From Bacteroides sp. (GTDB lineage: Bacteria; Bacteroidota; Bacteroidia; Bacteroidales; Muribaculaceae), in the NCBI GenBank assembly GCA_014801225.1, contig JAAVEO010000015.1:1-64000 (forward strand): DNA of 64,000 bases, given 5' to 3'. Both the position numbers and the translations under genes were made by a program. The first letter of the stretch is position 1. Each line of letters begins with the position of its first letter. This document shows positions 1 through 64,000 of this stretch, piece after piece. Under the pieces are notes generated by a model that saw nothing but the letters and a program-made list of their open reading frames with translations, searched no databases and was not told the DNA's origin.

Positions 1-241
1 TAAGTAGCTAAGAAAAATAAATGATATGATAGATGCGAGATAATTTTGAGGCAGGTTGGCCGCGGAGAGAAGGAGCTTAGCGAGCTAAGCGACTGAACGA
101 CAAGGTCAAGATGGCCAAATTGAAAATCGACGAGTTTCCTATGAAAAATAGCAATGACGAGTCAAATTAGCCGCATATAGCATATCAAGATTGTTTCAAA
201 GCTATTTAGTCATATATCGTTTTATTTTTCTTAGCTACTTA
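1..241. repeat. Short element bounded by 21-bp perfect inverted repeats
   Basis: Bases 1-21 are the exact reverse complement of bases 221-241, and the next bases inward match partly. About 200 bases lie between the arms. They hold a 7-bp hairpin (75-81 with 84-90) and a 19-codon reading frame (111-170) with no recognised product. No transposase is present. The layout fits a miniature inverted-repeat transposable element or an invertible segment. The left edge coincides with the window start, so a target-site duplication cannot be checked. The element ends 18 bases before the yajC start codon, so it probably supplies or interrupts the yajC promoter. Confidence 0.6.
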
Positions 242-259
242 AAAATTAATTATACCAAT

Positions 260-595
260 ATGTACACACTTGACATGATGCTCCTGCAGGCGCAGAGCGG
301 CGGTGGGCTCAGCGGTATGCTGATGATCGTCGCAATGGTCGTGATCTTTTATTTCTTCATGATCCGTCCCCAGAGCAAGAAACAGAAAGAAATCAAAAAG
401 GCTCGTGAGGCTATGACCAAGGGCGACCGTGTGGTCACAGCAGGCGGTATCCATGGAAAAATCCGCAGCATTTCCGACCTCACTATTGACCTTGAGATCG
501 CTCCCGGCGTGAATATCACTGTTGACAAAGCTTCCGTATATCCTGCCGGAACGGCCACAGAGGATAAGAAAGCTGTTGAAAAAACTGAAAAATAA
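260..595 (+). CDS. yajC: Preprotein translocase subunit YajC
   Basis: YajC is a small single-pass inner-membrane protein that associates with SecDF at the SecYEG translocon. I chose the ATG at 260 (111 residues) because an upstream in-frame start would place 23 residues of unrelated sequence inside the inverted-repeat element. After a short N-terminus there is one hydrophobic segment (about residues 16-33) ending in the family motif FFMIRPQSKKQKE. A basic, then acidic, cytoplasmic domain follows, with the typical KGDRVVTAGGIHGKI stretch. It leads a run of four same-strand genes with gaps of 23-33 bases, an order common in Bacteroidales. The identification is secure. Confidence 0.95.
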   Translation: MYTLDMMLLQAQSGGGLSGMLMIVAMVVIFYFFMIRPQSKKQKEIKKAREAMTKGDRVVTAGGIHGKIRSISDLTIDLEIAPGVNITVDKASVYPAGTATEDKKAVEKTEK

Positions 596-618
596 TAATC
601 TCCCGCATATAACTGATT

Positions 619-1593
619 ATGGGCCGACGTATAAGACAATTGATTGACTGGTGGAATGGCTTCCGTCATTCCTCCCGGTTCCATGAGGCACTTGTGTTTC
701 TGGCTTTTGTCGGAATTTCGGCTCTTTTCTGGCTTATAATGGCCCTCAACGACAGTGTTCAGCGGTCGGTGGAGGTGCGTATCAATGTTACGAATGTGCC
801 TGATTCCGTCACATTCATTCAGTTTCCTCCCCAGAAAATGCACGTCTCCGTGCGTGATAAGGGCACTGCTCTGATGCGTACCGCTTTCTTCCGTACTCCT
901 GTCGTGAATATGGATTTTCAGGATTTTGCGTCTGATGGCGTGCTTCGTTTCTCCCGTGATGATATCAATGCCGCGGCAAAAAGTCTGTTCGGGGCGTCTG
1001 CCGTTGTCTCCGTCACTTCGCTTGATTCCGTAAGAGTGACTTACACCTCTCTGAAAGGTAAACGGGTTCCCGTTGTAGTTGTGGCGGATATCACAGCCTC
1101 TTCCGGTAATGTAGTGGAGGGTCGTCCGATCTCTTCGCCGTCCAATGTACTGGTTTACTCCACCCGTGAGGTACTTGACACCATTACGCGTGTTTATACC
1201 GAACGCGTCGTCCGTCGCAATCTTTCGGAATCTGTTTCTGAGGCTGTTTCGGTACGTCAGGTGGCCGGTGCAAGAATTATTCCTGCCAAGGTGGATGTGA
1301 AAATCAATGTGCAGCCTCTCGTTAATAAGGAGTCGAAAGTGGATGTGGTGGTGAAGAATGTTCCTGAGGGAATGAGTCTGCTTCTCTTCCCATCGAAGGT
1401 GACGGTAAGCTACTTCGTCCCTATGAGCCGTTTTAATGATGAGGTCTCAGGCCTTGAGGCATGGGTGGATTATGATGATATTCATCTTATAGGCACTAAG
1501 AAACTCCCTGTGCGCCTGGGGAAAACTCCCGCAGGATATCGAAATATATCACTGCGTACTGATAGTGTGGAGTATACTCTTGTTCGCAATTGA
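619..1593 (+). CDS. YbbR/CdaR-like domain protein
   Basis: This 324-residue protein has one N-terminal membrane segment (about residues 22-43, around LVFLAFVGISALFWLIMAL). An extracytoplasmic beta-rich region follows with YbbR-like repeats, for example the RINVTNVPDSVTF and VVVKNVPEGMSLLLFP stretches. In Firmicutes, YbbR (CdaR) proteins regulate the diadenylate cyclase CdaA. In Bacteroidales the gene usually sits between yajC and coaE, as here, and its role is not established. The start ATG lies 23 bases after yajC, so co-transcription is likely. The family call is good, but regulation of c-di-AMP synthesis would be an extrapolation. Confidence 0.82.
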   Translation: MGRRIRQLIDWWNGFRHSSRFHEALVFLAFVGISALFWLIMALNDSVQRSVEVRINVTNVPDSVTFIQFPPQKMHVSVRDKGTALMRTAFFRTPVVNMDFQDFASDGVLRFSRDDINAAAKSLFGASAVVSVTSLDSVRVTYTSLKGKRVPVVVVADITASSGNVVEGRPISSPSNVLVYSTREVLDTITRVYTERVVRRNLSESVSEAVSVRQVAGARIIPAKVDVKINVQPLVNKESKVDVVVKNVPEGMSLLLFPSKVTVSYFVPMSRFNDEVSGLEAWVDYDDIHLIGTKKLPVRLGKTPAGYRNISLRTDSVEYTLVRN

Positions 1594-1624
1594 TTCCCTC
1601 CGCCGCTTTATTATCCGAGTTAAG

Positions 1625-2278
1625 ATGGAAAAAGAGTTGCTTAAGTCTCTGAGTAATCATCAAGCCTCCGATGCTTGGACTCCCCGGGAAAATCTTGTGG
1701 GAATTACGGGTGGCATAGGTGCCGGTAAAAGTGTGGTGGCTCGGGTATTAAGGATTCTCGGATTTCCTGTCTATGATTGCGACATGGAAGCCAAGCACTT
1801 GATGGATAGCGATGTATCGCTCAAAGAGGAAATTGCTTTGCGATTGGGTCGCGGGTGCGTTTTCGCTGACGGTTCGCTCTGCCGGGAGGCTATAGCTGAT
1901 GTTATATTCTCCGATAATGAGGCTCGCCTTTGGCTCAATTCAAGAGTACATAAAGCTGTATATGAGGAAGTAGAGCGGTTTTCCGAAGCTAATTCCGAAA
2001 AAACGGCTTTTGTGGAATCTGCTATACTCCGTACATCCGGGCTTTGGCGTCTTTGCTCTTCCGTATGGGTGGTTACGGCTCCCGAAGATGTAAGAGTGAA
2101 GAGGGTAGAGGAGCGCAGTAAGCTTTCTCCCGAAAAAATACGTGAGCGTATAGAGAGTCAGAAGAGTGAATTCCATTTCTCCGGGCTTCTCCCTGAAGAG
2201 GCTATAGTGATGATTTCCAATGCTCCTTCCGATCCGGTTCTTGACAAACTCCTGAATAAAACCAAATCTCTCCTATAA
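1625..2278 (+). CDS. coaE: Dephospho-CoA kinase
   Basis: CoaE phosphorylates the 3'-hydroxyl of dephospho-CoA, the last step of coenzyme A synthesis, in the cytosol. I take the ATG at 1625, which lies after the ybbR stop and gives 217 residues. A Walker A motif GITGGIGAGKS occupies residues 26-36. Typical CoaE features follow: DCDMEAKHLM, the HKAVYEEV region, and a lid region with RVKRVEERS. The length is slightly above the usual ~200 because of about 25 extra N-terminal residues. The true start could therefore be a little downstream. Confidence 0.93.
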   Translation: MEKELLKSLSNHQASDAWTPRENLVGITGGIGAGKSVVARVLRILGFPVYDCDMEAKHLMDSDVSLKEEIALRLGRGCVFADGSLCREAIADVIFSDNEARLWLNSRVHKAVYEEVERFSEANSEKTAFVESAILRTSGLWRLCSSVWVVTAPEDVRVKRVEERSKLSPEKIRERIESQKSEFHFSGLLPEEAIVMISNAPSDPVLDKLLNKTKSLL

Positions 2279-2311
2279 TTGCTGTAATTACAATAATCTC
2301 AATAATAAATT

Positions 2312-2740
2312 ATGCTTCGTCAGATTCTTTCCATCACCGGCAAGCCCGGTCTTTTCAAGATAGTTTCCCACGGCAATCGCTCCCTCATCGTGGAAGACAT
2401 CACTACCAACAATCGTTTTCCTGCTTCCGCGCGCGACAAAGTCGTATCCCTCGGTGATATCGCCATGTACACTGAGTCGGAAGATCTCCCTCTCGGTGTG
2501 ATTCTCGATCGTCTTTATGCTCATAAGGAGGGTAAGGCAATCGATGTGAAGGCTCTCAAGGATAATGGAGGTCTCCGCGAGGAGTTTGCGGCTGTTGTGC
2601 CCGATTTCGACCGTGACCGCGTTCACGATTCCGATATTCGCAAGCTCTTCAGCTGGTATAATCTCCTCGTAGCTGCCGGATTTACAAAATTCGCTGAAGA
2701 TGCCGATGAGGAGGCTGCTGAAGAGACAGCCGAGGCCTGA
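2312..2740 (+). CDS. DUF5606 domain protein
   Basis: This 142-residue cytosolic protein opens with MLRQILSITGKPGLFKIVS, which is characteristic of the Bacteroidetes-specific DUF5606 family. Its function is unknown. The N-terminal half looks like a small beta-barrel (SLIVEDITTNNRF, KVVSLGDIAMY). The centre is helical with a conserved FSWYNLL motif, and the last 15 residues are an acidic Ala/Glu tail. It ends the yajC-ybbR-coaE series and is followed by a very strong palindrome. Constant linkage to coaE in this phylum suggests a housekeeping role, but none can be named. Confidence 0.85.
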   Translation: MLRQILSITGKPGLFKIVSHGNRSLIVEDITTNNRFPASARDKVVSLGDIAMYTESEDLPLGVILDRLYAHKEGKAIDVKALKDNGGLREEFAAVVPDFDRDRVHDSDIRKLFSWYNLLVAAGFTKFAEDADEEAAEETAEA

Positions 2741-2758
2741 TCTCTCTGCTGAACCGTA

Positions 2759-2820
2759 TTAGATATTTACCGCCCCTCATAACCGTGATATCACGGTTAT
2801 GAGGGGCGGTAAATATCTAA
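2759..2820. terminator. 62-bp perfect palindrome between convergent genes
   Basis: Bases 2759-2820 read identically on both strands, with the centre between 2789 and 2790 and no spacer. It lies between the stop of the DUF5606 gene and the stop of the convergent coiled-coil gene. As RNA it would fold into a ~29-bp hairpin from either strand. A short T-rich run (ATTTTTC) follows on the plus strand, so a bidirectional terminator is the simplest reading. The length and perfection exceed what termination needs. Confidence 0.7.
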
Positions 2821-2890
2821 ATCATTTTTCTAAAACTATTCCGACTCAACTTTTTCCTTACTGAAAAAGCCCGGAAAACTTATCTCTTCT

Positions 2891-4324
2891 TCAGAATTTC
2901 ATAGGATCCGTGGGTACGGTTGTGTTCCCGGTGGAATTCTCGGTAGATTTTTGAGAATTCCTGTTGGGATTGAGCTTTATTCCCTGAGTCTTTTTCTTAT
3001 TTTTCGAGTCATACCGATACGCTTTGCCCGTTTCAGAATCAATAATAATGGTAGACTCTTTGGATGGTCCGGTAATGATAGTATCCGTGGAACGCCGGGG
3101 TTTATCCCATGAATTAGGGTCATATATTGGTCGCATAAAGGGATCGATATCATCAATAATGGTATCATTATCAAAGATCAATTCAAGCCTATATGGTTCC
3201 GCCTCTTTTCCCAATCTGATAAGTTCAGTGTCAAAGATTACAATGATTCCTACAAGATATTTGAATTTATCACAAGGAATCATCTTGGTTTTCCATTTTT
3301 TTACCTTGACATCTCCGAACTTTGTTCGTAAGATTACATTTTTTAGATTTTTCAGATAGTCGGAACCGATATAGATATCTAATTCCAAGGTTTCTCCATT
3401 ATAGGCTTGACGTCGATTAATGATTGCAAACTTGTCAGAAGAGTCGTATTGCAAATCTGAAAGGATTCTCTCAAGCGCAGGGTCATAGTATTCAAAGAAA
3501 GAGAGTTCTTTATCGTCCACAACTCCCGGATTTAAACGTTCAAATTCAGTTATCCACTCTTGTGGGGATACTCTTTCTGCTTGCCTACGGGTCTCCTGTG
3601 CTTGACGCCGGGCTTCTTGAGCCTGTCTGCGAACCTCTTGGGCTTCTCTACGGGACTCTTGAGCCTGCCGTCGTGCATCCTCCGCCTGTTGGCGTGCCTC
3701 TCTCCGTGCTTGTTCTGCTTCACGCCGTGCTTCTCTCTGTGCTTGCTCTGCTTCACGCCGTGCTTGCTCTGCTTCACGCCGTGCTTGCTCTGCTTCTCTC
3801 CGCACTTGTTCTGCTTCACGCCGTGCCTCTATCCGTGCTTGCTCTGCTTCACGCCGTGCTTCCTCCGTCCATAGACGTGCTTCCTCCTGATAGGTCCAAT
3901 TATTCTGCGGTCGGGTTGAATCATCGTAATGATGAAAACTACCTGTACTGTTGCTACTCCCGTATACCATTTGGGAGTATAACTGATATTTGCTGTTGAC
4001 GCCGGTAAGCTTTCCGCCGAGATCTCGTATTCTCTGCGCTGTCTTGTCTATCTTCTTCTTGGTCTTATTATTCTGATAACCTTCCTCCTGATATCGTTGC
4101 ACCAATTCTGTAAGTTCTTCGGATGCATCGCGTATCTGTTTCTCCAGTTTATCTTTCTCCTTACTGACTTTCTTCAGTTGTTTGGTTGCCTCTGCTCTTT
4201 GCTTATCCTGTTGCTTGCGGCTCTGCTCATACGATACACTCTTACCGGCCGCTACCAACGTCATGGGAGTGGCCGACATTACCAGAGCTATCGCAGAGGC
4301 ATAAATAAGATATCGTTTTTTCAT
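2891..4324 (-). CDS. Exported protein with long charged helix of heptad repeats
   Basis: I do not recognise a named family. The start at 4324 (477 residues) places a signal peptide at the N-terminus (MKKRYLIYASAIALVMSATP, cleavage probably after VAA). Upstream in-frame codons would only add a polar extension. Residues 30-105 form a predicted coiled coil rich in Lys/Glu/Gln. Residues about 146-252 are a nearly uninterrupted repeat of the heptad ARREAEQ and its ARRQAQE variants, with matching tandem repetition in the DNA (about 3570-3880). This should form one long charged helix. The C-terminal 220 residues look like a beta-rich globular domain (ELDIYIGSDYLKN) ending in a Ser/Asn/Thr-rich tail. 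It is probably periplasmic or surface-exposed, and the repeat makes slippage likely. Confidence 0.7.
   Translation of the reverse strand: MKKRYLIYASAIALVMSATPMTLVAAGKSVSYEQSRKQQDKQRAEATKQLKKVSKEKDKLEKQIRDASEELTELVQRYQEEGYQNNKTKKKIDKTAQRIRDLGGKLTGVNSKYQLYSQMVYGSSNSTGSFHHYDDSTRPQNNWTYQEEARLWTEEARREAEQARIEARREAEQVRREAEQARREAEQARREAEQAQREARREAEQARREARQQAEDARRQAQESRREAQEVRRQAQEARRQAQETRRQAERVSPQEWITEFERLNPGVVDDKELSFFEYYDPALERILSDLQYDSSDKFAIINRRQAYNGETLELDIYIGSDYLKNLKNVILRTKFGDVKVKKWKTKMIPCDKFKYLVGIIVIFDTELIRLGKEAEPYRLELIFDNDTIIDDIDPFMRPIYDPNSWDKPRRSTDTIITGPSKESTIIIDSETGKAYRYDSKNKKKTQGIKLNPNRNSQKSTENSTGNTTVPTDPMKF
3570..3880. repeat. Degenerate 21-bp tandem repeat inside the coiled-coil gene
   Basis: The strand shown repeats TGCTTGCTCTGCTTCACGCCG and close variants about fifteen times in frame. 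Each 21-bp unit encodes one ARREAEQ-like heptad on the minus strand. Units on the 3700-3870 side are nearly identical, while those on the 3580-3690 side are more diverged. This suggests recent expansion by unequal exchange or slippage from one end. Confidence 0.75.
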
Positions 4325-4669
4325 CAGCGAAAATATTTCAAAAATCATTGGAGGGGAAGAGCCTCTTAAGCCCCTTTGAAAGTGATCAAGGGGAAAGGCT
4401 TTAACCCTATTTATTCTTTTAACGAAAATGTCTCTCGGTTGTGACACCTCCCCACCAAAAATTTTTATGAAGTCGTCTAACCTTGAAGAAAATCATTTTT
4501 AACGATTATTTTATTTTCGTAAAAAGTTTAGACGACTTATATATGAAGATTTTTTCTATCTCAAGTGTTATAGTGTATGGAGCTTGCGAATTTAGCGATG
4601 CTACAAAAGTGGCATACTTTTTGTGAGTACTCTTACGCAGAAAACATTATTACAACCCAAGATAAAATT
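4325..4669. promoter_or_regulatory. Divergent intergenic region upstream of htpG, with an 11-bp inverted repeat
   Basis: AAGTCGTCTAA at 4470-4480 is repeated in inverse orientation at 4528-4538 (TTAGACGACTT), with 47 AT-rich bases between. It lies between the coiled-coil gene (minus) and htpG (plus). It is not a CIRCE element (TTAGCACTC-N9-GAGTGCTAA). It could be a regulator's operator pair or a folded leader. A near-consensus -7 box (TACTTTTTG, 4615-4623) lies 46 bases before the htpG start. Confidence 0.4.
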
Positions 4670-6706
4670 ATGGCAACAGGTAAAATCGGGGTTACTACCG
4701 AAAACATATTCCCCGTAATTAAGAAATTTCTTTATAGCGATCATGAGATTTTCCTTCGTGAACTCGTGAGCAACGCTATTGATGCTACTCAAAAACTCAA
4801 GACTCTTTCCTCTTTCGGAGAATATAAGGGTGAACTTGGAGAAATGAATGTGAAGGTGACTGTCGATAAGGGAGCGGGCACTCTCACTGTTAGTGACCAT
4901 GGTATCGGTATGGATGCCGAGGATATCGAGAAGTATATCAACCAGATAGCTTTCTCCGGTGCTGAGGAATTCCTTAATAAATATAAGGATACAGCCAATT
5001 CCATCATCGGCCATTTTGGACTCGGTTTCTATTCGGCTTTCATGGTTTCCAAGAAGGTGGAAATCCGTTCTCTTTCGTATAAGGAAGGTGCGAAGGCCGT
5101 AGCATGGACTTGCGATGGCAGCCCTGAATTTGAAATGCATGAAATAGAGAAGGAACATCGTGGCACAGATATCATTCTTTATATAGATGATGATAACAAG
5201 GAATTCCTTGAGCAGGCCCGAATCGATACCCTTCTCAAGAAATATTGTCGTTTCCTCCCTGTACCCGTCATCAGCGGTAAGGAACAGGAATGGAAAGATG
5301 GCAAATATGTTGACACTGATCGTGACAAGGTTGTCAATGCCACCGAACCACTCTGGACCAAGAAACCCGCCGATCTCACGGATGAAGATTATCTTCGTTT
5401 CTACCATGAGCTTATGCCCGGTCAAGAGGATCCTATGTTCTGGATTCATCTCAATGTGGATTATCCCTTTACTCTTACCGGTATCCTTTATTTCCCGAAG
5501 GTGAAGAGTAATATCGATCTCCAGAAGAACCGCATACAGCTTTATTGCAATCAGGTCTATGTCACTGACCAGGTGGAGGGTGTTGTGCCTGAATTTATGA
5601 TGCTCATGCAGGGTGTGATCGATTCGCCGGATATACCTCTCAATGTAAGCCGAAGCTATCTTCAGGCTGATCAGCAGGTGAAGAAGATTTCCGGTTACAT
5701 CTCCAAGAAAGTGGCTGAGAAATTGGACAAAATGTTCCGCGATGACCGTGCCTCTTTCGAGCAGAAATGGGATGATATCAAGATCTTCATCGAATACGGC
5801 ATGCTCACAGATGAGAAATTCTATGAGGCTGCCAAGAAATTCTTCCTTCTTAAGGATACTGAGGGTAAATATTTCACCCTCGAAGAATATCGAGCCCTCA
5901 CAGAGGCTTCCCAGACTGATAAGGAGGGTACTCTCGTTTGGCTCTATACCAACGATCCTACTGCCCAGTACTCCTATATCAAGGCTGCTGCCGATAAGGG
6001 TTACAGTGTTCTCGTGATGGATGGTCAGCTTGATCCCCATGTGGTAGGTATGCTTGAGTCCAAGCTTGAGAAGACCACCTTCGTGCGTGTCGATTCCGAT
6101 ATTCCCGAGCGTCTCATTCGTAAGGATGATGACAAGGATGCAGGCCTTACTCCTCTTCAGGTTGATATCGCCACAACTCTTTTCCGTTCGCAGATTCCCT
6201 CTGTGGAGAAAGCTCAGTTTATTGTCAACCTTGAGGCTCTCGGTGTTGCTGCCGCTCCGGCTACAATCACTCAGGCTGAGTTTATGCGTCGTATGAAGGA
6301 AATGGCCGCAATGCAACCCGGCATGAGCTTCTATGGCGAGATGCCCGATAGTTACTCTCTTGTGGTAAACACTGAGCAACCCGTGGTGAAAGCGATTATT
6401 GATGATGCTACTTCCGCACTTGAAAAAGAGGTGGAGCCGCTTCGCGCCGATATTGAGATTCTCAACAATCAGATAGCAGCCGCGCGCAAAGAGGCCGCTG
6501 ACAAAAAGGAGACTGCCGACACTTCCGAACAGGAGAAAAAAGTAGGGGAGCTCCGTAGCAAGGTGGAAGATCTTATCAAAGGCTACGGTGCGGATGCTCC
6601 GAAGGTACGTCAGGTGATCGACCTTGCCCTTCTCCGAAGTCACATGCTAAAGGGTGAAGCGCTTAATGCATTCATCTCCCGCAGTGTAGACCTTCTCGAC
6701 AAATAA
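4670..6706 (+). CDS. htpG: Molecular chaperone HtpG (Hsp90)
   Basis: HtpG is the bacterial Hsp90, an ATP-dependent cytosolic chaperone that acts as a dimer on partly folded clients. I chose the ATG at 4670 because homologues begin close to GxIGVTTENIFPVIKKF. The protein then has 678 residues, typical of Bacteroidetes. The N-terminal GHKL ATPase domain shows the motifs ELVSNAIDA, DHGIGMD and GHFGLGFYSAF. Middle-domain features include PLNVSRSYLQ (the catalytic-arginine region). The C-terminal dimerisation domain is Glu/Lys-rich. A 17-bp stem terminator follows directly. Heat induction is likely but not shown by a recognised operator. Confidence 0.97.
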   Translation: MATGKIGVTTENIFPVIKKFLYSDHEIFLRELVSNAIDATQKLKTLSSFGEYKGELGEMNVKVTVDKGAGTLTVSDHGIGMDAEDIEKYINQIAFSGAEEFLNKYKDTANSIIGHFGLGFYSAFMVSKKVEIRSLSYKEGAKAVAWTCDGSPEFEMHEIEKEHRGTDIILYIDDDNKEFLEQARIDTLLKKYCRFLPVPVISGKEQEWKDGKYVDTDRDKVVNATEPLWTKKPADLTDEDYLRFYHELMPGQEDPMFWIHLNVDYPFTLTGILYFPKVKSNIDLQKNRIQLYCNQVYVTDQVEGVVPEFMMLMQGVIDSPDIPLNVSRSYLQADQQVKKISGYISKKVAEKLDKMFRDDRASFEQKWDDIKIFIEYGMLTDEKFYEAAKKFFLLKDTEGKYFTLEEYRALTEASQTDKEGTLVWLYTNDPTAQYSYIKAAADKGYSVLVMDGQLDPHVVGMLESKLEKTTFVRVDSDIPERLIRKDDDKDAGLTPLQVDIATTLFRSQIPSVEKAQFIVNLEALGVAAAPATITQAEFMRRMKEMAAMQPGMSFYGEMPDSYSLVVNTEQPVVKAIIDDATSALEKEVEPLRADIEILNNQIAAARKEAADKKETADTSEQEKKVGELRSKVEDLIKGYGADAPKVRQVIDLALLRSHMLKGEALNAFISRSVDLLDK

Positions 6707-6720
6707 TATTGAAATCCCCA

Positions 6721-6760
6721 TAAAAGAATGCGGGCGCTGTTGGGCGCCCGCATTCTTTTA
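6721..6760. terminator. Bidirectional terminator between htpG and the permease gene
   Basis: Bases 6721-6737 pair perfectly with 6744-6760 (17-bp stem, 6-base loop). The stem has a GC-rich core flanked by AAAAGAA on one side and TTCTTTTA on the other, so it can stop transcription from both convergent genes. Confidence 0.88.
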
Positions 6761-6775
6761 TTACCATAATTCTAA

Positions 6776-8020
6776 TCATTCCTCCCCCCGAATCAATTCC
6801 GCCGGCGATATTTTCCCCACAAACCGAGAAGGAAGTACCAGCACCAGATAGGTCACTACCAGCACTCCCACATTCAGAATTACAATACTTTCCCATGTCA
6901 ACTCTGCGGGTACAAAATCAATATAATAGGCTTCCGGATCTAAGGGTACAACATGATACGTATGTTGCAACCAAAGCAATCCCAACATAAGGACGTTGCC
7001 AATTGCCATTCCCGTAAGAGCAATCTTCATTGCAAGATAAATAAATATCTGTCGCAAGTTGCCGGAGGGGGTGCCGAGTGCTTTCATAAGGCCGATGAAG
7101 CGTTTTTTGTCAAGAATGATGATAAGCATACCCGACACTAATGTCACACATGCCACTGCCGTCATCAATCCTAATACCACAAGTACATTCATATCAAGCA
7201 ACGATAGCCAACGGAAATAATTCGCCCCCTGGGAGAGGACGTTATCCACACGATATACTCTGTATACCGTCCCGTCCGCTACTCCGTTTAAAAGGCGCTG
7301 CTGGAGATCCTCTGTGTAGTCGGCCACTTTCCCGAAGTCATCCGTATCTATAGTGAGAGCCACCCCCTCATCCGAATGAAGACCGGATAATCCTCGCATT
7401 AGGGAAAGCGGACCATAAACATAGAGATCATCGTATGTGTCGAAATGAGTATTGTAGATTCCGGCTATCTTCATGCGGCGCACTCTGATATCGTCACTCA
7501 TAAAATACAGATCTGTTTTATCTCCCGCTTTTAGCCCGAGTTGTCGTGAGGCTATTTCTGAGATAAGCACCTCCGGTATGCTGTCAGGGGCATCTGTACG
7601 GGGGAGTGTGCCCGCCACAAGATTCCTTTCCATGAAATTCCGCATGGCTTGGGAATCTATCCCACGCATATACACTCCCTTGAAATCACCCGGAGTCTTG
7701 ATTATGGCTGGCATAGAGATCTGAAGTCCATACTCCTTGATATATTTACAAGAGTCCAGAATCGACTTAAGGCCCGGAGTAAGAGCAACAATGTTTCCCT
7801 CGTTGCCGTCATTGGAAGCCTGCGTCACGGTAATATGGGAATTGAATCCTACCACTCTGCGTGTAATCTCATTCTTGAACCCTGTGACTATAGCCACCGA
7901 AGCAAGCATCACAGCCACTGATAAGGCCACGGCCGTAGTGGCAACCGCCATTGCAGGAGTACGTTTACGCCCGTCACCTCGTAAGGATAGTCTTCGGGCT
8001 ATGAATAAAGGATACATCAT
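6776..8020 (-). CDS. FtsX/LolC-E-type ABC transporter permease
   Basis: This 414-residue protein has the MacB/FtsX permease architecture. There is an N-terminal membrane segment (about residues 22-47, TTAVALSVAVMLASVAIV), a large extracytoplasmic domain (about 50-270), then three further segments (about 275-300, 325-350 and 378-400). The opening and the LMKALGTPSG turn resemble lipoprotein-releasing LolC/LolE subunits, which move lipoproteins from the inner membrane to LolA. No LolD-type ATPase adjoins it, so the partner must lie elsewhere. The start could also be the second Met, three bases downstream. A role in lipoprotein sorting is likely, but an efflux permease cannot be excluded. Confidence 0.8.
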   Translation of the reverse strand: MMYPLFIARRLSLRGDGRKRTPAMAVATTAVALSVAVMLASVAIVTGFKNEITRRVVGFNSHITVTQASNDGNEGNIVALTPGLKSILDSCKYIKEYGLQISMPAIIKTPGDFKGVYMRGIDSQAMRNFMERNLVAGTLPRTDAPDSIPEVLISEIASRQLGLKAGDKTDLYFMSDDIRVRRMKIAGIYNTHFDTYDDLYVYGPLSLMRGLSGLHSDEGVALTIDTDDFGKVADYTEDLQQRLLNGVADGTVYRVYRVDNVLSQGANYFRWLSLLDMNVLVVLGLMTAVACVTLVSGMLIIILDKKRFIGLMKALGTPSGNLRQIFIYLAMKIALTGMAIGNVLMLGLLWLQHTYHVVPLDPEAYYIDFVPAELTWESIVILNVGVLVVTYLVLVLPSRFVGKISPAELIRGEE

Positions 8021-8080
8021 TTTTTATATTATAGTATGTCTACCGGAAGAGGGAGCGGGAGAAAATATGTTGTATAACAT

Positions 8081-8111
8081 CCTCCGATACTCGGAGGAGT
8101 GTGCAAAAATA
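8081..8111 (-). promoter_or_regulatory. Likely promoter of the permease gene, with a hairpin in its leader
   Basis: Read on the minus strand, TATTTTTG (8111-8104) fits the Bacteroidetes -7 consensus TAnnTTTG. Just downstream of it, 8081-8087 pairs with 8091-8097 (7-bp stem, 3-base loop). That hairpin would lie near the 5' end of an ~80-base leader. Confidence 0.45.
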
Positions 8112-8149
8112 ACGAATTTTTGTTTTTGTTGAAAAAATAAAGCGGGAAA

Positions 8150-8181
8150 TTTGGTAATATGGGGCGATAGTATTAATTTTG
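8150..8181 (+). promoter_or_regulatory. Promoter of the glycine cleavage operon
   Basis: TTTG at 8150-8153, a 20-base spacer and TAATTTTG at 8174-8181 match the Bacteroidetes housekeeping promoter (TTTG -33, TAnnTTTG -7) exactly. Transcription would start near 8187, giving a ~100-base leader. That leader has two small hairpins (GGGC-GATA-GCCC, and ATGCC pairing with GGCAT at 8222-8247). I do not see the conserved core of a glycine riboswitch in it. Confidence 0.7.
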
Positions 8182-8287
8182 GGCAAGATTTGGGCGATAG
8201 CCCTGCCGACCTTATTTCTAAATGCCAAGGTGTAGCCCTCCGAGGCATATATCTTACGAAAACAAAAATCTAAACATAAAGAATAAA

Positions 8288-9382
8288 ATGGAAGAGAATC
8301 TCGTGAAAACGTGTCTTCATGACCGCCACGTGAAACAGGGAGCTCTCATGTCTCCCTTCGGTGGTTTCGATATGCCTATCCAGTATGTAGGTATCACCGA
8401 GGAACACAACGCAGTACGCAAGGAAGTAGGCGTATTCGATGTCAGCCACATGGGTGAGGTACGTGTGAAAGGTCCCGATGCCTATAAATACGTCAGTCAT
8501 ATTTTCGTCAATGACGTTACCGGCGCTCCCGACGGTCAGATTTTCTACGGCATGATGTGCTATGAGAACGGTGGCACAGTGGACGATCTTCTCGTATATA
8601 AGGTAAACGATAACGAGTACTTCCTCGTGATAAATGCCGCAAATATCGACAAGGATGTGGCTTGGATCATGAAGAACGCCGAGGGATTCAATGTGGAGAT
8701 CACTGACGAAAGCCCCAAATACGGTGAGGTTGCCGTACAAGGTCCCAAAGCAGAGGAGACTGTGGAGAAAGTGCTCGGTCTTCCCGTTAAGGATATCGCT
8801 TTCTATAATTTCAAGACTTTCGAGGTTGACGGTGAGGAAATCATCGTAAGCCGTACCGGCTATACCGGTGAGGACGGTTTCGAAATCTATGGTAGTCACG
8901 ACTATATCGTTCGCGTTTGGGATAAACTTATGGAGGCAGGTGTGCAGGCTTGCGGTCTCGGTTGTCGTGACACTCTCCGCTTTGAGGTAGGTCTTCCTCT
9001 CTATGGCGACGAGCTCAGCGCTGAGATCACTCCTATAGAGGCAAGTCTCAGTATGTTTGTGAAGCTTGATAAGCCCGAATTCATTGGAAAAGAAGCTCTT
9101 GCAAAGCAGAAGGCTGAAGGCGTTAAGCATCGCATCGTAGGCCTCGAGCTTGAAGGGAACGCTATTCCCCGCCATGGCTATCCTGTTGAGATAGATGGAA
9201 AAGTGGTTGGTGAGATTACTACAGGCTATCGTTCCATCTCCACAGGAAAGTCCGTTGCAATGGCTATGATCGATAAGCCCTACGACAAGCTCGGTACTGA
9301 GGTAGAGGTGCGCATCCGTAAGAAGACTTTCCCCGCTAAAGTGGTGAAAAAACGCTTCTATGACAAGAGCTACAAAAAATAA
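8288..9382 (+). CDS. gcvT: Aminomethyltransferase, glycine cleavage T-protein
   Basis: GcvT takes the aminomethyl group from lipoyl-GcvH and, with tetrahydrofolate, releases ammonia and forms 5,10-methylene-THF. I start at 8288 ([14 protein letters not shown], 364 residues) because it aligns with family N-termini and leaves a plausible leader after the promoter. Recognisable features are [22 protein letters not shown], the folate-site region [30 protein letters not shown] and the C-terminal [15 protein letters not shown]. It opens the five-gene gcv operon. gcvH follows after 35 bases. Confidence 0.97.
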
Positions 9383-9417
9383 ACTCGAATAAAAACCTAA
9401 AAACAAAAAATAATATC

Positions 9418-9798
9418 ATGTCCAAGATTTTAGATGATCTCCGCTATGCGGAATCTCACGAGTGGGTACGCCTCGAAGGCGACGTAGCAACTGTAGGTAT
9501 CACTGATTACGCTCAGCATGCTCTTGGCTCTATCGTATATGTAGATATGCCTGAGGTTGGCGACGAAGTGACTGCCGGTGAGGATTTCGGTGCTGTTGAG
9601 TCCGTAAAGGCTGCCAGCGACCTTATCTCCCCTGTAAGCGGCGAGGTAATCGAGATCAACGAGGCTCTCGAGGATGAGCCCGAACTCGTTAACGCCGATG
9701 CGTTCGAGAACTGGATCATGAAAGTGAAGGTGAGCGATCCCGCTGAAGTTGACGCGCTTCTCGACGCTGCCGCCTACGCTAAGATCTGCGAGGAGTAA
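9418..9798 (+). CDS. gcvH: Glycine cleavage system H-protein
   Basis: GcvH is the lipoyl carrier that shuttles the aminomethyl intermediate between the P, T and L proteins. The 126-residue sequence begins MSKILDDLRYAESHEWV. It carries the lipoylated lysine (K64) in ESVKAASD, with the flanking VGDEV and PVSGEVIEIN turns of the lipoyl fold. Length and motifs are standard. A stem-loop between this gene and gcvPA could lower downstream expression and favour an excess of H-protein over P-protein. Confidence 0.98.
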   Translation: MSKILDDLRYAESHEWVRLEGDVATVGITDYAQHALGSIVYVDMPEVGDEVTAGEDFGAVESVKAASDLISPVSGEVIEINEALEDEPELVNADAFENWIMKVKVSDPAEVDALLDAAAYAKICEE

Positions 9799-9821
9799 AA
9801 TTCCGCTCTTCTGCTGAAATT

Positions 9822-9885
9822 TATGGGAATGACGGCTCCGTCCGCCTTTGGCAGGACTATCCCGCCATTCCCATATTCTTTTAAT
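9822..9885 (+). terminator. Operon-internal attenuator-like hairpin between gcvH and gcvPA
   Basis: Bases 9822-9835 pair with 9862-9875 over 14 bp with one G-T wobble. The sequence TTCTTTTAATCTTTTTT follows. This is a rho-independent terminator shape inside an evident operon, so it probably acts as a partial terminator setting the ratio of gcvTH to gcvPA-gcvPB-lpd. Confidence 0.6.
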
Positions 9886-9904
9886 CTTTTTTCAAGACCC
9901 TATA

Positions 9905-11230
9905 ATGAGCAATAAATTCATACCCCACACTGAGGAAGATATCCGCAAGATGCTCGATAAGATCGGTGTGGCTTCCGTAGATGACCTCTACAGCGATGTG
10001 CCGCAGGAGGTGATCTTCCGTGAGGAATACGATATCCCCTCCGCTATGTCGGAGCATGAGCTTCGCAAATATTTCAAGGAGCTCGGTGCCAAGAACCGTC
10101 AGCTTACCGTTTTTGCCGGTGGCGGTGCATACGATCATTATTCTCCTTCAGCAGTAGCTCACCTTCTCGCTCGCTCTGAGTTCTATACTGCCTATACTCC
10201 CTATCAGCCGGAAATCTCCCAGGGTACTCTCCAGTATATCTTCGAGTATCAGAGCATGATTTCCGAACTCACAGGCATGGAAGCTACCAATGCTTCTATG
10301 TACGATGGTGCTACTGCCACTGCAGAGGCTATGTTCATGATGGTGGCTTCTGCTCGTAAGAAGAATCGTGTGATTCTCTCCGGTACACTTGCCGATAGTG
10401 TAATCCGTGTAGTGGAGACTTATGCCGGTTTCCATGGAGTAGAGTTGACTGTGGTTCCCGAGAAGGATGGCGTTTCCGATCTTGACGCTATTTATGCCGA
10501 GTTCGAGAAGGGTGATGTGGCCGGAGTCATTCTCCCCACTCCCAATAAATATGGTATCGTGGAGGATTTCACAGGTGTAGCCGATAAGATTCACGCAGCC
10601 AAGGGCTTCCTCACTATCAATGCCGATCCCAGTACTCTCGCTGTGCTTCGCACTCCCGCGGAATGGGGCGCCGATGTCGCTTGTGGCGATGGTCAGTCGC
10701 TCGGTATGCCGCTTAATTTCGGAGGTCCGTATCTCGGTTATATCTCCTGCTCCAAGTCCATGCTCCGCAAGATGCCGGGTCGTGTGGTTGGTGCCACCAA
10801 GGATGCCGATGGCAAGCGCGCGTTCGTACTTACTCTTCAGGCTCGTGAGCAGCACATTCGTAGAGAGAAGGCCACTTCCAATATCTGCTCCAACCAGAGC
10901 CTTATGGCACTCTATGCCACTATCTATCTCGCGCTCATGGGTAAACAAGGTCTCAAGGAGGTCAACGTTCTTTCATGTGACGGGGCTCATTATCTCTACA
11001 ATCGCCTCGTAGAAAGCGGAAAGTTCACTCCCGCATTCCCCGGCAAACCCTTCCTCAAGGAGTTCGTCATGAAGACTGATCTCGATATGGAGAAGGTGAA
11101 TGCCCGTCTGCTTGAAAACGGTATCATGGGAGGTCTGCTCCTCGAGGGTGGACTCGTATCGTTCGCTGTCACTGAGAAGCGTTCGCGTGAGGAAATCGAC
11201 AATCTCGTTAACTTAATGCTCGAAGCCTGA
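9905..11230 (+). CDS. gcvPA: Glycine dehydrogenase (decarboxylating) subunit 1
   Basis: This is the N-terminal half of the PLP-dependent P-protein, which decarboxylates glycine and passes the methylamine to GcvH. Here the P-protein is split in two. The start at 9905 (441 residues) follows the hairpin. The opening FIPHTEEDIRKMLDKIG, the central YTPYQPEISQGTLQ and the motif MEATNASMYDGATA are characteristic. The catalytic PLP lysine resides in the partner subunit. gcvPB begins five bases downstream, consistent with tight coupling into an alpha2beta2 enzyme. A split P-protein is more often met in Firmicutes and Thermotogae than in Bacteroides, as far as I recall. Confidence 0.97.
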   Translation: MSNKFIPHTEEDIRKMLDKIGVASVDDLYSDVPQEVIFREEYDIPSAMSEHELRKYFKELGAKNRQLTVFAGGGAYDHYSPSAVAHLLARSEFYTAYTPYQPEISQGTLQYIFEYQSMISELTGMEATNASMYDGATATAEAMFMMVASARKKNRVILSGTLADSVIRVVETYAGFHGVELTVVPEKDGVSDLDAIYAEFEKGDVAGVILPTPNKYGIVEDFTGVADKIHAAKGFLTINADPSTLAVLRTPAEWGADVACGDGQSLGMPLNFGGPYLGYISCSKSMLRKMPGRVVGATKDADGKRAFVLTLQAREQHIRREKATSNICSNQSLMALYATIYLALMGKQGLKEVNVLSCDGAHYLYNRLVESGKFTPAFPGKPFLKEFVMKTDLDMEKVNARLLENGIMGGLLLEGGLVSFAVTEKRSREEIDNLVNLMLEA

Positions 11231-11235
11231 AAATC

Positions 11236-12702
11236 ATGAAATATTACGATAAGCTTATTTTCGAGCTCTCCCGCCCCGGTCGCAAGGGATATGAGCTCCC
11301 CGCCGACAAATTCGAGACTGACGGCCTGAAGGAAATTCCCGCCGATCTTCTCCGCTCCGAGAGCCTTGATCTTCCCGAGGTTTCCGAGCTTGATGTCGTG
11401 CGCCACTATACAAATCTCTCCAATAAGAACTTTGGTGTCGACACCGGTTTCTATCCTCTGGGTAGCTGTACTATGAAGTACAATCCCAAAATCAACGAGG
11501 AATTGTGTACTCTCCCTGAGTTTACTTCCCTCCATCCTCTTCAGAATCCCAACTCCGCACAAGGCGCTCTTGAGGTTTATTATAATCTTCAGCGTGCTCT
11601 CTCAAGCCTCGCGGGTCTTGAGGAGTTTACCCTTAACCCCTATGCGGGAGCACATGGTGAGCTCACCGGTCTTATGGTGATGCGTCAGTATCATAAGATG
11701 CGTGGCGATCATAAGCGTACAAAGGTAATTGTACCTGATTCCGCTCACGGCACCAACCCCGCTTCCGCTATGGTGGCAGGTCTTGATGTGGTAGTTGTGA
11801 AGTCTCGTCCCAATGGTAGCATCGATATTGAGGATCTCAAGCCTCTGCTTGATGATTCCATCGCTGGTATCATGATGACTAACCCCAACACTCTCGGTAT
11901 GTTTGAGACTGAGATTGTGGAGATTGCCAAGCTCGTTCACGAGGCCGGTGGCCTTCTTTACTATGACGGTGCCAACCTCAACCCGCTCCTCGGTAAGGTT
12001 CGTCCCGGTGACATGGGCTTTGATATCATGCATATCAACCTTCACAAGACTTTCTCCACTCCTCACGGTGGTGGCGGTCCCGGTTCCGGTCCTGTTGGTG
12101 TTGCCAAGCATCTCGTGGAGTATCTTCCTAACCCCCGCGTGAAGAAAAGTGAGGACGGCCATTTCTACGTAGATTTCGGTAAGGATAGCCTTGGTAGTGT
12201 CAGCACATTCTTCGGCAATTTCGGTGTGATGATGCGTGCTTATGCATATATCCTCACTCTTGGTAAGGAGAATATCCGTAACGTCGGCCCGATGGCTACT
12301 CTCAATGCCAACTATATTAAGGAGAGCCTCAAGGATGATTATCTGCTCCCCATCGAAGGTGTATGCAAGCATGAGTTCGTATTCGACGGTCTTAAGGATA
12401 AGTCTACCGGGGTTACGACTCTCAATGTTGCCAAACGTCTTCTCGACTATGGTTTCCATGCTCCTACAATCTATTTCCCCCTTCTCTTCCATGAGTCGAT
12501 GATGATCGAGCCTACCGAGACTGAAAGTCTCGAGACTCTCGATGAGTTCATCGAGGTGATGCACAAGGTTGCTAAGGAAGCTCGCGAGACTCCCGAGGAA
12601 GTTATCAACGCTCCGCTTACCACTCTCGTACGTAAGCTCGATGAGACTTCTGCCGCCAAGAATCCGATCCTCAACTATAAGGACCTTAAGAATCAGGCGT
12701 AA
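11236..12702 (+). CDS. gcvPB: Glycine dehydrogenase (decarboxylating) subunit 2
   Basis: This is the catalytic half of the split P-protein, 488 residues. The PLP-binding lysine is about K271 in HINLHKTFSTPHGGGG, followed by the glycine-rich loop GPGSGPVGV. Other signatures are FYPLGSCTMKYNPK near residue 75 and DSAHGTNPASA. It forms a complex with gcvPA. Its TAA stop shares one base with the ATG of lpd (12702), so the two genes are translationally coupled. Confidence 0.98.
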   Translation: MKYYDKLIFELSRPGRKGYELPADKFETDGLKEIPADLLRSESLDLPEVSELDVVRHYTNLSNKNFGVDTGFYPLGSCTMKYNPKINEELCTLPEFTSLHPLQNPNSAQGALEVYYNLQRALSSLAGLEEFTLNPYAGAHGELTGLMVMRQYHKMRGDHKRTKVIVPDSAHGTNPASAMVAGLDVVVVKSRPNGSIDIEDLKPLLDDSIAGIMMTNPNTLGMFETEIVEIAKLVHEAGGLLYYDGANLNPLLGKVRPGDMGFDIMHINLHKTFSTPHGGGGPGSGPVGVAKHLVEYLPNPRVKKSEDGHFYVDFGKDSLGSVSTFFGNFGVMMRAYAYILTLGKENIRNVGPMATLNANYIKESLKDDYLLPIEGVCKHEFVFDGLKDKSTGVTTLNVAKRLLDYGFHAPTIYFPLLFHESMMIEPTETESLETLDEFIEVMHKVAKEARETPEEVINAPLTTLVRKLDETSAAKNPILNYKDLKNQA

Positions 12703-14063
12703 TGGCTATCCACAGCGATATTATAATTATAGGCGCAGGCCCGGGCGGTTATGAGACCGCCCTGGTTGCTGCCCGCCGTGGAAAGAGCGTTACGCTCTTC
12801 AATGGTGATCGCCTCGGGGGTACCTGCCTCAATGAAGGTTGTATCCCTACTAAATGCCTCTGCCGCAATGCGGAGATGGTAGCTTCTTTCAAGGAGGGTG
12901 AGAAGTTCGGTATCGATGATTTTACATTCTCTGTTGACTATAATCAGATTCTTGCGCGTAAGGAGTCGGTAGTCTCCACACTTCGTGAGGGCGTTGCTTC
13001 ATTGCTTAAGAGTGCCAAAGTGAATGTAGTCAATGCATTTGCTTCGTTCAAGGATGCCTCTACAATAATCGCTGATGGCGAGGAATATACTGCTGACGAT
13101 ATCATAATCGCAACAGGCTCCGTAAGCAAATCCCTCCCGATACCCGGTCATGATCTTGAGTGTGTGATGGATTCCACTCGCATCCTTTCGATGGAGTATG
13201 TGCCGGCATCCCTCACTATCATTGGTGGTGGTGTGATCGGTATGGAGTTTGCCTCTATCTTCAACAGTCTCGGTTCGCAGGTCACTGTAATAGAGTTCAT
13301 GAAGCAGATCCTTCCTCCCTTTGATTCTGATATTGCCAAGCGTCTCAAGCAGGCTCTTTCCAAGAAGGGAATAAAGATTGTGACAGGAGCCGCAGCTAAG
13401 AAGATTGAGCAGAATGAGAACTATGAAATAGTCGTGACCTATGAAACCAAGGGAAAAGAAGAGACTGTCGTTTCATCTGATCTCCTTATGGCTGTAGGAC
13501 GCGCACCCCGTCTCGAAGGTTTGAATCTTGAGGCAACGGGAGTTGAGTTCTCACCGCGTGGAATCAAGGTAGACGATGATATGCGTACTAATGTGCCCCA
13601 TATCTACGCTATCGGAGATGTCAACGCTCGTATGATGCTTGCTCATGTAGCCTCTTTCCAGGGTCTGCGTGCCCTCAATTCTATTGAAGGAAAGAAGGAT
13701 TCTATCCGCTTTGACGTGGTTCCCTCAGCAGTGTTTGTGGTGCCTGAATGCGGAATGGTGGGTATGACTGAAGATCAGGCGAAAGCTGCGGGCATAGAGA
13801 TTCGAGTAGGGCAGAGCTTCTTCCGTGCAAATGGCAAGGCTCTCGCTATGGGTGAACCTGACGGCCTTTGCAAACTTATCTTCCGCAAGGATGATGATCG
13901 CCTTATCGGAGCACATATTATGGGTGTGGAAGCTGCTGACCTTGCCCAGCAGTGTGCGGATCTCATCTGCCGCGATACCACTCTTCACGAGATGGAAGAT
14001 ATCATCTTCGGTCATCCTACTGTGAGCGAAGTGATCCTCTCTGCGTGCCATGCCGTAAAGTAA
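12702..14063 (+). CDS. lpd: Dihydrolipoyl dehydrogenase (L-protein)
   Basis: Lpd reoxidises dihydrolipoyl-GcvH with NAD+ through FAD and a redox-active disulfide. The 453-residue protein has the FAD-binding GAGPGG at residues 11-16 and the active disulfide C42-C47 in GGTCLNEGCIPTK. The NAD-binding loop is GGGVIGME, the second FAD motif is YAIGDVNARMMLAH, and the C-terminal catalytic base lies in FGHPTVSE. Its position as last gene of the gcv operon, coupled to gcvPB, marks it as the glycine-cleavage L-protein. It could also serve other 2-oxoacid dehydrogenases. Confidence 0.97.
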   Translation: MAIHSDIIIIGAGPGGYETALVAARRGKSVTLFNGDRLGGTCLNEGCIPTKCLCRNAEMVASFKEGEKFGIDDFTFSVDYNQILARKESVVSTLREGVASLLKSAKVNVVNAFASFKDASTIIADGEEYTADDIIIATGSVSKSLPIPGHDLECVMDSTRILSMEYVPASLTIIGGGVIGMEFASIFNSLGSQVTVIEFMKQILPPFDSDIAKRLKQALSKKGIKIVTGAAAKKIEQNENYEIVVTYETKGKEETVVSSDLLMAVGRAPRLEGLNLEATGVEFSPRGIKVDDDMRTNVPHIYAIGDVNARMMLAHVASFQGLRALNSIEGKKDSIRFDVVPSAVFVVPECGMVGMTEDQAKAAGIEIRVGQSFFRANGKALAMGEPDGLCKLIFRKDDDRLIGAHIMGVEAADLAQQCADLICRDTTLHEMEDIIFGHPTVSEVILSACHAVK

Positions 14064-14083
14064 TATTACCCGGTATAATTTAT

Positions 14084-14136
14084 ACAATACAAAAAGCGAG
14101 ACAAGCTTAAGAAGCTTGTCTCGCTTTTTGTATTGT
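14084..14136 (+). terminator. Terminator of the gcv operon
   Basis: Bases 14084-14108 pair perfectly with 14112-14136 (25-bp stem, 3-base loop). The arm carries AAAAAGCGAG on one side and CTCGCTTTTT on the other. It lies 20 bases after the lpd stop. Confidence 0.9.
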
Positions 14137-14167
14137 CATAGTCAATGGGTAAGTTTAAGCTTGCCTC

Positions 14168-14299
14168 ATAATTACTACTTTTGCTCATGGTTATTGCATG
14201 TTTGTTTGGCGACGATAAAATAATCATTTAGGGCTGAATCCTGCAAATGGAATTAGTCCTAATTTTTCTTACGCTCAAAAAAGTGTAGCGGACAGTAAC
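14168..14299. repeat. Copy A of a ~130-bp intergenic repeat
   Basis: This stretch aligns along its length with 14978-15102. Shared blocks include ATTACTACTT, ATGGTTATT, AATAATCA, AGGGCTGA, TGCAAATGGAAT and CTCAAAAA. Its right end is AGCGGACAG. The left CTGTCCG end seen in copy B is missing or decayed. With copy B it brackets the small lipoprotein gene as a direct repeat. Confidence 0.65.
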
Positions 14300-14339
14300 A
14301 ATTTTCTAATCAAATGACGAAACAATGAAAAATAAATAT

Positions 14340-14347
14340 TAAATTTG
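14340..14347 (+). promoter_or_regulatory. -7 box upstream of the small lipoprotein gene
   Basis: TAAATTTG fits TAnnTTTG and lies 87 bases before the start codon. No good -33 box is seen 20 bases upstream. The rest of the 14137-14434 gap holds repeat copy A and nothing else I can identify. Confidence 0.4.
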
Positions 14348-14434
14348 CATCGTTTTATGATGTCTACAGGCTTGAGTAAACTCGCTTCAGACTCACTCAG
14401 TGAAACACTACGTTTAACGTAAAAAATAACGACA

Positions 14435-14944
14435 ATGAAAATAAAATCTCAATTAGGATTCACTTCTATTATTATGGGCTTATTGTTCTGTGCCTGCAAT
14501 GTTTCCAATCAAGCCTCAAGCCGTGTAGCCGATAACGGGTTAACAATGTTTGGAGATGGGGTGGATTCCATAAAAGTTGAAGTGTCTTCTAGGGTAGGAG
14601 GAACACGTAGTATTATATTAAAAGAGAATGCCGATGCTGTGGCGCGTTTTGAATATAAACCTGACATTACACTTTCATCTTCGATAACAGATGAATTAAT
14701 TGGATTGGCCGACTCTCTGTTTGTAAAAAAGACCTGTAAGATAATTCTGTCTCAGGATGATGCTGAAGGACGTACCGATTATCCTATTTTCACAGTATCT
14801 CTATATAAAGACGGTCAAGGGGAAACAACGCGCTACGACATGGGAAGCCAAGAGGGAAATATAACTCACTGTACTGCCACCGATATCCGCTACAGTCCTG
14901 AATTCCGGCATTTTTTGTCAAAGGTGTTTGAAATATTGAACTGA
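14435..14944 (+). CDS. Small putative lipoprotein of unknown function
   Basis: I do not recognise a family. The 169-residue product begins with a lipoprotein-type signal peptide (MKIKSQLGFTSIIMGLLFCAC). Cys21 is the likely lipidated residue, followed by a Ser/Asn-rich stretch. The mature part has alternating strands (VRIIL-like SIILKENADAVARFEY, FTVSLYKDG) and no cofactor motif. It is more AT-rich than its neighbours and lies between two copies of a ~130-bp repeat. This suggests an accessory gene that may have moved with those repeats. It is convergent with the MBL hydrolase gene. Confidence 0.6.
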   Translation: MKIKSQLGFTSIIMGLLFCACNVSNQASSRVADNGLTMFGDGVDSIKVEVSSRVGGTRSIILKENADAVARFEYKPDITLSSSITDELIGLADSLFVKKTCKIILSQDDAEGRTDYPIFTVSLYKDGQGETTRYDMGSQEGNITHCTATDIRYSPEFRHFLSKVFEILN

Positions 14945-14966
14945 ATATTAGCAGACTATATATCGG

Positions 14967-15099
14967 CTGTCCGAAAAAATTACTACTTGAGGCATGGTTA
15001 TTATTAAGTTTGTGTGAACTCAAAATAATCACAAAGGGCTGACTCTTGCAAATGGAATCAGCCCTAATTTTATTTTGTCTCAAAAATTTTTAGCGACAG
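14967..15099. repeat. Copy B of the ~130-bp repeat, MITE-like with CTGTC ends
   Basis: The element begins CTGTCCG (14967-14973) and ends CGACAG (15094-15099), an imperfect terminal inverted repeat. It spans 133 bases with no coding capacity. Internally AGGGCTGACTC pairs with the GAATCAGCCCT arm, and AATTTTATTTT follows, so the copy may also terminate the lipoprotein transcript. Size, termini and a second copy at 14168-14299 suggest a miniature transposable element. Confidence 0.6.
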
Positions 15100-15122
15100 T
15101 AATAATAAAGAGTATGTCTTTT

Positions 15123-15764
15123 TTATCGCAAGAAGGGATTCGAGTATCTTTCTGCGCCGATAGTGGTGGAGGGGCCGTGTCCCGGGTAGACTACAGTGTT
15201 ATCCGGGAGAGAAAGCAATTTACTTTTGATTCCCGAAATAAGTTGTTCATGATTTCCTCCCGGCAGATCGGTACGCCCGATGCTCCCGGCAAAAAGAATA
15301 TCGCCTGCAATCATAAATCCGTCTTTCTCATCATAGAGCGCGATACTTCCCTGACTATGTCCCGGCACATGAATCACCTTCAATTCACCCTCCCCAATAC
15401 GGATTACATCTCCATCCTTGAGATATTCCGAAATTTCGACTCCATCGAATTTCTCCGGTATACCGAACATACGTGCCTGCTCCTGCAAACGCTCACCCAA
15501 TACTTCGTCATCCTTATGAGCTTTCACTTTCACTCCAAAATGTTCTCTCACATATCGGTCGCCTACGACATGGTCGATATGCAGATGAGTATTGATAAGG
15601 TTTGTCACTTTAAGGTTATTGCGTGAGATAAACTTATCCATTGCTTCTTCCTCCTCACGCCCCATCATTCCAGGGTCGATAATGGCACATTCCAAAGTGG
15701 TAGGGTCATACACTACGTAAGTGTTGATACCGAAAAGGCTGAATGTGAATATTGCTACTTTCAT
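15123..15764 (-). CDS. MBL-fold hydrolase, glyoxalase II-like
   Basis: This 213-residue cytosolic metallo-beta-lactamase-fold protein carries the dinuclear metal motif NTHLHIDH (residues about 58-65). Further ligand histidines lie in HVPGHSQGS and YPGHGPST, and the bridging Asp in MIAGDILFAGSIGRTDLPGG. The latter resembles short glyoxalase II (YcbL-type) proteins and persulfide dioxygenases. The substrate cannot be assigned. Hydrolysis of a glutathione-free thioester is plausible because Bacteroidales generally lack glutathione. No operon partner is obvious, and rsmG lies 155 bases upstream on the same strand. Confidence 0.85.
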   Translation of the reverse strand: MKVAIFTFSLFGINTYVVYDPTTLECAIIDPGMMGREEEEAMDKFISRNNLKVTNLINTHLHIDHVVGDRYVREHFGVKVKAHKDDEVLGERLQEQARMFGIPEKFDGVEISEYLKDGDVIRIGEGELKVIHVPGHSQGSIALYDEKDGFMIAGDILFAGSIGRTDLPGGNHEQLISGIKSKLLSLPDNTVVYPGHGPSTTIGAERYSNPFLR

Positions 15765-15919
15765 ATCTTTTATCCTTTCTATTATAATTATTGATGGCCT
15801 ACGGTTGTCTGGCCTTATGGTTCAAAAGCATAGCCCGCTATTCTCCTTCACCCTGCAAGTCCGGATTTGAGAGGCAGCTCATCCCCGGATTTTTTTACAT
15901 TGTTTGAGGGATGGGAAAC

Positions 15920-16546
15920 TCAGACCCCGGCATATACCAGTTTCTTTGTCTCGAAAAAGGGCTCGGAGAAATATCCGGCTATATCCACAGTCTCGTAAGG
16001 AATCTTGATACCTCCAAGTTCGCTACCTAATTCTCCACCCTTGAGGGCGATGACTCCGTTAGGCAAAGCATTGATCTGATGCTTGCGATCAACATTTTTT
16101 CTCACTAATTTCAGAATCTCCGGAAAATCAGTGACTCCTCTTGACACTACGAAATCGAAAGTCTCGTGACACTCTCCGATATCTCCTTTCTGCACGGTGA
16201 CATTCTTCAAGCCCAAGGCCTTCGCTACCTCTTCGGCTACTCTTGTCTTCTTTCCGATACGGTCAATTAGATGAAATTTTACATCCGGAAACAGAATTGC
16301 CAAAGGAATACCCGGAATACCACCACCCGTACCGAAGTCAAGAACCCTTGATCCGGGAGCAAATTTCAGAAATTTTGCGATGGCGAGAGAGTGAAGGATA
16401 TGGTTGATCTCCAGATTCTCGATGTCTTTGCGTGAGATCACATTTATTTTGGCATTCCATTCCGGAAGTTCCTTCATGAGAAGTTCAAACCTGACTGTCT
16501 GCTCCTCAGTAAGTTGAGGAAAATATTTTTTTATTGTCTCGATCAT
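15920..16546 (-). CDS. rsmG: 16S rRNA (guanine527-N7)-methyltransferase
   Basis: RsmG methylates G527 of 16S rRNA at N7 using S-adenosylmethionine, and its loss gives low-level streptomycin resistance. I start at 16546 (MIETIKKYFPQ, 208 residues), but 16552 (MYMIET) is also possible. The sequence shows WNAKINVISRKD, the SAM-binding DFGTGGGIPGIPLAI, LIDRIGKK and VSRGV. A good -7 box lies 22 bases upstream, which supports a short leader and excludes the longer in-frame start at 16621. Confidence 0.95.
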   Translation of the reverse strand: MIETIKKYFPQLTEEQTVRFELLMKELPEWNAKINVISRKDIENLEINHILHSLAIAKFLKFAPGSRVLDFGTGGGIPGIPLAILFPDVKFHLIDRIGKKTRVAEEVAKALGLKNVTVQKGDIGECHETFDFVVSRGVTDFPEILKLVRKNVDRKHQINALPNGVIALKGGELGSELGGIKIPYETVDIAGYFSEPFFETKKLVYAGV

Positions 16547-16567
16547 ATACATTAAACAATTGAAACG

Positions 16568-16575
16568 CAAAATTA
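16568..16575 (-). promoter_or_regulatory. -7 box of rsmG
   Basis: On the minus strand 16575-16568 reads TAATTTTG, the Bacteroidetes -7 consensus, 22 bases before the rsmG start codon. No clear -33 TTTG is seen. Confidence 0.55.
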
Positions 16576-16661
16576 GTAAAAAATCCGTAATAACCTTTTT
16601 TCTCCCTATCTCTCTGAACATTCCCCGCGCTCCGCGTTTCTAATATATAAATTATTGCTTT

Positions 16662-18602
16662 ATGGAATCTAATCTTAAGCGTATCACGGCTCTCGGCCTC
16701 CTTGTAAGTATCGGCATCGTATTTGGAGATATCGGTACATCCCCGCTCTACGTGATGAAAGCCATTACGGGAGCTACATCCCATATCAGCCCCGATTATA
16801 TCATAGGGGCCGTATCATGTGTGATATGGACTCTCACACTTCTTACCACTGTGAAGTATGTGTTTATTGCCCTGAAGGCCGACAATAAGGGAGAAGGCGG
16901 CATTCTTGCTCTCTTCGCTCTGCTTCGTCGGCTTCCTAAAAAGTGGTTATATATTATAGGGTGCGTGGGTGCCTCCGCTTTGATAGCTGATGGTGTCATA
17001 ACCCCTGCTATTACCGTCACATCCGCAGTAGAGGGTCTGCATGGATTCTCCTCTGAGATTCCCGTCACGCCGATAGTGATAGTGATTATCTGCGGTATAT
17101 TCCTGATGCAGCGGGCCGGAACTGGTAAGATAGGTAAGTTTTTCGGTCCCTTCATGCTCTTATGGTTCTTGTTTCTGGGTGTAACGGGGTCGCTTGTGAT
17201 AGGGGAGTATCCGGCTATTTTCAAAGCCTTCAATCCTTGGTATGCGATAAAACTTCTCTGCAATTTCCCGCAATGGTGGCTGATACTCGGAGCAGTATTT
17301 CTTTGCACTACCGGTGCGGAGGCTCTCTATTCCGATCTCGGGCATTGCGGACGCCTCAATATATCCGTAAGCTGGCTTTTCGTGAAGATGATGCTGATCC
17401 TTAATTATCTTGGTCAAGGAGCTTGGATTCTTGCTCATCCTTCTCAGGTAGTTCCGGGGATCAACCCTTTCTATGCGATTATGCCTCACGGCTGGCTTAT
17501 TCCGGCTATTATTCTCTCCACATGTGCCGCTATCATTGCTTCGCAAGCTCTCCTAAGCGGTTCGTTCACAATTTTCAGTGAGGCCATGAGCCTTGATTTC
17601 TGGCCACGCCTTAAAGTGAAATATCCTTCTCTCGAGAAGGGGCAGCTTTATATTCCGGTAGTCAATTGGGCTCTCTTTTTCGGATGCCTGCTGACTGTCT
17701 GTCTTTTCCGCACTTCTTCCAATATGGAGGCGGCCTATGGTCTGGCCATAACGGTCACGATGCTTATGACCACGCTCTTACTCACTTTCTATCTGCGTAT
17801 GCGAAATACCCCGGTATGGATCTGCGCAATATTCCTGCTTTTTTTCGGTATTGTAGAGGGAGGATTCTTTGTAGCCAACTGTTTCAAGTTTTTACACGGC
17901 GGTTGGTTTACGATTCTTATCGCCGGTCTTGTGGCTTTCGTCATGATAAATTGGCGCAATGCCGTGCAGATGCGTGATTCATTCCTTGAATACAAGAAGA
18001 TAGGGGAGTACACTGGAATTATCTCCGATATCCGGGAGGATAAGGAGATTCCGCGCACTGCGGCCAACGTAGTGTATCTTTCATCCTGTGAAGATCCCGA
18101 TAAGGTGGAAAGCAAACTTATATATTCTATTATCAATAAGCAGCCGAAACGCGCCGACCATTATTTTATCATCCGCATCGTCACTACCGATCACCCCCAT
18201 ACTTTGGAATATGATGTGCGCACCGTTATCCCCGGAGTAATGTTCGACATCACTCTACGCCTCGGCTTCAGAGTAGATCCCAAAGTGTCGGTGTATCTGC
18301 GTCAGGTGGTGGAGGATCTTGTGGAGCAGGGGCATCTTGACCTCCGTTCCCCTTACGATAGTCTCGGGAAAAGAGATATTGCCGGCGATTTTCGCTTCAT
18401 CATTATCCATAGAGTGTTCTCCTCATCAAGTTTCTGTAGTGCTAAGGCACGCCGCCTTATGGGAATCTATGGTTGGTTACGTCGACTCGGTATTGCCGAT
18501 GAGAATTACTTCGGACTCGATACTTCCAATCTGACCGTAGAGACTGTCCCTCTTCTCATCAATCCCTACGGCAACACCCGAATTCGAGGCTCAATTTCGT
18601 AA
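16662..18602 (+). CDS. kup: Low-affinity potassium uptake protein Kup
   Basis: Kup is an inner-membrane K+/H+ symporter. The 646-residue protein starts with the family signature GIVFGDIGTSPLYVMKA (residues about 19-35) and has about twelve membrane segments up to residue ~430. Examples are KWLYIIGCVGASALIADGVITPAITV and WWLILGAVFLCTTGAEALYSDLGH, the latter holding conserved acidic residues. A ~210-residue cytosolic C-terminal domain follows. Length and order match the family. It is divergent from rsmG with an AT-rich gap of 115 bases. No dedicated c-di-AMP riboswitch is visible there. Confidence 0.96.
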   Translation: MESNLKRITALGLLVSIGIVFGDIGTSPLYVMKAITGATSHISPDYIIGAVSCVIWTLTLLTTVKYVFIALKADNKGEGGILALFALLRRLPKKWLYIIGCVGASALIADGVITPAITVTSAVEGLHGFSSEIPVTPIVIVIICGIFLMQRAGTGKIGKFFGPFMLLWFLFLGVTGSLVIGEYPAIFKAFNPWYAIKLLCNFPQWWLILGAVFLCTTGAEALYSDLGHCGRLNISVSWLFVKMMLILNYLGQGAWILAHPSQVVPGINPFYAIMPHGWLIPAIILSTCAAIIASQALLSGSFTIFSEAMSLDFWPRLKVKYPSLEKGQLYIPVVNWALFFGCLLTVCLFRTSSNMEAAYGLAITVTMLMTTLLLTFYLRMRNTPVWICAIFLLFFGIVEGGFFVANCFKFLHGGWFTILIAGLVAFVMINWRNAVQMRDSFLEYKKIGEYTGIISDIREDKEIPRTAANVVYLSSCEDPDKVESKLIYSIINKQPKRADHYFIIRIVTTDHPHTLEYDVRTVIPGVMFDITLRLGFRVDPKVSVYLRQVVEDLVEQGHLDLRSPYDSLGKRDIAGDFRFIIIHRVFSSSSFCSAKARRLMGIYGWLRRLGIADENYFGLDTSNLTVETVPLLINPYGNTRIRGSIS

Positions 18603-18680
18603 TCCTTGGATGATCCCTAAGGTATTTTGCGTAAGTTTCTACAAAAATACTTCTGTTATGGGATAAAATTACTTCTTTCG

Positions 18681-18712
18681 GTTGCAGGATTCCCCGAAAA
18701 GTATTAATTTCG
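18681..18712 (+). promoter_or_regulatory. Promoter of the DUF3127 gene
   Basis: GTTG at 18681-18684, a 20-base spacer and TAATTTCG at 18705-18712 resemble the Bacteroidetes consensus with one mismatch in each box. The ~80-base leader contains a CAGGG-loop-CCCTG hairpin (18727-18741). Confidence 0.5.
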
Positions 18713-18800
18713 CGATTATGTTTGCTCAGGGCTTTTCCCTGCTGGCAGAAAACAAAATTATGAAATAACAAAAAAGAAAACTATATCAAGAGACTATACG

Positions 18801-19325
18801 ATGGAACTTGAAGGAAAAATCATAATGTACCTGGGCACTCAGGAAGGCATTAGCAAAGCCGGTAATAACTGGAAAAAAGGGGAATGGGTACTTGAGACTC
18901 CCGGTACGTTTCCCAAAAAAGTGAAATTCACCGTATTTGGAGAGAATCGTCTCAACGAGCTCGGCCCAAAATTGGAATTGAATAAGGATGTTGTGCTTTC
19001 AGTTGACCTTGAAAGTCGCGAATTTAATGGTCGTTGGTACACTGATGTCAATGCTTATCAGGTGCGCGAAGGTGCTCCCGGTTTCGGTCAGCCCGGCCAG
19101 TATGATGGTGGGTTTGGCGGTCAGCAGCCTTATGGTGGTCAGCAACCTTATGGTGGTGCTCCTCAGGCTGGCGCTCCTTTCGGAGGTCCCGCCCCACAGG
19201 CTGCTCCGGGATATGGAGCCCCCGACGGTTATCCCGCACCTCCCGTAGCTCCGCAAGATCCATTCAGTCCCGGCGCCGCCCCCGGTGTGCCCGCCGCTGA
19301 TAACTCTGATGATCTCCCCTTCTGA
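18801..19325 (+). CDS. DUF3127 protein with an SSB-like acidic C-terminal tail
   Basis: The first ~90 residues match the DUF3127 family, a Bacteroidetes OB-fold-like domain of unknown role (ELEGKIIMYLG, KKVKFTVFGENRLNEL, LSVDLESREFNGRWYTDV). Residues ~93-165 are a Gly/Pro/Gln-rich low-complexity linker with repeated QQPYGG units. The protein ends DNSDDLPF (174 residues). Small OB fold, flexible linker and acidic D-D-x-P-F tip copy the architecture of single-stranded DNA-binding protein, whose tip recruits replication and repair proteins. A nucleic-acid-binding role is inferred. A terminator follows, so the gene is monocistronic. Confidence 0.8.
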   Translation: MELEGKIIMYLGTQEGISKAGNNWKKGEWVLETPGTFPKKVKFTVFGENRLNELGPKLELNKDVVLSVDLESREFNGRWYTDVNAYQVREGAPGFGQPGQYDGGFGGQQPYGGQQPYGGAPQAGAPFGGPAPQAAPGYGAPDGYPAPPVAPQDPFSPGAAPGVPAADNSDDLPF

Positions 19326-19373
19326 TAAAATTGAATTATCTCAAAAAAATCTATAAAGATTCCTCTTCTAAGA

Positions 19374-19425
19374 AAAAGAAGCAGTCTCGGGTCCGAAACT
19401 GCTTCTTTTCTTTTTATTTTTCTAA
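19374..19425 (+). terminator. Terminator of the DUF3127 gene
   Basis: Bases 19374-19390 pair with 19393-19409 (17 bp, one G-T pair, very short loop). The T-rich tract CTTTTTATTTTTCT follows. Confidence 0.85.
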
Positions 19426-19430
19426 TCCTA

Positions 19431-19478
19431 TCTCTATCCTCTCTTCTCTCTATCCTCTCTTCTCTCTATCCTCTCTTC
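19431..19478. repeat. Three exact tandem copies of a 16-bp unit
   Basis: TCTCTATCCTCTCTTC occurs three times in a row without mismatch. The last copy runs into the 3' end of the minus-strand membrane-protein gene and encodes its final residues and stop. Copy-number change would therefore mainly alter the intergenic spacer. Confidence 0.9.
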
Positions 19479-19813
19479 TTAAAATAGCTTTCAAACCTAT
19501 CTTTTCTCCAGGCTGCTCTGAATAAAATAGCGAGAAGCACAAACAATATCACGCAAAGCATTGCTACCATGCTTGATTCTCCCGAAGTTGCCGATGTCAA
19601 CCCTTTCCAAAGCACAACAATGGCCGCGCAGGCAATAAGCAGAAGATGCAGATTGCGTTTCGAAAAGGCGGGAGGAGTAAGTCTGCGGGTTGTGGAATCC
19701 ATCCGTTGTCGCCTCCGAAGTTTTCTCCAGCTTGCATCGCGTTCACGTTGCAGACGTCTTTCCTCACGTCGTGTATTCCAAGATTCGAAGGGGTTGTAAT
19801 TCCGTGTTTTCAT
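19466..19813 (-). CDS. Small basic membrane protein of unknown function
   Basis: I recognise no family. The 115-residue product has a very basic N-terminal ~50 residues (repeated RREERRLQRERD and KLRRRQR) that should be cytosolic. Two membrane segments follow, about residues 54-70 (LHLLLIACAAIVVLWKG) and 81-98 (MVAMLCVILFVLLAILF), then a short basic tail FKKRG. The basic helix could bind nucleic acid or acidic lipid. The gene is convergent with the DUF3127 gene. It is supported by codon use and by the hydrophobic pattern only. Confidence 0.55.
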   Translation of the reverse strand: MKTRNYNPFESWNTRREERRLQRERDASWRKLRRRQRMDSTTRRLTPPAFSKRNLHLLLIACAAIVVLWKGLTSATSGESSMVAMLCVILFVLLAILFRAAWRKDRFESYFKKRG

Positions 19814-19942
19814 AGTCAGTATAATTTATTAGTGTTTTTTTAGAAAATGGCCTGTATCGCGTTAAACAAGGCTATTTTAGTGTGTTTTTGTAGTATATTA
19901 ACGCATTTATAACCTTTATGGATTGATAAAGTACTGATTTTT

Positions 19943-19983
19943 ACCTAATTGTTAGGTTGTATCCCTATTTTTTTCTAATTTTG
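19943..19983 (+). promoter_or_regulatory. Promoter and candidate operator of the glycogen operon
   Basis: TAATTTTG (19976-19983) is a consensus -7 box. TTAG (19952-19955), 20 bases upstream, would be the -33 box. The inverted repeat ACCTAA-TTG-TTAGGT (19943-19957) covers that -33 position, a typical site for a repressor. The ~140-base leader contains AATGCC...GGCATT (20041-20076) enclosing CCTC-CT-GAGG, a likely stem-loop. Nothing else is visible in the 19814-20127 gap. Confidence 0.5.
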
Positions 19984-20127
19984 CATCGTAAAAGGTAAAA
20001 AAGATATAATCATTTTCATTAGTTGTGCGTTGATTTAATAAATGCCCTCCTGAGGCTTACAGGTAAAGTGGCATTCAAAGTCAGCATTCCGCAATGACTT
20101 ATTGACGCAACCCTCAAATAGATTACT

Positions 20128-21903
20128 ATGCAAGATAATTTGCAATTAAATACAGACGGCGTTACCCTTCTCTTTGAGAACAGTTGGGAAGTCTGCAATA
20201 AAGTTGGTGGAATTTATACAGTGCTTTCTACAAAAGCTCGTGTGCTCCATGAACGTTTCGGCGATCGTCTCATATTCATCGGTCCCGACTGCCGGGGTGC
20301 GGAGAATCCCGCTCCTGACTTCATTGAAAGAAAGACTTTGCTCAAAAGCGCCGCTTCCAAGCTTTCCCTTCCTGACGGTCTCTCCATACGTGTCGGCCGT
20401 TGGAATATTCCCGGAAGTCCTATTGCCGTCCTTGTGAAGTACGATGGCATTTTTTCCTCTCTCAATGATATTTTCTCCGTGATGTGGGAGAATTATAAGG
20501 TTGACTCTCTGCATGCCAACGGCGATTATGAGGAGTCGTGTGCCTTTGCCGTGGCTTCAGCGATGGTGATGAAAGCTCTTGCTGAATACCTTGGCGCAAA
20601 CCCTGCCGGAGTAATAGGCCACTTCAATGAATGGACTACCGGTATGGGCCTTCTTTGGCTCAAACTCAATATGCCTGAGGCCGCTACGGTCTTCACGGCT
20701 CATGCCACTTGTATCGGCCGTAGTATCTGTGGCAACGGCAAACCTCTCTACGAATATTTCCGTAATTATAATGGCGACCAGATGGCTGCAGAGCTTAATA
20801 TGGAGAGTAAACATTCTCTTGAAAAAGCCGCCGCTCACCAAGCCGACTGCTTCACTGCTGTCAGCACTCTCACAGCTGATGAGTGTGAGCAACTTCTGGA
20901 GATTCGTCCTAAAGTAGTTACTCCAAACGGATTCGAACCGGATTTCGTCCCGGGCGACAAAAAGTATGCTTCTCTGCGTTCCAAAGGTCGTAAGCATCTC
21001 TTTGAAGTAGCTAAAGCCCTTAAAGGCAAGGATTTTGACGATAGTGTGACAGTCGTGGCTACTTCCGGACGAAATGAGTATCGCAACAAGGGTATCGATC
21101 TTTTCCTCGATTCTCTCGTCAAGGCTAATGAAGCGGACTCCGATCGGCGTGTGCTTGCATTGGTGCTCGTTCCGGCATGGACTGATCGTCCTTCCTATGA
21201 ACTCCGTGCTATTCTTGCCGGAGAGGGTGGAGATACTCCCTCTGTGGATTTCCTCACTCATCGTCTGCATAATGAGGATTATGATCCTACGGCATGTCGT
21301 ATACGCACTCTTGAAGCAGAGGGTCGTATCGGTGGGAATGTGGACGTTATCTTCGTGCCTTGCTATCTTGATGGCAACGATGGTATTCTCAACATTTCGT
21401 ATTATGATTTCCTTCCCGCTCTCGATCTTACCGTATTCCCCTCCTACTACGAGCCATGGGGATACACTCCTCTTGAGAGCATAGCTTTCGGTGTGCCTAC
21501 TGTCACTACCGACAAGTCAGGCTTCGGCCAGTGGATTCAGGCTGATTTCACGTGTGGATTCATTTCCTGTGGTGTAGACGTGGTGCCTCGCACCGACTCC
21601 AATTATGATTTGGCAGCTTCCGCAATAGGTGAGGATATCCTGAAAATTGCCGTAGCCGGAGGAGAGGAACGTCGCGCAGCTGCCAAAGCTGCCTCAGCAA
21701 CTGCCGGCTATGCCGATTGGCAACTCTTTATCCCGTGTTACTATAAGGCTTTCGCCGATGCTTTCGCTTCACGAGATGAGCGTTGTCCGCAAACAGTGTC
21801 TGCATCTAAGACTTGTAAAGGCGCCAAATCCGTTGCAAAGACTGCATCCAAGAAATCTACTTCCGGTCGTAAGTCTGCGGCAAAGAAGACTACCGGAAAG
21901 TAA
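20128..21903 (+). CDS. Glycogen synthase, GT3-like, with a basic C-terminal tail
   Basis: This 591-residue enzyme resembles the eukaryote-type (GT3) glycogen/starch synthases found in Bacteroidetes, which extend alpha-1,4-glucan from a nucleotide sugar. Supporting motifs are LLFENSWEVCNKVGGIYTVL at the N-terminus, GHFNEWTTGMGLLWLK, FTAHATCIGRSIC, TPNGFEPDF, and near the end FPSYYEPWGYTPLESIAFG for the donor site. The last ~35 residues (KSVAKTASKKSTSGRKSAAKK) are a Lys/Ala/Ser/Thr-rich tail similar to histone H1 tails and unusual for a synthase. alpha-Glucan phosphorylase follows after 45 bases, so synthesis and breakdown are paired in one operon. Confidence 0.9.
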   Translation: MQDNLQLNTDGVTLLFENSWEVCNKVGGIYTVLSTKARVLHERFGDRLIFIGPDCRGAENPAPDFIERKTLLKSAASKLSLPDGLSIRVGRWNIPGSPIAVLVKYDGIFSSLNDIFSVMWENYKVDSLHANGDYEESCAFAVASAMVMKALAEYLGANPAGVIGHFNEWTTGMGLLWLKLNMPEAATVFTAHATCIGRSICGNGKPLYEYFRNYNGDQMAAELNMESKHSLEKAAAHQADCFTAVSTLTADECEQLLEIRPKVVTPNGFEPDFVPGDKKYASLRSKGRKHLFEVAKALKGKDFDDSVTVVATSGRNEYRNKGIDLFLDSLVKANEADSDRRVLALVLVPAWTDRPSYELRAILAGEGGDTPSVDFLTHRLHNEDYDPTACRIRTLEAEGRIGGNVDVIFVPCYLDGNDGILNISYYDFLPALDLTVFPSYYEPWGYTPLESIAFGVPTVTTDKSGFGQWIQADFTCGFISCGVDVVPRTDSNYDLAASAIGEDILKIAVAGGEERRAAAKAASATAGYADWQLFIPCYYKAFADAFASRDERCPQTVSASKTCKGAKSVAKTASKKSTSGRKSAAKKTTGK

Positions 21904-21948
21904 AATAACTAAAAGATTAACAGAAAAAACATCATATTTTTAAGACGT

Positions 21949-24513
21949 ATGAAACTCCAAGTAAGCAACACAAATAACCCCAGCTGGAGAAATATCACTG
22001 TCAGCTCCTCTCTCCCTGAGAAGCTCAAACCCCTCGAGGAAATTTCCAAAAACCTCTGGTGGGTATGGAATAGCGAGGCTACACGCCTTTTCAAAGACCT
22101 TGATCTTGAGCTCTGGCGCAAGGTTGGATCCAATCCTGTTATGCTCCTTCAGCAGCTCTCCTCCGAAAGATGCGAGGAGATTATCGCTGATGAGGAACTC
22201 ATGGGACGTGTGGATGGTGTCTACGCTTCTTTCAAGGAATACATGAGTGTGCCCATGCGCACGGATATCCCCTCAGTGGCCTATTTCTGTATGGAGTATG
22301 GTCTCTGCAGCTGTCTCAAGATCTATTCCGGTGGCCTTGGCGTGCTCGCCGGCGACTATATCAAGCAGGCAAGTGATTCACGTGTCAACATGACCGCTGT
22401 CGGCTTCCTCTATCGCTATGGTTATTTCCAGCAGAGCCTTTCCATGGATGGCCAGCAGATTGCCAACTATGAGGCTCAGAATTTCGAACAACTCCCCATC
22501 GAGCCGGTTCTCGGTGAGGATGGTCTCCCGATGATTCTTGAGGTACCGTTCCCCGGACGTATCGTCTATAGCCACATATGGCGTGTAAATGTCGGTCGTA
22601 TGCACCTCTATCTGCTCGACACCGACTTCGACATGAACTCCGAATACGATCGTCAGATCACTCAGAGCCTTTATGGTGGCGACTGGGAGAACCGTCTCAA
22701 GCAGGAGTATCTACTCGGCATTGGCGGTATCTATATGCTCAATAAACTTGGCATCCACACCGATATCTATCATGCTAATGAGGGTCACGCCGCTCTTCTC
22801 AACCTCCAGCGTCTCGTTGACTTCGTTCAGAAGGATCATCTCCCCTTCAATGTCGCTCTTGAGGTAGTTCGCGCTTCCTCCCTCTATACCGTTCATACTC
22901 CCGTCCCTGCCGGCCATGACTACTTTGAGGAGTCGCTCTTCGGTAAATATCTAGGCGAGTATCCCGCTAAACTCGGTATCTCATGGTCCGACCTCATTAA
23001 CATGGGTCGTGAAAATCCAGACACTAACGAGAAGTTCTCTATGAGCGTATTCGCGCTCAACACTTGCCAGGAGGCCAATGGTGTAAGCTGGCTCCACGGT
23101 GAGGTCAGCAAGAAGATGTTCTCCGGAGTATGGAAGGGTTATTCTCCCGAGGAGAGCCATGTAGGTTATGTCACCAATGGTGTCCACATGCCCACATGGG
23201 CCGCTTCCGAATGGAAAGATTTCTATGGAGAGAAACTCGGTCCTAAAGTTTTCGAGGATCAGAGTAATCCTGAGGCTTGGAAGGGTATCTTCGATGTAGC
23301 TGATGAAGAAATCTGGAACATGCGAATGACTCTTAAGAATAAATTCATCGACTTCGTCAGAAAAGACTTCAAGGAAAAATGGCTTAAGAATCAAGGTGAT
23401 CCCACAGCGGTAATGAAAATCGTTGACAAGATCAATCCCAACGCTCTCATCATCGGCTTCGCTCGTCGTTTCGCCACATATAAGCGTGCTCACCTTCTCT
23501 TCACCGACCTCGACCGTCTTGCCAAGATCGTGAATAACGAGAAGTATCCCGTACAGTTCATTTTCTCCGGTAAGGCTCACCCCGCTGATGGTGGTGGTCA
23601 GGGACTCATCAAGCATATCGTTGAGATTTCCCGTATGCCGCAGTTCCAGGGTAAGATTATTTTCCTTGAGGATTACAACATGACTGTGGCCAAACGTCTT
23701 GTATCCGGTGTGGATATCTGGTTGAATACTCCTACCCGTCCTTTGGAGGCTTCCGGTACATCCGGTGAAAAGGCCGAGATGAACGGTGTGCTCAATTTCT
23801 CCGTGCTTGACGGTTGGTGGTATGAAGGGTATCGTTTCGATGAAGAAGCCGGGTGGGCGCTTACTGACAAGCGTACATTCACCGATCAGGCTCTTCAGGA
23901 CAAACTTGATGCAGCTACCATCTATTCTATGCTTGAGAATGAGATTGTACCCTGCTACTTCGATAAGAACTTCAAGGGCTACTCTCCTCGGTGGATTGAG
24001 AAAATCAAGCGCTCTATCGGTCATATCGCGCCTCATTTCACAATGAAGCGCCAGCTCGACGACTATATCTCCCGCTTCTACGAGCCTGAGGCTAAGCGTT
24101 GCAAGACGCTCACCGCTCACGACTTCGCTAAGGCGCGTGAGATCGTAACCTGGAAAGAGGAAGTGGCTTCCAAGTGGGATCAGATTCAGGTTCTCTCTGT
24201 CAACTTCGAGGATGGAGCCAAAGGTGCTGCTCTCTTCACCGGCGAGACTATCGATATCACTTGCCGCATAGATACCAAGGGGCTCGGAGATTCTCTTGGT
24301 GTGGAACTTGTGATGTATCATGACATTGATGGCGAAAGCAAATTCGTAGGTAGCAAGGAATTCAAAGTAGTTGACAAAGCTGACGGTATCCTCACATATG
24401 AACTTAAGGATAAGCTCAAAGAGGCCGGTGCCTTCCGATTCGCTCTCCGTATGTTCCCCAAGAACGATGCTCTCCCTCATCGCGAGGATTTCGCCTACAC
24501 TCGCTGGTTCTAA
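21949..24513 (+). CDS. glgP: Alpha-glucan phosphorylase, GT35
   Basis: This 854-residue enzyme releases glucose-1-phosphate from alpha-1,4-glucan using PLP. It is the shorter bacterial/archaeal type with an N-terminal DUF3417-like region ([21 protein letters not shown]). Catalytic-domain landmarks are [45 protein letters not shown], and the PLP-site region [18 protein letters not shown] ~100-residue C-terminal beta domain follows. Transcription probably comes from the glycogen synthase promoter and stops at the strong hairpin after the gene. Confidence 0.95.
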
Positions 24514-24567
24514 TCCCGAGTGAAGGATTCTTCTCCTATCTTTCCAATAGGAAGATAGTATAGAAAT

Positions 24568-24608
24568 AAAAAAGTAGGTTGCCATATACAAAGGCAACCT
24601 ACTTTTTT
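24568..24608. terminator. Bidirectional terminator after glgP
   Basis: Bases 24568-24583 pair perfectly with 24593-24608 (16 bp, 9-base loop). A-run and T-run flanks allow termination of glgP and of the convergent nitroreductase gene. Confidence 0.9.
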
Positions 24609-24624
24609 TAATGAAATATTGGGG

Positions 24625-25302
24625 TCAGAATCTGTTATAGAAGATGTTCGCAGTGTTCCATTTATCCTTTGGAACAGGTTTCCCTTTAGGATATCCGAGG
24701 CATACCACACAAAGAGGATCCAAATGCTCCGGCATTGACAGTAGCGAGCGGATAGCTAAGGCTCGTTCGGCACTTGGCCAAACACCACACCATACACTGC
24801 CTACTCCCAATGCATTTGCCGCCAAGAGAATATTCTCGGTAGCCGCCGAACAATCAAGCACCCAATTCAATCTTCCCTCTCCTTCGATTGCCTTATTCAT
24901 ATCTCCGCATACTACTATCATACGCGAAGCCTCTCCTGCCATCTTGCCGAAGGGCATCTTCTCTGCAAACGCCTTCTTTAGCTCCTTGTCGCTCACTACA
25001 ACAAATGCCCAAGGCTGCTTATTCATGGCAGTCGGAGCAGCCATTCCGGCTTTAAGGATGGTGTTTATCACCGAATCGGAAATCTCCTCGGATGAATACT
25101 CACGTACGCTCGTACGACTCATGATACACTCCAGAGCCTTTTCATTCGTTTGTGAGTTTGAGTCGGTTGACACTGTGGCCGAAGAAATGGCTTCCTCTTT
25201 CTCATTCTCATCATTCCGGTCGTTTAGCGCGTAAGCCAATCGTATCGACACGCCCACAAGGGCGGCGGCGAGAAGGAGAATGATCCAATTTGTACTTTTC
25301 AT
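24625..25302 (-). CDS. Membrane-anchored nitroreductase-family protein
   Basis: Residues ~60-225 are an FMN-dependent nitroreductase domain. It shows SRTSVREYSSEEI for FMN phosphate binding, AAPTAMNKQPWAFVVV and the C-terminal LGYPKGKPVPK. Ahead of it is a hydrophobic segment (residues 5-26, WIILLLAAALVGVSIRLAYA) and a charged Asn/Glu/Ser linker, so the domain should sit outside the cytoplasm on a tether. That is unusual because NAD(P)H is absent there. The gene follows an FMN-binding polyferredoxin (55-base gap) and hemW on the same strand. I infer that the polyferredoxin could supply electrons. The substrate is unknown. Confidence 0.85.
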   Translation of the reverse strand: MKSTNWIILLLAAALVGVSIRLAYALNDRNDENEKEEAISSATVSTDSNSQTNEKALECIMSRTSVREYSSEEISDSVINTILKAGMAAPTAMNKQPWAFVVVSDKELKKAFAEKMPFGKMAGEASRMIVVCGDMNKAIEGEGRLNWVLDCSAATENILLAANALGVGSVWCGVWPSAERALAIRSLLSMPEHLDPLCVVCLGYPKGKPVPKDKWNTANIFYNRF

Positions 25303-25357
25303 TTGTTCTTATTTTTTAGATTCAGGGTGTTTAACCTTTATTTGTGGGGCTGGGGTC

Positions 25358-26434
25358 TTAATTTTTGCCCAATATTTTGAGTAGCGAGCCGGTAGGACAT
25401 ACAAATCGACAGAAAGGACGTTGTACGAATACTGACAGAACGAGGAAAATTGCCGCTACAACGATTACCGCCGCGGATGCACTCTTCACGATAAAGGCTG
25501 TAAAGATCTCATAGTCAATCCAGCCTGTTCCCCATCCGGCAAACAGAAATACTATGAGCACGACCCATAATGCATAACGGAAATTATCCAGAAATTTCAA
25601 TCCTTTCGTACTGATATGAATCTTCTTTTTCGTCACCTTTCCGCATAGTTCCTGAAGAGAACCGTAAGGACACATCCAATTACAGTAGTGGTTGTCATGT
25701 CCGAAGATAGGGTAGAGGAGTGCCACGATTAGGAGCAATATGGTGCTCAATGCTGCTACTCCATAACCATTGACAAAGAAACCGATCATCATGGCGTAAT
25801 CCACAAAAGTTCCACCCCAGAAACCGAGTACGGCTACATTCACCACTTCTTGTATCGTACGGTATGTCTTGTTTTTTATAAATAATGGTAATATCGCTCC
25901 GGAAAGAATCGCGAGAAGTACAACTATAGTCTTCACTGCTAAGGAATCCTCTTTATTTCCGGTAGCTACAGTGCCACCATACTCTGCGACGTATGCATTG
26001 CATCCTGCCTTTACATTGGCAATCACCGCTTTTGAAGAGAAAGTTGCGCCGCTCACGGCATCTACTTCCATAGAAGCTGCCTTTTCTGCTGACACTCCCT
26101 TCCAATTATCATATAATCTATCCTTCTCCAGACGCTTGAAGAAGCCGGGAGTTTCCTCGTTGGGCAGCGGTGTCACCGAATCCACTACACCATTTGTGAT
26201 ATAAATGTCAAGCGGTGTGGTTCCGGCATATCCCGCTATATCTTTCCCTAAAACAGTGGTGTTTACTTTGACACTGCCGTTCGCAAGTTGGGAGATAGCA
26301 GGATCTTCTGTGTTTGAGGTCATTTTATGCCCCATTAACTTTCCTCCCGTCACCAGCGCCAAAGAGGCCAGGAGGATGAATACCGTCAGCAGCCCTATCA
26401 CGTGCGCTGTCACCTTTTCGTGTTTTTGTTTCAT
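25358..26434 (-). CDS. FMN-binding polyferredoxin membrane protein, NosR/NapH-like
   Basis: The 358-residue protein has an N-terminal membrane segment (about 11-30) and an extracytoplasmic FMN-binding domain (about 50-150). The latter contains the flavin-transfer motif DAVSGAT; Thr131 would be the covalent FMN site made by ApbE. About four more membrane segments follow, with two cysteine clusters, CNWMCPYGSL (C251, C255, plus C264) and CRFVCPTGSL (C342, C346). These resemble the CxxxCP motifs of NosR/NapH-type proteins. Such proteins move electrons across the membrane to extracytoplasmic reductases. Its neighbour, a tethered nitroreductase, is the obvious candidate acceptor (inference). Confidence 0.85.
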   Translation of the reverse strand: MKQKHEKVTAHVIGLLTVFILLASLALVTGGKLMGHKMTSNTEDPAISQLANGSVKVNTTVLGKDIAGYAGTTPLDIYITNGVVDSVTPLPNEETPGFFKRLEKDRLYDNWKGVSAEKAASMEVDAVSGATFSSKAVIANVKAGCNAYVAEYGGTVATGNKEDSLAVKTIVVLLAILSGAILPLFIKNKTYRTIQEVVNVAVLGFWGGTFVDYAMMIGFFVNGYGVAALSTILLLIVALLYPIFGHDNHYCNWMCPYGSLQELCGKVTKKKIHISTKGLKFLDNFRYALWVVLIVFLFAGWGTGWIDYEIFTAFIVKSASAAVIVVAAIFLVLSVFVQRPFCRFVCPTGSLLKILGKN

Positions 26435-26452
26435 AATATGGAATAGTTTTGA

Positions 26453-27601
26453 TTACATAGCTAATTGTACGATTACGCTGTCAGCGATCATTATTCCCTC
26501 ATCGGTCAGAAATATATTTCCATCTTTCTCGCGAAGCAGGCCTCTCTCTATTTCTTTACGGGCATTACGCCGGAGTATTTCCCCGGATTCTTCACCCCAA
26601 AGATTGTCATATTCCGCCAACGTAATTCCTTCTGCCATTCTCATCCGAGTGAGTATATACTCTTCCCTTAATTCCTCTTCTGTGAGAATTTCCTCTTTAT
26701 ATATTGGTGTCTCGACATCTTTGGCTGCATAATGTCTGAGATACCCTTTCAGGTCCGGGACATTCCATCGTCTTGCTTTTTCGCCGTCATAACTATGAGC
26801 CGATGGACCTAATCCTAAATAGGGAATACCTTTCCAATAAGAAGTATTATGGCGTGAATACATCTCCGGCCGGGCATAATTGGATATCTCATATCGTTCA
26901 TATCCCGCACCACGCAATTTTTCTGTGAGGAATTCAAACATTCGTTCAGCATCCTCTTCGGGTGTCGCTTTCAGCCTCCCGGTCTCCCTGAGTGCTGTCA
27001 GGGGTGTGCCCTGTTCATACATTAAGCTGTAAGCCGAGATATGTGCCGGACAGAGATCTATCATCTTTTCTACTGTTTTTTGCCAGCTTTCAATAGTCTG
27101 TCCGGGAAGTCCGAAGATTAAATCGGTAGAAACATTCGAGAAATTTTCTTTCAACAAAAGGATAGCGTCCTCTGCCTGCGTTGCAGAGTGGAGTCGTCCC
27201 ACAGCTTTGAGTTCGTCATTATTAAAACTCTGCACTCCAAGACTCACACGGTTCACACCCTCCGCTTTCCAAACATTGATTCGCTCCTCGTCAATATCGT
27301 CGGGATTGGCTTCAATTGTGAATTCATCCGGAGATAGACTCGGAAAAAACTCCTTCAATCCTTGCATAAGTCTCAGGAAATGCTCCGTTGGAATAAGCGA
27401 GGGTGTACCTCCTCCGATATATAATGTAGAGGGAGAGGAGGGGAGTTCCTCTCTCCGGACACTTGCCTCTGAAAGAATGGCCTTTATATAAGCATCCCAA
27501 TCGGCTATTTTATCACCTGCGCTGAAGAAGTCGCAGTAGAGACATTTTCGATGGCAAAACGGGATGTGAACATATAAGCCACATTTTTTATTTCTGTTCA
27601 T
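26453..27601 (-). CDS. hemW: Radical SAM protein HemW
   Basis: HemW-type proteins are radical SAM enzymes related to oxygen-independent coproporphyrinogen III oxidase and are thought to be heme chaperones. The 382-residue sequence begins with the expected HIPFCHRKCLYCDFFS, giving the CX3CX2C [4Fe-4S] motif. GGGTPSLI, NPDDID and SLGVQSFN follow. The HemW C-terminal domain lies after residue ~230 (RHNTSYWKGIPYLGLGPSAHSY). True HemN has an extra cysteine that this family lacks. A consensus -7 box ends only five bases before the ATG, so the mRNA may be nearly leaderless. The gene leads the set containing the FMN-binding protein and nitroreductase. Confidence 0.93.
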   Translation of the reverse strand: MNRNKKCGLYVHIPFCHRKCLYCDFFSAGDKIADWDAYIKAILSEASVRREELPSSPSTLYIGGGTPSLIPTEHFLRLMQGLKEFFPSLSPDEFTIEANPDDIDEERINVWKAEGVNRVSLGVQSFNNDELKAVGRLHSATQAEDAILLLKENFSNVSTDLIFGLPGQTIESWQKTVEKMIDLCPAHISAYSLMYEQGTPLTALRETGRLKATPEEDAERMFEFLTEKLRGAGYERYEISNYARPEMYSRHNTSYWKGIPYLGLGPSAHSYDGEKARRWNVPDLKGYLRHYAAKDVETPIYKEEILTEEELREEYILTRMRMAEGITLAEYDNLWGEESGEILRRNARKEIERGLLREKDGNIFLTDEGIMIADSVIVQLAM

Positions 27602-27605
27602 ACCA

Positions 27606-27613
27606 CAAAATTA
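27606..27613 (-). promoter_or_regulatory. -7 box immediately upstream of hemW
   Basis: Read on the minus strand, 27613-27606 is TAATTTTG. The hemW ATG begins at 27601, at or within a base or two of the expected transcription start. Confidence 0.5.
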
Positions 27614-27879
27614 ATCAATTTGCTCGACTAAACGTTGTGATACCGGTAAAATACCTATATGTAGGTAGCAAATTTCTTTTTTATGTTTGATAACATATTT
27701 TTTTATTTGTATTTTCTCAAAAATTATTCCTAAATTGCAACCGATTTCAAAAAGAAAGCTTTTAGGTCTACTTTGAAAGCATCCCGTTGAAGTCAAGTTG
27801 ACAATGCTTTACAGATAAGCTTGCTTCAAAGGCTGATTGAGAGAGAAAATTTGAATACTAATACCAAAAACTTATCTCT

Positions 27880-30036
27880 ATGAAGGTATATAAGACGAAC
27901 GAAATCAAAAACATTGCCCTGATGGGATCCAAGGGCGCCGGGAAAACCACACTGGTAGAGTCGATGCTCTTCGAGTGTGGAGTTATAAAACGCAGAGGTT
28001 CTGTAGATGCCGGTAATACCGTGTCCGACTATTTCCCTGTCGAGAAGGAGTATGGCTACTCCGTGTTCGCCACTGTCTTCAATGCCGAATTCAATGGCAA
28101 GAAGCTTAACGTGGTGGATTGCCCGGGAGCCGATGATTTTGTAGGCAATTCTTATACTGCCCTCGGAGTCTGCGACACTTCCGTGCTCGTGGTAAACGCT
28201 CAGAATGGGGTGGAGGTAGGTACTAACAATGCTTTCCGCGTCACGGCTGCTCTCAAGAAACCTGTAATCTTCGCCCTCAATCAGCTCGACGGCGAAAAGG
28301 CCGACTTTGATAATGTGCTTGAGCAGATGCGTGACACTTACGGCCCTAAACTCACCGTCATACAGTATCCCTTGGAGACCGGTCCCGGATTCCATTCCAT
28401 GATAGATGTCCTCCTCATGAAGAAATATGAATGGGGACCTGATGGTGGCACTCCCGTAATAAGCGAGATTCCGGCCGATCAGATGGATCGTGCCAATGAG
28501 CTTCATAATGCCCTTGTGGAGGCTGCTGCCGAGAACGACGAGACTCTCATGGATAAATATTTCGAGCAAGGTCATCTCACAGAAGACGAAATGCGCGAAG
28601 GTATCCGTAAAGGCCTTGTCGACCGTTCTATCTTCCCCCTTTTCGTGGTCAGTGCGCAGAAGGATATGGGCGTGCGTCGCATGATGGAATTCCTCGGAAA
28701 TGTTTGCCCCTTCGTCAGCGATATGCCCGCCCCCGAGACAGTCAACGGTCTCCCCGTGGCTCCTGATGCGGAAGGTCCTCTTTCGGTGTTCGTATTCAAG
28801 ACTTCTGTTGAGCCGCATATCGGCGAGGTGTCATATTTCAAAGTCATGAGCGGCACTCTCAAGGCCGGTGATGATCTTGAGAATGTAAGCCGTGGAGGTC
28901 GTGAACGTCTCGCTCAGATTTTCACTGTTTGTGGCCAGATTCGTACTGCCGCCGATACTCTCGTCGCAGGTGATATCGGTGCTGCTGTCAAACTGAAGGA
29001 TGTGCGCACCGGCAACACTCTTGATGAGAAAGGATGCGAATATCAGTTTGATTTTATTAAGTATCCGGCCCCTAAATTCGTTCGTGCCATACGTCCTGTC
29101 ACAGAGAGTGATGCCGAGAAACTCGCCGGTATTCTCACCAGAATGCATGAGGAAGATCCCACTTGGGTGATTGAACAGAGCAAGGAACTTAAGCAGACTC
29201 TCGTGAAAGGTCAAGGCGAATTCCATCTCCGTACACTCAAATGGCGTATTGAGAATAACGATAAACTCCCCGTGGAGTTCTCCGAGCAAAAAATTCCTTA
29301 TCGCGAGACAATCACGAAGGCAGCTCGTGCCGACTATCGCCATAAAAAGCAGAGTGGCGGTTCCGGTCAGTTTGGCGAGGTACATCTGATTGTAGAGCCC
29401 TATACAGAGGGGATGCCCGAACCGGATACCTACAAATTCGGTAATCAAGAGTATAAACTCAATGTCCGCGACAAACAGGAGATTCCACTCGAATGGGGTG
29501 GTAAGCTCATAGTCTACAATTGTATAGTAGGCGGAGCGATTGATGCCAGATTCATCCCTGCCATCGTCAAAGGTCTAATGGATCGCATGGAACAAGGTCC
29601 TCTCACAGGCTCTTATGCTCGTGATGTTCGTGTGATGATCTATGATGGTAAGATGCACCCCGTAGATTCTAATGAAATCTCTTTCCGTCTTGCCGGACGT
29701 CATGCTTTCTCCCAGGCATTCCGCGAAGCAAATCCGAAGATTCTCGAGCCCGTATACGATGTGGAGGTACTTACTCCCGCAGATTCTATGGGCGACGTGA
29801 TGAGTGACCTTCAGGGACGCCGAGGTCTTATTATGGGAATGGCTTCGGAGAATGGAATTGAGAAGATTAATGCAAAGGTGCCTCTCAAGGAGATGTCCAC
29901 TTACTCCACATCTCTAAGCTCCATCACAGGCGGCCGCTCTTCCTTCTCCATGAAATTCTCTGACTACGAGCTCGTTCCCTCCGATGTGCAGGATAGACTG
30001 CTTAAAGACTATGCTGCTACTCAAGAAGAAGAATGA
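27880..30036 (+). CDS. EF-G paralogue (EF-G2 type) with altered GTPase residues
   Basis: This 718-residue protein has the five-domain EF-G layout. The G domain keeps a P-loop (GSKGAGKT, residues 16-23) but departs from canonical EF-G elsewhere. G3 reads DCPGADD (residues 80-86), so the catalytic His of DTPGH is Ala84. G4 is NQLD (134-137) instead of NKxD. The RGITI switch is replaced by KEYGYSVFA. Domain IV (YRETITKAARADYRHKKQSGGSGQFGEV) and domain V (PADSMGDVMSDLQGRRG) are well preserved. It therefore fits the Bacteroidetes EF-G2 group, described as a translocation factor lacking GTPase activity and important under starvation. It is distinct from the str-operon EF-G. Confidence 0.9.
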   Translation: MKVYKTNEIKNIALMGSKGAGKTTLVESMLFECGVIKRRGSVDAGNTVSDYFPVEKEYGYSVFATVFNAEFNGKKLNVVDCPGADDFVGNSYTALGVCDTSVLVVNAQNGVEVGTNNAFRVTAALKKPVIFALNQLDGEKADFDNVLEQMRDTYGPKLTVIQYPLETGPGFHSMIDVLLMKKYEWGPDGGTPVISEIPADQMDRANELHNALVEAAAENDETLMDKYFEQGHLTEDEMREGIRKGLVDRSIFPLFVVSAQKDMGVRRMMEFLGNVCPFVSDMPAPETVNGLPVAPDAEGPLSVFVFKTSVEPHIGEVSYFKVMSGTLKAGDDLENVSRGGRERLAQIFTVCGQIRTAADTLVAGDIGAAVKLKDVRTGNTLDEKGCEYQFDFIKYPAPKFVRAIRPVTESDAEKLAGILTRMHEEDPTWVIEQSKELKQTLVKGQGEFHLRTLKWRIENNDKLPVEFSEQKIPYRETITKAARADYRHKKQSGGSGQFGEVHLIVEPYTEGMPEPDTYKFGNQEYKLNVRDKQEIPLEWGGKLIVYNCIVGGAIDARFIPAIVKGLMDRMEQGPLTGSYARDVRVMIYDGKMHPVDSNEISFRLAGRHAFSQAFREANPKILEPVYDVEVLTPADSMGDVMSDLQGRRGLIMGMASENGIEKINAKVPLKEMSTYSTSLSSITGGRSSFSMKFSDYELVPSDVQDRLLKDYAATQEEE

Positions 30037-30102
30037 TTTGAATGATTCCGGGAATTCCGGCGGGTCTTGACAGGACTTCCGCCCCTTTGATTCCCAAACC
30101 CT

Positions 30103-30140
30103 AAGACGGCGCGAACGGTCATCACCGCTCACGCCGTCTT
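30103..30140 (+). terminator. Terminator after the EF-G2 gene
   Basis: Bases 30103-30119 pair with 30124-30140 (17 positions, three mismatches or wobbles). A weak T-rich tail follows (TCGTTATTCTC). Confidence 0.65.
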
Positions 30141-30264
30141 TCGTTATTCTCTTAATTGTAACCCCCTTGAATATTTTATGATAGGTTTTTTCGTTGAAAA
30201 TAATTTTATACAGTCGCTATCGATAATATTTATTAAATGTAATGGATATTATGAAAATTCTTGC

Positions 30265-30341
30265 TAATTTTGTGAGCAATAATAAATTTATAGTCCGGCA
30301 CTACCGACATGGATAATATTTTTATCAATCTTTTCCCGGAC
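30265..30341 (+). promoter_or_regulatory. glnN -7 box and structured leader
   Basis: TAATTTTG at 30265-30272 fits the -7 consensus. The ~95-base leader contains GTCCGG (30293-30298) complementary to CCGGAC (30336-30341). These enclose an inner GATAA-TATTT-TTATC hairpin (30312-30326). A closed stem with an internal arm just upstream of a nitrogen-assimilation gene could be regulatory, but I recognise no known riboswitch. The rest of the 30037-30371 gap shows only the upstream terminator. Confidence 0.45.
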
Positions 30342-30371
30342 ACGACACTACAGGTAAAAAGGTAAAACTTT

Positions 30372-32561
30372 ATGTCAGATCTTAGATTCAAAAGCGTAGA
30401 GGAGGCCTCCTCACGCAAAGCTGTGAAGGTGCAGATTCCTGAAGAGCGAGTGGAAAAATACTATGCCAAGCAGGTATTCAATCGCCAGAAAATGTTTGAA
30501 TATCTTCCCAAAGAGACTTTCGAGGTGCTGGTGGAGGCTATTGACAACAAGCGTCCTCTACCTCGCGAAGTGGCCGACAGTGTTGCCGAAGGTATGAAGC
30601 GTTGGGCAATCGACTGTGGTGCCCGCCACTACACTCACTGGTTTCATCCCCTCACGGACGGTACGGCAGAGAAACACGATGCCTTCGTGGAACACGATGG
30701 CAAAGGTGGTATGGTTGAGAAATTCTCCGGCAAACTCCTCGTGCAGCAGGAGCCCGATGCCTCTTCATTCCCCAATGGCGGTATCCGCAACACATTCGAA
30801 GCTCGTGGCTATTCCGCTTGGGATATCTCTTCCCCCGCATTCATAGTTGACAATACGCTTTGTATCCCCACCATATTTATCTCCTACACCGGGGAGAGCC
30901 TCGACTACAAGACTCCTCTCCTGAAGGCTCTCAACTCGGTTGATAAGGCTGCTTCTCGCGTGGCTCGCTTTTTCGATCCGGAAGTGCGCCATGTCAATAG
31001 TTATCTCGGTTGGGAGCAGGAATACTTCCTTGTGGATGAAGCGCTTTATGCCGCACGCCCCGACCTTGTGATGACCGGACGCACTCTTATGGGCCATGAT
31101 TCCGCCAAGAATCAGCAGTTGGAAGACCACTACTTCGGTGCGATACCAAGTAGAGTGGAGGCGTTTATGCTTGATCTTGAAATTGAGTGCCACAAACTCG
31201 GTATACCTGCCAAAACACGCCATAACGAGGTGGCTCCCAACCAGTTTGAGCTTGCTCCTATATTTGAGGAGACTAATCTCGCCAATGACCATAATCTACT
31301 CCTGATGTCAGTAATGGCTGAAGTGGCACGTCGTCACAACTTCCGCGTGCTTCTTCATGAGAAACCATTCGCAGGTATCAACGGTAGTGGTAAGCATAAC
31401 AATTGGAGCCTTGGCACAGATAAAGGTGTTCTCCTTTTTGCACCGGGAAAGACTCCTCGTCAGAATCTCCAGTTCGTGGCTTTCGTTGCCAATGTTATGG
31501 CTGCCGTGCATCGCCACAATGCTCTCCTCAAGGCTTCCATCATGAATGCCACCAACGCTCATCGTCTCGGTGCCAATGAGGCTCCTCCGGCTATCATCTC
31601 CATGTTCCTCGGTTCGCAACTCTCTTCTCTTCTTGATGAGATCGAAAATGAGACTTCCGATGAGAACATCGAACTCGCCGGAAAGGAGAAGATGCACCTT
31701 GATGTCACTCAGATTCCCGAACTCCTCATTGATAATACCGACCGCAACCGCACCAGCCCATTCGCCTTCACCGGTAACCGTTTCGAATATCGTGCCGTTG
31801 GTTCTTCCGCCAATTGTGCCTCTGCCATGATTGCGCTCAACGCCTGCGTAGCCGACCAGCTCAATATGTTTGCCGATGCTGTGGAAGCTCGCATGGAGAA
31901 AGGTGAGTCTATGGAGCGTGCCGTATTCAAGGAAGTAAAGAAGCTTATCAAGCAGAGCCGTGCTATTCAGTTTGACGGCAATGGCTATAGCGACGAATGG
32001 AAAGAGGAGGCCGCACGTCGCGGACTTGACACCGAGACCTCTGCTCCCGTAATGTATGACGCTTACCTCCGTCCCGAGAGCGTAGAGATGTTTACACGTA
32101 CCGGAATCTTCACACGCAAGGAGATCGAAGCCCGCAACGAAGTGAAATGGGAAATGTACTCCAAGAAGATCCAGATTGAATCTCGCGTACTCGGCGACCT
32201 TGCCATCAACCATATTCTTCCTGCCGCCATACGTTATCAGAATCTTCTGCTCGACAATGTCTTCAAAGTGTCGCAGCTCTTCAAGGGAGAGAGTGCCGAG
32301 ACAATCGCCGCTCTCGACAGAGCACAGATTGAAGACATGGCCCGCCGCATGCAGGCTATAAAGGCAGGTGTCGACAAGATGGTGCAAGCCCGTCACGTAG
32401 CCAACCGAATGTCCGACGAGCGAAGCAAAGCCGTGGCCTACCATGACAACGTTGCTCCCCTTATGGAGAATATCCGCGAGAATATCGATGCTCTCGAGCT
32501 CATGGTCGATAATGAAATCTGGCCTCTCCCGAAATACCGCGAACTCCTCTTTATCCGCTGA
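30372..32561 (+). CDS. glnN: Glutamine synthetase type III
   Basis: GSIII makes glutamine from glutamate, ammonia and ATP in the cytosol and is the common form in Bacteroides-type bacteria. The 729-residue length is right for GSIII, far longer than GSI or GSII. Recognisable parts are the N-terminal GSIII region with YLPKETFEVLVEAI and GMKRWAIDCGARHYTHWFHP. Catalytic-domain motifs are SYLGWEQEYFLVDE, PAKTRHNEVAPNQFELAP, GINGSGKHNNWSLGTD (ATP/metal site) and NRTSPFAFTGNRFEYRAVGSS. The C-terminal ~180 residues are helical. It is monocistronic, with its own promoter and terminator. Confidence 0.97.
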   Translation: MSDLRFKSVEEASSRKAVKVQIPEERVEKYYAKQVFNRQKMFEYLPKETFEVLVEAIDNKRPLPREVADSVAEGMKRWAIDCGARHYTHWFHPLTDGTAEKHDAFVEHDGKGGMVEKFSGKLLVQQEPDASSFPNGGIRNTFEARGYSAWDISSPAFIVDNTLCIPTIFISYTGESLDYKTPLLKALNSVDKAASRVARFFDPEVRHVNSYLGWEQEYFLVDEALYAARPDLVMTGRTLMGHDSAKNQQLEDHYFGAIPSRVEAFMLDLEIECHKLGIPAKTRHNEVAPNQFELAPIFEETNLANDHNLLLMSVMAEVARRHNFRVLLHEKPFAGINGSGKHNNWSLGTDKGVLLFAPGKTPRQNLQFVAFVANVMAAVHRHNALLKASIMNATNAHRLGANEAPPAIISMFLGSQLSSLLDEIENETSDENIELAGKEKMHLDVTQIPELLIDNTDRNRTSPFAFTGNRFEYRAVGSSANCASAMIALNACVADQLNMFADAVEARMEKGESMERAVFKEVKKLIKQSRAIQFDGNGYSDEWKEEAARRGLDTETSAPVMYDAYLRPESVEMFTRTGIFTRKEIEARNEVKWEMYSKKIQIESRVLGDLAINHILPAAIRYQNLLLDNVFKVSQLFKGESAETIAALDRAQIEDMARRMQAIKAGVDKMVQARHVANRMSDERSKAVAYHDNVAPLMENIRENIDALELMVDNEIWPLPKYRELLFIR

Positions 32562-32586
32562 TCCCATAAGCTGAAAATACATAATG

Positions 32587-32631
32587 AAGCATCCCGTTCT
32601 TCTGCCTGTGCGGCGGAGAAACGGGATGCTT
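32587..32631 (+). terminator. Terminator of glnN
   Basis: AAGCATCCCGTT starting at 32587 pairs with AACGGGATGCTT ending at 32631. Pairing continues with a few mismatches to the loop (about 20 bp in all). TTTGATT follows. Confidence 0.85.
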
Positions 32632-32798
32632 TTGATTATCTCCTCAATATTCTATATCATTCACGTGATGAAATATCTTGTTGTGTTGGGGGAGGCATTT
32701 ACCTTTTATCTTTTTCCCACATTTATGTATATAAAACTTATTTGCAAACAGGCGAAAGTTTTTCTATGCGGATTCGATCCATTTTGCAAATTTTTTAC

Positions 32799-32927
32799 TA
32801 ACTTTGTGCAATGGCGGAGGCTTCTTCCGAACTTCCGCAATATTGCACATGAAAAGCGCCCCGCCTCTCTCCCGAAAATAGAAACATTTCAGAATATGGG
32901 TACTTACAAATAAATACCCTAACTTTG
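32799..32927 (+). promoter_or_regulatory. Two -7 boxes and a hairpin upstream of the Ter cluster
   Basis: TAACTTTG occurs at 32799-32806 and again at 32920-32927, both matching TAnnTTTG. The second is 39 bases before the first terD start. Between them GTGCAAT (32806-32812) is complementary to ATTGCAC (near 32845), with GCGGAGG and CTTCCGC inside. A transcript from the first box would therefore carry a 5' stem-loop. The 32632-32798 stretch is AT-rich with nothing recognisable. Confidence 0.5.
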
Positions 32928-32966
32928 CATTCAAAGAACAACAAATATTCCTTAAAACAAAATATT

Positions 32967-33527
32967 ATGGCAATCAACCTTCAGAAAGGACAGCGTATTG
33001 AGATCGGCCTTCAGAAAGTCGGTGTAGGTCTCGGCTGGGATCCCAATACAAGCACCGGTTACGACTTCGACCTTGATGCCTCCGCATTCATGCTCGGCGA
33101 CAACAAGAAGCTCCCTCTCGATGAGTTCTTCGTATTTTACAATAATCAAATATCTCCCGATAAGGCTGTGGAATCCTCCGGCGACGACCTTACCGGCGGC
33201 AACAGCGATGGTGGCGATGACGAGACAATCACCGTTGACCTCTCCAAAGTAGACCCCCGCATCAAGGAGATTATTTTCACTGTCACAATACACGAAGCCG
33301 AGCAGCGTCGTCAGAACTTCGGGCAGGTGCACAACTCTTACATCCGCATCTACAACGCCATCACCAACGAGGAGATAGCGAAATACGATCTTGATGAAGA
33401 CTTCTCCATCGAGACAGCCGTAGAGTTCGGACGCCTCTACCTCCGCAACGGTGAATGGAAATTCGAAGCCATGGGCAACGGCTACAAAGGTGGCCTCCAG
33501 TTCTTTGTAGACAAATATGTAGGCTGA
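32967..33527 (+). CDS. TerD-family protein, copy 1
   Basis: TerD proteins are cytosolic beta-sandwich proteins that bind calcium and occur in tellurite-resistance and general stress systems. I start at 32967 (MAINLQKGQRIEI, 186 residues). The sequence shows GLGWDPN and the Ca-binding stretch DFDLDASAFML. An acidic loop SSGDDLTGGNSDGGDDE and the C-terminal DLDEDFSIETAVEFGRLY plus NGEWKFEAMG follow. It opens the twelve-gene cluster. terD copy 2 follows after 46 bases and is clearly a paralogue. Confidence 0.95.
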   Translation: MAINLQKGQRIEIGLQKVGVGLGWDPNTSTGYDFDLDASAFMLGDNKKLPLDEFFVFYNNQISPDKAVESSGDDLTGGNSDGGDDETITVDLSKVDPRIKEIIFTVTIHEAEQRRQNFGQVHNSYIRIYNAITNEEIAKYDLDEDFSIETAVEFGRLYLRNGEWKFEAMGNGYKGGLQFFVDKYVG

Positions 33528-33573
33528 TCAACCCTCGCTGAATAAAAAAACATTTTAACCGCTGATTATTATT

Positions 33574-34128
33574 ATGGCAATCAATCTGGAAAAAGGACAG
33601 AGAGTGGCAGTCGAACTGCCCAAGTTCACTATCGGACTCGGTTGGGACACCAACCAGTCAAGCACCGGCGAAGACTTCGACCTCGACGCTTCCGCTTTCA
33701 TCCTCGGTGAAAACGGTAAGATTCTGGAAGACGAGTATTTCGTATTCTATAACAATCTGCAATCTCCGGATGGAGCAGTGGAGCATACCGGCGACAACCT
33801 TACCGGAGAAGGAGAGGGTGACGACGAGAGTATCAAAATCGACCTCTCCAAAATCGATCCTCGTGCCACAGCTATCAACTTCGTGGTTACAATCCACAAA
33901 GCTGACGAGCGCCGCCAGAACTTCGGACAGGTGCGCAACGCTTTTATCCGCATCTACAATTCCGACACCGGTGAAGAGATACTCCGCTACGACCTTGATG
34001 AGGACTTCTCAATCGAAACAGCTGTGGAATTCGGACGTCTCTACAAGCGTAATGGCGAATGGAAATTCGAAGCCATAGGCACCGGTCAGAAAGCCGGCCT
34101 CGCCGAATATCTCAACAAATACAATTAA
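33574..34128 (+). CDS. TerD-family protein, copy 2
   Basis: This 184-residue paralogue of the preceding gene has the same order of motifs. These are GLGWDTNQSSTGEDFDLDASAF, the acidic loop EHTGDNLTGEGEGDDE, RRQNFGQVRNAFIRIYN and the near-identical C-terminal NGEWKFEAIG. The two proteins probably arose by tandem duplication and may form mixed assemblies. The Asp residues expected to bind Ca2+ are present in both. It is followed at 24 bases by a more divergent TerD. Confidence 0.95.
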   Translation: MAINLEKGQRVAVELPKFTIGLGWDTNQSSTGEDFDLDASAFILGENGKILEDEYFVFYNNLQSPDGAVEHTGDNLTGEGEGDDESIKIDLSKIDPRATAINFVVTIHKADERRQNFGQVRNAFIRIYNSDTGEEILRYDLDEDFSIETAVEFGRLYKRNGEWKFEAIGTGQKAGLAEYLNKYN

Positions 34129-34152
34129 TCATCCCTCAAAATCTGAAATATC

Positions 34153-34818
34153 ATGGCAATCAGACTTGAAAAAGGACAACGTATAAATCTCGAGAAAAAC
34201 AACGGCTCGAAACTCACTGACTTCTGTGTAGGTTGCAACTGGGGCGCGATCGTCACTTCCGGCGGTTTCCTCGGCATGGGCAAAAAGACTCAGGATGTCG
34301 ACCTTGACCTCAGCTGCGTGATGGTAGACGCCAACGGCAATCTAGTAGACCATATCTATTCTCCCCTCTACAAGCACGAATTCCTCGCACGTTACGGCAT
34401 GCCCCCCGGCAAAGTCGACTCCAACGACCGCGCTCTCCATCACAGTGGCGATGACCTCCACGGCGATACCGAAGGCGATGACGGACTCGACAATGAGATT
34501 ATCACAGTAGATCTCAATCGCGTAAGCCCCAATGTGCAGCAGATCTTCTTCTTCCTCAACAACTGCGGCAAAGAGGATTTCTCTCAGATTCCTTACGCCT
34601 CCATCCGTATGTACGAGGGAACTCCTACACATGTGAAAGAGGTATTCGCCTCCTACGACGTAGCTGCCGAGCCCCTTTATCGCGGCACCACAGCCCTCAT
34701 CATGGGTAAGCTCTATCGTCGCGGCGGCGAGTGGAAATTCTCCGCAATCGGCGATGCATATCCCGATCCCAACCTCTGCGAGACAATCGGAAGAATCGTA
34801 AACAATTACGCTAAATAA
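34153..34818 (+). CDS. Divergent TerD-family protein, copy 3
   Basis: At 221 residues this protein is longer than its two neighbours. It keeps the TerD frame: MAIRLEKGQRINLEK, VDLDLSCVMVDANG, HHSGDDLHGDTEGDDG and GGEWKFSAIGDAY. Insertions include GAIVTSGGFLGMGKKTQ near residue 33 and a segment around HEFLARYGMPPGK, which resembles TerX/TerZ-like variants. Acidic calcium-site residues are conserved. It probably has a different partner from copies 1 and 2. Confidence 0.92.
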   Translation: MAIRLEKGQRINLEKNNGSKLTDFCVGCNWGAIVTSGGFLGMGKKTQDVDLDLSCVMVDANGNLVDHIYSPLYKHEFLARYGMPPGKVDSNDRALHHSGDDLHGDTEGDDGLDNEIITVDLNRVSPNVQQIFFFLNNCGKEDFSQIPYASIRMYEGTPTHVKEVFASYDVAAEPLYRGTTALIMGKLYRRGGEWKFSAIGDAYPDPNLCETIGRIVNNYAK

Positions 34819-34839
34819 TACTTTAAAAAAGACAAAATT

Positions 34840-35478
34840 ATGAGAAGACTCCCCGTCTATCTCCTTCTCGACTGCTCCGGCTCCATGTATGGCGAGCCTA
34901 TCGAGGCAGTCAAGAATGGTGTTCAGGTTCTCGTATCCACTTTGCGTCAGGATCCCTACGCTCTTGAGACCGCCTACCTCAGTATCATCACTTTTGACAG
35001 CAGCGCGCAGCAGGTCACTCCTCTTACAGAGCTTTCCGCTTTCCAGCAGCCCAACATCCAGGCAAGCGGTTGCACTGCCCTCGGTGAGGCTCTCTCCCTT
35101 CTCGCCGAGCGAGCCGATCAGGAGGTGGTAAAGACCACTGCCGAAAAGAAAGGTGACTGGAAACCTCTCGTATTCATCATGACCGACGGCGAACCCACTG
35201 ATGACCTCAATAAGGGTATTGCCGATTTCAAGAAAGGTAAGTGGGGTATGGTCGTAGCTTGCGCCGCCGGTGCAGGTGCCAACACTGATACCCTCAAGAA
35301 GATTACAGAGTGCGTGGTCTCTCTCGACACTGCCGACAGCGCCACAATCAAGGCCTTCTTCAAATGGGTATCCGCTTCCGTCAGCTCGGGCAGTATGAAA
35401 GTGGAAGAGACCGGCGCGGAAGCCACTACCCTCAGCGAGCTCCCGCCGCCCCCTCCCGAAGTAAATATCGTAATCTGA
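34840..35478 (+). CDS. von Willebrand factor A domain protein, TerY-like, copy 1
   Basis: The 212-residue protein is essentially one VWA domain. It begins MRRLPVYLLLDCSGSMYGEP, where DCSGS is the MIDAS metal motif DxSxS. The further MIDAS Thr (QASGCTALGEAL) and Asp (FIMTDGEPTDD) are in place. The C-terminus is a short linker ending ELPPPPPEVNIVI. TerY proteins act as metal-dependent protein-protein interaction modules alongside the phosphatase and kinase of Ter systems. It follows terD copy 3 by 21 bases. Confidence 0.92.
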   Translation: MRRLPVYLLLDCSGSMYGEPIEAVKNGVQVLVSTLRQDPYALETAYLSIITFDSSAQQVTPLTELSAFQQPNIQASGCTALGEALSLLAERADQEVVKTTAEKKGDWKPLVFIMTDGEPTDDLNKGIADFKKGKWGMVVACAAGAGANTDTLKKITECVVSLDTADSATIKAFFKWVSASVSSGSMKVEETGAEATTLSELPPPPPEVNIVI

Positions 35479-35488
35479 TTCCTATCCC

Positions 35489-35539
35489 GTATATCTCCTA
35501 TCGGACGCGATATTGCATCGCGCCCGATAGGAGATATAC
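35489..35539 (+). repeat. 23-bp stem-loop between the two tandem VWA genes
   Basis: Bases 35489-35511 pair with 35517-35539, with one G-T pair and a 5-base loop. No T-run follows, and the cluster continues 17 bases later. A processing or mRNA-stability element is therefore more likely than a terminator. Confidence 0.75.
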
Positions 35540-35555
35540 CTAATGCTTAAATCAA

Positions 35556-36191
35556 ATGCGTCGTCTTCCCGTATATATCCTTATCGATACTTCCGGATCC
35601 ATGCATGGCGAACCGATTGAATCCGTGAAAGTGGGTTTGGAAGCTATGATCTCCAGCCTGCGTCAGGATCCTTACGCACTCGAGACCGTCAATATCAGTA
35701 TCATTACATTCGATAGGGAAGTTAAGCAGATTCTTCCCCTTACTCCTCTTGATATGCTTCAGCTTCCGGAAATCACTACTCCGGATAGCGGACCGACACA
35801 TACCGGGCAAGCGCTTAAGATGCTCTGTGAGAGTGTGGATAGGGAAGTTCATTTAAGTACTCCCGACCGTAAAGGCGATTGGATGCCACTTCTCTTCATA
35901 ATGACTGATGGCAAACCATCCGACATTCAGCTCTACAATGAGATGATTCCCGAGGTGAAAAAACGCCATTTTGCCGGTATTGTGGCTTGTGCCGCAGGTA
36001 TGAAAGCAAAGACCGAACCGTTGAAACAACTTACCAAGGATGTATTCACTCTCGATACTCTTGACAGCACATCCTTCAAGAAATTCTTCAAATGGATGTC
36101 AGATACTATTGGTGTCGGCAACCGCAGTATCGGAGCTACTGACGATCTTGTGCTTCCGCCCCCGCCGGCCGAAGTAAATGTAGTATGCTGA
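35556..36191 (+). CDS. von Willebrand factor A domain protein, TerY-like, copy 2
   Basis: This 211-residue paralogue of the preceding VWA protein has an intact MIDAS: DTSGSMHGEP at residues ~10, a Thr in DSGPTHTGQAL and the Asp in MTDGKPSD. Its end, VLPPPPAEVNVVC, closely repeats the tail of copy 1 although the intervening linker differs. This implies a conserved function for the tail. It is separated from copy 1 by a strong hairpin and followed at 21 bases by the AIM24-family gene. Confidence 0.92.
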   Translation: MRRLPVYILIDTSGSMHGEPIESVKVGLEAMISSLRQDPYALETVNISIITFDREVKQILPLTPLDMLQLPEITTPDSGPTHTGQALKMLCESVDREVHLSTPDRKGDWMPLLFIMTDGKPSDIQLYNEMIPEVKKRHFAGIVACAAGMKAKTEPLKQLTKDVFTLDTLDSTSFKKFFKWMSDTIGVGNRSIGATDDLVLPPPPAEVNVVC

Positions 36192-36212
36192 TTAATTTAA
36201 AACATTCACCAA

Positions 36213-36854
36213 ATGAACTGCAAACTCATAGGTCAATTCGTACAGCATCTTGAGGTTACCCTTCTTCCCGGCGAAGATTTTTATGCCGAGAAGGGGTCGG
36301 TGATTTATCTCGAACTTGGTATAGAGAAGGAACTCAGCTTCAACGGCTCCGGACTTGGTCGCCTTATCGGAGCGAAACTCTCCGGAGAATCTCTTTTCAT
36401 CCTGCGCCTGTATAATGTCACTCAGACTCCTCGTAAAGTAGTGATTGGTAGCCGGTTTGGTATGCTTCCCGTGAAACTCCAGGGAGAGACTATGATATGT
36501 CATCGAGGTGTCTACGTTGGCTCAAGCCATCGTGTGAATGTCACTACCAAATTCTCTATTGCCGGCCTCACCGGAGGTATGGGCTTGCGACTCCAGAAGA
36601 TACAGGGCTCCGCTACCGTTTTTCTTGATACCAAGGGAACTCCGATAACAATCAATTTGGCTCACGGAGAGACCATTGAAGTTGATGAGAACCATATCAT
36701 CGCACTCCGTAATATCGCTGAGCATCAGATACAGTCAAATTGGTCGCTTGGCAACCTTTTGGGAGGGGAGGGGCTGAGCATGATGAGAATCATAGGCCCC
36801 GGCACAGTATTTCTCTCCCCCAGTAAATTCATGCCCGAACCTGTCGTTGGATAA
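36213..36854 (+). CDS. AIM24/TIGR00266-family protein
   Basis: This 213-residue beta-rich protein resembles the AIM24 family (double-psi or tryptophan-RNA-binding-like barrel repeats). Visible features are VTLLPGEDFYAEKGSVIYLE, a Gly-rich SFNGSGLGRLIGAKLSGES and the second repeat GSSHRVNVTTKFS...GLTGGMGLRL. The end is GPGTVFLSPSKF. AIM24-like proteins are often encoded beside TerD, TerB and VWA genes. Their role is undefined, with membrane-associated scaffolding among the proposals. No signal peptide is present, so it should be cytosolic. Confidence 0.82.
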   Translation: MNCKLIGQFVQHLEVTLLPGEDFYAEKGSVIYLELGIEKELSFNGSGLGRLIGAKLSGESLFILRLYNVTQTPRKVVIGSRFGMLPVKLQGETMICHRGVYVGSSHRVNVTTKFSIAGLTGGMGLRLQKIQGSATVFLDTKGTPITINLAHGETIEVDENHIIALRNIAEHQIQSNWSLGNLLGGEGLSMMRIIGPGTVFLSPSKFMPEPVVG

Positions 36855-36922
36855 GCCTGCGGCAAACTCCCTTTTTAAGACAATAGAATGATTTGATTTG
36901 TGCATGACATAACCAAAATGAT

Positions 36923-38860
36923 ATGAGCATATTTGATAATCTTTTCGGTAAAAAGCGAAAGCAGAAGAATGGGAAAGCCACTCCCGGCTCTAAGGAGGAT
37001 TTATCTGTTTCCGAGGAGTTCAATCTTCCGCCTGACGGAGCTTTGACCGATACTCAGCAAGATGTGTTGGATTATCTCACAAATAATCCGCAGGGCATTA
37101 CCTTCGTGCATGGTAAGGCCGGATGCGGGAAGACCTGGCTCATACGTCAGATAGAATCCTCTGTTCCCGGGTGTCAGGTGCTTGCCCCTACTAATCTTGC
37201 CGCCTCTCTATATCATAGCGCACGCACACTTCATTCATTCTTTTATGGTGCCTTCAATGATATCAACGAGGGTATCCAGAATCCTGCTACCCTTGATCCA
37301 TCCAAGACATCAAAGATAGCAGCCGTACTTCATGGGGTGAATCTCCTCGTTTTTGATGAGGTATCAATGATTCGCTCGGATACGTTTGAAATGATGAATC
37401 GTATTTGTCGCATGGTGCGTGGTTCCTCCTTGCCGTTCGGCGGTATCCCGATAGTAGTGGTGGGCGATCTCTTTCAACTTCCCCCGGTAGTAAGCGATGA
37501 TGCTATCTACAAGTATCTACTCAGGGAATACGGAGGAGTCAATTTCTTTGATAGCCATGTCGTGAAAGACAATATTGATGATATAAAGTTCTTTGAGCTT
37601 CATCAGTCTTACCGTCAGAAGAATGATCCGAAGTTTGTCACTCTCCTCGACGCCTTCCGGCAGCCTCTCTCTCCGGAGATGAAGCTTCGTCTTATTCAGA
37701 ATCTCAACTCCCGTATCACTGATACTCTTCCCGACGATGCCGTCTTTATCGCTTCGTCGAATGAGGAGGTGAACAGAGTGAATTCCGTAAAACTGGATTC
37801 CCTCCCCGGTCAGGAAGAGCGTCTTGTGGCAAAATATTCCATACGCCTGAAAGGATCCGACCGCCATATTGAGATTTCTCATGATGACCTCCCCTCCGAT
37901 AAGGATATCGAACCAATATCCCTTCCTTCCTCATTTGATGCGGTGCTTCGCGTAAAACCCGGTGCTCGGGTGATAATGACCGCCAGCAGCAAAAGGGCAG
38001 GATATAGCAACGGAGATTTCGGAGTAGTGCAGGATTTTACGGATGGCGTATTCCATATTCGACTTGACGACGGCAGGGAAGTCTCATGCCCGGATATGAA
38101 TGATCCTTACCGTTTCAATCATCTCTCCAATTATCGTTATGAAATGGCTTATGATCCGATGACTCACTCCGTAGAGAGGCTTACTCCTTATGTGCAGCGC
38201 ACTGTGCAGTATCCCGTGAAGCTCGCCTACGCTTTCACAATCCATAAGTCGCAGGGACAGACCTACGATAAGGTGATTCTCGACCTCAACAGTCATATCT
38301 TCGCCCCCGGTCAGCTTTATGTGGCTCTCAGCCGCGCCAAATCGCTCGACGGACTTTACCTCACCAAGAATATCAGCTACAGCGATATAATTTCCGATGA
38401 GTCGGTATTTACCTTTCTCGACAGTATCCGTACTATAGAGAAGGGGCGCCGACACAATTCTACTTCCGCTCCATCTCCTTCTCCTCAGCCCTCTCCCGCT
38501 TCTCCGCCATCATCTAACGCAGCTGCGATTGAGAATCCTCGCTGTGATGACTTTATCAGCTTCGTCCGGATGAATGAGGAGAATGATTCGATCAGAGATT
38601 TTCTCTGCCATACTCTTGAAAGCTATAAAACAGTGTTCGCTCTCGGAGACATGGCGTTGGCTTTCGATGAATTGCATAAGACTATCGATCTTATCACCGG
38701 AACTTATATCACCGATCGCTACGAATCTCTTCTTGCAAAGATGAACTCTGCTTCCGCCTCGGATGCCGACTGTCGTTTTAATCTCAATGCTATCTTCGAG
38801 ATTTATACCGATGTGATACATTCTCCCCGTCAGCAGGTAATCTCTGATAATTTCAAATAA
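36923..38860 (+). CDS. PIF1/RecD-like superfamily 1 helicase
   Basis: The 645-residue protein begins with a basic tail. A complete SF1 helicase core follows: Walker A GKAGCGKT (residues 64-71), APTNLAA (motif Ia) and LLVFDEVSM (Walker B, D145/E146). Motif III is [12 protein letters not shown], and later come [15 protein letters not shown] (motif V region, about 435-449) and LYVALSRAK (motif VI, about 465-473). After a Ser/Pro linker a ~100-residue helical domain follows with no recognised match. It likely unwinds DNA 5' to 3' like PIF1 or RecD2. Within a Ter cluster it represents the DNA-processing arm. Confidence 0.9.
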
Positions 38861-38899
38861 TTAAAACAATAATTCTGACACGATTAAAAACACAACGCT

Positions 38900-39952
38900 A
38901 TGCGTAAACTCCCTATCTATTTCCTCGTGGATATCTCCGAATCAATGGTGGGTACTCCCATCGAACAGGTGCAGGAAGGTATGCGCACGATTATCCAGAA
39001 TCTCAGGGTTGACCCCTATGCCCTTGAGACTGTCTATGTCTCCATTATCGGTTTTGCGGGTAAGGCCAAAATGCTTTCCCCCCTGACGGAGCTGTACAAA
39101 TTCTATCCCCCTACGTTTCCCATCGGTGGGGGGACATCTCTCGGTGCCGGTCTTGAGGCTTTGATGAATGATATCGATGCTTCCGTGCAGAAGTCTACTC
39201 TTGAACATAAGGGCGACTGGAAACCTATCATTTTCCTCTTCACCGACGGCAATCCTACCGATAACTATGCTGCCGCTTTCAAGCGATGGAATGATAAATA
39301 TCGCAAGCATTGTAATCTTGTAGCCATATCCATCGGCGACAACGTGAATGTGCTCACACTCTCTCAGCTTACGGATGATGTGCTCCTCCTGAAAGATACC
39401 GATGCGGAATCTTTCACCAAGTTCTTCAAATGGGTCACAGCCTCCATCAAGAGTACCAGTGTCTCAGTCAGCGAACAGCAGAACGATGGCCTGAAACTTG
39501 CTCCTACCTCCGGCATTAACCTGGAGAAGGTGGATACTCGCGAGTGTCGCGCAACCGGCACAGTGGATGAGAATTTCGCCGTTCTTCATGCCCGCTGTCA
39601 GACTACAAAGAATGATTACTTGATTAAATATGCCCGCCGTCTCCCTTCCGGGGAGGGGATGGAAATGTTTGCTTCAAGCGACTTCAAACTGGTCGGAGCT
39701 TATCCTATCGACAAGGATAGCTATTCCGCCCTCTCTTCCGCCCATAAGGCCTCTATCAATTCAAGATCTTTGGTAGGAGTGCCCACATGTCCTTGCTGCG
39801 GCAATCAGATCGGAGCGGTGATGTGTGAGTGTGGCCATCTTTTCTGTGTGAGTCTTGAGTCTCGTGTGAATAAATGTCCCTGGTGTGGTTTGGAGGGAAC
39901 GGTAGGCAACTGTGGTGCCGAAGGAATGAATATCTCTCGCGGGCAAGGATAA
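38900..39952 (+). CDS. VWA domain protein with C-terminal zinc ribbon, TerY-C type
   Basis: The 350-residue protein has an N-terminal VWA domain (about 1-190). Its MIDAS is DISESMVGTP, with a Thr in GGGTSLGAGL and FTDGNPTDN. A linker, then a beta-rich middle region (about 215-290), follow. At about residues 297-330 there is a double zinc ribbon: CPCCGNQIG, CECGHLFC and CPWCG. This VWA-plus-zinc-ribbon form is the TerY variant that travels with a PP2C phosphatase and a kinase, exactly the next two genes. It likely bridges the signalling enzymes to a target. Confidence 0.92.
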   Translation: MRKLPIYFLVDISESMVGTPIEQVQEGMRTIIQNLRVDPYALETVYVSIIGFAGKAKMLSPLTELYKFYPPTFPIGGGTSLGAGLEALMNDIDASVQKSTLEHKGDWKPIIFLFTDGNPTDNYAAAFKRWNDKYRKHCNLVAISIGDNVNVLTLSQLTDDVLLLKDTDAESFTKFFKWVTASIKSTSVSVSEQQNDGLKLAPTSGINLEKVDTRECRATGTVDENFAVLHARCQTTKNDYLIKYARRLPSGEGMEMFASSDFKLVGAYPIDKDSYSALSSAHKASINSRSLVGVPTCPCCGNQIGAVMCECGHLFCVSLESRVNKCPWCGLEGTVGNCGAEGMNISRGQG

Positions 39953-39977
39953 ATCTAATTTCAAAACAAAATAGAAA

Positions 39978-41423
39978 ATGAAAAGCAATCAACGTGATAA
40001 TTTCCGCAAGAATAATTGCGTTCGTCGCCTTAATGAATCGGCTCGCCGCTTTGACTTGGTGATGAATGCCGCCGGAGTGCCCGCATGCGACAAGGAGATT
40101 TTCTTGAAATGGGCGATTGGCACAATGTGGAACAACTTCAAAGAAGAACGTATGAACCAAAGAATCGTGATAGAAAATAAGATGAGGGATCTCGGACTCC
40201 GCTTGCCAAACGGTACGGCAAAGAAAGAGTATAATACCGCCTTCAATCTTCCCCTTGATGAAATATCCAACGTCCGAATCGACGGAGCGGAGGAACTTGG
40301 CCTTGAACTGAAAATAGGGGAGGACGGCATCTGCACTCTCTGCGGTGTGCCTGCTGAATCCGGAGATTTCACACTTTATCTCAGATATAGCACTCTGGAA
40401 GGTGAACCCGACTCTGAGCTCGCGATTCCCATAGCGTTTAATCCGAATCCCCGCGACCTCTGGAAGAATATCCCCACTGACTCCGGTATCCCCTACTATA
40501 AGGAGGACTCAGAGTGTGCCTACTTAAAAGTGGAAGCCGGAGCTGATGGAGAGCCGAAGAAGGATATTGTGGCCGCAAGCCAACGTGGCCGCAGTCATGC
40601 TCAGGAGGGTAGACCTCGCGATGATCATTTTTCTCTGTTTCACTGTGATGAATCTGATTGGTATATCATTGCTGTGGCCGACGGCGCCGGCTCTGCAAAG
40701 TATTCTCGCGAAGGCTCCAGAATAGCGTGCGAGACAGTCACGGAGCATTGTAAGGAACTTCTTCTTGATAATCCTGATTTCGAGACCGCTATCCGGGAGT
40801 ATCAAGCTGATAAGAATGATACTGACAAGCGGAGTGCACTGACTAATTGGGTACAGAAAATTGTTCTCAAAGGTGCGAAAAAAGCCCATGACAGAATAAA
40901 TGAAGTGGCAAATCGGGAGGAGGGCCTCCGACCCAAGGATTTTGCAACTACGCTGATGTTCGCTATCTGTAAAAAGTACGAGTTCGGATGGTACCTTGCC
41001 TCTTTCTGGGTTGGTGACGGCGCTATGTGTGTTTATGATGAAAATACCAAGAGTGCCAAATTGCTCGGAACTCCCGATGAGGGTGAATACTCCGGTCAAA
41101 CTCGATTCTTGACAATGCCGGAGATATTCCGTAGTCCGGATGTGTATAGTCGTCTTCGTATGGGAATTATTCCCGATTTCACAGCTCTCTTCCTTATGAG
41201 CGACGGAGTCTCCGATCCTATGTTCGAGACCGATCGTAATCTTAACGATTACACCAAGTGGAAAGAGTTCTACGATAATCTGAAAACCGGTTTCCCCGCT
41301 GATGAGATACCCGGTGTAGATCTTTCCGATGATAATGAGGAGGCAAAAGATCAACTTCTCAAATGGCTCGACTTCTGGAGTCCCGGAAATCATGATGATC
41401 GTACAATTGCAATCCTTTACTAA
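39978..41423 (+). CDS. PP2C-family protein phosphatase with N-terminal extension
   Basis: Residues ~200-481 form a PP2C-type Ser/Thr phosphatase. Metal-binding residues are seen in GRPRDDHFS (D215, D216), VADGAGSAKYSREG (D235), LMSDGVSD and HDDRTIAIL (D473, D474). The N-terminal 200 residues are unusual: a helical part, then an Ig-like beta segment (about 87-155, LPLDEISNVRIDGAEELGLE). The kinase gene begins 6 bases after the stop, so the opposing enzymes are produced together. With the preceding VWA-zinc-ribbon protein this is a TerY-phosphatase-kinase triad. Confidence 0.92.
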   Translation: MKSNQRDNFRKNNCVRRLNESARRFDLVMNAAGVPACDKEIFLKWAIGTMWNNFKEERMNQRIVIENKMRDLGLRLPNGTAKKEYNTAFNLPLDEISNVRIDGAEELGLELKIGEDGICTLCGVPAESGDFTLYLRYSTLEGEPDSELAIPIAFNPNPRDLWKNIPTDSGIPYYKEDSECAYLKVEAGADGEPKKDIVAASQRGRSHAQEGRPRDDHFSLFHCDESDWYIIAVADGAGSAKYSREGSRIACETVTEHCKELLLDNPDFETAIREYQADKNDTDKRSALTNWVQKIVLKGAKKAHDRINEVANREEGLRPKDFATTLMFAICKKYEFGWYLASFWVGDGAMCVYDENTKSAKLLGTPDEGEYSGQTRFLTMPEIFRSPDVYSRLRMGIIPDFTALFLMSDGVSDPMFETDRNLNDYTKWKEFYDNLKTGFPADEIPGVDLSDDNEEAKDQLLKWLDFWSPGNHDDRTIAILY

Positions 41424-41429
41424 CAAAAT

Positions 41430-42905
41430 ATGGCAAAGACAATAAAACTTACAGCTTCCGACGGCTCTCCCGTAGAGTTCGTTGACGAGATTATCGGTAG
41501 CGGCGCCATGAAGGATGTCTATTTCAGTCCTGATAAAAGCTATGTGGTAGGTTTCTTCCGTACGCCGCAGGATGCCAATGTCAAGGATCGTCTTCAGAAT
41601 ATCGTTGGTACATACCGCGAGAGAATTTTCGGTCAGGTAGGTGGCGATTATTGGGAGAATCTTTTCTGCTGGCCTACGAAGCTTGTGGAGTGGGAGGGTA
41701 AGCTGGGTATTGTCTGCCCGGCCTATCAGAAGCATTTCTTCTTCAAGGATGGTATGTTCAAAGGTAAGGAGAAGGAAGGAAAATGGTTTGCTTCAGCTAA
41801 ACTCCGCAATAAATTCCTTAAGCCCCACGAGAAGGGCACATGGCTTACCCACTATCACATGTGCTTGCAGATTGCGCGAGCTGTGCGCCGTCTTCATGCT
41901 GCCGGTCTGGCTCATTCCGACCTCTCTTACAAGAATGTACTTGTCGATCCCGAAACAGGTCGCGCCGCCGTCATCGACTGTGATGGTCTCGTGGTACCCG
42001 GCAAATATCCCCCCGATGTAGTCGGCACTCCCGATTTCATAGCTCCGGAAGTACTCCAGACCCGCTCTCTCAAGATTGAAGATCCGAATAAGAAGCTCCC
42101 GAGCATCCACACGGATCGTCATGCCCTTGCGGTTTTGATATATATGTATCTTCTCAATCGTCATCCTCTTCGCGGAGGAAAGGTGCATGATCTTGACACT
42201 GCCCGCGATGAGGAACTCTCGATGGGGGAGAAGGCTCTCTTCATCGAGCATCCTACAGATAAGAGCAATCGTCCGAAGGATTTGGAACCCTCGCAACTTC
42301 CGCAGGGTGATGTCGTTAAGCGCCCATATACCATTTGCGGCCCCTATCTTAAGGAACTCTTCGACCGGGCTTTTATCGATGGCCTGCACGACCCCTCCAA
42401 GCGTCCTACCGCCGATGAATGGGAGACGGCTCTTGTAAAGACCACCGATCTTATCCAACCCTGTCAGAACCCCTCTTGTGAGGCCCACTGGTTTGTGTTC
42501 GATAATTCCACCAAGCCGAAGTGTCCTTTTTGCGGCACTGAGTATCACGGTCAGCTACCCGTGTTGAATCTCTATTATAGTCCCGCAAAGGGAAAATTCC
42601 TTCCCGAGAACTATCGTCTGATGGTCTACGACAAGCAGTCGCTATATATGTGGCATGTCAACCGCTTTATCACTCCCAATGAGCGCACTAAACCGGAGGA
42701 TAAGAAACCTGTAGGTGATTTCCACTTCCATAATGGGAAATGGATTCTCATAAATCGCCGGCTTCCTGATATGTGGGATGTCACGGAGCAACCCAAGCGT
42801 CAGATAAAGATAGGAGAGTTTGTCGAACTTACCGAAGGACGTAAGATACTACTCTCCGGTGAAGACGGAGGGCGCCTTATTGTGGTGCAACTCGTGAAGA
42901 ACTGA
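41430..42905 (+). CDS. Atypical protein kinase with zinc ribbon
   Basis: The 491-residue protein has a kinase fold at residues ~17-330. The glycine loop is IGSGAMKDVYF (from 22), the catalytic loop AHSDLSYKNVLVD (H162, D164, N169), and the metal-site equivalent VIDCDGL (D183). GTPDFIAPEVL follows as the activation-segment end. Catalytic Asp, Asn and metal Asp are kept, but no lysine is seen at the usual beta-3 position (SYVVGFFR, 37-44). A four-cysteine ribbon (CQNPSCEAHW and CPFCG, ~347-373) and a ~110-residue beta domain follow. It is the kinase partner of the adjacent PP2C. Confidence 0.9.
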   Translation: MAKTIKLTASDGSPVEFVDEIIGSGAMKDVYFSPDKSYVVGFFRTPQDANVKDRLQNIVGTYRERIFGQVGGDYWENLFCWPTKLVEWEGKLGIVCPAYQKHFFFKDGMFKGKEKEGKWFASAKLRNKFLKPHEKGTWLTHYHMCLQIARAVRRLHAAGLAHSDLSYKNVLVDPETGRAAVIDCDGLVVPGKYPPDVVGTPDFIAPEVLQTRSLKIEDPNKKLPSIHTDRHALAVLIYMYLLNRHPLRGGKVHDLDTARDEELSMGEKALFIEHPTDKSNRPKDLEPSQLPQGDVVKRPYTICGPYLKELFDRAFIDGLHDPSKRPTADEWETALVKTTDLIQPCQNPSCEAHWFVFDNSTKPKCPFCGTEYHGQLPVLNLYYSPAKGKFLPENYRLMVYDKQSLYMWHVNRFITPNERTKPEDKKPVGDFHFHNGKWILINRRLPDMWDVTEQPKRQIKIGEFVELTEGRKILLSGEDGGRLIVVQLVKN

Positions 42906-42951
42906 TCTCACACTCAATCTATCCGCCAACTCCTCTTTATACTTTTATCTT

Positions 42952-44367
42952 ATGCCGAAAGTTATTAATAAGAAAATTGCCGTTGCGCGCATTTTCAATG
43001 ATCTCATCAAAGCCGACCGCATTGTGGATACGGGGGAGATGGATTTCTGGGCAAAGGTGTGTGAAAACTATAATATCGACCGTGAAAGCCGTATAAAGGC
43101 GCGTGATGTATCTTTCGCCGAGGCTCTGGCTTTTTGCGCTGCCAACCGTACAGGCCTCCGAGAGGACCTTCTCGGTGATTGTAAGGCCATGACCGTGAGT
43201 GATGGATTCTGTGCTCATTCAGAGGCTCTCCTCATGATTGCCCTTATCACAATGCTTGATCCTGCGACTCCTTTCAAAGGGGAGGTGTTTTCTATTCCAA
43301 GGTCGAGTTTCGATATTGATATCTCTACAGCTCTTTATGTAGAGGATAAATATGATGAAGGCTGCAACACCGAGATTCTCGCAAAGTATCGGTCAATATT
43401 CAAGGAGTTTCAGTTGGCCGGATTCCACTTCGTCTATATTCCCAAGATAATCGACCATTATCAGAGCACCGACCCGGCTCTCTTCAAGGATATCCTCTCA
43501 TTCCTCGCTCCCTCTATAAGTGAGTCGGGGCTTGAGAATATCTATGCCTCTCTTATGAATATGTCCACAGGCACTTTCTGCAAAGATCTCCTCTGCAATA
43601 AATGTGGCATAACCGAACTTCGCAACACAACTCCCTCTCTCTTCATAAAGATAGGTAACAGTTATGTCGGTGAGGATCAGTATGCCAACTACCTCAAAAT
43701 AGATGTGGAGGGTGATATCCTCCTCACGGTGCAGACCTTTCTCGATCTTTTCACGGATATGCTCAGCAGTGATATATATGTGGTAAACACTTCGGAGGAA
43801 CGTGACAATCAATTCCATTTCCACGGCTTCTATAAGCAACTTCTTGATATTTTCCTTATCCAGAAAAATATCAGAAGTACGGTATTGCTGGATCCATATA
43901 AGTCGAAGATTATATTTCCTGATGCAGATTTAAACCTTGGTGATGTCAATCGTCGCGAAAGAGCGCTTTACGTGCTCCTTCTTTGCTATGGCGAGGAAGG
44001 TGTGAATTTCAATAAGCCCAAGAGCCTCAAAGATATGGAGGAGTATGACCGAAGAATGCAGGAGATTCGATGTCGCTACCGTGATATTTATGATATGTTC
44101 GGTGGTGATGCAGAGGAGGCTCCCGATATTACCGTAGCTGAGACTCGTCGTCCTATTTTTAGTCGTCTTAACAAGGCTCTCAGTAATCAAGAATTCTCCC
44201 GACTTTATAATCAGAAAGACTACAACTTTATCAAATCAAAGAACGGAACATATTCGATACATCTCGATCCCGACCTTATTTTCGTTGAGGGGCGTGATAA
44301 TAAACCTAAGGTTCCGCTTAAAGATTCGCGCCTTTATGCAAAATGGTGTGAAGGTAAGAAGAAATAA
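42952..44367 (+). CDS. TerB-domain protein with a large C-terminal region
   Basis: The first ~110 residues resemble the helical TerB domain: RIFNDLIKADRIVDTGEMDFW, an acidic AD-x-x-VD-x-GE pattern, then SDGFCAHSEALLMIALITML. TerB binds metals and interacts with TerC or TerD in other systems. The remaining 360 residues have no match I recognise. They include LQNYL-like repeats, a conserved-looking DPYKSKIIFPDADLN and a C-terminal RLYNQKDYNFIKSKNGTYSIHLDPDLIFV. Its place at the end of the cluster suggests it senses or delivers the stress signal. The TerB call is moderate. Confidence 0.72.
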   Translation: MPKVINKKIAVARIFNDLIKADRIVDTGEMDFWAKVCENYNIDRESRIKARDVSFAEALAFCAANRTGLREDLLGDCKAMTVSDGFCAHSEALLMIALITMLDPATPFKGEVFSIPRSSFDIDISTALYVEDKYDEGCNTEILAKYRSIFKEFQLAGFHFVYIPKIIDHYQSTDPALFKDILSFLAPSISESGLENIYASLMNMSTGTFCKDLLCNKCGITELRNTTPSLFIKIGNSYVGEDQYANYLKIDVEGDILLTVQTFLDLFTDMLSSDIYVVNTSEERDNQFHFHGFYKQLLDIFLIQKNIRSTVLLDPYKSKIIFPDADLNLGDVNRRERALYVLLLCYGEEGVNFNKPKSLKDMEEYDRRMQEIRCRYRDIYDMFGGDAEEAPDITVAETRRPIFSRLNKALSNQEFSRLYNQKDYNFIKSKNGTYSIHLDPDLIFVEGRDNKPKVPLKDSRLYAKWCEGKKK

Positions 44368-44389
44368 AAGAACTAAAAATTATAAAATT

Positions 44390-44548
44390 ATGAAAATACC
44401 CGGAGTTAGTTTCTCGCTCAATAGAGCGCTCGGAATCACCAAAGCAAAGCAGAATTTCGCTCGCAAGACAGGTATCCCCACTACCAAAGCCGGTCTGGAA
44501 CGCAAGATCGGCAAGATGGTAATCAACGCCATCATAGGTAAGAAATAA
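44390..44548 (+). CDS. 52-residue basic protein at the end of the Ter cluster
   Basis: This small gene starts at 44390, 22 bases after the TerB gene. An earlier in-frame start would overlap that gene. The product (MKIPGVSFSLNRALGITKAK onward) is highly basic with many Lys/Arg. It contains the segment KTGIPTTKAGLERKIGK and ends in a short hydrophobic VINAIIGKK. It has no signal peptide. The composition fits a nucleic-acid or ribosome ligand, or a membrane-active peptide. I do not know its function. The terminator hairpin overlaps its stop codon. Confidence 0.65.
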   Translation: MKIPGVSFSLNRALGITKAKQNFARKTGIPTTKAGLERKIGKMVINAIIGKK

Positions 44549-44590
44549 GCACAAGGGGGCCCGGCTTCAAGCCGGGCCCCTTGTGCTTAT
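44545..44590 (+). terminator. Terminator of the Ter cluster
   Basis: A ~22-bp stem centred near 44567 pairs GCACAAGGGGGCCCGGCTT with AAGCCGGGCCCCTTGTGC, with one bulged G. It includes the stop codon of the 52-residue protein. The T-tail is weak, but the stem is very GC-rich. Confidence 0.8.
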
Positions 44591-44646
44591 ACGGTCAATC
44601 TCTAATCGGTATCTATTGTGAGTCGTTTTGGATTCATCCTCTTCGA

Positions 44647-45576
44647 TCAATCCCCGATCATAGCTATGGCGCTATGATATTTCGCCATATTGGAAGCCTT
44701 CTTGATTTGCTTCCATGCTTTACGCCCGATCTCCTCCTCTGTATATTCCCAGAAGGGAGCGAGCTTGGATAGTATCTGATGATCTCCGCAGAGGGTATCC
44801 TCATAATGGCGCATCAATACTCTATGGAAGCGAAGCATCTCTTCAAGACGTTTCTTTTTGTTCCATTCCTCTCCGGCGGCTATCTCTGCTGCTAAAGAGG
44901 GGCGTCCCAATAAGCCTCGGCCAATCATGATTCCCGATACTTCCGGGAATCTCTCAAGCACTCGTGCCGCATCCTCCGGAGTCTTTATTTCTCCATTGAA
45001 TACTATCGGATTGCGGCTCTCTCCGGTAATCGCCTTCATCTGCTCAAGATTCAATTCTCCGCCATATTGCTGTTTTGCCACACGAGGATGCACTGCGATA
45101 TGGGTAAGATTCAATTCATTGAGGACAGGTATAAGCCCTTTCCATTCCTCCGGATCGGAGAATCCCAAACGCATCTTTACAGAAAACTCAATATCAGGAT
45201 TTTCCGTAACAATCTTCTTTACCGCCTCATGGCATTTCTCGTTGGCCACTGTGGCCGCTCCGCGTCCTTTGGAGGTCTGAAGAGGGAACGGGCATCCCAT
45301 ATTTATATCAAGGCGCGTAGCTCCCTCCTCCTTCATCTTGGCCACCAATGCTGAAAGTTCCTCCTCATCACGGAAGATAAGCTGCGCGATAGCCGGAGTT
45401 GCTTCAGCCAATTCTCCGAAGGTGTCGCGCAAATCCCTTTGGCGTACCTCCCCTCTTTCAAGACGGATAAACGGAGTGTAATAATAATCCGTTCCTCTAT
45501 ATCGTGATGCATGGAAATGACGGTAAGCCGCATCGGTATGCCCCTGCACAGGAGCGAAATGTATCTTTTTGTCCAT
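44647..45576 (-). CDS. dus: tRNA-dihydrouridine synthase
   Basis: Dus enzymes reduce uridine to dihydrouridine in tRNA using FMN and NADPH. I start at 45576 (MDKKIHFAPVQGHTD, 309 residues), because the -7 box at 45618-45611 would put the transcript start close to the earlier in-frame ATG at 45606. Family features are FAPVQGHTDAAYRHF, RLDINMGCPFPLQTSKGRGAA (catalytic Cys region), SVKMRLG, HPRVAKQQYGG and the FMN phosphate site GIMIGRGLLGRP. The exact target uridine is not predictable. It is divergent from fprA. Confidence 0.92.
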   Translation of the reverse strand: MDKKIHFAPVQGHTDAAYRHFHASRYRGTDYYYTPFIRLERGEVRQRDLRDTFGELAEATPAIAQLIFRDEEELSALVAKMKEEGATRLDINMGCPFPLQTSKGRGAATVANEKCHEAVKKIVTENPDIEFSVKMRLGFSDPEEWKGLIPVLNELNLTHIAVHPRVAKQQYGGELNLEQMKAITGESRNPIVFNGEIKTPEDAARVLERFPEVSGIMIGRGLLGRPSLAAEIAAGEEWNKKKRLEEMLRFHRVLMRHYEDTLCGDHQILSKLAPFWEYTEEEIGRKAWKQIKKASNMAKYHSAIAMIGD

Positions 45577-45610
45577 ATTGTTTTCTTTGAGCATGTCGGT
45601 TTTCACTCTG

Positions 45611-45678
45611 CAAAATTACTCTTTTTACGCCGACTCTTGAAATTTGTTTCCGCCTTTCCCGCTTTTTTTCTAATTTTG
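45611..45678. promoter_or_regulatory. Back-to-back promoters of dus and fprA
   Basis: Minus strand: TTTC (45642-45639), a 20-base spacer and TAATTTTG (45618-45611) serve dus. Plus strand: TTTC (45647-45650), a 20-base spacer and TAATTTTG (45671-45678) serve fprA. The two -33 boxes lie only four bases apart, so polymerase binding at one may affect the other. Confidence 0.7.
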
Positions 45679-45773
45679 CAGTGGATTTCCTCTCCTCTTT
45701 GTGTTCCGGAGTCATAACCGGACCGCTCTGAAATCAAGGTTAGATACTTAGAAAGTAAAAGACTACAAAAGAA

Positions 45774-46967
45774 ATGAATTTCCACGAAATCATTCCCGGT
45801 GTGTACTACGTCGGTGTTAACGACCGTGTGACAACACGCTTCGAAGGCCTCTGGCCTCTTCCTTATGGAGTAAGCTACAACTCTTACATTGTCAAAGGCA
45901 GCGAGAAAATCGCCCTTGTTGATACCGTTGAAATCGGCGGCGCACGCGATTTCTTCAGCCATATCGACGCCGCTACAGGGGGTGTGGCTCCCGACTATCT
46001 GATCGTAAACCATATGGAGCCCGATCATTCCGGTTCTATACCTCTTATTCTCAAGGCTTTCCCCGGAATAAAGATAGTAGGCAACCGTCAGACCCTCGCT
46101 ATGGTGAAGGGATTTTATCATATTGACAATCCCGAAAATCTCCTTGAGATTGCCGATGGTAAAGAGCTCTCTCTCGGAGATAAGACTCTCCGTTTTCATC
46201 TCACTCCAATGGTGCATTGGCCCGAGACTATGATGACTTATCTTGTGGAGGATAAGGTGCTTTTCGCCGGCGATGCTTTCGGATGCTTCGGCACTCTCAA
46301 CGGGGCTGTACTCGATGAGAATATGGACACTGAGCGCTATTTCCCCGAGATGTATCGCTACTACTCCAATATCGTGGGAAAATACGGACGATTCGTGCTT
46401 GCTGCCTTTAAGAAGCTTGAAGGCGTTGAGCTCTCCTACGTATGCTCCACTCATGGTCCTGTATGGCATAAGGAGCTTGGGAAGGTCGTAGAGATATATC
46501 AGCGTCTCGCTTCCGGAGAATGGGAAGATGGAGTAGTGATTGTGTATGGTTCCATGTATGGCAATACTGCCGAGATGGCTGATATGATTGCAGGCGAACT
46601 CGCAAAGCGCGGTGTGAAGAAAATCGAGGTATTTAACGCCTCTTTTGCCGAAATGAGCGATATGATCTCCGCCGCTTTCCGTTACAAGGGTCTTATTGTA
46701 GGTGCACCCACATATTCCATGAGCCTTTTCCCTCCTGTGAAGACTTTCATGGATGCGATGGTCACTCGTGAGGTGAAGAATAAGGTGTTTGCCTCATTCA
46801 GCAGCTTCACATGGGCTTCTGCCGCCAATAAGGCATTGAGCGAATATGCCGATAAACTTGGTTGGGACCACGTGGCTACTCATGATATGAAGCAGAGCGC
46901 TGATGAGACTACGGCACAGGCTATCTCCGCTCTTGCCGATGCTTTTATGGAAGCTTACTCCAAGTGA
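45774..46967 (+). CDS. fprA: FprA-family A-type flavoprotein (flavodiiron protein)
   Basis: Flavodiiron proteins reduce O2 to water, and sometimes NO, in anaerobes. The 397-residue protein has an N-terminal metallo-beta-lactamase-fold diiron domain with the ligand motif NHMEPDHSGS (H-x-E-x-D-H) and FAGDAFGCFG. After residue ~250 comes a flavodoxin domain that binds FMN via VYGSMYGNTAEMA. Electrons usually come from rubredoxin or a related protein. No rubredoxin gene adjoins it here. Its TGA stop overlaps the ATG of a DNA-glycosylase-like gene by one base. Confidence 0.95.
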   Translation: MNFHEIIPGVYYVGVNDRVTTRFEGLWPLPYGVSYNSYIVKGSEKIALVDTVEIGGARDFFSHIDAATGGVAPDYLIVNHMEPDHSGSIPLILKAFPGIKIVGNRQTLAMVKGFYHIDNPENLLEIADGKELSLGDKTLRFHLTPMVHWPETMMTYLVEDKVLFAGDAFGCFGTLNGAVLDENMDTERYFPEMYRYYSNIVGKYGRFVLAAFKKLEGVELSYVCSTHGPVWHKELGKVVEIYQRLASGEWEDGVVIVYGSMYGNTAEMADMIAGELAKRGVKKIEVFNASFAEMSDMISAAFRYKGLIVGAPTYSMSLFPPVKTFMDAMVTREVKNKVFASFSSFTWASAANKALSEYADKLGWDHVATHDMKQSADETTAQAISALADAFMEAYSK

Positions 46968-47620
46968 TGGCGGAAGAGTCAGCTAAATCTAAGAGAAAGA
47001 TGAATCCTCCGGTGATAGCTTCTGCGGCTACACCGGAGGAGACTCATCCTCTTGAGCCTTTCTTTCCGGAGGGTGCGAAGGTGCTCATGTGCGGCACATT
47101 CCCGCCTCAGCGTTCCCGTTGGAGTATGGATTTTTATTATCCGAATTTCATCAATGATATGTGGCGGATATTCGGCCTTATTTATACCGGAGACCCCGCT
47201 GCTTTCGTGGATAAGGAACACTCCACCTTTTATCTTCCCGAAATAAAGGCTTTACTGACGGAAAAAGGTATTGCCCTTAATGACACGGGAAAGAATGTGG
47301 TGCGCACCATGGGGAATGCTTCGGATAAATTCCTGGATATAAAGGAGCATATCGATCTTGACGCCGCTCTCCGCGCGCTCCCTGAGTGTCATACTCTCGC
47401 GCTTACGGGGAAACTTGCGGCTGAAGTCGCTGCTGGAATCACCGGGTGTGCCCTCCCTAAGCAAGGAGAATACAGCGATTGCGAGTTTCCTCTTTCCGAT
47501 GGCTCTGTACGCTCTCTCAGAGTGTGGCGTATGCCCTCATCCTCGAGAGCTTATCCGATGAAACTTGAGAAGAAGGCCGAAGCTTATCGACGTATGCTTC
47601 TCGATGCCGGTGCGCTCTGA
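46967..47620 (+). CDS. Uracil-DNA glycosylase superfamily protein
   Basis: The 217-residue product matches the uracil-DNA glycosylase fold of the small-protein group. It has VLMCGTFPPQRSRWSMDFYYPNF near residue 38 (motif A, substrate loop) and a central GIALNDTGKNVVR. The end, RVWRMPSSSRAYPMKLEKK, takes the place of the usual motif B (HPS). It probably excises a deaminated base from DNA. The start ATG at 46967 lies inside the fprA stop (TGATG), so translation is coupled. The exact base specificity is uncertain. Confidence 0.8.
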   Translation: MAEESAKSKRKMNPPVIASAATPEETHPLEPFFPEGAKVLMCGTFPPQRSRWSMDFYYPNFINDMWRIFGLIYTGDPAAFVDKEHSTFYLPEIKALLTEKGIALNDTGKNVVRTMGNASDKFLDIKEHIDLDAALRALPECHTLALTGKLAAEVAAGITGCALPKQGEYSDCEFPLSDGSVRSLRVWRMPSSSRAYPMKLEKKAEAYRRMLLDAGAL

Positions 47621-47678
47621 TTTTTCAATCTCTCATCCCCCCTTTACGGTTTCCTTATGAGAACCGTGTCATTCCCTT

Positions 47679-48395
47679 ATGATTACCGATCTTATTACAC
47701 TCTCTCTTTTCGATGCAAGTCAATTTTTCAGTTGGTTTGTTGAAAACGCTAATTATCTCTTCGTGTTCATTTTCATGACCATAGAGAGTTCTTTTATTCC
47801 TTTCCCGTCGGAAGTGGTGGTGCCCCCCGCTGCATATCTTGCCTGCACCAATGCAGGAGCCGGTAGCGATATGAATGTATTCCTGGTAGTGGTGATGGCT
47901 ACTTTAGGAGCCCTATGTGGCGCATTTATCAATTATTTTCTGGCTCTCTGGATCGGTCGTCCGGTTGTCTATAAGTTTGCTGACAGTCGATTTGGCCATG
48001 CCTGCATGATTAATCGGGAGAAGGTGGTGAAGGCTGAGGAATATTTCGATCGTCATGGGGCTGTCTCCACTTTTGTAGGGCGCCTTATCCCCGCTATTCG
48101 TCAGCTTATCTCTATCCCTGCCGGTATATCCCGCATGAATATCGGTACTTTCGCCATTTTTACGTCTCTCGGAGCTCTAATCTGGAATTCTGTGCTTGCT
48201 GCTTTGGGATGGTGGCTGTCGCTTCATGTCTCTTATGACGATCTTTTCCAGAAAGTGGAGGAATACAACCGTTATCTCACATGGGCCGGTTATGGCATTG
48301 CCTTCGTGGCTATTCTCTTTATTCTTTGGAATGCCTTCAAACCGAAGCATAAGAAATCAACGCCTGACCCCAACGAGGGAGATAAGAATATTTAA
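47679..48395 (+). CDS. DedA-family membrane protein
   Basis: DedA (SNARE-associated/VTT) proteins are inner-membrane proteins now linked to lipid-carrier flipping and membrane homeostasis. The 238-residue sequence has about five hydrophobic segments. It has the family signatures ESSFIPFPSEVVVPPAAYLA near residue 36 and FVGRLIPAIRQLISIPAGISRMN with the conserved Arg. It ends in a basic cytosolic tail. It lies 58 bases after the glycosylase-like gene and 34 bases before rpe, and could share their transcript. Confidence 0.92.
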   Translation: MITDLITLSLFDASQFFSWFVENANYLFVFIFMTIESSFIPFPSEVVVPPAAYLACTNAGAGSDMNVFLVVVMATLGALCGAFINYFLALWIGRPVVYKFADSRFGHACMINREKVVKAEEYFDRHGAVSTFVGRLIPAIRQLISIPAGISRMNIGTFAIFTSLGALIWNSVLAALGWWLSLHVSYDDLFQKVEEYNRYLTWAGYGIAFVAILFILWNAFKPKHKKSTPDPNEGDKNI

Positions 48396-48429
48396 AATTT
48401 GACCTTACCTTTTACCTATATACCTGACC

Positions 48430-49074
48430 ATGAAAGTATCACCTTCACTTCTTTCGGCTAATTTCGCCGATCTCGCTCCGGCCTTGGAAATGATAAATTC
48501 CTCCGAGGCCGATTATCTTCATCTGGATGTGATGGACGGGGTGTTTGTTCCCAACATCAGTTTCGGATTTCCCGTGATTAAGGCTGTCTCAAAAGTCTGC
48601 ACCAAGCCGCTGGATGTTCATCTCATGATTGTGCAACCCCAGAATTGGATCTCTCAGGTACGTGATTGCGGGGCTGAGTTTATGTGTTTCCATCTGGAAG
48701 CGTGCACCCATATCCATCGTACTGTTCAAGCCATCCGTCAGGCCGGAATGAAGCCGGGTATCTCCATTTGTCCCGCCACTCCCGTCTCTCTTCTTGAGGA
48801 TATTATCGAGGATGTCGACCAGGTATTGGTGATGTCCGTGAACCCCGGTTTTGGAGGCCAGAAATTCATTGATTCTTCTGTGAAGAAGGTGCGTCAACTG
48901 CGTGAGATGATTGATTCCTCCGCTTCCTCAGCGATTATCGAGGTAGACGGTGGTGTCAACGAGCAGACGGGCTCCATTCTTGCTGAAGCCGGTGCCGATA
49001 TGGTGGTGGCCGGCAATTTCGTCTTTACGGCACCCGATCCCTTGGTAGCCATACGATCCCTTCGTGCCCTCTGA
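48430..49074 (+). CDS. rpe: Ribulose-phosphate 3-epimerase
   Basis: Rpe interconverts ribulose-5-phosphate and xylulose-5-phosphate in the pentose phosphate pathway. The 214-residue TIM-barrel protein shows PSLLSANFADL, the metal/catalytic DYLHLDVMDGVFVPNISFG, PLDVHLMIVQP, LVMSVNPGFGGQKF and VDGGVNEQT. All active-site residues expected for the family are present. The length is typical. A terminator follows 29 bases after the stop. Confidence 0.97.
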   Translation: MKVSPSLLSANFADLAPALEMINSSEADYLHLDVMDGVFVPNISFGFPVIKAVSKVCTKPLDVHLMIVQPQNWISQVRDCGAEFMCFHLEACTHIHRTVQAIRQAGMKPGISICPATPVSLLEDIIEDVDQVLVMSVNPGFGGQKFIDSSVKKVRQLREMIDSSASSAIIEVDGGVNEQTGSILAEAGADMVVAGNFVFTAPDPLVAIRSLRAL

Positions 49075-49103
49075 TATAATATTTTCAATCCTTCAATAGA
49101 ATT

Positions 49104-49140
49104 AAGGCCCTGCAGTTTCTAATTTGCAGGGCCTTCCTTC
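49104..49140. terminator. Terminator between rpe and ligA
   Basis: Bases 49104-49114 pair with 49125-49135 (11 bp, 10-base loop), followed by CCTTCATTTTATT. The stem is symmetric enough to serve the convergent ligA as well. Confidence 0.75.
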
Positions 49141-49193
49141 ATTTTATTCTCGTGTCTTTCGGTTAATTCCAATAATCTTCTCCAATCTTGAGC

Positions 49194-51203
49194 TTATTCC
49201 AATAATTTCAGGAATTCCTCTTCTGAGATCATCGGAATACCAAGGGATTCACATTTCTCTTTCTTGGCGGGTCCCATATTCTCCCCTGCGAGTACGAAGC
49301 TTGTCTTCTTTGAAATGCTACCGGAATTCTTACCTCCCTCACGCTCAATGATCTCTTTATATTCATCACGGCTATGATGAGCGAATGTGCCTGAAATTAC
49401 GATAATCTTTCCTGTGAGTGCTTCCCCGGCGGGCGCCATCTTGTCATCGGAAAGCTGCATCTGCACACCGGCTGCAGAGAGACGCTCTATATTATCCATG
49501 CTCACCGGGTCGCGCAAGTAGTCATAGATGGCCTGAGCAATGATAGGGCCGACATCGGGAACCGCCGTAAGCTCCTCCACACTCATGGCTCTCATTCGCT
49601 CCATGCTCTTCACGGCTTTTGCCAGACGCTTGGCCGTGGTCTCTCCTACATTCGGAATTGAGAGGGCGTATACTACCCGCTCGAAGGGAACGCTCTTGGA
49701 TGCTTCGATACCGCTAAGGATTCTTTGTGCTGTTTTCTCTCCGATTCTCTCGATTCCTGAGAGCTTTTCCATATTGAGATCATAAAGATCGGCTATGCGC
49801 TCCACGAGCCCTTTGTCGAAAAGCAACTCGGCTGTCTCTTCCCCGATTCCGTCGATATCCATCATGCGACGGGCACAGAAGTGCTCTATCTTACCGGTGA
49901 TCTGCGGGCGGCAACCATAATGATTGGGACAGCACCAGGCCGCTTCTCCGAAGATACGCCGTAGTGGAGTGCCACATACCGGACATTCCTCTACAAACCG
50001 GATTTTCTCAGCATCGGGATGACGGCGGGAGGTATCCACTCCTGTGATTTTGGGTATAATCTCACCTCCTTTTTCCACATAAAGCCAGTCGCCGGCGTGG
50101 ATATCCAATTCTTGAATAATATCATCATTGTGTAAGGATGCCCGCTTCACGATTGTTCCGCTTAGAAGCACCGGCTCAAGATTGGCCACAGGAGTGACGA
50201 TACCCATTCTTCCTGTCTCGAACGACACAAAACGTAATTCCGTACATGCACGTTCGGGATTGAATTTATATGCGATAGCCCAGCGGGGAGATTTTGCCGT
50301 ATACCCTAAATTCAACTGCTGTCGTAGAGAATCCACTTTGAATACCAGTCCATCCGTAGCCACAGGAAGATGGCGTCTGCCTTCATCCCAACGCTCTATA
50401 AACCCGTTTACCTCCTCAAGCGTATGGAGGCGCTCCATCTCTGTCGAAACTTTGAATCCCCATTCTGCCGCTTTACGCATATTTTCGAAATGGCTGTCGG
50501 AAGGGAGATTATCGGCGAGAAGATAATAGAAGCGGGCATCCAGATGACGCCGGGCCACTTCCCTCGGATCCTGCATCTTGAGTGTGCCTGATGCGGCATT
50601 GCGCGGATTGGCGAAAAGTGGTTCCTCGTTGTAGGCTCGTTCGGCATTGAGTTTCTCAAATACTTCCCAAGGCATGAGTATCTCTCCGCGGATCTCAAAT
50701 TCCTCCGGCCAATCGCCTGGGACGAGTTGTAGGGGAATACTGCGTATTGTCTTGACATTGGCAGTAACATCATCACCTTGTGTTCCGTCCCCACGTGTCA
50801 CGGCTCTTACCATACGTCCTCCCACATATGTGATTGATATGGAGGTACCATCGAATTTTAATTCGGATGTTATAGTGAATTCTTCACCGCCCAAAGTCTT
50901 CCTGACGCGTTCAAACCATTCATCTACCTCTTCAATGCTGTAGGAATTGGAAAGAGACATCATAGGGCGGGAATGTACTACATGTTCGAATCCTTTCGTG
51001 AGGTCGCTCCCCACTCGCTGAGTGGGAGAGAGGGGGTCATGATGTTCGGGATACTGCTTTTCAAGCTGTTCCAGTTCCTTGAGAAGCATATCAAATTCCT
51101 TATCGCCTATTTCCGGAGAATTATTTACATAATAAGCTCGGTTATGACGGTTGATTTCATCGCGGAGGAGAAGTATTCTTTTGAGTGCGTCCTTACTATC
51201 CAT
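49194..51203 (-). CDS. ligA: NAD-dependent DNA ligase
   Basis: LigA seals nicks in duplex DNA during replication and repair, using NAD+. The 669-residue protein has all expected domains. The Ia domain (YYVNNSPEIGDKEFDMLL) comes first, then the nucleotidyltransferase with ELKFDGTSISITY carrying the adenylated Lys. The OB fold, a C4 zinc finger (CPVCGTPL and CCPNHYGC), helix-hairpin-helix repeats and a C-terminal BRCT domain (GKIIVISGTF to the end) follow. A consensus -7 box sits 35 bases upstream. Confidence 0.98.
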   Translation of the reverse strand: MDSKDALKRILLLRDEINRHNRAYYVNNSPEIGDKEFDMLLKELEQLEKQYPEHHDPLSPTQRVGSDLTKGFEHVVHSRPMMSLSNSYSIEEVDEWFERVRKTLGGEEFTITSELKFDGTSISITYVGGRMVRAVTRGDGTQGDDVTANVKTIRSIPLQLVPGDWPEEFEIRGEILMPWEVFEKLNAERAYNEEPLFANPRNAASGTLKMQDPREVARRHLDARFYYLLADNLPSDSHFENMRKAAEWGFKVSTEMERLHTLEEVNGFIERWDEGRRHLPVATDGLVFKVDSLRQQLNLGYTAKSPRWAIAYKFNPERACTELRFVSFETGRMGIVTPVANLEPVLLSGTIVKRASLHNDDIIQELDIHAGDWLYVEKGGEIIPKITGVDTSRRHPDAEKIRFVEECPVCGTPLRRIFGEAAWCCPNHYGCRPQITGKIEHFCARRMMDIDGIGEETAELLFDKGLVERIADLYDLNMEKLSGIERIGEKTAQRILSGIEASKSVPFERVVYALSIPNVGETTAKRLAKAVKSMERMRAMSVEELTAVPDVGPIIAQAIYDYLRDPVSMDNIERLSAAGVQMQLSDDKMAPAGEALTGKIIVISGTFAHHSRDEYKEIIEREGGKNSGSISKKTSFVLAGENMGPAKKEKCESLGIPMISEEEFLKLLE

Positions 51204-51237
51204 GAATTTCTTATATTCTGATTATTGAAATCTTCCA

Positions 51238-51269
51238 CAAAGATAAGACATTTATTCCGCTTGATGAAA
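51238..51269 (-). promoter_or_regulatory. Promoter of ligA
   Basis: On the minus strand TTTC, a 20-base spacer and TATCTTTG (51245-51238) fit the TTTG/TAnnTTTG pattern with one mismatch. The leader would be about 30 bases. Confidence 0.6.
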
Positions 51270-51289
51270 CATTTTGCACAGCTTGATGG

Positions 51290-51346
51290 AAGATTTAAAA
51301 AAGATGTTGCCCAAAGTTATCTGCATTACGAGATAACTTCGGGCAA
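51290..51346 (-). terminator. Terminator of the secreted HAF-repeat gene
   Basis: Bases 51305-51321 pair with 51330-51346 (17 bp, one mismatch, 8-base loop). Read on the minus strand, the T-rich ATCTTTTTTA follows the stem. Confidence 0.85.
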
Positions 51347-51432
51347 CTCCAATAATATCTGTTATTCTGTCGTAGTCTATAAACGAAGAAATATGATGTA
51401 TAATTCAAGGATTTATAAAGAAGTCCATTCGC

Positions 51433-53205
51433 TTAGAGTGTCCTTTTCACAGTCACTGTGTTTCCGTTGCCATCAGTAGCTTTCACCACATAGATGCCGT
51501 TGCTCAAGCCGGTGGCGGCGGAAGTCACATTCTCGGCCTCGAAACGAGTCTTACCTGTAAGATCATAGACCGCTACATCTGCCGGAGCTGAAAGTGTAAG
51601 CGTGCCATCGGAGGCAAGTGAGACCTTGAGTTCGCTCACAGGAGCCGCTATACTCTGTACTGCGTTAGGATCATCGGGAGTGAGCACATAAGAGTAGTAG
51701 GGCTCGCCGAATGCAGTCCAAAGTGCATACACGGTAGTGACAATAGTCTTCATATCGGGAGTTGCTACGGGAATACCGGAAATCATCATACCCTCTACAA
51801 GTTCATAGTTGTCATTCTCCGGATTATACATTTCCACATCATGAGTCATATTATCGTTCATCCAGTCGGCTGTAGTCTGTGAGACTGTTGTGATATAGTC
51901 GTGCAGACTCACAAAGTTGTCACCTCCTTGTGGGAAGAGATAAGCCTGAGGATAGGGCTGAGGCTCATTTACTCCAAGCACAGTCTTGTCAGCCGTGATG
52001 CCTGTCATCTCAATGCCGTTGTAAAAATCGGTCTCATATTTCTTGTAGCTGTCTTTAGTAAGATCAATCACTACGGGTGTCCACTTCGCTGATGCGTTGC
52101 CGTCTTGAGCGGAAGGGGTCTGCTTGAGATTAAGTGTCTTTTTGGCAGGCGCGAGTAGCGGCCCGTCGATGCCGGAGTCATACTCTTTCTTATCGTTGAG
52201 TCCGAGAAGTGTGCCGTCGGGAGAAAGGAATATGTCATTATAGACGAATGTACATCCATTCTGAGCGCAATTATCGTATGCCTCAATCCATTTGATGAAG
52301 TTGGTCTCCCATACGAGCTGTTTCTCTGTATAGGCCTTCATTGCATCTTCATACTCTTTCTTACTCTGCTCTCCGAGGAAATTTTCGGGCCAAGGTTCGC
52401 TGTTATAGTCGGAGCCTTGATCTTCCCATTCATCCATAGCATCCATATAGGCCGCGAATTCATCGGGGGTTAGATATGCTTCAGGCTGTGGCATCATAGG
52501 GCCTTGACCCGGATATTCCGGAAAAGTCACATTTTGGGGATTGACGAGATCGGGGAGCACCATATCATAGGTCCAGCTTCCATCGCTTTGCTTATGGTAA
52601 GCTATAGGGAAAGTAAGCATGCCACGTCCGTCTACCACCTGACCCACAATTGTCTTGCCGTCATCACTGATATTATTGGCTGTCACGTATTGAGGGATTC
52701 GGTTGGTTATATCTTTTTCCGGATAGGGGAGCAAAATAGGGTCGCCATAGCTGCCATCGGCCTGACGTTCCCAAACGGCGGGGGCCGCCATAAGATAGTC
52801 CTCTACATTGCCGGTCGGAGTTTTTAGGCCTACTGTGCCACATATATATGCACCGTCGGGCGTAACACCGCGAAGAGTATAGCTCACAGTTTTGTCCGAC
52901 ACATCAAGTGTGGTCCATTTTCCATCTTTCCAAATTCCGGGGAGTGTGCCGACATTGCCTACAAGCATTCCGTCAGCTGTCCAACAGTTGCCGTTCCCTT
53001 CATTGTAATTCTCCGGATTATAGCTCCATTCCTGACCGGTCTTCAGATTGCGTATCAATGCTTCCGAGTCATTATAACCGAAGAGATAAGTACCATCGGG
53101 AGATAACTTCATTGTATAGAAATTATCTATTACCCCATTCTTTGCGCTAAGGCTAAGGGCTCCCGTAGCCAAAGCGGCCGAGAGAAGTAAAAGTCCTTTT
53201 TTCAT
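51433..53205 (-). CDS. Secreted HAF-repeat protein with probable type IX sorting domain
   Basis: The 590-residue protein starts with a clear signal peptide (MKKGLLLLSAALATGALSLSA). Its body has repeated short modules of the HAF/beta-propeller type: SPDGTYLFGYNDSEALI, TADGMLVGNVGTLPGIW, TPDGAYICGTVG, SDDGKTIVGQVV and SPDGTLLGLND. Around residues 230-300 is an acidic, Trp/Tyr/Glu-rich insert. The last ~70 residues (ADVAVYDLTGKTRFEAENV onward, ending VTVKRTL) resemble the type A C-terminal sorting domain of the type IX secretion system. It should be surface-attached or released. Its ligand is unknown. Confidence 0.8.
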   Translation of the reverse strand: MKKGLLLLSAALATGALSLSAKNGVIDNFYTMKLSPDGTYLFGYNDSEALIRNLKTGQEWSYNPENYNEGNGNCWTADGMLVGNVGTLPGIWKDGKWTTLDVSDKTVSYTLRGVTPDGAYICGTVGLKTPTGNVEDYLMAAPAVWERQADGSYGDPILLPYPEKDITNRIPQYVTANNISDDGKTIVGQVVDGRGMLTFPIAYHKQSDGSWTYDMVLPDLVNPQNVTFPEYPGQGPMMPQPEAYLTPDEFAAYMDAMDEWEDQGSDYNSEPWPENFLGEQSKKEYEDAMKAYTEKQLVWETNFIKWIEAYDNCAQNGCTFVYNDIFLSPDGTLLGLNDKKEYDSGIDGPLLAPAKKTLNLKQTPSAQDGNASAKWTPVVIDLTKDSYKKYETDFYNGIEMTGITADKTVLGVNEPQPYPQAYLFPQGGDNFVSLHDYITTVSQTTADWMNDNMTHDVEMYNPENDNYELVEGMMISGIPVATPDMKTIVTTVYALWTAFGEPYYSYVLTPDDPNAVQSIAAPVSELKVSLASDGTLTLSAPADVAVYDLTGKTRFEAENVTSAATGLSNGIYVVKATDGNGNTVTVKRTL

Positions 53206-53493
53206 AATTAAGGTTCTTAAATGTGATGCAGTCGGTAAGGGGTAATCCGTGTGTGCTTCATAGTAGCCCCTTTGGCGGCTGTGCTAATTTGATTAGATTT
53301 CTGTTATTTTACTTTTATTAACTGATTAAAGGTCTTTTTGGTTCAATAGATAGTGATAATCAGTTCTGAAAAGAATAATAACAATCTTCGGCTACCCGAA
53401 GTCTTGTCAAATTTTATGCTGTTTTACCCGTTTTTTGTACGAAAAATCCCCGTAATCTTCAGCTATTTTAATTCTTTTATCAAAAAAAGGATG
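53206..53493. other. Intergenic region upstream of the HAF-repeat gene
   Basis: This stretch should carry the minus-strand promoter of the secreted protein. I see no exact TAnnTTTG box. AAGGGG and CCCCTT (about 53236-53272) could form a leader stem on the minus strand. CTTCGG-CTAC-CCGAAG (near 53391) is another small hairpin. No gene is supported here. Confidence 0.4.
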
Positions 53494-53662
53494 TAATTTT
53501 GCAATCAGAAAAGGGAAAGAGACGCAATGACCGTGTCCTTCTATGATACCTCCGGTCAGTACAAATTGATTTCTTTCTCTATTTGATAAGATATTTTTGG
53601 ATAGTTTTAGCTATATAGGTTGGAAAGGAGGACAGTCGGATGACTCTCCTCCTTTATTTTTT
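53494..53662 (+). ncRNA. Candidate small RNA with its own promoter box and terminator
   Basis: TAATTTTG (53494-53501) is a consensus -7 box. About 120 bases later a hairpin ends in ATTTTTT: AAAGGAGGA pairs with TCCTCCTTT, extended by AGTC/GACT, at 53624-53655. Between them GACCG pairs with CGGTC around 53529-53556. The predicted transcript is about 155 bases. A 19-codon frame starting at ATG 53527 lies within it, so it could instead encode a small peptide. No known RNA family is recognised. Confidence 0.5.
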
Positions 53663-53683
53663 AAATGTATTTATATCTGATGA

Positions 53684-53722
53684 TTGCCTGCCACACCGTG
53701 AGGTGAGACAGGCAAAACTTTT
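53684..53722 (+). terminator. Hairpin followed by a T-run, 3' of truA
   Basis: TTGCCTG (from 53684) pairs with CAGGCAA, with CACC/GGTG inside. AACTTTTTTAA follows. The T-run is on the plus strand, so it backs up the small-RNA terminator. On the minus strand it could weakly stop truA. Confidence 0.55.
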
Positions 53723-54466
53723 TTAATCTCCTATATAAGGATATTCTACTTTCCAGAGGTAAAGCGCATGCGCCGGCATGGACGTGCCGGCCGCACAGCG
53801 ATCCTTGCAGTCGATTATTCGTTGCACACCCTCGCAGTCCAATTTGCCACGACCTACTTCAACAAGTGTGCCGACAACGGCTCTCACCATATTTCGCAAA
53901 AATCTGTCGGCAGAAATAGTAAAGACAGCCTTTCCTTCTCCAATAGGAGTCCATATAGCTTCTTCTACCTTACAAATATTGGTCTTGGCATCACTATGAA
54001 GTTTGGCAAACGATGTGAAATCCTCAGTCTTTTTCAATAGCTCCGCTGCCTCATTCATCGTGTCGAGATCAAGCGGACGGGTCTCCCAGCTTAACCCGCG
54101 AAGAAACGGATCTTTGGCATAATGTACAAAGTATTTGTAGGTACGTCGTGTGGCATCAAATCGAGCATGGGCATCATCGGCCACCGGTATAAGGTCGGAT
54201 ATGGCTATATCTTGTCCGCAGAGGCGATTTAGGCCCGTTAAAAATCGCCTTTTATCCGGAATTTTATAATCCGTATCAAAATGGGCGAATGTCTCGCGGG
54301 CATGCACTCCCGTATCGGTGCGTCCGCTCCCCGTAATAGCGATAGGGGAGCGGAGCAAAACGGATAATGCTTCTTCTATACTCTGCTGCACACTTCCGGC
54401 GTTGGGTTGTCGTTGCCAGCCATGGAAGGCTCCGCCATTATAGGCGAGACGCAGGAAATATCTCAT
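53723..54466 (-). CDS. truA: tRNA pseudouridine(38-40) synthase
   Basis: TruA converts U38, U39 and U40 of the tRNA anticodon arm to pseudouridine. The 247-residue protein starts MRYFLRLAYNGGAFHGWQRQP. It carries the catalytic Asp in GRTDTGVHARE, then the RYKYFVHY-like RRTYKYFVHYAKDPF and the C-terminal DRFLRNMVRAVVGTLVEVG. Length and order are standard. It begins two bases after the speA stop on the same strand, so the two genes are co-transcribed. Confidence 0.97.
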   Translation of the reverse strand: MRYFLRLAYNGGAFHGWQRQPNAGSVQQSIEEALSVLLRSPIAITGSGRTDTGVHARETFAHFDTDYKIPDKRRFLTGLNRLCGQDIAISDLIPVADDAHARFDATRRTYKYFVHYAKDPFLRGLSWETRPLDLDTMNEAAELLKKTEDFTSFAKLHSDAKTNICKVEEAIWTPIGEGKAVFTISADRFLRNMVRAVVGTLVEVGRGKLDCEGVQRIIDCKDRCAAGTSMPAHALYLWKVEYPYIGD

Positions 54467-54468
54467 TT

Positions 54469-56367
54469 TCAGTCGCGCTCAAGATAGGTGATGCCGTAAA
54501 GGCCCGAACGATAATTATTTAGGAACTGTCGTCCCTCTTCCGGAGTAATCACGCCGTTCTTCATTGAGCGAGATACCCATGTCTCCAGATTTCTCACGAG
54601 TTTCTTGGGATTGTACTCTACATAGTCAAGCACATCGGCTACGGGTTCGCCATCGATTACTTGCTCTATGTCATATCCCTTTTCCGATACGGTGATATGC
54701 ACGGCCGCAGTATCTCCGAAGAGGTTGTGAAGGTCGCCGAGAATCTCCTGATAAGCTCCAACCAGGAATACTCCGATATAGTAATGTTCGTTAGGCTTGA
54801 CAGGATGAACGGGCAATCCGTAGCTTTCTCCCTGAGGCGATACGAATCGATTGATCTTTCCGTCAGAGTCGCAAGTGACATCCTGAATGGTACAGATACG
54901 TGATGGTTTCTCATCAAGACGCTGTATCGGCATGATGGGGAACATCTGATCTATTGCCCATGAATCCGGTAACGATTGGAAGAGGGAGAAATTGCAGAAA
55001 TATTTCTCCGGCAACATCTTGGCCACTTTTCTCAACTCTTCCGGAGGATGTTTCATATTGCGTGTCATATCGTTGACATCGCGGGCTACCGACCAGAAAA
55101 GTTTCTCTACCTGCGCACGTGTCTTAAGATCGAGTAGTCCGAGACTGAAGAGTTCCAATGCCTCTTCTCTTATCTGAAGGGCATCGTGCCAATCTTCAAA
55201 CACACGACTCGGATTAATCTTATCCCAGATATTGTATAGTTCCTGAGTAAGCTCATGAGGATTCTCGCCAATCTCTTCGTCATCTTTCCAAATAGGAAGA
55301 CTTGTGGTCTCAAGCACTTCGATAATCAGTACTGAATGATGAGCGGTGAGCGAGCGCCCGCTTTCAGTGATGATGTTGGGATGGGGGAGATTATTTTTCA
55401 CGCAGACATCAACGAGGGCCGATACTCCGTCGTTTACGTATTCCTGAATACTGTAGTTCATGGAGTTCTCTCCGCTTGAGGAGCGTGTGCCGTCATAATC
55501 TACCCCGAGACCGCCACCGATATCCACGAAGTCTATCCCGAAGCCCATCTTCGAGAGTTGCACATAGAATTGCATGGCCTCTCTGAGGGCATTCTTTATA
55601 CGGCGAATCTTGGTGATCTGGCTACCGATATGGAAATGGATGAGCTTGAGGCAATCGGTCATCTTGTTTTTCTCCATAAATTCAAGAGCATCAAGAAGCT
55701 CGCTGGAGTTCAGTCCGAATTTGCTGACATCGCCTCCCGATTCCTCCCATTTGCCGCTACCGCTGCTTGAAAGCTTGATACGGATACCTATATTTGGACG
55801 GATCTTAAGACGTCGGGCCACATCGGAGATGAGTTTGAGCTCATTGAGTTTCTCTACCACAAGATAGATTCTTCTTCCCATCTTCTGAGCGAGAAGTGCG
55901 AGTTCCACATAGTCCTCATCCTTATAGCCGTTACAGATAATGATGGAATCCACTTGAGTATTTACGGCGAGCACTGCATGAAGTTCGGGTTTGGACCCTG
56001 CTTCAAGACCAATGTTATATTTATTGCCGTGGCTCACGATCTCTTCCACCACCTGACACATCTGGTTGACTTTGATAGGATAGACGATAAAGTTCTTTCC
56101 CTCATAGTTGTATGTGTCGGCGGCCTTCTTGAAGCATTTGGATATCTTGCGGATACGATCGTCAAGGATATCCGGGAAACGCAGAAGAAGCGGCGCGGAG
56201 ACATCACGCAACTTCAGTTCGTCGATTACTTCCTTGAGGTCTACGGGATAGCTCCCCTCGTAAGGAGTCACTTCCACATGACCTTTATCGTTGATGGAGA
56301 AATATTTTAGGCCCCATCCGGCCACATTGTAGATTTCAGTGGAATCCTCCACTCGCCATTTTCTCAT
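54469..56367 (-). CDS. speA: Biosynthetic arginine decarboxylase
   Basis: SpeA converts arginine to agmatine, the first step of polyamine synthesis, using PLP and Mg2+. The 632-residue length is typical. The PLP lysine is K99 in FIVYPIKVNQ. Other landmarks are GLEAGSKPEL, LIHFHIGSQI, FVDIGGGLGVDYDG and TESGRSLTAHH. The C-terminal part contains PIMPIQRLDE. It follows ssb by 71 bases on the same strand. The nearby argR suggests arginine-dependent control, though no operator is visible at its start. Confidence 0.97.
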   Translation of the reverse strand: MRKWRVEDSTEIYNVAGWGLKYFSINDKGHVEVTPYEGSYPVDLKEVIDELKLRDVSAPLLLRFPDILDDRIRKISKCFKKAADTYNYEGKNFIVYPIKVNQMCQVVEEIVSHGNKYNIGLEAGSKPELHAVLAVNTQVDSIIICNGYKDEDYVELALLAQKMGRRIYLVVEKLNELKLISDVARRLKIRPNIGIRIKLSSSGSGKWEESGGDVSKFGLNSSELLDALEFMEKNKMTDCLKLIHFHIGSQITKIRRIKNALREAMQFYVQLSKMGFGIDFVDIGGGLGVDYDGTRSSSGENSMNYSIQEYVNDGVSALVDVCVKNNLPHPNIITESGRSLTAHHSVLIIEVLETTSLPIWKDDEEIGENPHELTQELYNIWDKINPSRVFEDWHDALQIREEALELFSLGLLDLKTRAQVEKLFWSVARDVNDMTRNMKHPPEELRKVAKMLPEKYFCNFSLFQSLPDSWAIDQMFPIMPIQRLDEKPSRICTIQDVTCDSDGKINRFVSPQGESYGLPVHPVKPNEHYYIGVFLVGAYQEILGDLHNLFGDTAAVHITVSEKGYDIEQVIDGEPVADVLDYVEYNPKKLVRNLETWVSRSMKNGVITPEEGRQFLNNYRSGLYGITYLERD

Positions 56368-56438
56368 TTTTCTATGTCTATTGTCTAATAGAGTTAGCTA
56401 CATAAATTATCTTTGAGTCAGTGTCTCTCGTCACTTTC

Positions 56439-56756
56439 TCATCGGCCCAGAATTTCGAAATACACTGCGTGAATTTCCGTGATTTTGCGCACAATCTGGA
56501 ATTTGTCCGTATATTCCCTCGTCCGGAGGCTTCCCTCCAGATAGAGGCGTGTACCTTTTCTCACATATCTCTCGGCATACTGCGCATTGGCTCCGGTCAT
56601 CACTATACGGTGCCATTCGGTCACTTCGGTCTGCGCCGAGCCTCGTCGCTCATTGGTGGCGAGCGAAAAGAATGCCACAGGCAGGTCTTTCTCCGGATAT
56701 CTTATCTCAGGATCAGAGCCTACATTGCCAAGTAGAATTACCTTGTTTACTGACAT
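56439..56756 (-). CDS. ssb: Short single-stranded DNA-binding protein without acidic tail
   Basis: The 105-residue product is a clear SSB OB fold: MSVNKVILLGNVGSDPEIRY, VAFFSLATNE, TEWHRIVMTGANAQYAERYV and KGTRLYLEGSLRTREY. It ends ...VYFEILGR. It therefore lacks the linker and acidic DDxxPF tip through which SSB recruits partners. It is probably an accessory SSB, with the main one elsewhere in the genome. It lies 29 bases after the ArgC-like gene and could share its transcript. Confidence 0.88.
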   Translation of the reverse strand: MSVNKVILLGNVGSDPEIRYPEKDLPVAFFSLATNERRGSAQTEVTEWHRIVMTGANAQYAERYVRKGTRLYLEGSLRTREYTDKFQIVRKITEIHAVYFEILGR

Positions 56757-56785
56757 CTCTATTATTGATGAAAAGATCTGATGAT

Positions 56786-57739
56786 TCAGAAGGCTGACGA
56801 TTTCACACGTAGACCGGTGCGCTCATGAAGCCCGCAGAGCAGATTCATCTGATGTATGGCTTCTCCGGCACCCCCGCGCATACGGCAATCGGCCACACTC
56901 TCTATCCGTAATGTCGAGGAGTCAGGCTTAGTCAGCGATATGATACATTTTTGTGTGCCCTCCACTTCTTTAGTATCAGGCGTTGTATGGATTATCCATG
57001 TGAAGTTGTGGTCATCATAAATACTGTCATAAAGGGAGGTGACATCTTCAAGACGTAGCGAACATGGTATCTCGGTTACCATTCTTAAGCTACGTGATTG
57101 ATCTCCTTTCTCAACACTCCCTTCTACATTCCCTCCGTAGCTGCTCTGTATTTTTGAAAGCTGACGGGTAATATCGTGACAGGCGGCCATAGTGTCCCAT
57201 TCATCTGAAGCTCCGGCAGGTAATGTGAAGCGTATATGTAAATCACCGTTGAGAAGGAGATGGGTGGCTATAGGATACAGACTTACAAGTGCGATACTTG
57301 CTTGTGGAGTAGGCACTACACTACGTCGGGCTCCTCTTACGAGGGGCTTTCTATTGATTTCCGAGAGTCCGTATTCAAGTCCGGATTCTTCATAATCTCC
57401 GATATGTAGTCCTGTAAGATCAATGATACGCAACGGACGTTTTCGGCCTTCCGGGAGCTCTTCGCCACGTTGTTGGAGCTCTTTCTCGGTCGAGAGAATC
57501 CGGGCTGTCGTATTGTCCGCACGGCATAGGAAAAGCACATCAAGTGTGCCGGCATCGAATCTGTCGGTGAATTTCAGAGGACGTTCTCCTATCAGTCCGT
57601 GATGACGAGTACTGACGTTTTCGCCCTTGAGAGTGGGAGCATAGAGTTGGGTTATATCTACATCGGGATGGTTGACGAGCAATCGTATGAGTTCTCCTGC
57701 CGCCGGGGTATCAGCCCCGTAGATTCCGGTCTTCAGCAT
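56786..57739 (-). CDS. ArgC-like protein lacking the catalytic cysteine
   Basis: The 317-residue sequence has the fold and length of N-acetyl-gamma-glutamyl-phosphate reductase: MLKTGIYGADTPAAGELIRLL, DLTGLHIGDY, YGLSEINR and the C-terminal GGAGEAIHQMNLLCGLHE. The region that should contain the catalytic NPGCF motif reads VVPTPQASIALVSLYP (residues 141-156). There Pro145 replaces the active-site Cys, and the NADP-binding loop is also weakened. It is thus probably not an active ArgC. It could be a regulatory or repurposed paralogue. It lies 47 bases after argR on the same strand. Confidence 0.8.
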   Translation of the reverse strand: MLKTGIYGADTPAAGELIRLLVNHPDVDITQLYAPTLKGENVSTRHHGLIGERPLKFTDRFDAGTLDVLFLCRADNTTARILSTEKELQQRGEELPEGRKRPLRIIDLTGLHIGDYEESGLEYGLSEINRKPLVRGARRSVVPTPQASIALVSLYPIATHLLLNGDLHIRFTLPAGASDEWDTMAACHDITRQLSKIQSSYGGNVEGSVEKGDQSRSLRMVTEIPCSLRLEDVTSLYDSIYDDHNFTWIIHTTPDTKEVEGTQKCIISLTKPDSSTLRIESVADCRMRGGAGEAIHQMNLLCGLHERTGLRVKSSAF

Positions 57740-57786
57740 TTCTTTCTTTTTGTTTTTGAATATGGCGCGCTATGGTATTCCGGAAA

Positions 57787-58281
57787 TCATAAAGGAATCT
57801 TCCTGTCAAGAGGCAGGAGGCGTCTGAACACCTCGATTGCCTGCTCATGGGTCACATCCTCGCGAAGAACCGCGAAAATGGTATCCGAGCCCGGGATAGT
57901 ACCCAATATTTCCGGAGGAGCCGCCATGTCAAGGTCGTAGGCCAGACCGGCGGCATAACCGTTGCGCGTTTTGATCACTGCCATGTTGCCGCTGAGGCTG
58001 AGGGAGATGAACCCGCTTTGATAATTGGTGTTCATCGTCATCATCCCTGTGGCAAGCATCTTGTCTTTCAAGGTGTTGCTGTCAGGAAGGATATACATGT
58101 AGGTTCCTCGGTCAGTAGGCACTTTCGTGGTCTTTAGCATCTTGAGGTCGCGTGAAAGTGTGGCCTGGGTCACATTATATCCACGCTCCGCCAATATTGC
58201 CGCAAGTTCTTCCTGACTCCCTATACAGCGGTTGCGTATAAGATCCACAATCAGTTCCACTCGCTTTTTTCTATTCTTCAT
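57787..58281 (-). CDS. argR: Arginine repressor
   Basis: ArgR is a hexameric, arginine-responsive transcription factor. The 164-residue protein has the N-terminal winged helix (LIRNRCIGSQEELAAILAERG, NVTQATLSRDLKMLKTTKVP). The C-terminal arginine-binding domain ends in the GTIPGSDTIFAVLRED signature. It is the first gene of a minus-strand series leading to the ArgC-like gene and ssb. Its -7 box and a palindrome near the expected transcript start point to possible autoregulation. Confidence 0.95.
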   Translation of the reverse strand: MKNRKKRVELIVDLIRNRCIGSQEELAAILAERGYNVTQATLSRDLKMLKTTKVPTDRGTYMYILPDSNTLKDKMLATGMMTMNTNYQSGFISLSLSGNMAVIKTRNGYAAGLAYDLDMAAPPEILGTIPGSDTIFAVLREDVTHEQAIEVFRRLLPLDRKIPL

Positions 58282-58425
58282 AGGATTCGATAATTTTCAT
58301 TCATTTGTTCTTCCCGATCAGTTTTCTTTTTATTCCATATAAGTTCACAATCTTTTAGGTCCGGGACGGGTTCTCTGCAGAAGTTGTGTCTAAGTCCTGT
58401 TCAAATGAGTCTCATGGCAGGAATT

Positions 58426-58455
58426 CAGAATTCTGTTATAGGAGTCGCAAAATTA
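58426..58455 (-). promoter_or_regulatory. argR -7 box and adjacent palindrome
   Basis: On the minus strand 58455-58448 reads TAATTTTG. The expected start lies near 58443, just before the 10-bp palindrome CAGAATTCTG (58426-58435), with a second GAATTC abutting it. This would be a suitable repressor site. The leader to argR is ~160 bases. The rest of 58282-58535 shows no other feature. Confidence 0.45.
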
Positions 58456-58535
58456 CGAAAATCTTTTGATTATTATAACGAATGGATCTATTTTTTTAAT
58501 TCATAATGAATTTATGGAATCTTTTTATACGATTT

Positions 58536-59147
58536 TTATTCTTTTCTTCGCTCAATTTCAGATTTTATCTTGGCTGCTTCCTCGTAATTCTCCTCTTCGA
58601 CAGCCTTTTGCATTAGCTGCGCGAGCATGGAGTCGGGCATGTCGGAGAGTTTCTCCGGAGCGGGTGGGGGAGTATTTCCCGGACGGCGCCGACTCGGTGT
58701 GGAGGAAGGTCGCGTACGCTCCTCAGTCTGCTTTTCCTCAGGTAAATATGACGCCTCGTCAAGTACTTCCGAAGTTGTGTATATAGGAGCGCCTACTCGG
58801 ATGGCAAGCGCTACGGCATCACTTGAACGTGCATCTACGGTACGTATGGTCTCTTCATTCTGAAGGGTAAGATCTGCCGCGAAGACTCCGTTGGGCAATT
58901 TACGTATCACCACACTCTTCAATGATATGCCGAACGTGTCGAACACTGACACCATCAGATCATGAGTGAGCGGACGCGGTGTCACTATCTCCTGAAGCTT
59001 GCATTCGATAGCTTGTGCTTCAGGATATCCTATGATGATGGGGAGGCGGCGACCGCTTTGCTCCTCCTCAAGGATAAGCGCGTACACTCCCGATTCAATC
59101 TGATTGTAGGTGATGCCGGTGAGTTTAAGTCTATAAAGATCCTCCAT
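58536..59147 (-). CDS. Bifunctional nuclease (BFN/DUF151) domain protein with UVR motif
   Basis: Residues ~1-135 match the BFN/DUF151 family, a dimeric fold reported to have RNase and DNase activity in plants. The motifs are LPIIIGYPEAQAIE, RPLTHDLMVSVFDTFG, and DARSSDAVALAIRVGAPIY. A charged, Pro-rich linker follows. The last ~35 residues are a UVR/UvrB-C interaction motif (LMQKAVEEENYEEAAKIKSE). That pairing is common in Bacteroidetes. It lies 12 bases after mnmA, so co-expression is likely. In vivo function is not established. Confidence 0.88.
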   Translation of the reverse strand: MEDLYRLKLTGITYNQIESGVYALILEEEQSGRRLPIIIGYPEAQAIECKLQEIVTPRPLTHDLMVSVFDTFGISLKSVVIRKLPNGVFAADLTLQNEETIRTVDARSSDAVALAIRVGAPIYTTSEVLDEASYLPEEKQTEERTRPSSTPSRRRPGNTPPPAPEKLSDMPDSMLAQLMQKAVEEENYEEAAKIKSEIERRKE

Positions 59148-59159
59148 ATACGATAGTTT

Positions 59160-60368
59160 TTATTGACCTTTTTCTGTTTTATCCGATTTCCTGCCGCCGT
59201 GATGGCGTCTCCCTTTTTGTTCGGGAAGGGTGATCATTCCGGATCCAAGACAGCGTTTTCTATCCTCACTGTAGAGTATCACATACTGTCCTGGTGCGAT
59301 TCCCTGGATATCGGTGTCTGATTCTATAACGTATTTACCCTCCGCTCTGTTGTATGCCACATGCCCCTCGCTGAATACAGGCGTGTGTCTGTTCTTGAAA
59401 GTTATACGCAGACGCTCACCCTCGGGAGCTTTGTCAAAGGGGTTCTCTGTGATCCAATGCATCTCGGCCACAGGCAGCAAACGCCCGTACTGCATTTTCG
59501 TGTCGTAGCCTCGTGATACGTAGATGGCATTGTCTCTTACGTTCTTGCGCACCACATACCAAGGCCCTCCGCTTAGTCCCAGACCTTTACGCTGACCGAT
59601 GGTGTGAAACCAATATCCGTTGTGTTCTCCGATTTTTTTGCCACTCTCGATTTCGATGATCGGCCCTTTCTTCTCCCCGAGATGGCGGCGGATGAAGTCG
59701 GAGTAATCTATCTTGCCGAGGAAGCAGATTCCCTGTGAATCTTTACGACGCGCGTTGGGCAGACCGGCTTTAAGAGCGGCCTCCCTTACTTCGGCTTTGG
59801 TCATTTCGCCGAGCGGAAACATGAGATGACTCAGCTGTTCGTAGCTTATCTGGGCAAGGAAGTCAGTCTGATCTTTCACGGCGTCGGGAGCAGTGGCAAG
59901 CCATAATTTCCCATCCTTCTCCATTATCGACGCATAGTGGCCGGTCGCTGTGCGATCAAACTCTTTTCCACGCCGCTCTTCGAAAAAACCGAATTTTATG
60001 AGCTTGTTGCACATCATGTCGGGATGAGGCGTCAGTCCTTCTTTTACTGTAGCGAGGGTATAGGCCATCACATGATCCCAATATTCCTCATGCAGTGATA
60101 TTGTCTCCAAAGGGAGTCCGTATTTCTCTGCTATGAGCTGACACATCTCGATATCCTCTTCTGCCGAGCAATCCCCCTCTCCATTGTCCATTCCAATCCG
60201 GATATAGAATAAATGGAGGTCATGACCCTGACGCCATAGCTTGTCTACTACTACAGCGCTGTCCACACCTCCGGATACGAGCACTGCTATTCTCAGGCGC
60301 TCGCCGGGGGCCGAGTCGACATTTCGGTTTTCATCTTTTTCTGTCATAGTATTTTCTCTTTGCGTCAT
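59160..60368 (-). CDS. mnmA: tRNA-specific 2-thiouridylase
   Basis: MnmA installs sulfur at C2 of wobble uridine 34 in tRNA-Lys, tRNA-Glu and tRNA-Gln. The 402-residue protein has the PP-loop SGGVDSAVV (residues 32-40). The first active Cys is in [11 protein letters not shown] and the second in [25 protein letters not shown] and the C-terminal beta barrel with [11 protein letters not shown] follow. The start at 60368 overlaps the doxX stop by ATGA, supporting this codon despite the polar N-terminal extension. Another in-frame ATG lies at 60347. Confidence 0.96.
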
Positions 60369-60874
60369 ACTTCCTCAAGCTCGCTTTCGCTGCTGTCGGA
60401 GGAATGGATGAAATGCAGACTAAGGAAATAGTCTACGGATATCTTGCCGGGGCCGGTGAGCAGCATGAAGAAGAATATTCCTATGAACATGATGGGAAGA
60501 TAGCCCTGTTGCTGCCAGTTGAGAAGATATGCGGCATGGTCAATATGGTTGAGAAGATACACCTCTGCCACAATCATAGCCACCAATGGAGGAATCACCA
60601 TCATGCGGGTAAGAAAACCGGCCATAATGAAAAGTGCGCATACTACTTCAATAGTAGTCATCAATATCAGACTCGTTTCCGAAGGCATTCCCCATATGGC
60701 GGGGAAGATATCGCGCATTTCATAAAAATGTGCGATCTGTCTTATGCCGAATTGAAGGAGCATTATGCCTACGAATAGGCGAAGGAACATTCTCCCTAAA
60801 TTGGTATAACTGTATCCTGTGCTCTGGATATAAAATTTCTTTATTGCTTCTACGGCTTTCATACTTATTTTCAA
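60365..60874 (-). CDS. DoxX-family membrane protein
   Basis: The 169-residue protein has four hydrophobic segments (about 27-45, 67-88, 92-110, 122-142) in the DoxX pattern. [18 protein letters not shown] lies at the start and [11 protein letters not shown] near the end. DoxX proteins are small inner-membrane proteins connected to redox balance, but their activity is unclear. The stop overlaps the mnmA start, and the preceding thioredoxin-like gene is 27 bases away. It appears to belong to a five-gene transcript. Confidence 0.85.
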
Positions 60875-60901
60875 TATTCTTGTTTCTTGGCGGAGAGGGG
60901 A

Positions 60902-61846
60902 TTATTCCAATGGCTTGTTACATTCCTCCAATGCTTGACGGATGGCTGTGTCTACTGTGATATTTTTCGAAAGTATGCGCCCGTCGCCTCCAATCGTATA
61001 GAAAGTAGGGGTAAGGCGGATATCATAGATGTCATACACTTCTTCCGAGGCTCCGGAGGTCCATTTTGCCGGATAACCTTCCAGATCTTTCTCCCAACCT
61101 TCAGGCTCATCGGGGATGATGAAGAGTATATTGAGTTTCCCTTTCTCTATCAAGTCTGCAATCTGGAGATTGACGTCCATCTTGAGCTTCGACATTCTGC
61201 ATTCATTACATGTGGGATCCCCAAATTCTATAATGGTGAAGGTTGACATAGGGAAGTACTCATGCTCAATGCCGTCTGCCGTCTTGAATTTGAATTCCGG
61301 TGCTTTACTTCCTGGAAGTGTAGCGCCAAGTTTACGCACATGCTCCTGATAGCGGGTCTTACGCACTTTATCAATCTTCTTATTCTTCACGAGGGCCTCG
61401 GCAAATTTCAGATACACCTCGTCGATAAGCATGGAGGCATGTTTTACATCGTATAGATTCAGCTCTGCTGCCTTGGTCATCTGCAGTAGAAGTGCCGGAT
61501 TTTTTTCCAGACGCTTCAATAGTGCGTCGACTGAAGCATCCACTTTTGATTTCTCTGCCCAGCGCATAGGGGAGATGTACACTTCAAACGCATGGTTGAG
61601 TGCAAACTGATCAACGGTTTTCTTGGATTTAGTATCAAGATTATCCCAGAAATGTTCGATAAGCCATTCCGATTTTTCTTGTAGAGAAGGAAGTTCTTCC
61701 GGTGCCATGGGATATTCGAAAAGGGGCTGTATCACCGATACATCCTCAAGAAAAGTACTGTCGTTTCCCTCCTCGGTCTGGGCTGCCATCGGCATGATAG
61801 CGGCCGCGCAACAAAGAAATAACGGTATGCGTATATTGGTTTTCAT
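60902..61846 (-). CDS. DUF5106 and thioredoxin-fold exported protein
   Basis: The 314-residue protein starts with a signal peptide (MKTNIRIPLFLCCAAAIMPMAAQ). Residues ~40-185 are helical and fit the DUF5106 domain of Bacteroidetes (LIEHFWDNLDTKS, RMTKAAELNLYD-like LLQMTKAAELNLYD). The rest is a TlpA-like thioredoxin fold with the redox pair in GDPTCNECRMSK (CxxC) and a cis-Pro turn IRLTPTFYTIGGDG. It should be a periplasmic thiol-disulfide protein. It follows the BadF-type kinase gene by 41 bases. Confidence 0.88.
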   Translation of the reverse strand: MKTNIRIPLFLCCAAAIMPMAAQTEEGNDSTFLEDVSVIQPLFEYPMAPEELPSLQEKSEWLIEHFWDNLDTKSKKTVDQFALNHAFEVYISPMRWAEKSKVDASVDALLKRLEKNPALLLQMTKAAELNLYDVKHASMLIDEVYLKFAEALVKNKKIDKVRKTRYQEHVRKLGATLPGSKAPEFKFKTADGIEHEYFPMSTFTIIEFGDPTCNECRMSKLKMDVNLQIADLIEKGKLNILFIIPDEPEGWEKDLEGYPAKWTSGASEEVYDIYDIRLTPTFYTIGGDGRILSKNITVDTAIRQALEECNKPLE

Positions 61847-61887
61847 TTAGCTTCTTGGATTTAGGGGAGAGTAATTTTTAAGGTGCG

Positions 61888-62745
61888 TCAGTCCAATGGA
61901 TCGGTATGATAAGCTATCAGGCCGTCCATAGGGGAAGTCATGATATTGCCAACACTATACCCTTGCGAGCTGGCGGCTTCCCTGAGAATATTCTCGAAAC
62001 TGCTGGCCACTGACCCTATAAAGCCCACAGGATAGGGGTGTGCACCGTGATAAAGAGCGATATTACGCTTGAAAAATATGGTCAATTCTTTGAGTACCAA
62101 TGAATAGAGATAGGTATTCCAGATATTTTCCTTTATGAATGGCACGAGTGAGGCCAGGAATTTATTCGGAGCCTTTCCTTTGTATACTCTGTGAAGGATA
62201 TCCTCGAGTGTCAGATTCGACCATCCGATGAAACTTTCCCTGATATCTTCCGGAAGCACTCCCTTGAATGCATCGCTGACGAGACGCTTCCCTAAGGCTG
62301 CCCCGCTCCCTTCATCTCCGAGGATGTAGCCTAACGAGGGAACGTTGGCCGTAATCTTCTCCCCGTCATATAGGCAGGAGTTGGAGCCTGTGCCTAAGAT
62401 GCAGGCGATCCCTTTCTTTCGTCCGAAGAGAGCCCTTGCAGCTCCGAGCAGATCACTGCTCACAGTCACATTCTCGCAATTCCATATATGTCGCAACGCC
62501 TCTTCCATTTTTTTGCAAATGGCCGGTGTGGCACATCCCGCGCCGTAATAGTGTATCTCCTCCGGAGCTATGGCTGTGCCAAGTTTTTCTTTAGCGTTTC
62601 GAAGGAGTTCTTCCGCCTCGGCAGGTGTGGCGAGAAGTGCGTTGAGCCCTTCGGTTGTAATGCGGGAGATGGAGTTCCCTTTGGCATCAATAAGGGTCCA
62701 ATCTGTTTTGGTAGATCCTGCGTCGGCTATCAGTCGGTTTCTCAT
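61888..62745 (-). CDS. BadF/BadG/BcrA-type ATPase, probable N-acetylglucosamine kinase
   Basis: The 285-residue protein belongs to the ASKHA superfamily. The phosphate-1 motif is ADAGSTKTDW (residues 7-16), phosphate-2 is ACILGTGSNSCLYDG, and the adenosine region is VGFIGSVASSFENIL. GYILGDEGSGAALGK is typical of N-acetylglucosamine kinases of this group. It probably phosphorylates a salvaged amino sugar in the cytosol. A consensus promoter lies ~104 bases upstream. It leads the series that continues with the DUF5106 protein, doxX, mnmA and the BFN gene. Confidence 0.87.
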   Translation of the reverse strand: MRNRLIADAGSTKTDWTLIDAKGNSISRITTEGLNALLATPAEAEELLRNAKEKLGTAIAPEEIHYYGAGCATPAICKKMEEALRHIWNCENVTVSSDLLGAARALFGRKKGIACILGTGSNSCLYDGEKITANVPSLGYILGDEGSGAALGKRLVSDAFKGVLPEDIRESFIGWSNLTLEDILHRVYKGKAPNKFLASLVPFIKENIWNTYLYSLVLKELTIFFKRNIALYHGAHPYPVGFIGSVASSFENILREAASSQGYSVGNIMTSPMDGLIAYHTDPLD

Positions 62746-62848
62746 CTATTTCATTTTTTAGGGATTTTTACGCTACCGGGACGCGATGTAATGCCGATAG
62801 CCTCTATCTCCCGCCTCGGGGCAGGGGCAGACATCCCAATTTCCGATA

Positions 62849-62880
62849 CAAAATTAATAAAATGTGAGGTCAACTGCAAA
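62849..62880 (-). promoter_or_regulatory. Promoter of the BadF-kinase to BFN series
   Basis: On the minus strand TTTG (62880-62877), a 20-base spacer and TAATTTTG (62856-62849) match the Bacteroidetes consensus exactly. The leader is ~100 bases. Confidence 0.75.
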
Positions 62881-62895
62881 TATTATAAACGAAAA

Positions 62896-62921
62896 CAGCC
62901 CTCCGGATTTCTCCGAAGGGC
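62896..62921 (-). terminator. Terminator of the leucine-rich-repeat gene
   Basis: Bases 62898-62907 pair with 62912-62921 (10 positions, one mismatch, 4-base loop). Read on the minus strand, TGTTTTCGTTTATAAT follows. Confidence 0.7.
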
Positions 62922-62946
62922 CGTCATATTGGCTTTTCAATTATTC

Positions 62947-64000
62947 TTAGTCGAAGTCGCTCCAATTTTCACCGACTACCTGACGAAGTGCATCGTCATT
63001 CATTGTGCGGAGATCGTTGAGGGTCGGGTTGTTGCTGATATTGAGATAAGTCAACATCGGGTCAAAGGTCACATCCAGCATAGAGAGCTGGTTGTTTGCG
63101 AGATTTACTCTCTGGAGGAAGTTGAGATTGGAGAGTGTCACTGTCTCAAGGTCATTCCATTCAAGATTGACGAATGCAAGCTGCGGGCTACCGCTCACGG
63201 AGAATGTATTCAGGCTGTTGTAGGGGGCGTAGATATCACTCAGAGCCTTACAGTTGTTGAATACGAGGGCTTTCATATGGTTGTCGCTCGCAAGCACGGT
63301 GGTCAGAGAGGGAAGATCTTGCAGATAGAGCTGTGAAAGACGGTTGGAGGTGAGGTTGAGATTCTCAAGATTGATGAGTCCTGCGAGTGTCACTTCGCTC
63401 AACTCGTTATAACCGGCATAGATAGTCTTGAGGCTTTGACATCCGCTTACCACAAGATTCTCCATATGGTTGCTCATGCAGTTGAGGTATTCCAAATTCA
63501 CGGCGTTGCTCACGTCGAGGGTCGCGAAATGGTTGCCTGCCACGTTAAGCTTCTTGAGAAGGGGAGTGCCACCAAGATTAAGATTGGAAAGACGATTGCG
63601 GTTCAGACGAAGAGTCTGCAACTGGCCACAGCCGGCAATTGTCACCTCTGAAATTTCATTTCGGCCTGCGTTAAGCTCATAAAGAGCGGGCGCATTGCTT
63701 ACATTGAGTTGCTGGAGTTTATTGTTGCGCACTTCCACTTTCTGTAGCGCCTGGAAACCACTCAGGTTCAACGCGCCTCCGAGATCCTTTCCGCTCCAGT
63801 CGATTTCAGTCACATGGCCGTTCTCAACTTTCACACCCGGACAGGATGCGACATTATTGGAATTCAATCCGAGTGCCTCGGCATTTGTACCTCCCTTGGC
63901 TGCCGGCTGATTAAGGAAGCTCTGAAGAGCCTTTGCTTCATTCTTTGCGAGATTCTGGCTCCATGCTGCTGTCATTGAGAGAGCTGCTGCGAGCAAGATA
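62947..64000 (-). CDS. Secreted leucine-rich-repeat protein, 5' end outside the window
   Basis: The reading frame is open to the right edge, so the first residues are missing. What is visible begins ILLAAALSMTAAWSQ, the end of a signal peptide. From about residue 60 onward there are some twelve ~21-residue repeats of the internalin type. They follow the pattern LxxLNLxxNxLxxLxVSxxP, for example LQTLRLNRNRLSNLNLGG and LENLNLTSNRLSQLYLQD. The short C-terminal tail is RQVVGENWSDFD, without an evident type IX sorting domain. Such proteins bind proteins or glycans outside the cell. The ligand is unknown. Confidence 0.85.
   Translation of the reverse strand, partial: ILLAAALSMTAAWSQNLAKNEAKALQSFLNQPAAKGGTNAEALGLNSNNVASCPGVKVENGHVTEIDWSGKDLGGALNLSGFQALQKVEVRNNKLQQLNVSNAPALYELNAGRNEISEVTIAGCGQLQTLRLNRNRLSNLNLGGTPLLKKLNVAGNHFATLDVSNAVNLEYLNCMSNHMENLVVSGCQSLKTIYAGYNELSEVTLAGLINLENLNLTSNRLSQLYLQDLPSLTTVLASDNHMKALVFNNCKALSDIYAPYNSLNTFSVSGSPQLAFVNLEWNDLETVTLSNLNFLQRVNLANNQLSMLDVTFDPMLTYLNISNNPTLNDLRTMNDDALRQVVGENWSDFD

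What the first reader, a model, noticed from the sequence alone, without database searches (positions are those of the whole stretch)
32799..44590. Twelve-gene Ter-type stress system joining TerD sensors, a VWA-phosphatase-kinase triad and a PIF1-like helicase
The sequence shows twelve consecutive plus-strand genes with gaps of 6-77 bases, one promoter region and one terminator. They encode three TerD proteins, two plain VWA proteins, AIM24, a helicase, VWA-zinc-ribbon, PP2C, kinase, TerB and a small basic protein. TerY-phosphatase-kinase triads and DNA-processing partners are known from comparative studies of Ter systems. Here no TerC membrane component or TerA lies in the cluster, and a PIF1/RecD-like helicase sits between VWA genes. 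I infer a phospho-regulated DNA-protection or anti-phage response triggered by metal or envelope stress.
Basis: partly seen in the sequence, partly recalled or inferred. Interest (0 to 1): 0.82.

Follow-up and report, generated by a model that had tools for sequence, protein, structure and literature searches.

The report
Gut-bacterium stress operon with optional helicase
A gut Bacteroidales bacterium carries a movable set of stress-sensing genes of the known TerD/TerY kinase-phosphatase type; the new part is an optional DNA helicase cassette that keeps company with this system, which hints that the stress signal may reach the DNA.

Summary
The twelve-gene plus-strand operon is real. Ten genes match their named families by Pfam: three TerD, two VWA, AIM24, a Pif1 helicase, TerY (VWA plus TerY_C), PP2C and a kinase. 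Gene 11 matches no TerB model; its predicted fold suggests a TerB-like N-domain and an OmpR-like winged helix. Gene 12 belongs to a small basic family not specific to Ter loci.

The core (TerD, VWA, VWA, TerY, PP2C, kinase) is the known TerY-P system; its kinase is about 63% identical to those of enterobacterial plasmids.

Here it sits between glnA3 and dus, which are adjacent in three congeners.

The helicase is optional: 8 of 80 related loci, two of them partial. It forms a distinct Pif1 subfamily with its own C-terminal domain. Of 19 genus genomes with it, 18 have TerD; of 84 tested genomes without it, 29 do. It also occurs beside a divergent TerY-P triad. Six of 19 copies have no Ter gene in the stretch read.

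In relatives a PMCA-type Ca2+ pump often follows the kinase (40 of 63 loci); TerC was found in 1 of 80 loci.

I read it as a Ca2+/metal-responsive phospho-switch with an optional DNA effector. Anti-phage action is unproven.

The parts
32920..32927 (+). promoter-like TAACTTTG element, 47 bases before TerDa
   Evidence: sequence; 29 of 51 loci with TAnnTTTG within 150 bases, 4.5 expected by shuffling
32967..33527 (+). TerD a
   Evidence: PF02342 E 3.1e-71
33574..34128 (+). TerD b
   Evidence: PF02342 E 6.5e-76
34153..34818 (+). TerD c, divergent
   Evidence: PF02342 E 9.5e-31
34840..35478 (+). VWA a, DxSxS motif present
   Evidence: PF00092 E 1.8e-12; motif
35556..36191 (+). VWA b, DxSxS motif present
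   Evidence: PF00092 E 3e-13; motif
36213..36854 (+). AIM24 domain protein
   Evidence: PF01987 E 7.4e-37
36923..38860 (+). Pif1-type SF1B helicase with its own C-terminal domain
38528..38848 (+). C-terminal domain that marks the helicase subfamily
   Evidence: profile A4
38900..39952 (+). TerY: VWA plus TerY_C metal-binding domain
   Evidence: PF15616 E 2.3e-38, PF00092 E 1.1e-12
39978..41423 (+). PP2C phosphatase with an N-terminal extension of about 200 residues
   Evidence: PF13672 E 9.1e-42 over residues 203-435
41430..42905 (+). Ser/Thr-type kinase with a C-terminal zinc-ribbon-like cysteine set
   Evidence: PF00069 E 3.3e-12; cysteines 345, 350, 365, 368 invariant in 6 sequences
42952..44367 (+). 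gene 11: suggested TerB-like N-domain, middle part, suggested OmpR/PhoB-like winged-helix C-domain
44390..44548 (+). 52-aa basic protein, not Ter-specific
   Evidence: family in 35 of 149 family genomes, the window's own included
44546..44589 (+). strong terminal hairpin
   Evidence: -38.6 kcal/mol, z -8.6

Best explanation
This is a horizontally moving Bacteroidales version of the TerD/TerY-P stress system. Shown: gene content, recurrent order, catalytic motifs present, a position between two housekeeping genes that are adjacent in three congeners, and an optional AIM24-Pif1 cassette whose helicase subfamily keeps company with TerD. Inferred: TerD proteins bind Ca2+ or another metal when the envelope, redox state or ion balance is disturbed. 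The two VWA proteins and TerY act as metal-dependent scaffolds that set the balance between kinase and PP2C. The phosphorylation state is then read out by gene 11 (possibly through a winged helix, that is, on transcription), by a Ca2+-exporting P-type ATPase (linked to the operon in many relatives, elsewhere in this genome), and, where the cassette is present, by the Pif1 helicase. The helicase would be brought by its C-terminal domain to Ter partners to clear or restart replication forks damaged under the stress.
For: Families. Order recurs through 80 kinase-anchored loci and in enterobacterial, Moraxella and Hymenobacter plasmids. Empty site: glnA3 and dus adjacent in 3 of the 29 non-self dus loci read. 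Helicase motifs invariant in 7 sequences; in 197 family genomes two others match at 55 and 61%, all other matches listed at 38% or less. AIM24-helicase adjacency kept when the pair lies elsewhere (L056, L071). Helicase beside a divergent TerY_C/kinase/VWA/PP2C set in L263. TerD in 18 of 19 helicase-bearing genus genomes; within the 101 genomes, 16 of 17 against 29 of 84, Fisher p 4.7e-6. Ca2+ ATPase (TIGR01517 above cut-off in the three proteins tested) within 6 kb downstream on the same strand in 40 of 63 loci.
Confidence: 0.5

Rival explanations
1. It is mainly an anti-phage system: the TerY-P switch senses infection and the helicase acts on phage DNA, as in Shango (TerB, ATPase, helicase) or stand-alone TerY-P defence.
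For: A stand-alone TerY-P system acts against T7-like phages according to PMC7699616 (passage); Shango combines TerB, ATPase and helicase (PMC10250203 passages); TerY-P accompanies CoCoNuT systems (PMC11090510 passages). Patchy presence: TerD in 45 of 101 genus genomes. Huge Bacteroides phages carry TerD and Ca2+ P-type ATPases (PMC12363816 passages). Among 100 flank ORFs of related loci there are single strong matches to PsyrT, PsyrA, DpdF, AbiLi and several methyltransferase models.
Against: The genes annotated on either side of the window copy are housekeeping genes. The ten operon proteins scanned gave only partial matches to the helicase or kinase parts of PADLOC models (for example RecD_like, PDC-S68, PDC-M16A, mad6, PD-T4-6) and one weak pAgo match of gene 12 (E 0.008). 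No defence family matched more than 2 of the 100 flank ORFs, and there is no baseline (346 ORFs were eligible). The kinase has zinc-ribbon-like cysteines, not the OB-fold that PMC11090510 describes for the tested defence version.
Confidence: 0.22
2. The core is an ordinary Ter stress operon and the AIM24-Pif1 pair is a passenger that happens to lie near it, without joint function.
For: Helicase in 8 of 80 loci; 6 of 19 genus copies without a Ter gene in the stretch read; helicase diverges faster (median 60% identity in L049-L082) than VWA a or kinase (91.5%, 90.1%).
Against: Same slot in 6 loci, including the more distant L092; pairing with TerD, VWA, AIM24 or a divergent TerY-P triad when away from the slot; TerD in 18 of 19 helicase genomes; PP2C and gene 11 (67.0%, 59.3%) diverge about as fast.
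Confidence: 0.2
3. It is a tellurite or metal detoxification operon in the narrow sense, as in enterobacterial plasmids.
For: Close kinship of kinase (62.7-65.2%) and VWA a (68-74%) with the three plasmid clusters read.
Against: No TerC in the window or the held assembly (68% complete), and gene 11 does not match the TerB model. [quoted passage not shown]
Confidence: 0.08

Closest known systems
TerY-P triad (Anantharaman, Iyer and Aravind 2012; paper not held, known here through citing papers)
   Same: TerY-like VWA, PP2C, and kinase with C-terminal zinc ribbon in one operon, here with TerD proteins
   Different: two extra VWA genes, AIM24, a Pif1 helicase with its own C-domain, and gene 11; whether that paper already noted such partners could not be checked
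Enterobacterial plasmid ter cluster (pECL_A of Enterobacter cloacae ATCC 13047, L233)
   Same: order VWA-TerD-VWA-TerY-PP2C-kinase; identities 68% VWA a, 54% VWA b, 40% TerY, 34% PP2C, 63% kinase
   Different: the plasmid has terZABCD with TerC and further enzyme genes beside it and no helicase in the triad operon; here three TerD lead and TerC is absent
Hymenobacter monticola plasmid Ter operon (L232)
   Same: TerD x3, VWA x2, PP2C, kinase in the same order
   Different: no TerY_C gene, AIM24 or helicase annotated; a DUF475 protein follows the kinase
Shango
   Same: a TerB-like protein and a helicase in one operon (PMC10250203 passages)
   Different: three genes: TerB-like, ATPase and a DEAD/DEAH helicase; the helicase here is Pif1 and stands with TerD and a kinase-phosphatase pair
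Bacteroides Pif1 helicase (PDB 5ftb, 5fhd)
   Same: SF1B Pif1 core, residues 42-507
   Different: C-terminal domain of about 107 residues, found so far only in this subfamily

Membership tests
TerY-P triad | TerY-like VWA protein, here with the TerY_C domain | tested here: met
   PF00092 and PF15616 over cut-off
TerY-P triad | PP2C phosphatase next to TerY | tested here: met
   PF13672; ADGAG and SDGV motifs
TerY-P triad | kinase with C-terminal zinc ribbon | tested here: met
   PF00069; four cysteines after the kinase domain invariant in 6 sequences; metal binding itself not testable
TerY-P triad | phosphorylation switch controlled by metal | not testable with these tools
   hypothesis in the literature (PMC11090510 passage)
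Classical ter (terZABCDEF) operon | TerD-family proteins | tested here: met
   three PF02342 proteins, the only three in the held assembly
Classical ter (terZABCDEF) operon | TerC membrane protein in the operon | tested here: not met
   none among the twelve genes or in the window; none in the 68% complete assembly
Classical ter (terZABCDEF) operon | tellurite resistance | not testable with these tools
   needs an assay
TerB (PF05099) | match to the TerB model | tested here: not met
   no family at E<=1 for gene 11, nor at E<=0.01 for four homologues
TerB fold | TerB-like helical domain | tested here: inconclusive
OmpR/PhoB winged helix | winged-helix C-domain | tested here: inconclusive
Pif1 helicase | SF1B Pif1 core with Walker motifs | tested here: met
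   PF05970; PDB sequence matches; motifs invariant in 7
Known anti-phage system (PADLOC 2.0.0) | match to a dedicated system model | tested here: inconclusive
   partial helicase- or kinase-domain matches only, and a weak pAgo match (ten of the twelve proteins); the library dates from 2023
Known anti-phage system (PADLOC 2.0.0) | location in a defence island | tested here: not met
   genes annotated within about 5 kb on either side in the window are EF-G, GlnA3, Dus, ODP, VTT, Rpe and one without a family
CoCoNuT type II/III | McrB-type GTPase and CnuH/CnuE partners | tested here: not met
   none among the twelve by Pfam

The most novel reading that the evidence does not exclude
The AIM24-Pif1 pair is a modular DNA-repair or anti-replication effector that plugs through the helicase's C-terminal domain into different TerY-P phospho-switches (the main one and the divergent one in L263). 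A Ca2+/metal signal read by TerD would then control a replication-fork helicase through phosphorylation, alongside a Ca2+ pump, which would be a Ca2+-to-chromosome signalling route in Bacteroidales.
Probability: 0.15. Interest if true: 0.75.

Novelty: new variant of a known kind. Interest (0 to 1): 0.45.

Why it matters
Ter operons are widespread and their native role is still unclear. A helicase subfamily that keeps company with TerD gives a concrete handle on the proposed link between Ter signalling and DNA, and the recurrent Ca2+ pump gives one on the Ca2+ idea. Both can be tested by single-gene deletions in commensal gut Bacteroidales. Huge Bacteroides phages also carry TerD and a Ca2+ ATPase (PMC12363816 passages), so the same axis may matter in phage-host conflict.

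Tried and rejected
Rejected: (a) the helicase is phage-borne: profile A3 gave 61 pattern matches and no relative in viral contigs; phage records match at 29.8-33.5% in the 20 rows listed of 449 records, over at most 72% of the query; the 5 plasmid rows listed of 26 records show 30.9-33.0%. (b) The triad is commonly phage-borne: one weak kinase match in phage records and three weak VWA matches. It is not absent: one contig of viral contigs (L271) holds a VWA, a TerY, a PP2C and the start of a kinase at its end. TerD alone is common in phages, 121 records, all under 60%. (c) The 52-aa gene as a Ter part: 35 of 149 family genomes carry it (the window's own included), and none of the 19 loci examined (up to 1.5 kb each side) has one of the other eleven operon genes next to it, though one has the Ca2+ ATPase; 4 of 80 Ter loci do carry it. 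(d) The sigma-70-type promoter scan: no excess.

Inconclusive: defence enrichment of flanks (no baseline; only the first 25 of 99 matching families were shown); fold of the helicase C-domain (model mean pLDDT 61.7; the structure search covered residues 42-510 only).

Limits: the 80 loci are the best 80 of 291 relatives and overlap the genomes behind the G handles; L074, L063, L064, L051, L059, L056, L099 and L104 look like the same contigs as G067:C14, G405:C3, G409:C131, G422:C52, G417:C57, G471:C21, G058:C78 and G045:C323 by gene places and, for most, contig length. The helicase count of 8 includes L053 (C-domain only) and L071 (cut by the contig end). Dus loci were read up to 1.5 kb to each side. 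Anantharaman et al. 2012 is not held, so whether a Pif1 partner was already noted there could not be checked.

Full report
What is there. The window lies in a 2.09 Mb, 42-contig, 68% complete assembly. The nearest named relatives are Muribaculaceae and Porphyromonadaceae MAGs with kinases up to 94% identical, so the host is probably a Muribaculaceae species (inference). Twelve plus-strand ORFs run from 32967 to 44548 with gaps of 6-77 bases, followed by a strong hairpin. A TAnnTTTG element sits 47 bases before the first ATG, and such an element lies within 150 bases upstream of the first TerD in 29 of 51 loci examined, against 4.5 expected.

The core is known. The kinase profile found 291 relatives in a collection of 84,980 species genomes; the best 80 were kept. 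The order TerD, VWA a, VWA b, TerY, PP2C, kinase recurs through them. Counts in the 80 loci: PP2C 79, VWA b 66, VWA a 63, TerD c 56, TerY 54, Ca2+ ATPase 46, AIM24 39, the gene 11 family 28, helicase 8; many contigs are cut, so these are lower bounds, and the 80 are the nearest relatives. In plasmids the kinase matches 2355 of 72,556 records, mostly Klebsiella, Escherichia, Salmonella and Enterobacter; the enterobacterial rows listed show 62.7-63.7% identity. In pECL_A the order is VWA-TerD-VWA-TerY-PP2C-kinase beside terZABCD, with 68, 54, 40, 34 and 63% identity for VWA a, VWA b, TerY, PP2C and kinase. This is the TerY-P triad described in PMC11090510 (passages) after Anantharaman et al. 2012, which is not held. 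AIM24 as a neighbour of TerD is also known (PMC5822837 passages).

It moves. In G456, G067 and G420 the glnA3 and dus genes are neighbours without the operon between them, 3 of the 29 non-self dus loci read; the other 26 do not show the pair within 1.5 kb. None of the 80 Ter loci showed glnA3, and the only dus match among them (L116) is 26% identical, so they do not share this site. In L263, however, a divergent Ter cluster lies 5 kb past VTT and Rpe, genes that follow the operon in the window, so the wider area may be used more than once. In the genus, TerD occurs in 45 of 101 genomes, 14 of 42 good ones.

Is it tied to Ter? In the 80 loci it occupies the VWA-to-PP2C slot in 6 of 67 loci where that slot can be seen, one of them with the C-domain only. 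In L056 and L071 AIM24 and helicase lie together elsewhere, upstream or on the other strand. Of 19 genus copies, 12 have at least one gene of the system in the stretch read: G000, G405, G471, G422, G417, G409, G469, G456 with AIM24 only, G067 with VWA a, G389 with VWA and c9, G404 with c9 only, and G435 with TerD on the other strand. Six have none (G433, G453, G451, G472, G427, G493; G427 and G493 lie on contigs of 7.2 and 6.1 kb, and G472, G427 and G493 share the same neighbours), and one contig is too short to tell (G413). In G469 (L263) the same helicase follows two TerD genes and precedes a divergent TerY_C, kinase, VWA, PP2C set. All 19 genomes have now been searched for TerD: 18 have it, G456 (80% complete) has not. 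Within the 101 genomes the split is 16 of 17 with the helicase against 29 of 84 without, Fisher p 4.7e-6. The species are related, so the p value overstates the case.

The Ca2+ pump. Downstream of the kinase, 40 of 63 loci with at least 3.5 kb visible carry on the same strand, within 6 kb, a protein that Pfam (one member tested) calls a cation P-type ATPase and NCBIfam (three tested, one of them the window genome's own copy) a PMCA-type Ca2+ ATPase. A TerC query found TerC in 1 of the 80 loci, L101, a record labelled Desulfovibrio. In the window the pump is missing, but the genome has it elsewhere: two hits that lie in a 6.6 kb stretch 98% identical between contigs C9 and C20. Huge Bacteroides phages have been reported to carry TerD genes and, in a separate operon, a Ca2+ P-type ATPase (PMC12363816 passages). 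Ca2+ binding by a Ter protein is stated in PMC8123226 (passage; its subject is cut off, and I take it to be TerD).

How it most likely works. Shown: content, recurrent order, mobility, motifs present, and the helicase-TerD company. Inferred: TerD senses a Ca2+ or metal disturbance, VWA and TerY proteins set the kinase-phosphatase balance, and outputs are gene 11, the Ca2+ pump where present, and the Pif1 helicase where present. Support for a DNA output in other Ter systems comes from papers only: TerY-P with DNA-processing modules (PMC4978471 passages) and about 5-fold higher UVC survival with a minimal ter operon, which those authors put down to less oxidative stress rather than repair (PMC8123226 passages).

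Anti-phage? A stand-alone TerY-P system acts on T7-like phages (PMC7699616 passage), and Shango joins TerB, helicase and ATPase (PMC10250203 passages). For this locus the evidence is mixed: housekeeping genes on either side, only partial helicase or kinase matches to PADLOC models among the ten proteins scanned, and a flank scan in relatives (100 of 346 ORFs) with single strong matches to PsyrT, PsyrA, DpdF, AbiLi and methyltransferases but no baseline. It stays a serious rival.

Novelty in print. No held paper has Pif1, TerD and tellurite resistance together: the rows are ranked by number of terms and the first rows hold only two of the three. TerD with AIM24 is in one held paper, and TerD with P-type ATPase and calcium in seven, six of them listed. 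Most subscription papers are not held, so this is weak evidence of absence.

Verdict. The system is a new variant of a known kind; its fresh points are the helicase subfamily, gene 11 with its possible TerB-like and winged-helix parts, and the recurrent Ca2+ pump.

Noticed in passing
L263 6737-13630: TerD, TerD, the same helicase subfamily, then a divergent TerY_C-only gene, kinase, VWA and PP2C: a second kind of TerY-P triad using the same helicase, 5 kb past VTT and Rpe genes that also lie near the window's operon.
   Followed up: partly
L053 7081-7437: The helicase C-terminal domain stands alone as a 118-aa ORF in the helicase slot between AIM24 and TerY.
   Followed up: partly
L085 13911-16607 and downstream of the kinase in 40 of 63 loci: PMCA-type Ca2+ P-type ATPase as a frequent downstream gene of Bacteroidales Ter operons; huge Bacteroides phages also carry TerD and such an ATPase.
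   Followed up: partly
L086 14585-15412 (cluster c9): A 275-aa protein with N-terminal cysteine pairs and no Pfam or NCBIfam match recurs (7 of 80 loci) beside the gene 11 family or the helicase.
   Followed up: no
L264 7685-10185: Orphan AIM24-helicase pair in G456, the relative with the best-matching dus gene and an empty glnA3-dus site, in which no TerD was found (80% complete).
   Followed up: partly
window 44390-44548; L214-L220: The 52-aa basic protein family is widespread in the family; in several genomes it lies next to a conserved pair of 291-aa and 80-aa proteins of unknown role.
   Followed up: partly
L232 (Hymenobacter plasmid): A Ter operon in the same order is followed by umuD and a Y-family polymerase, then by SIR2 and Piwi genes.
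   Followed up: no
L271: A contig of the viral collection carries VWA, TerY, PP2C and the start of a TerY-P kinase at its end.
   Followed up: partly
L166 and L167: Contigs C9 and C20 of the window's assembly share 6.6 kb at 98% identity, probably a strain-variant contig in the bin.
   Followed up: no
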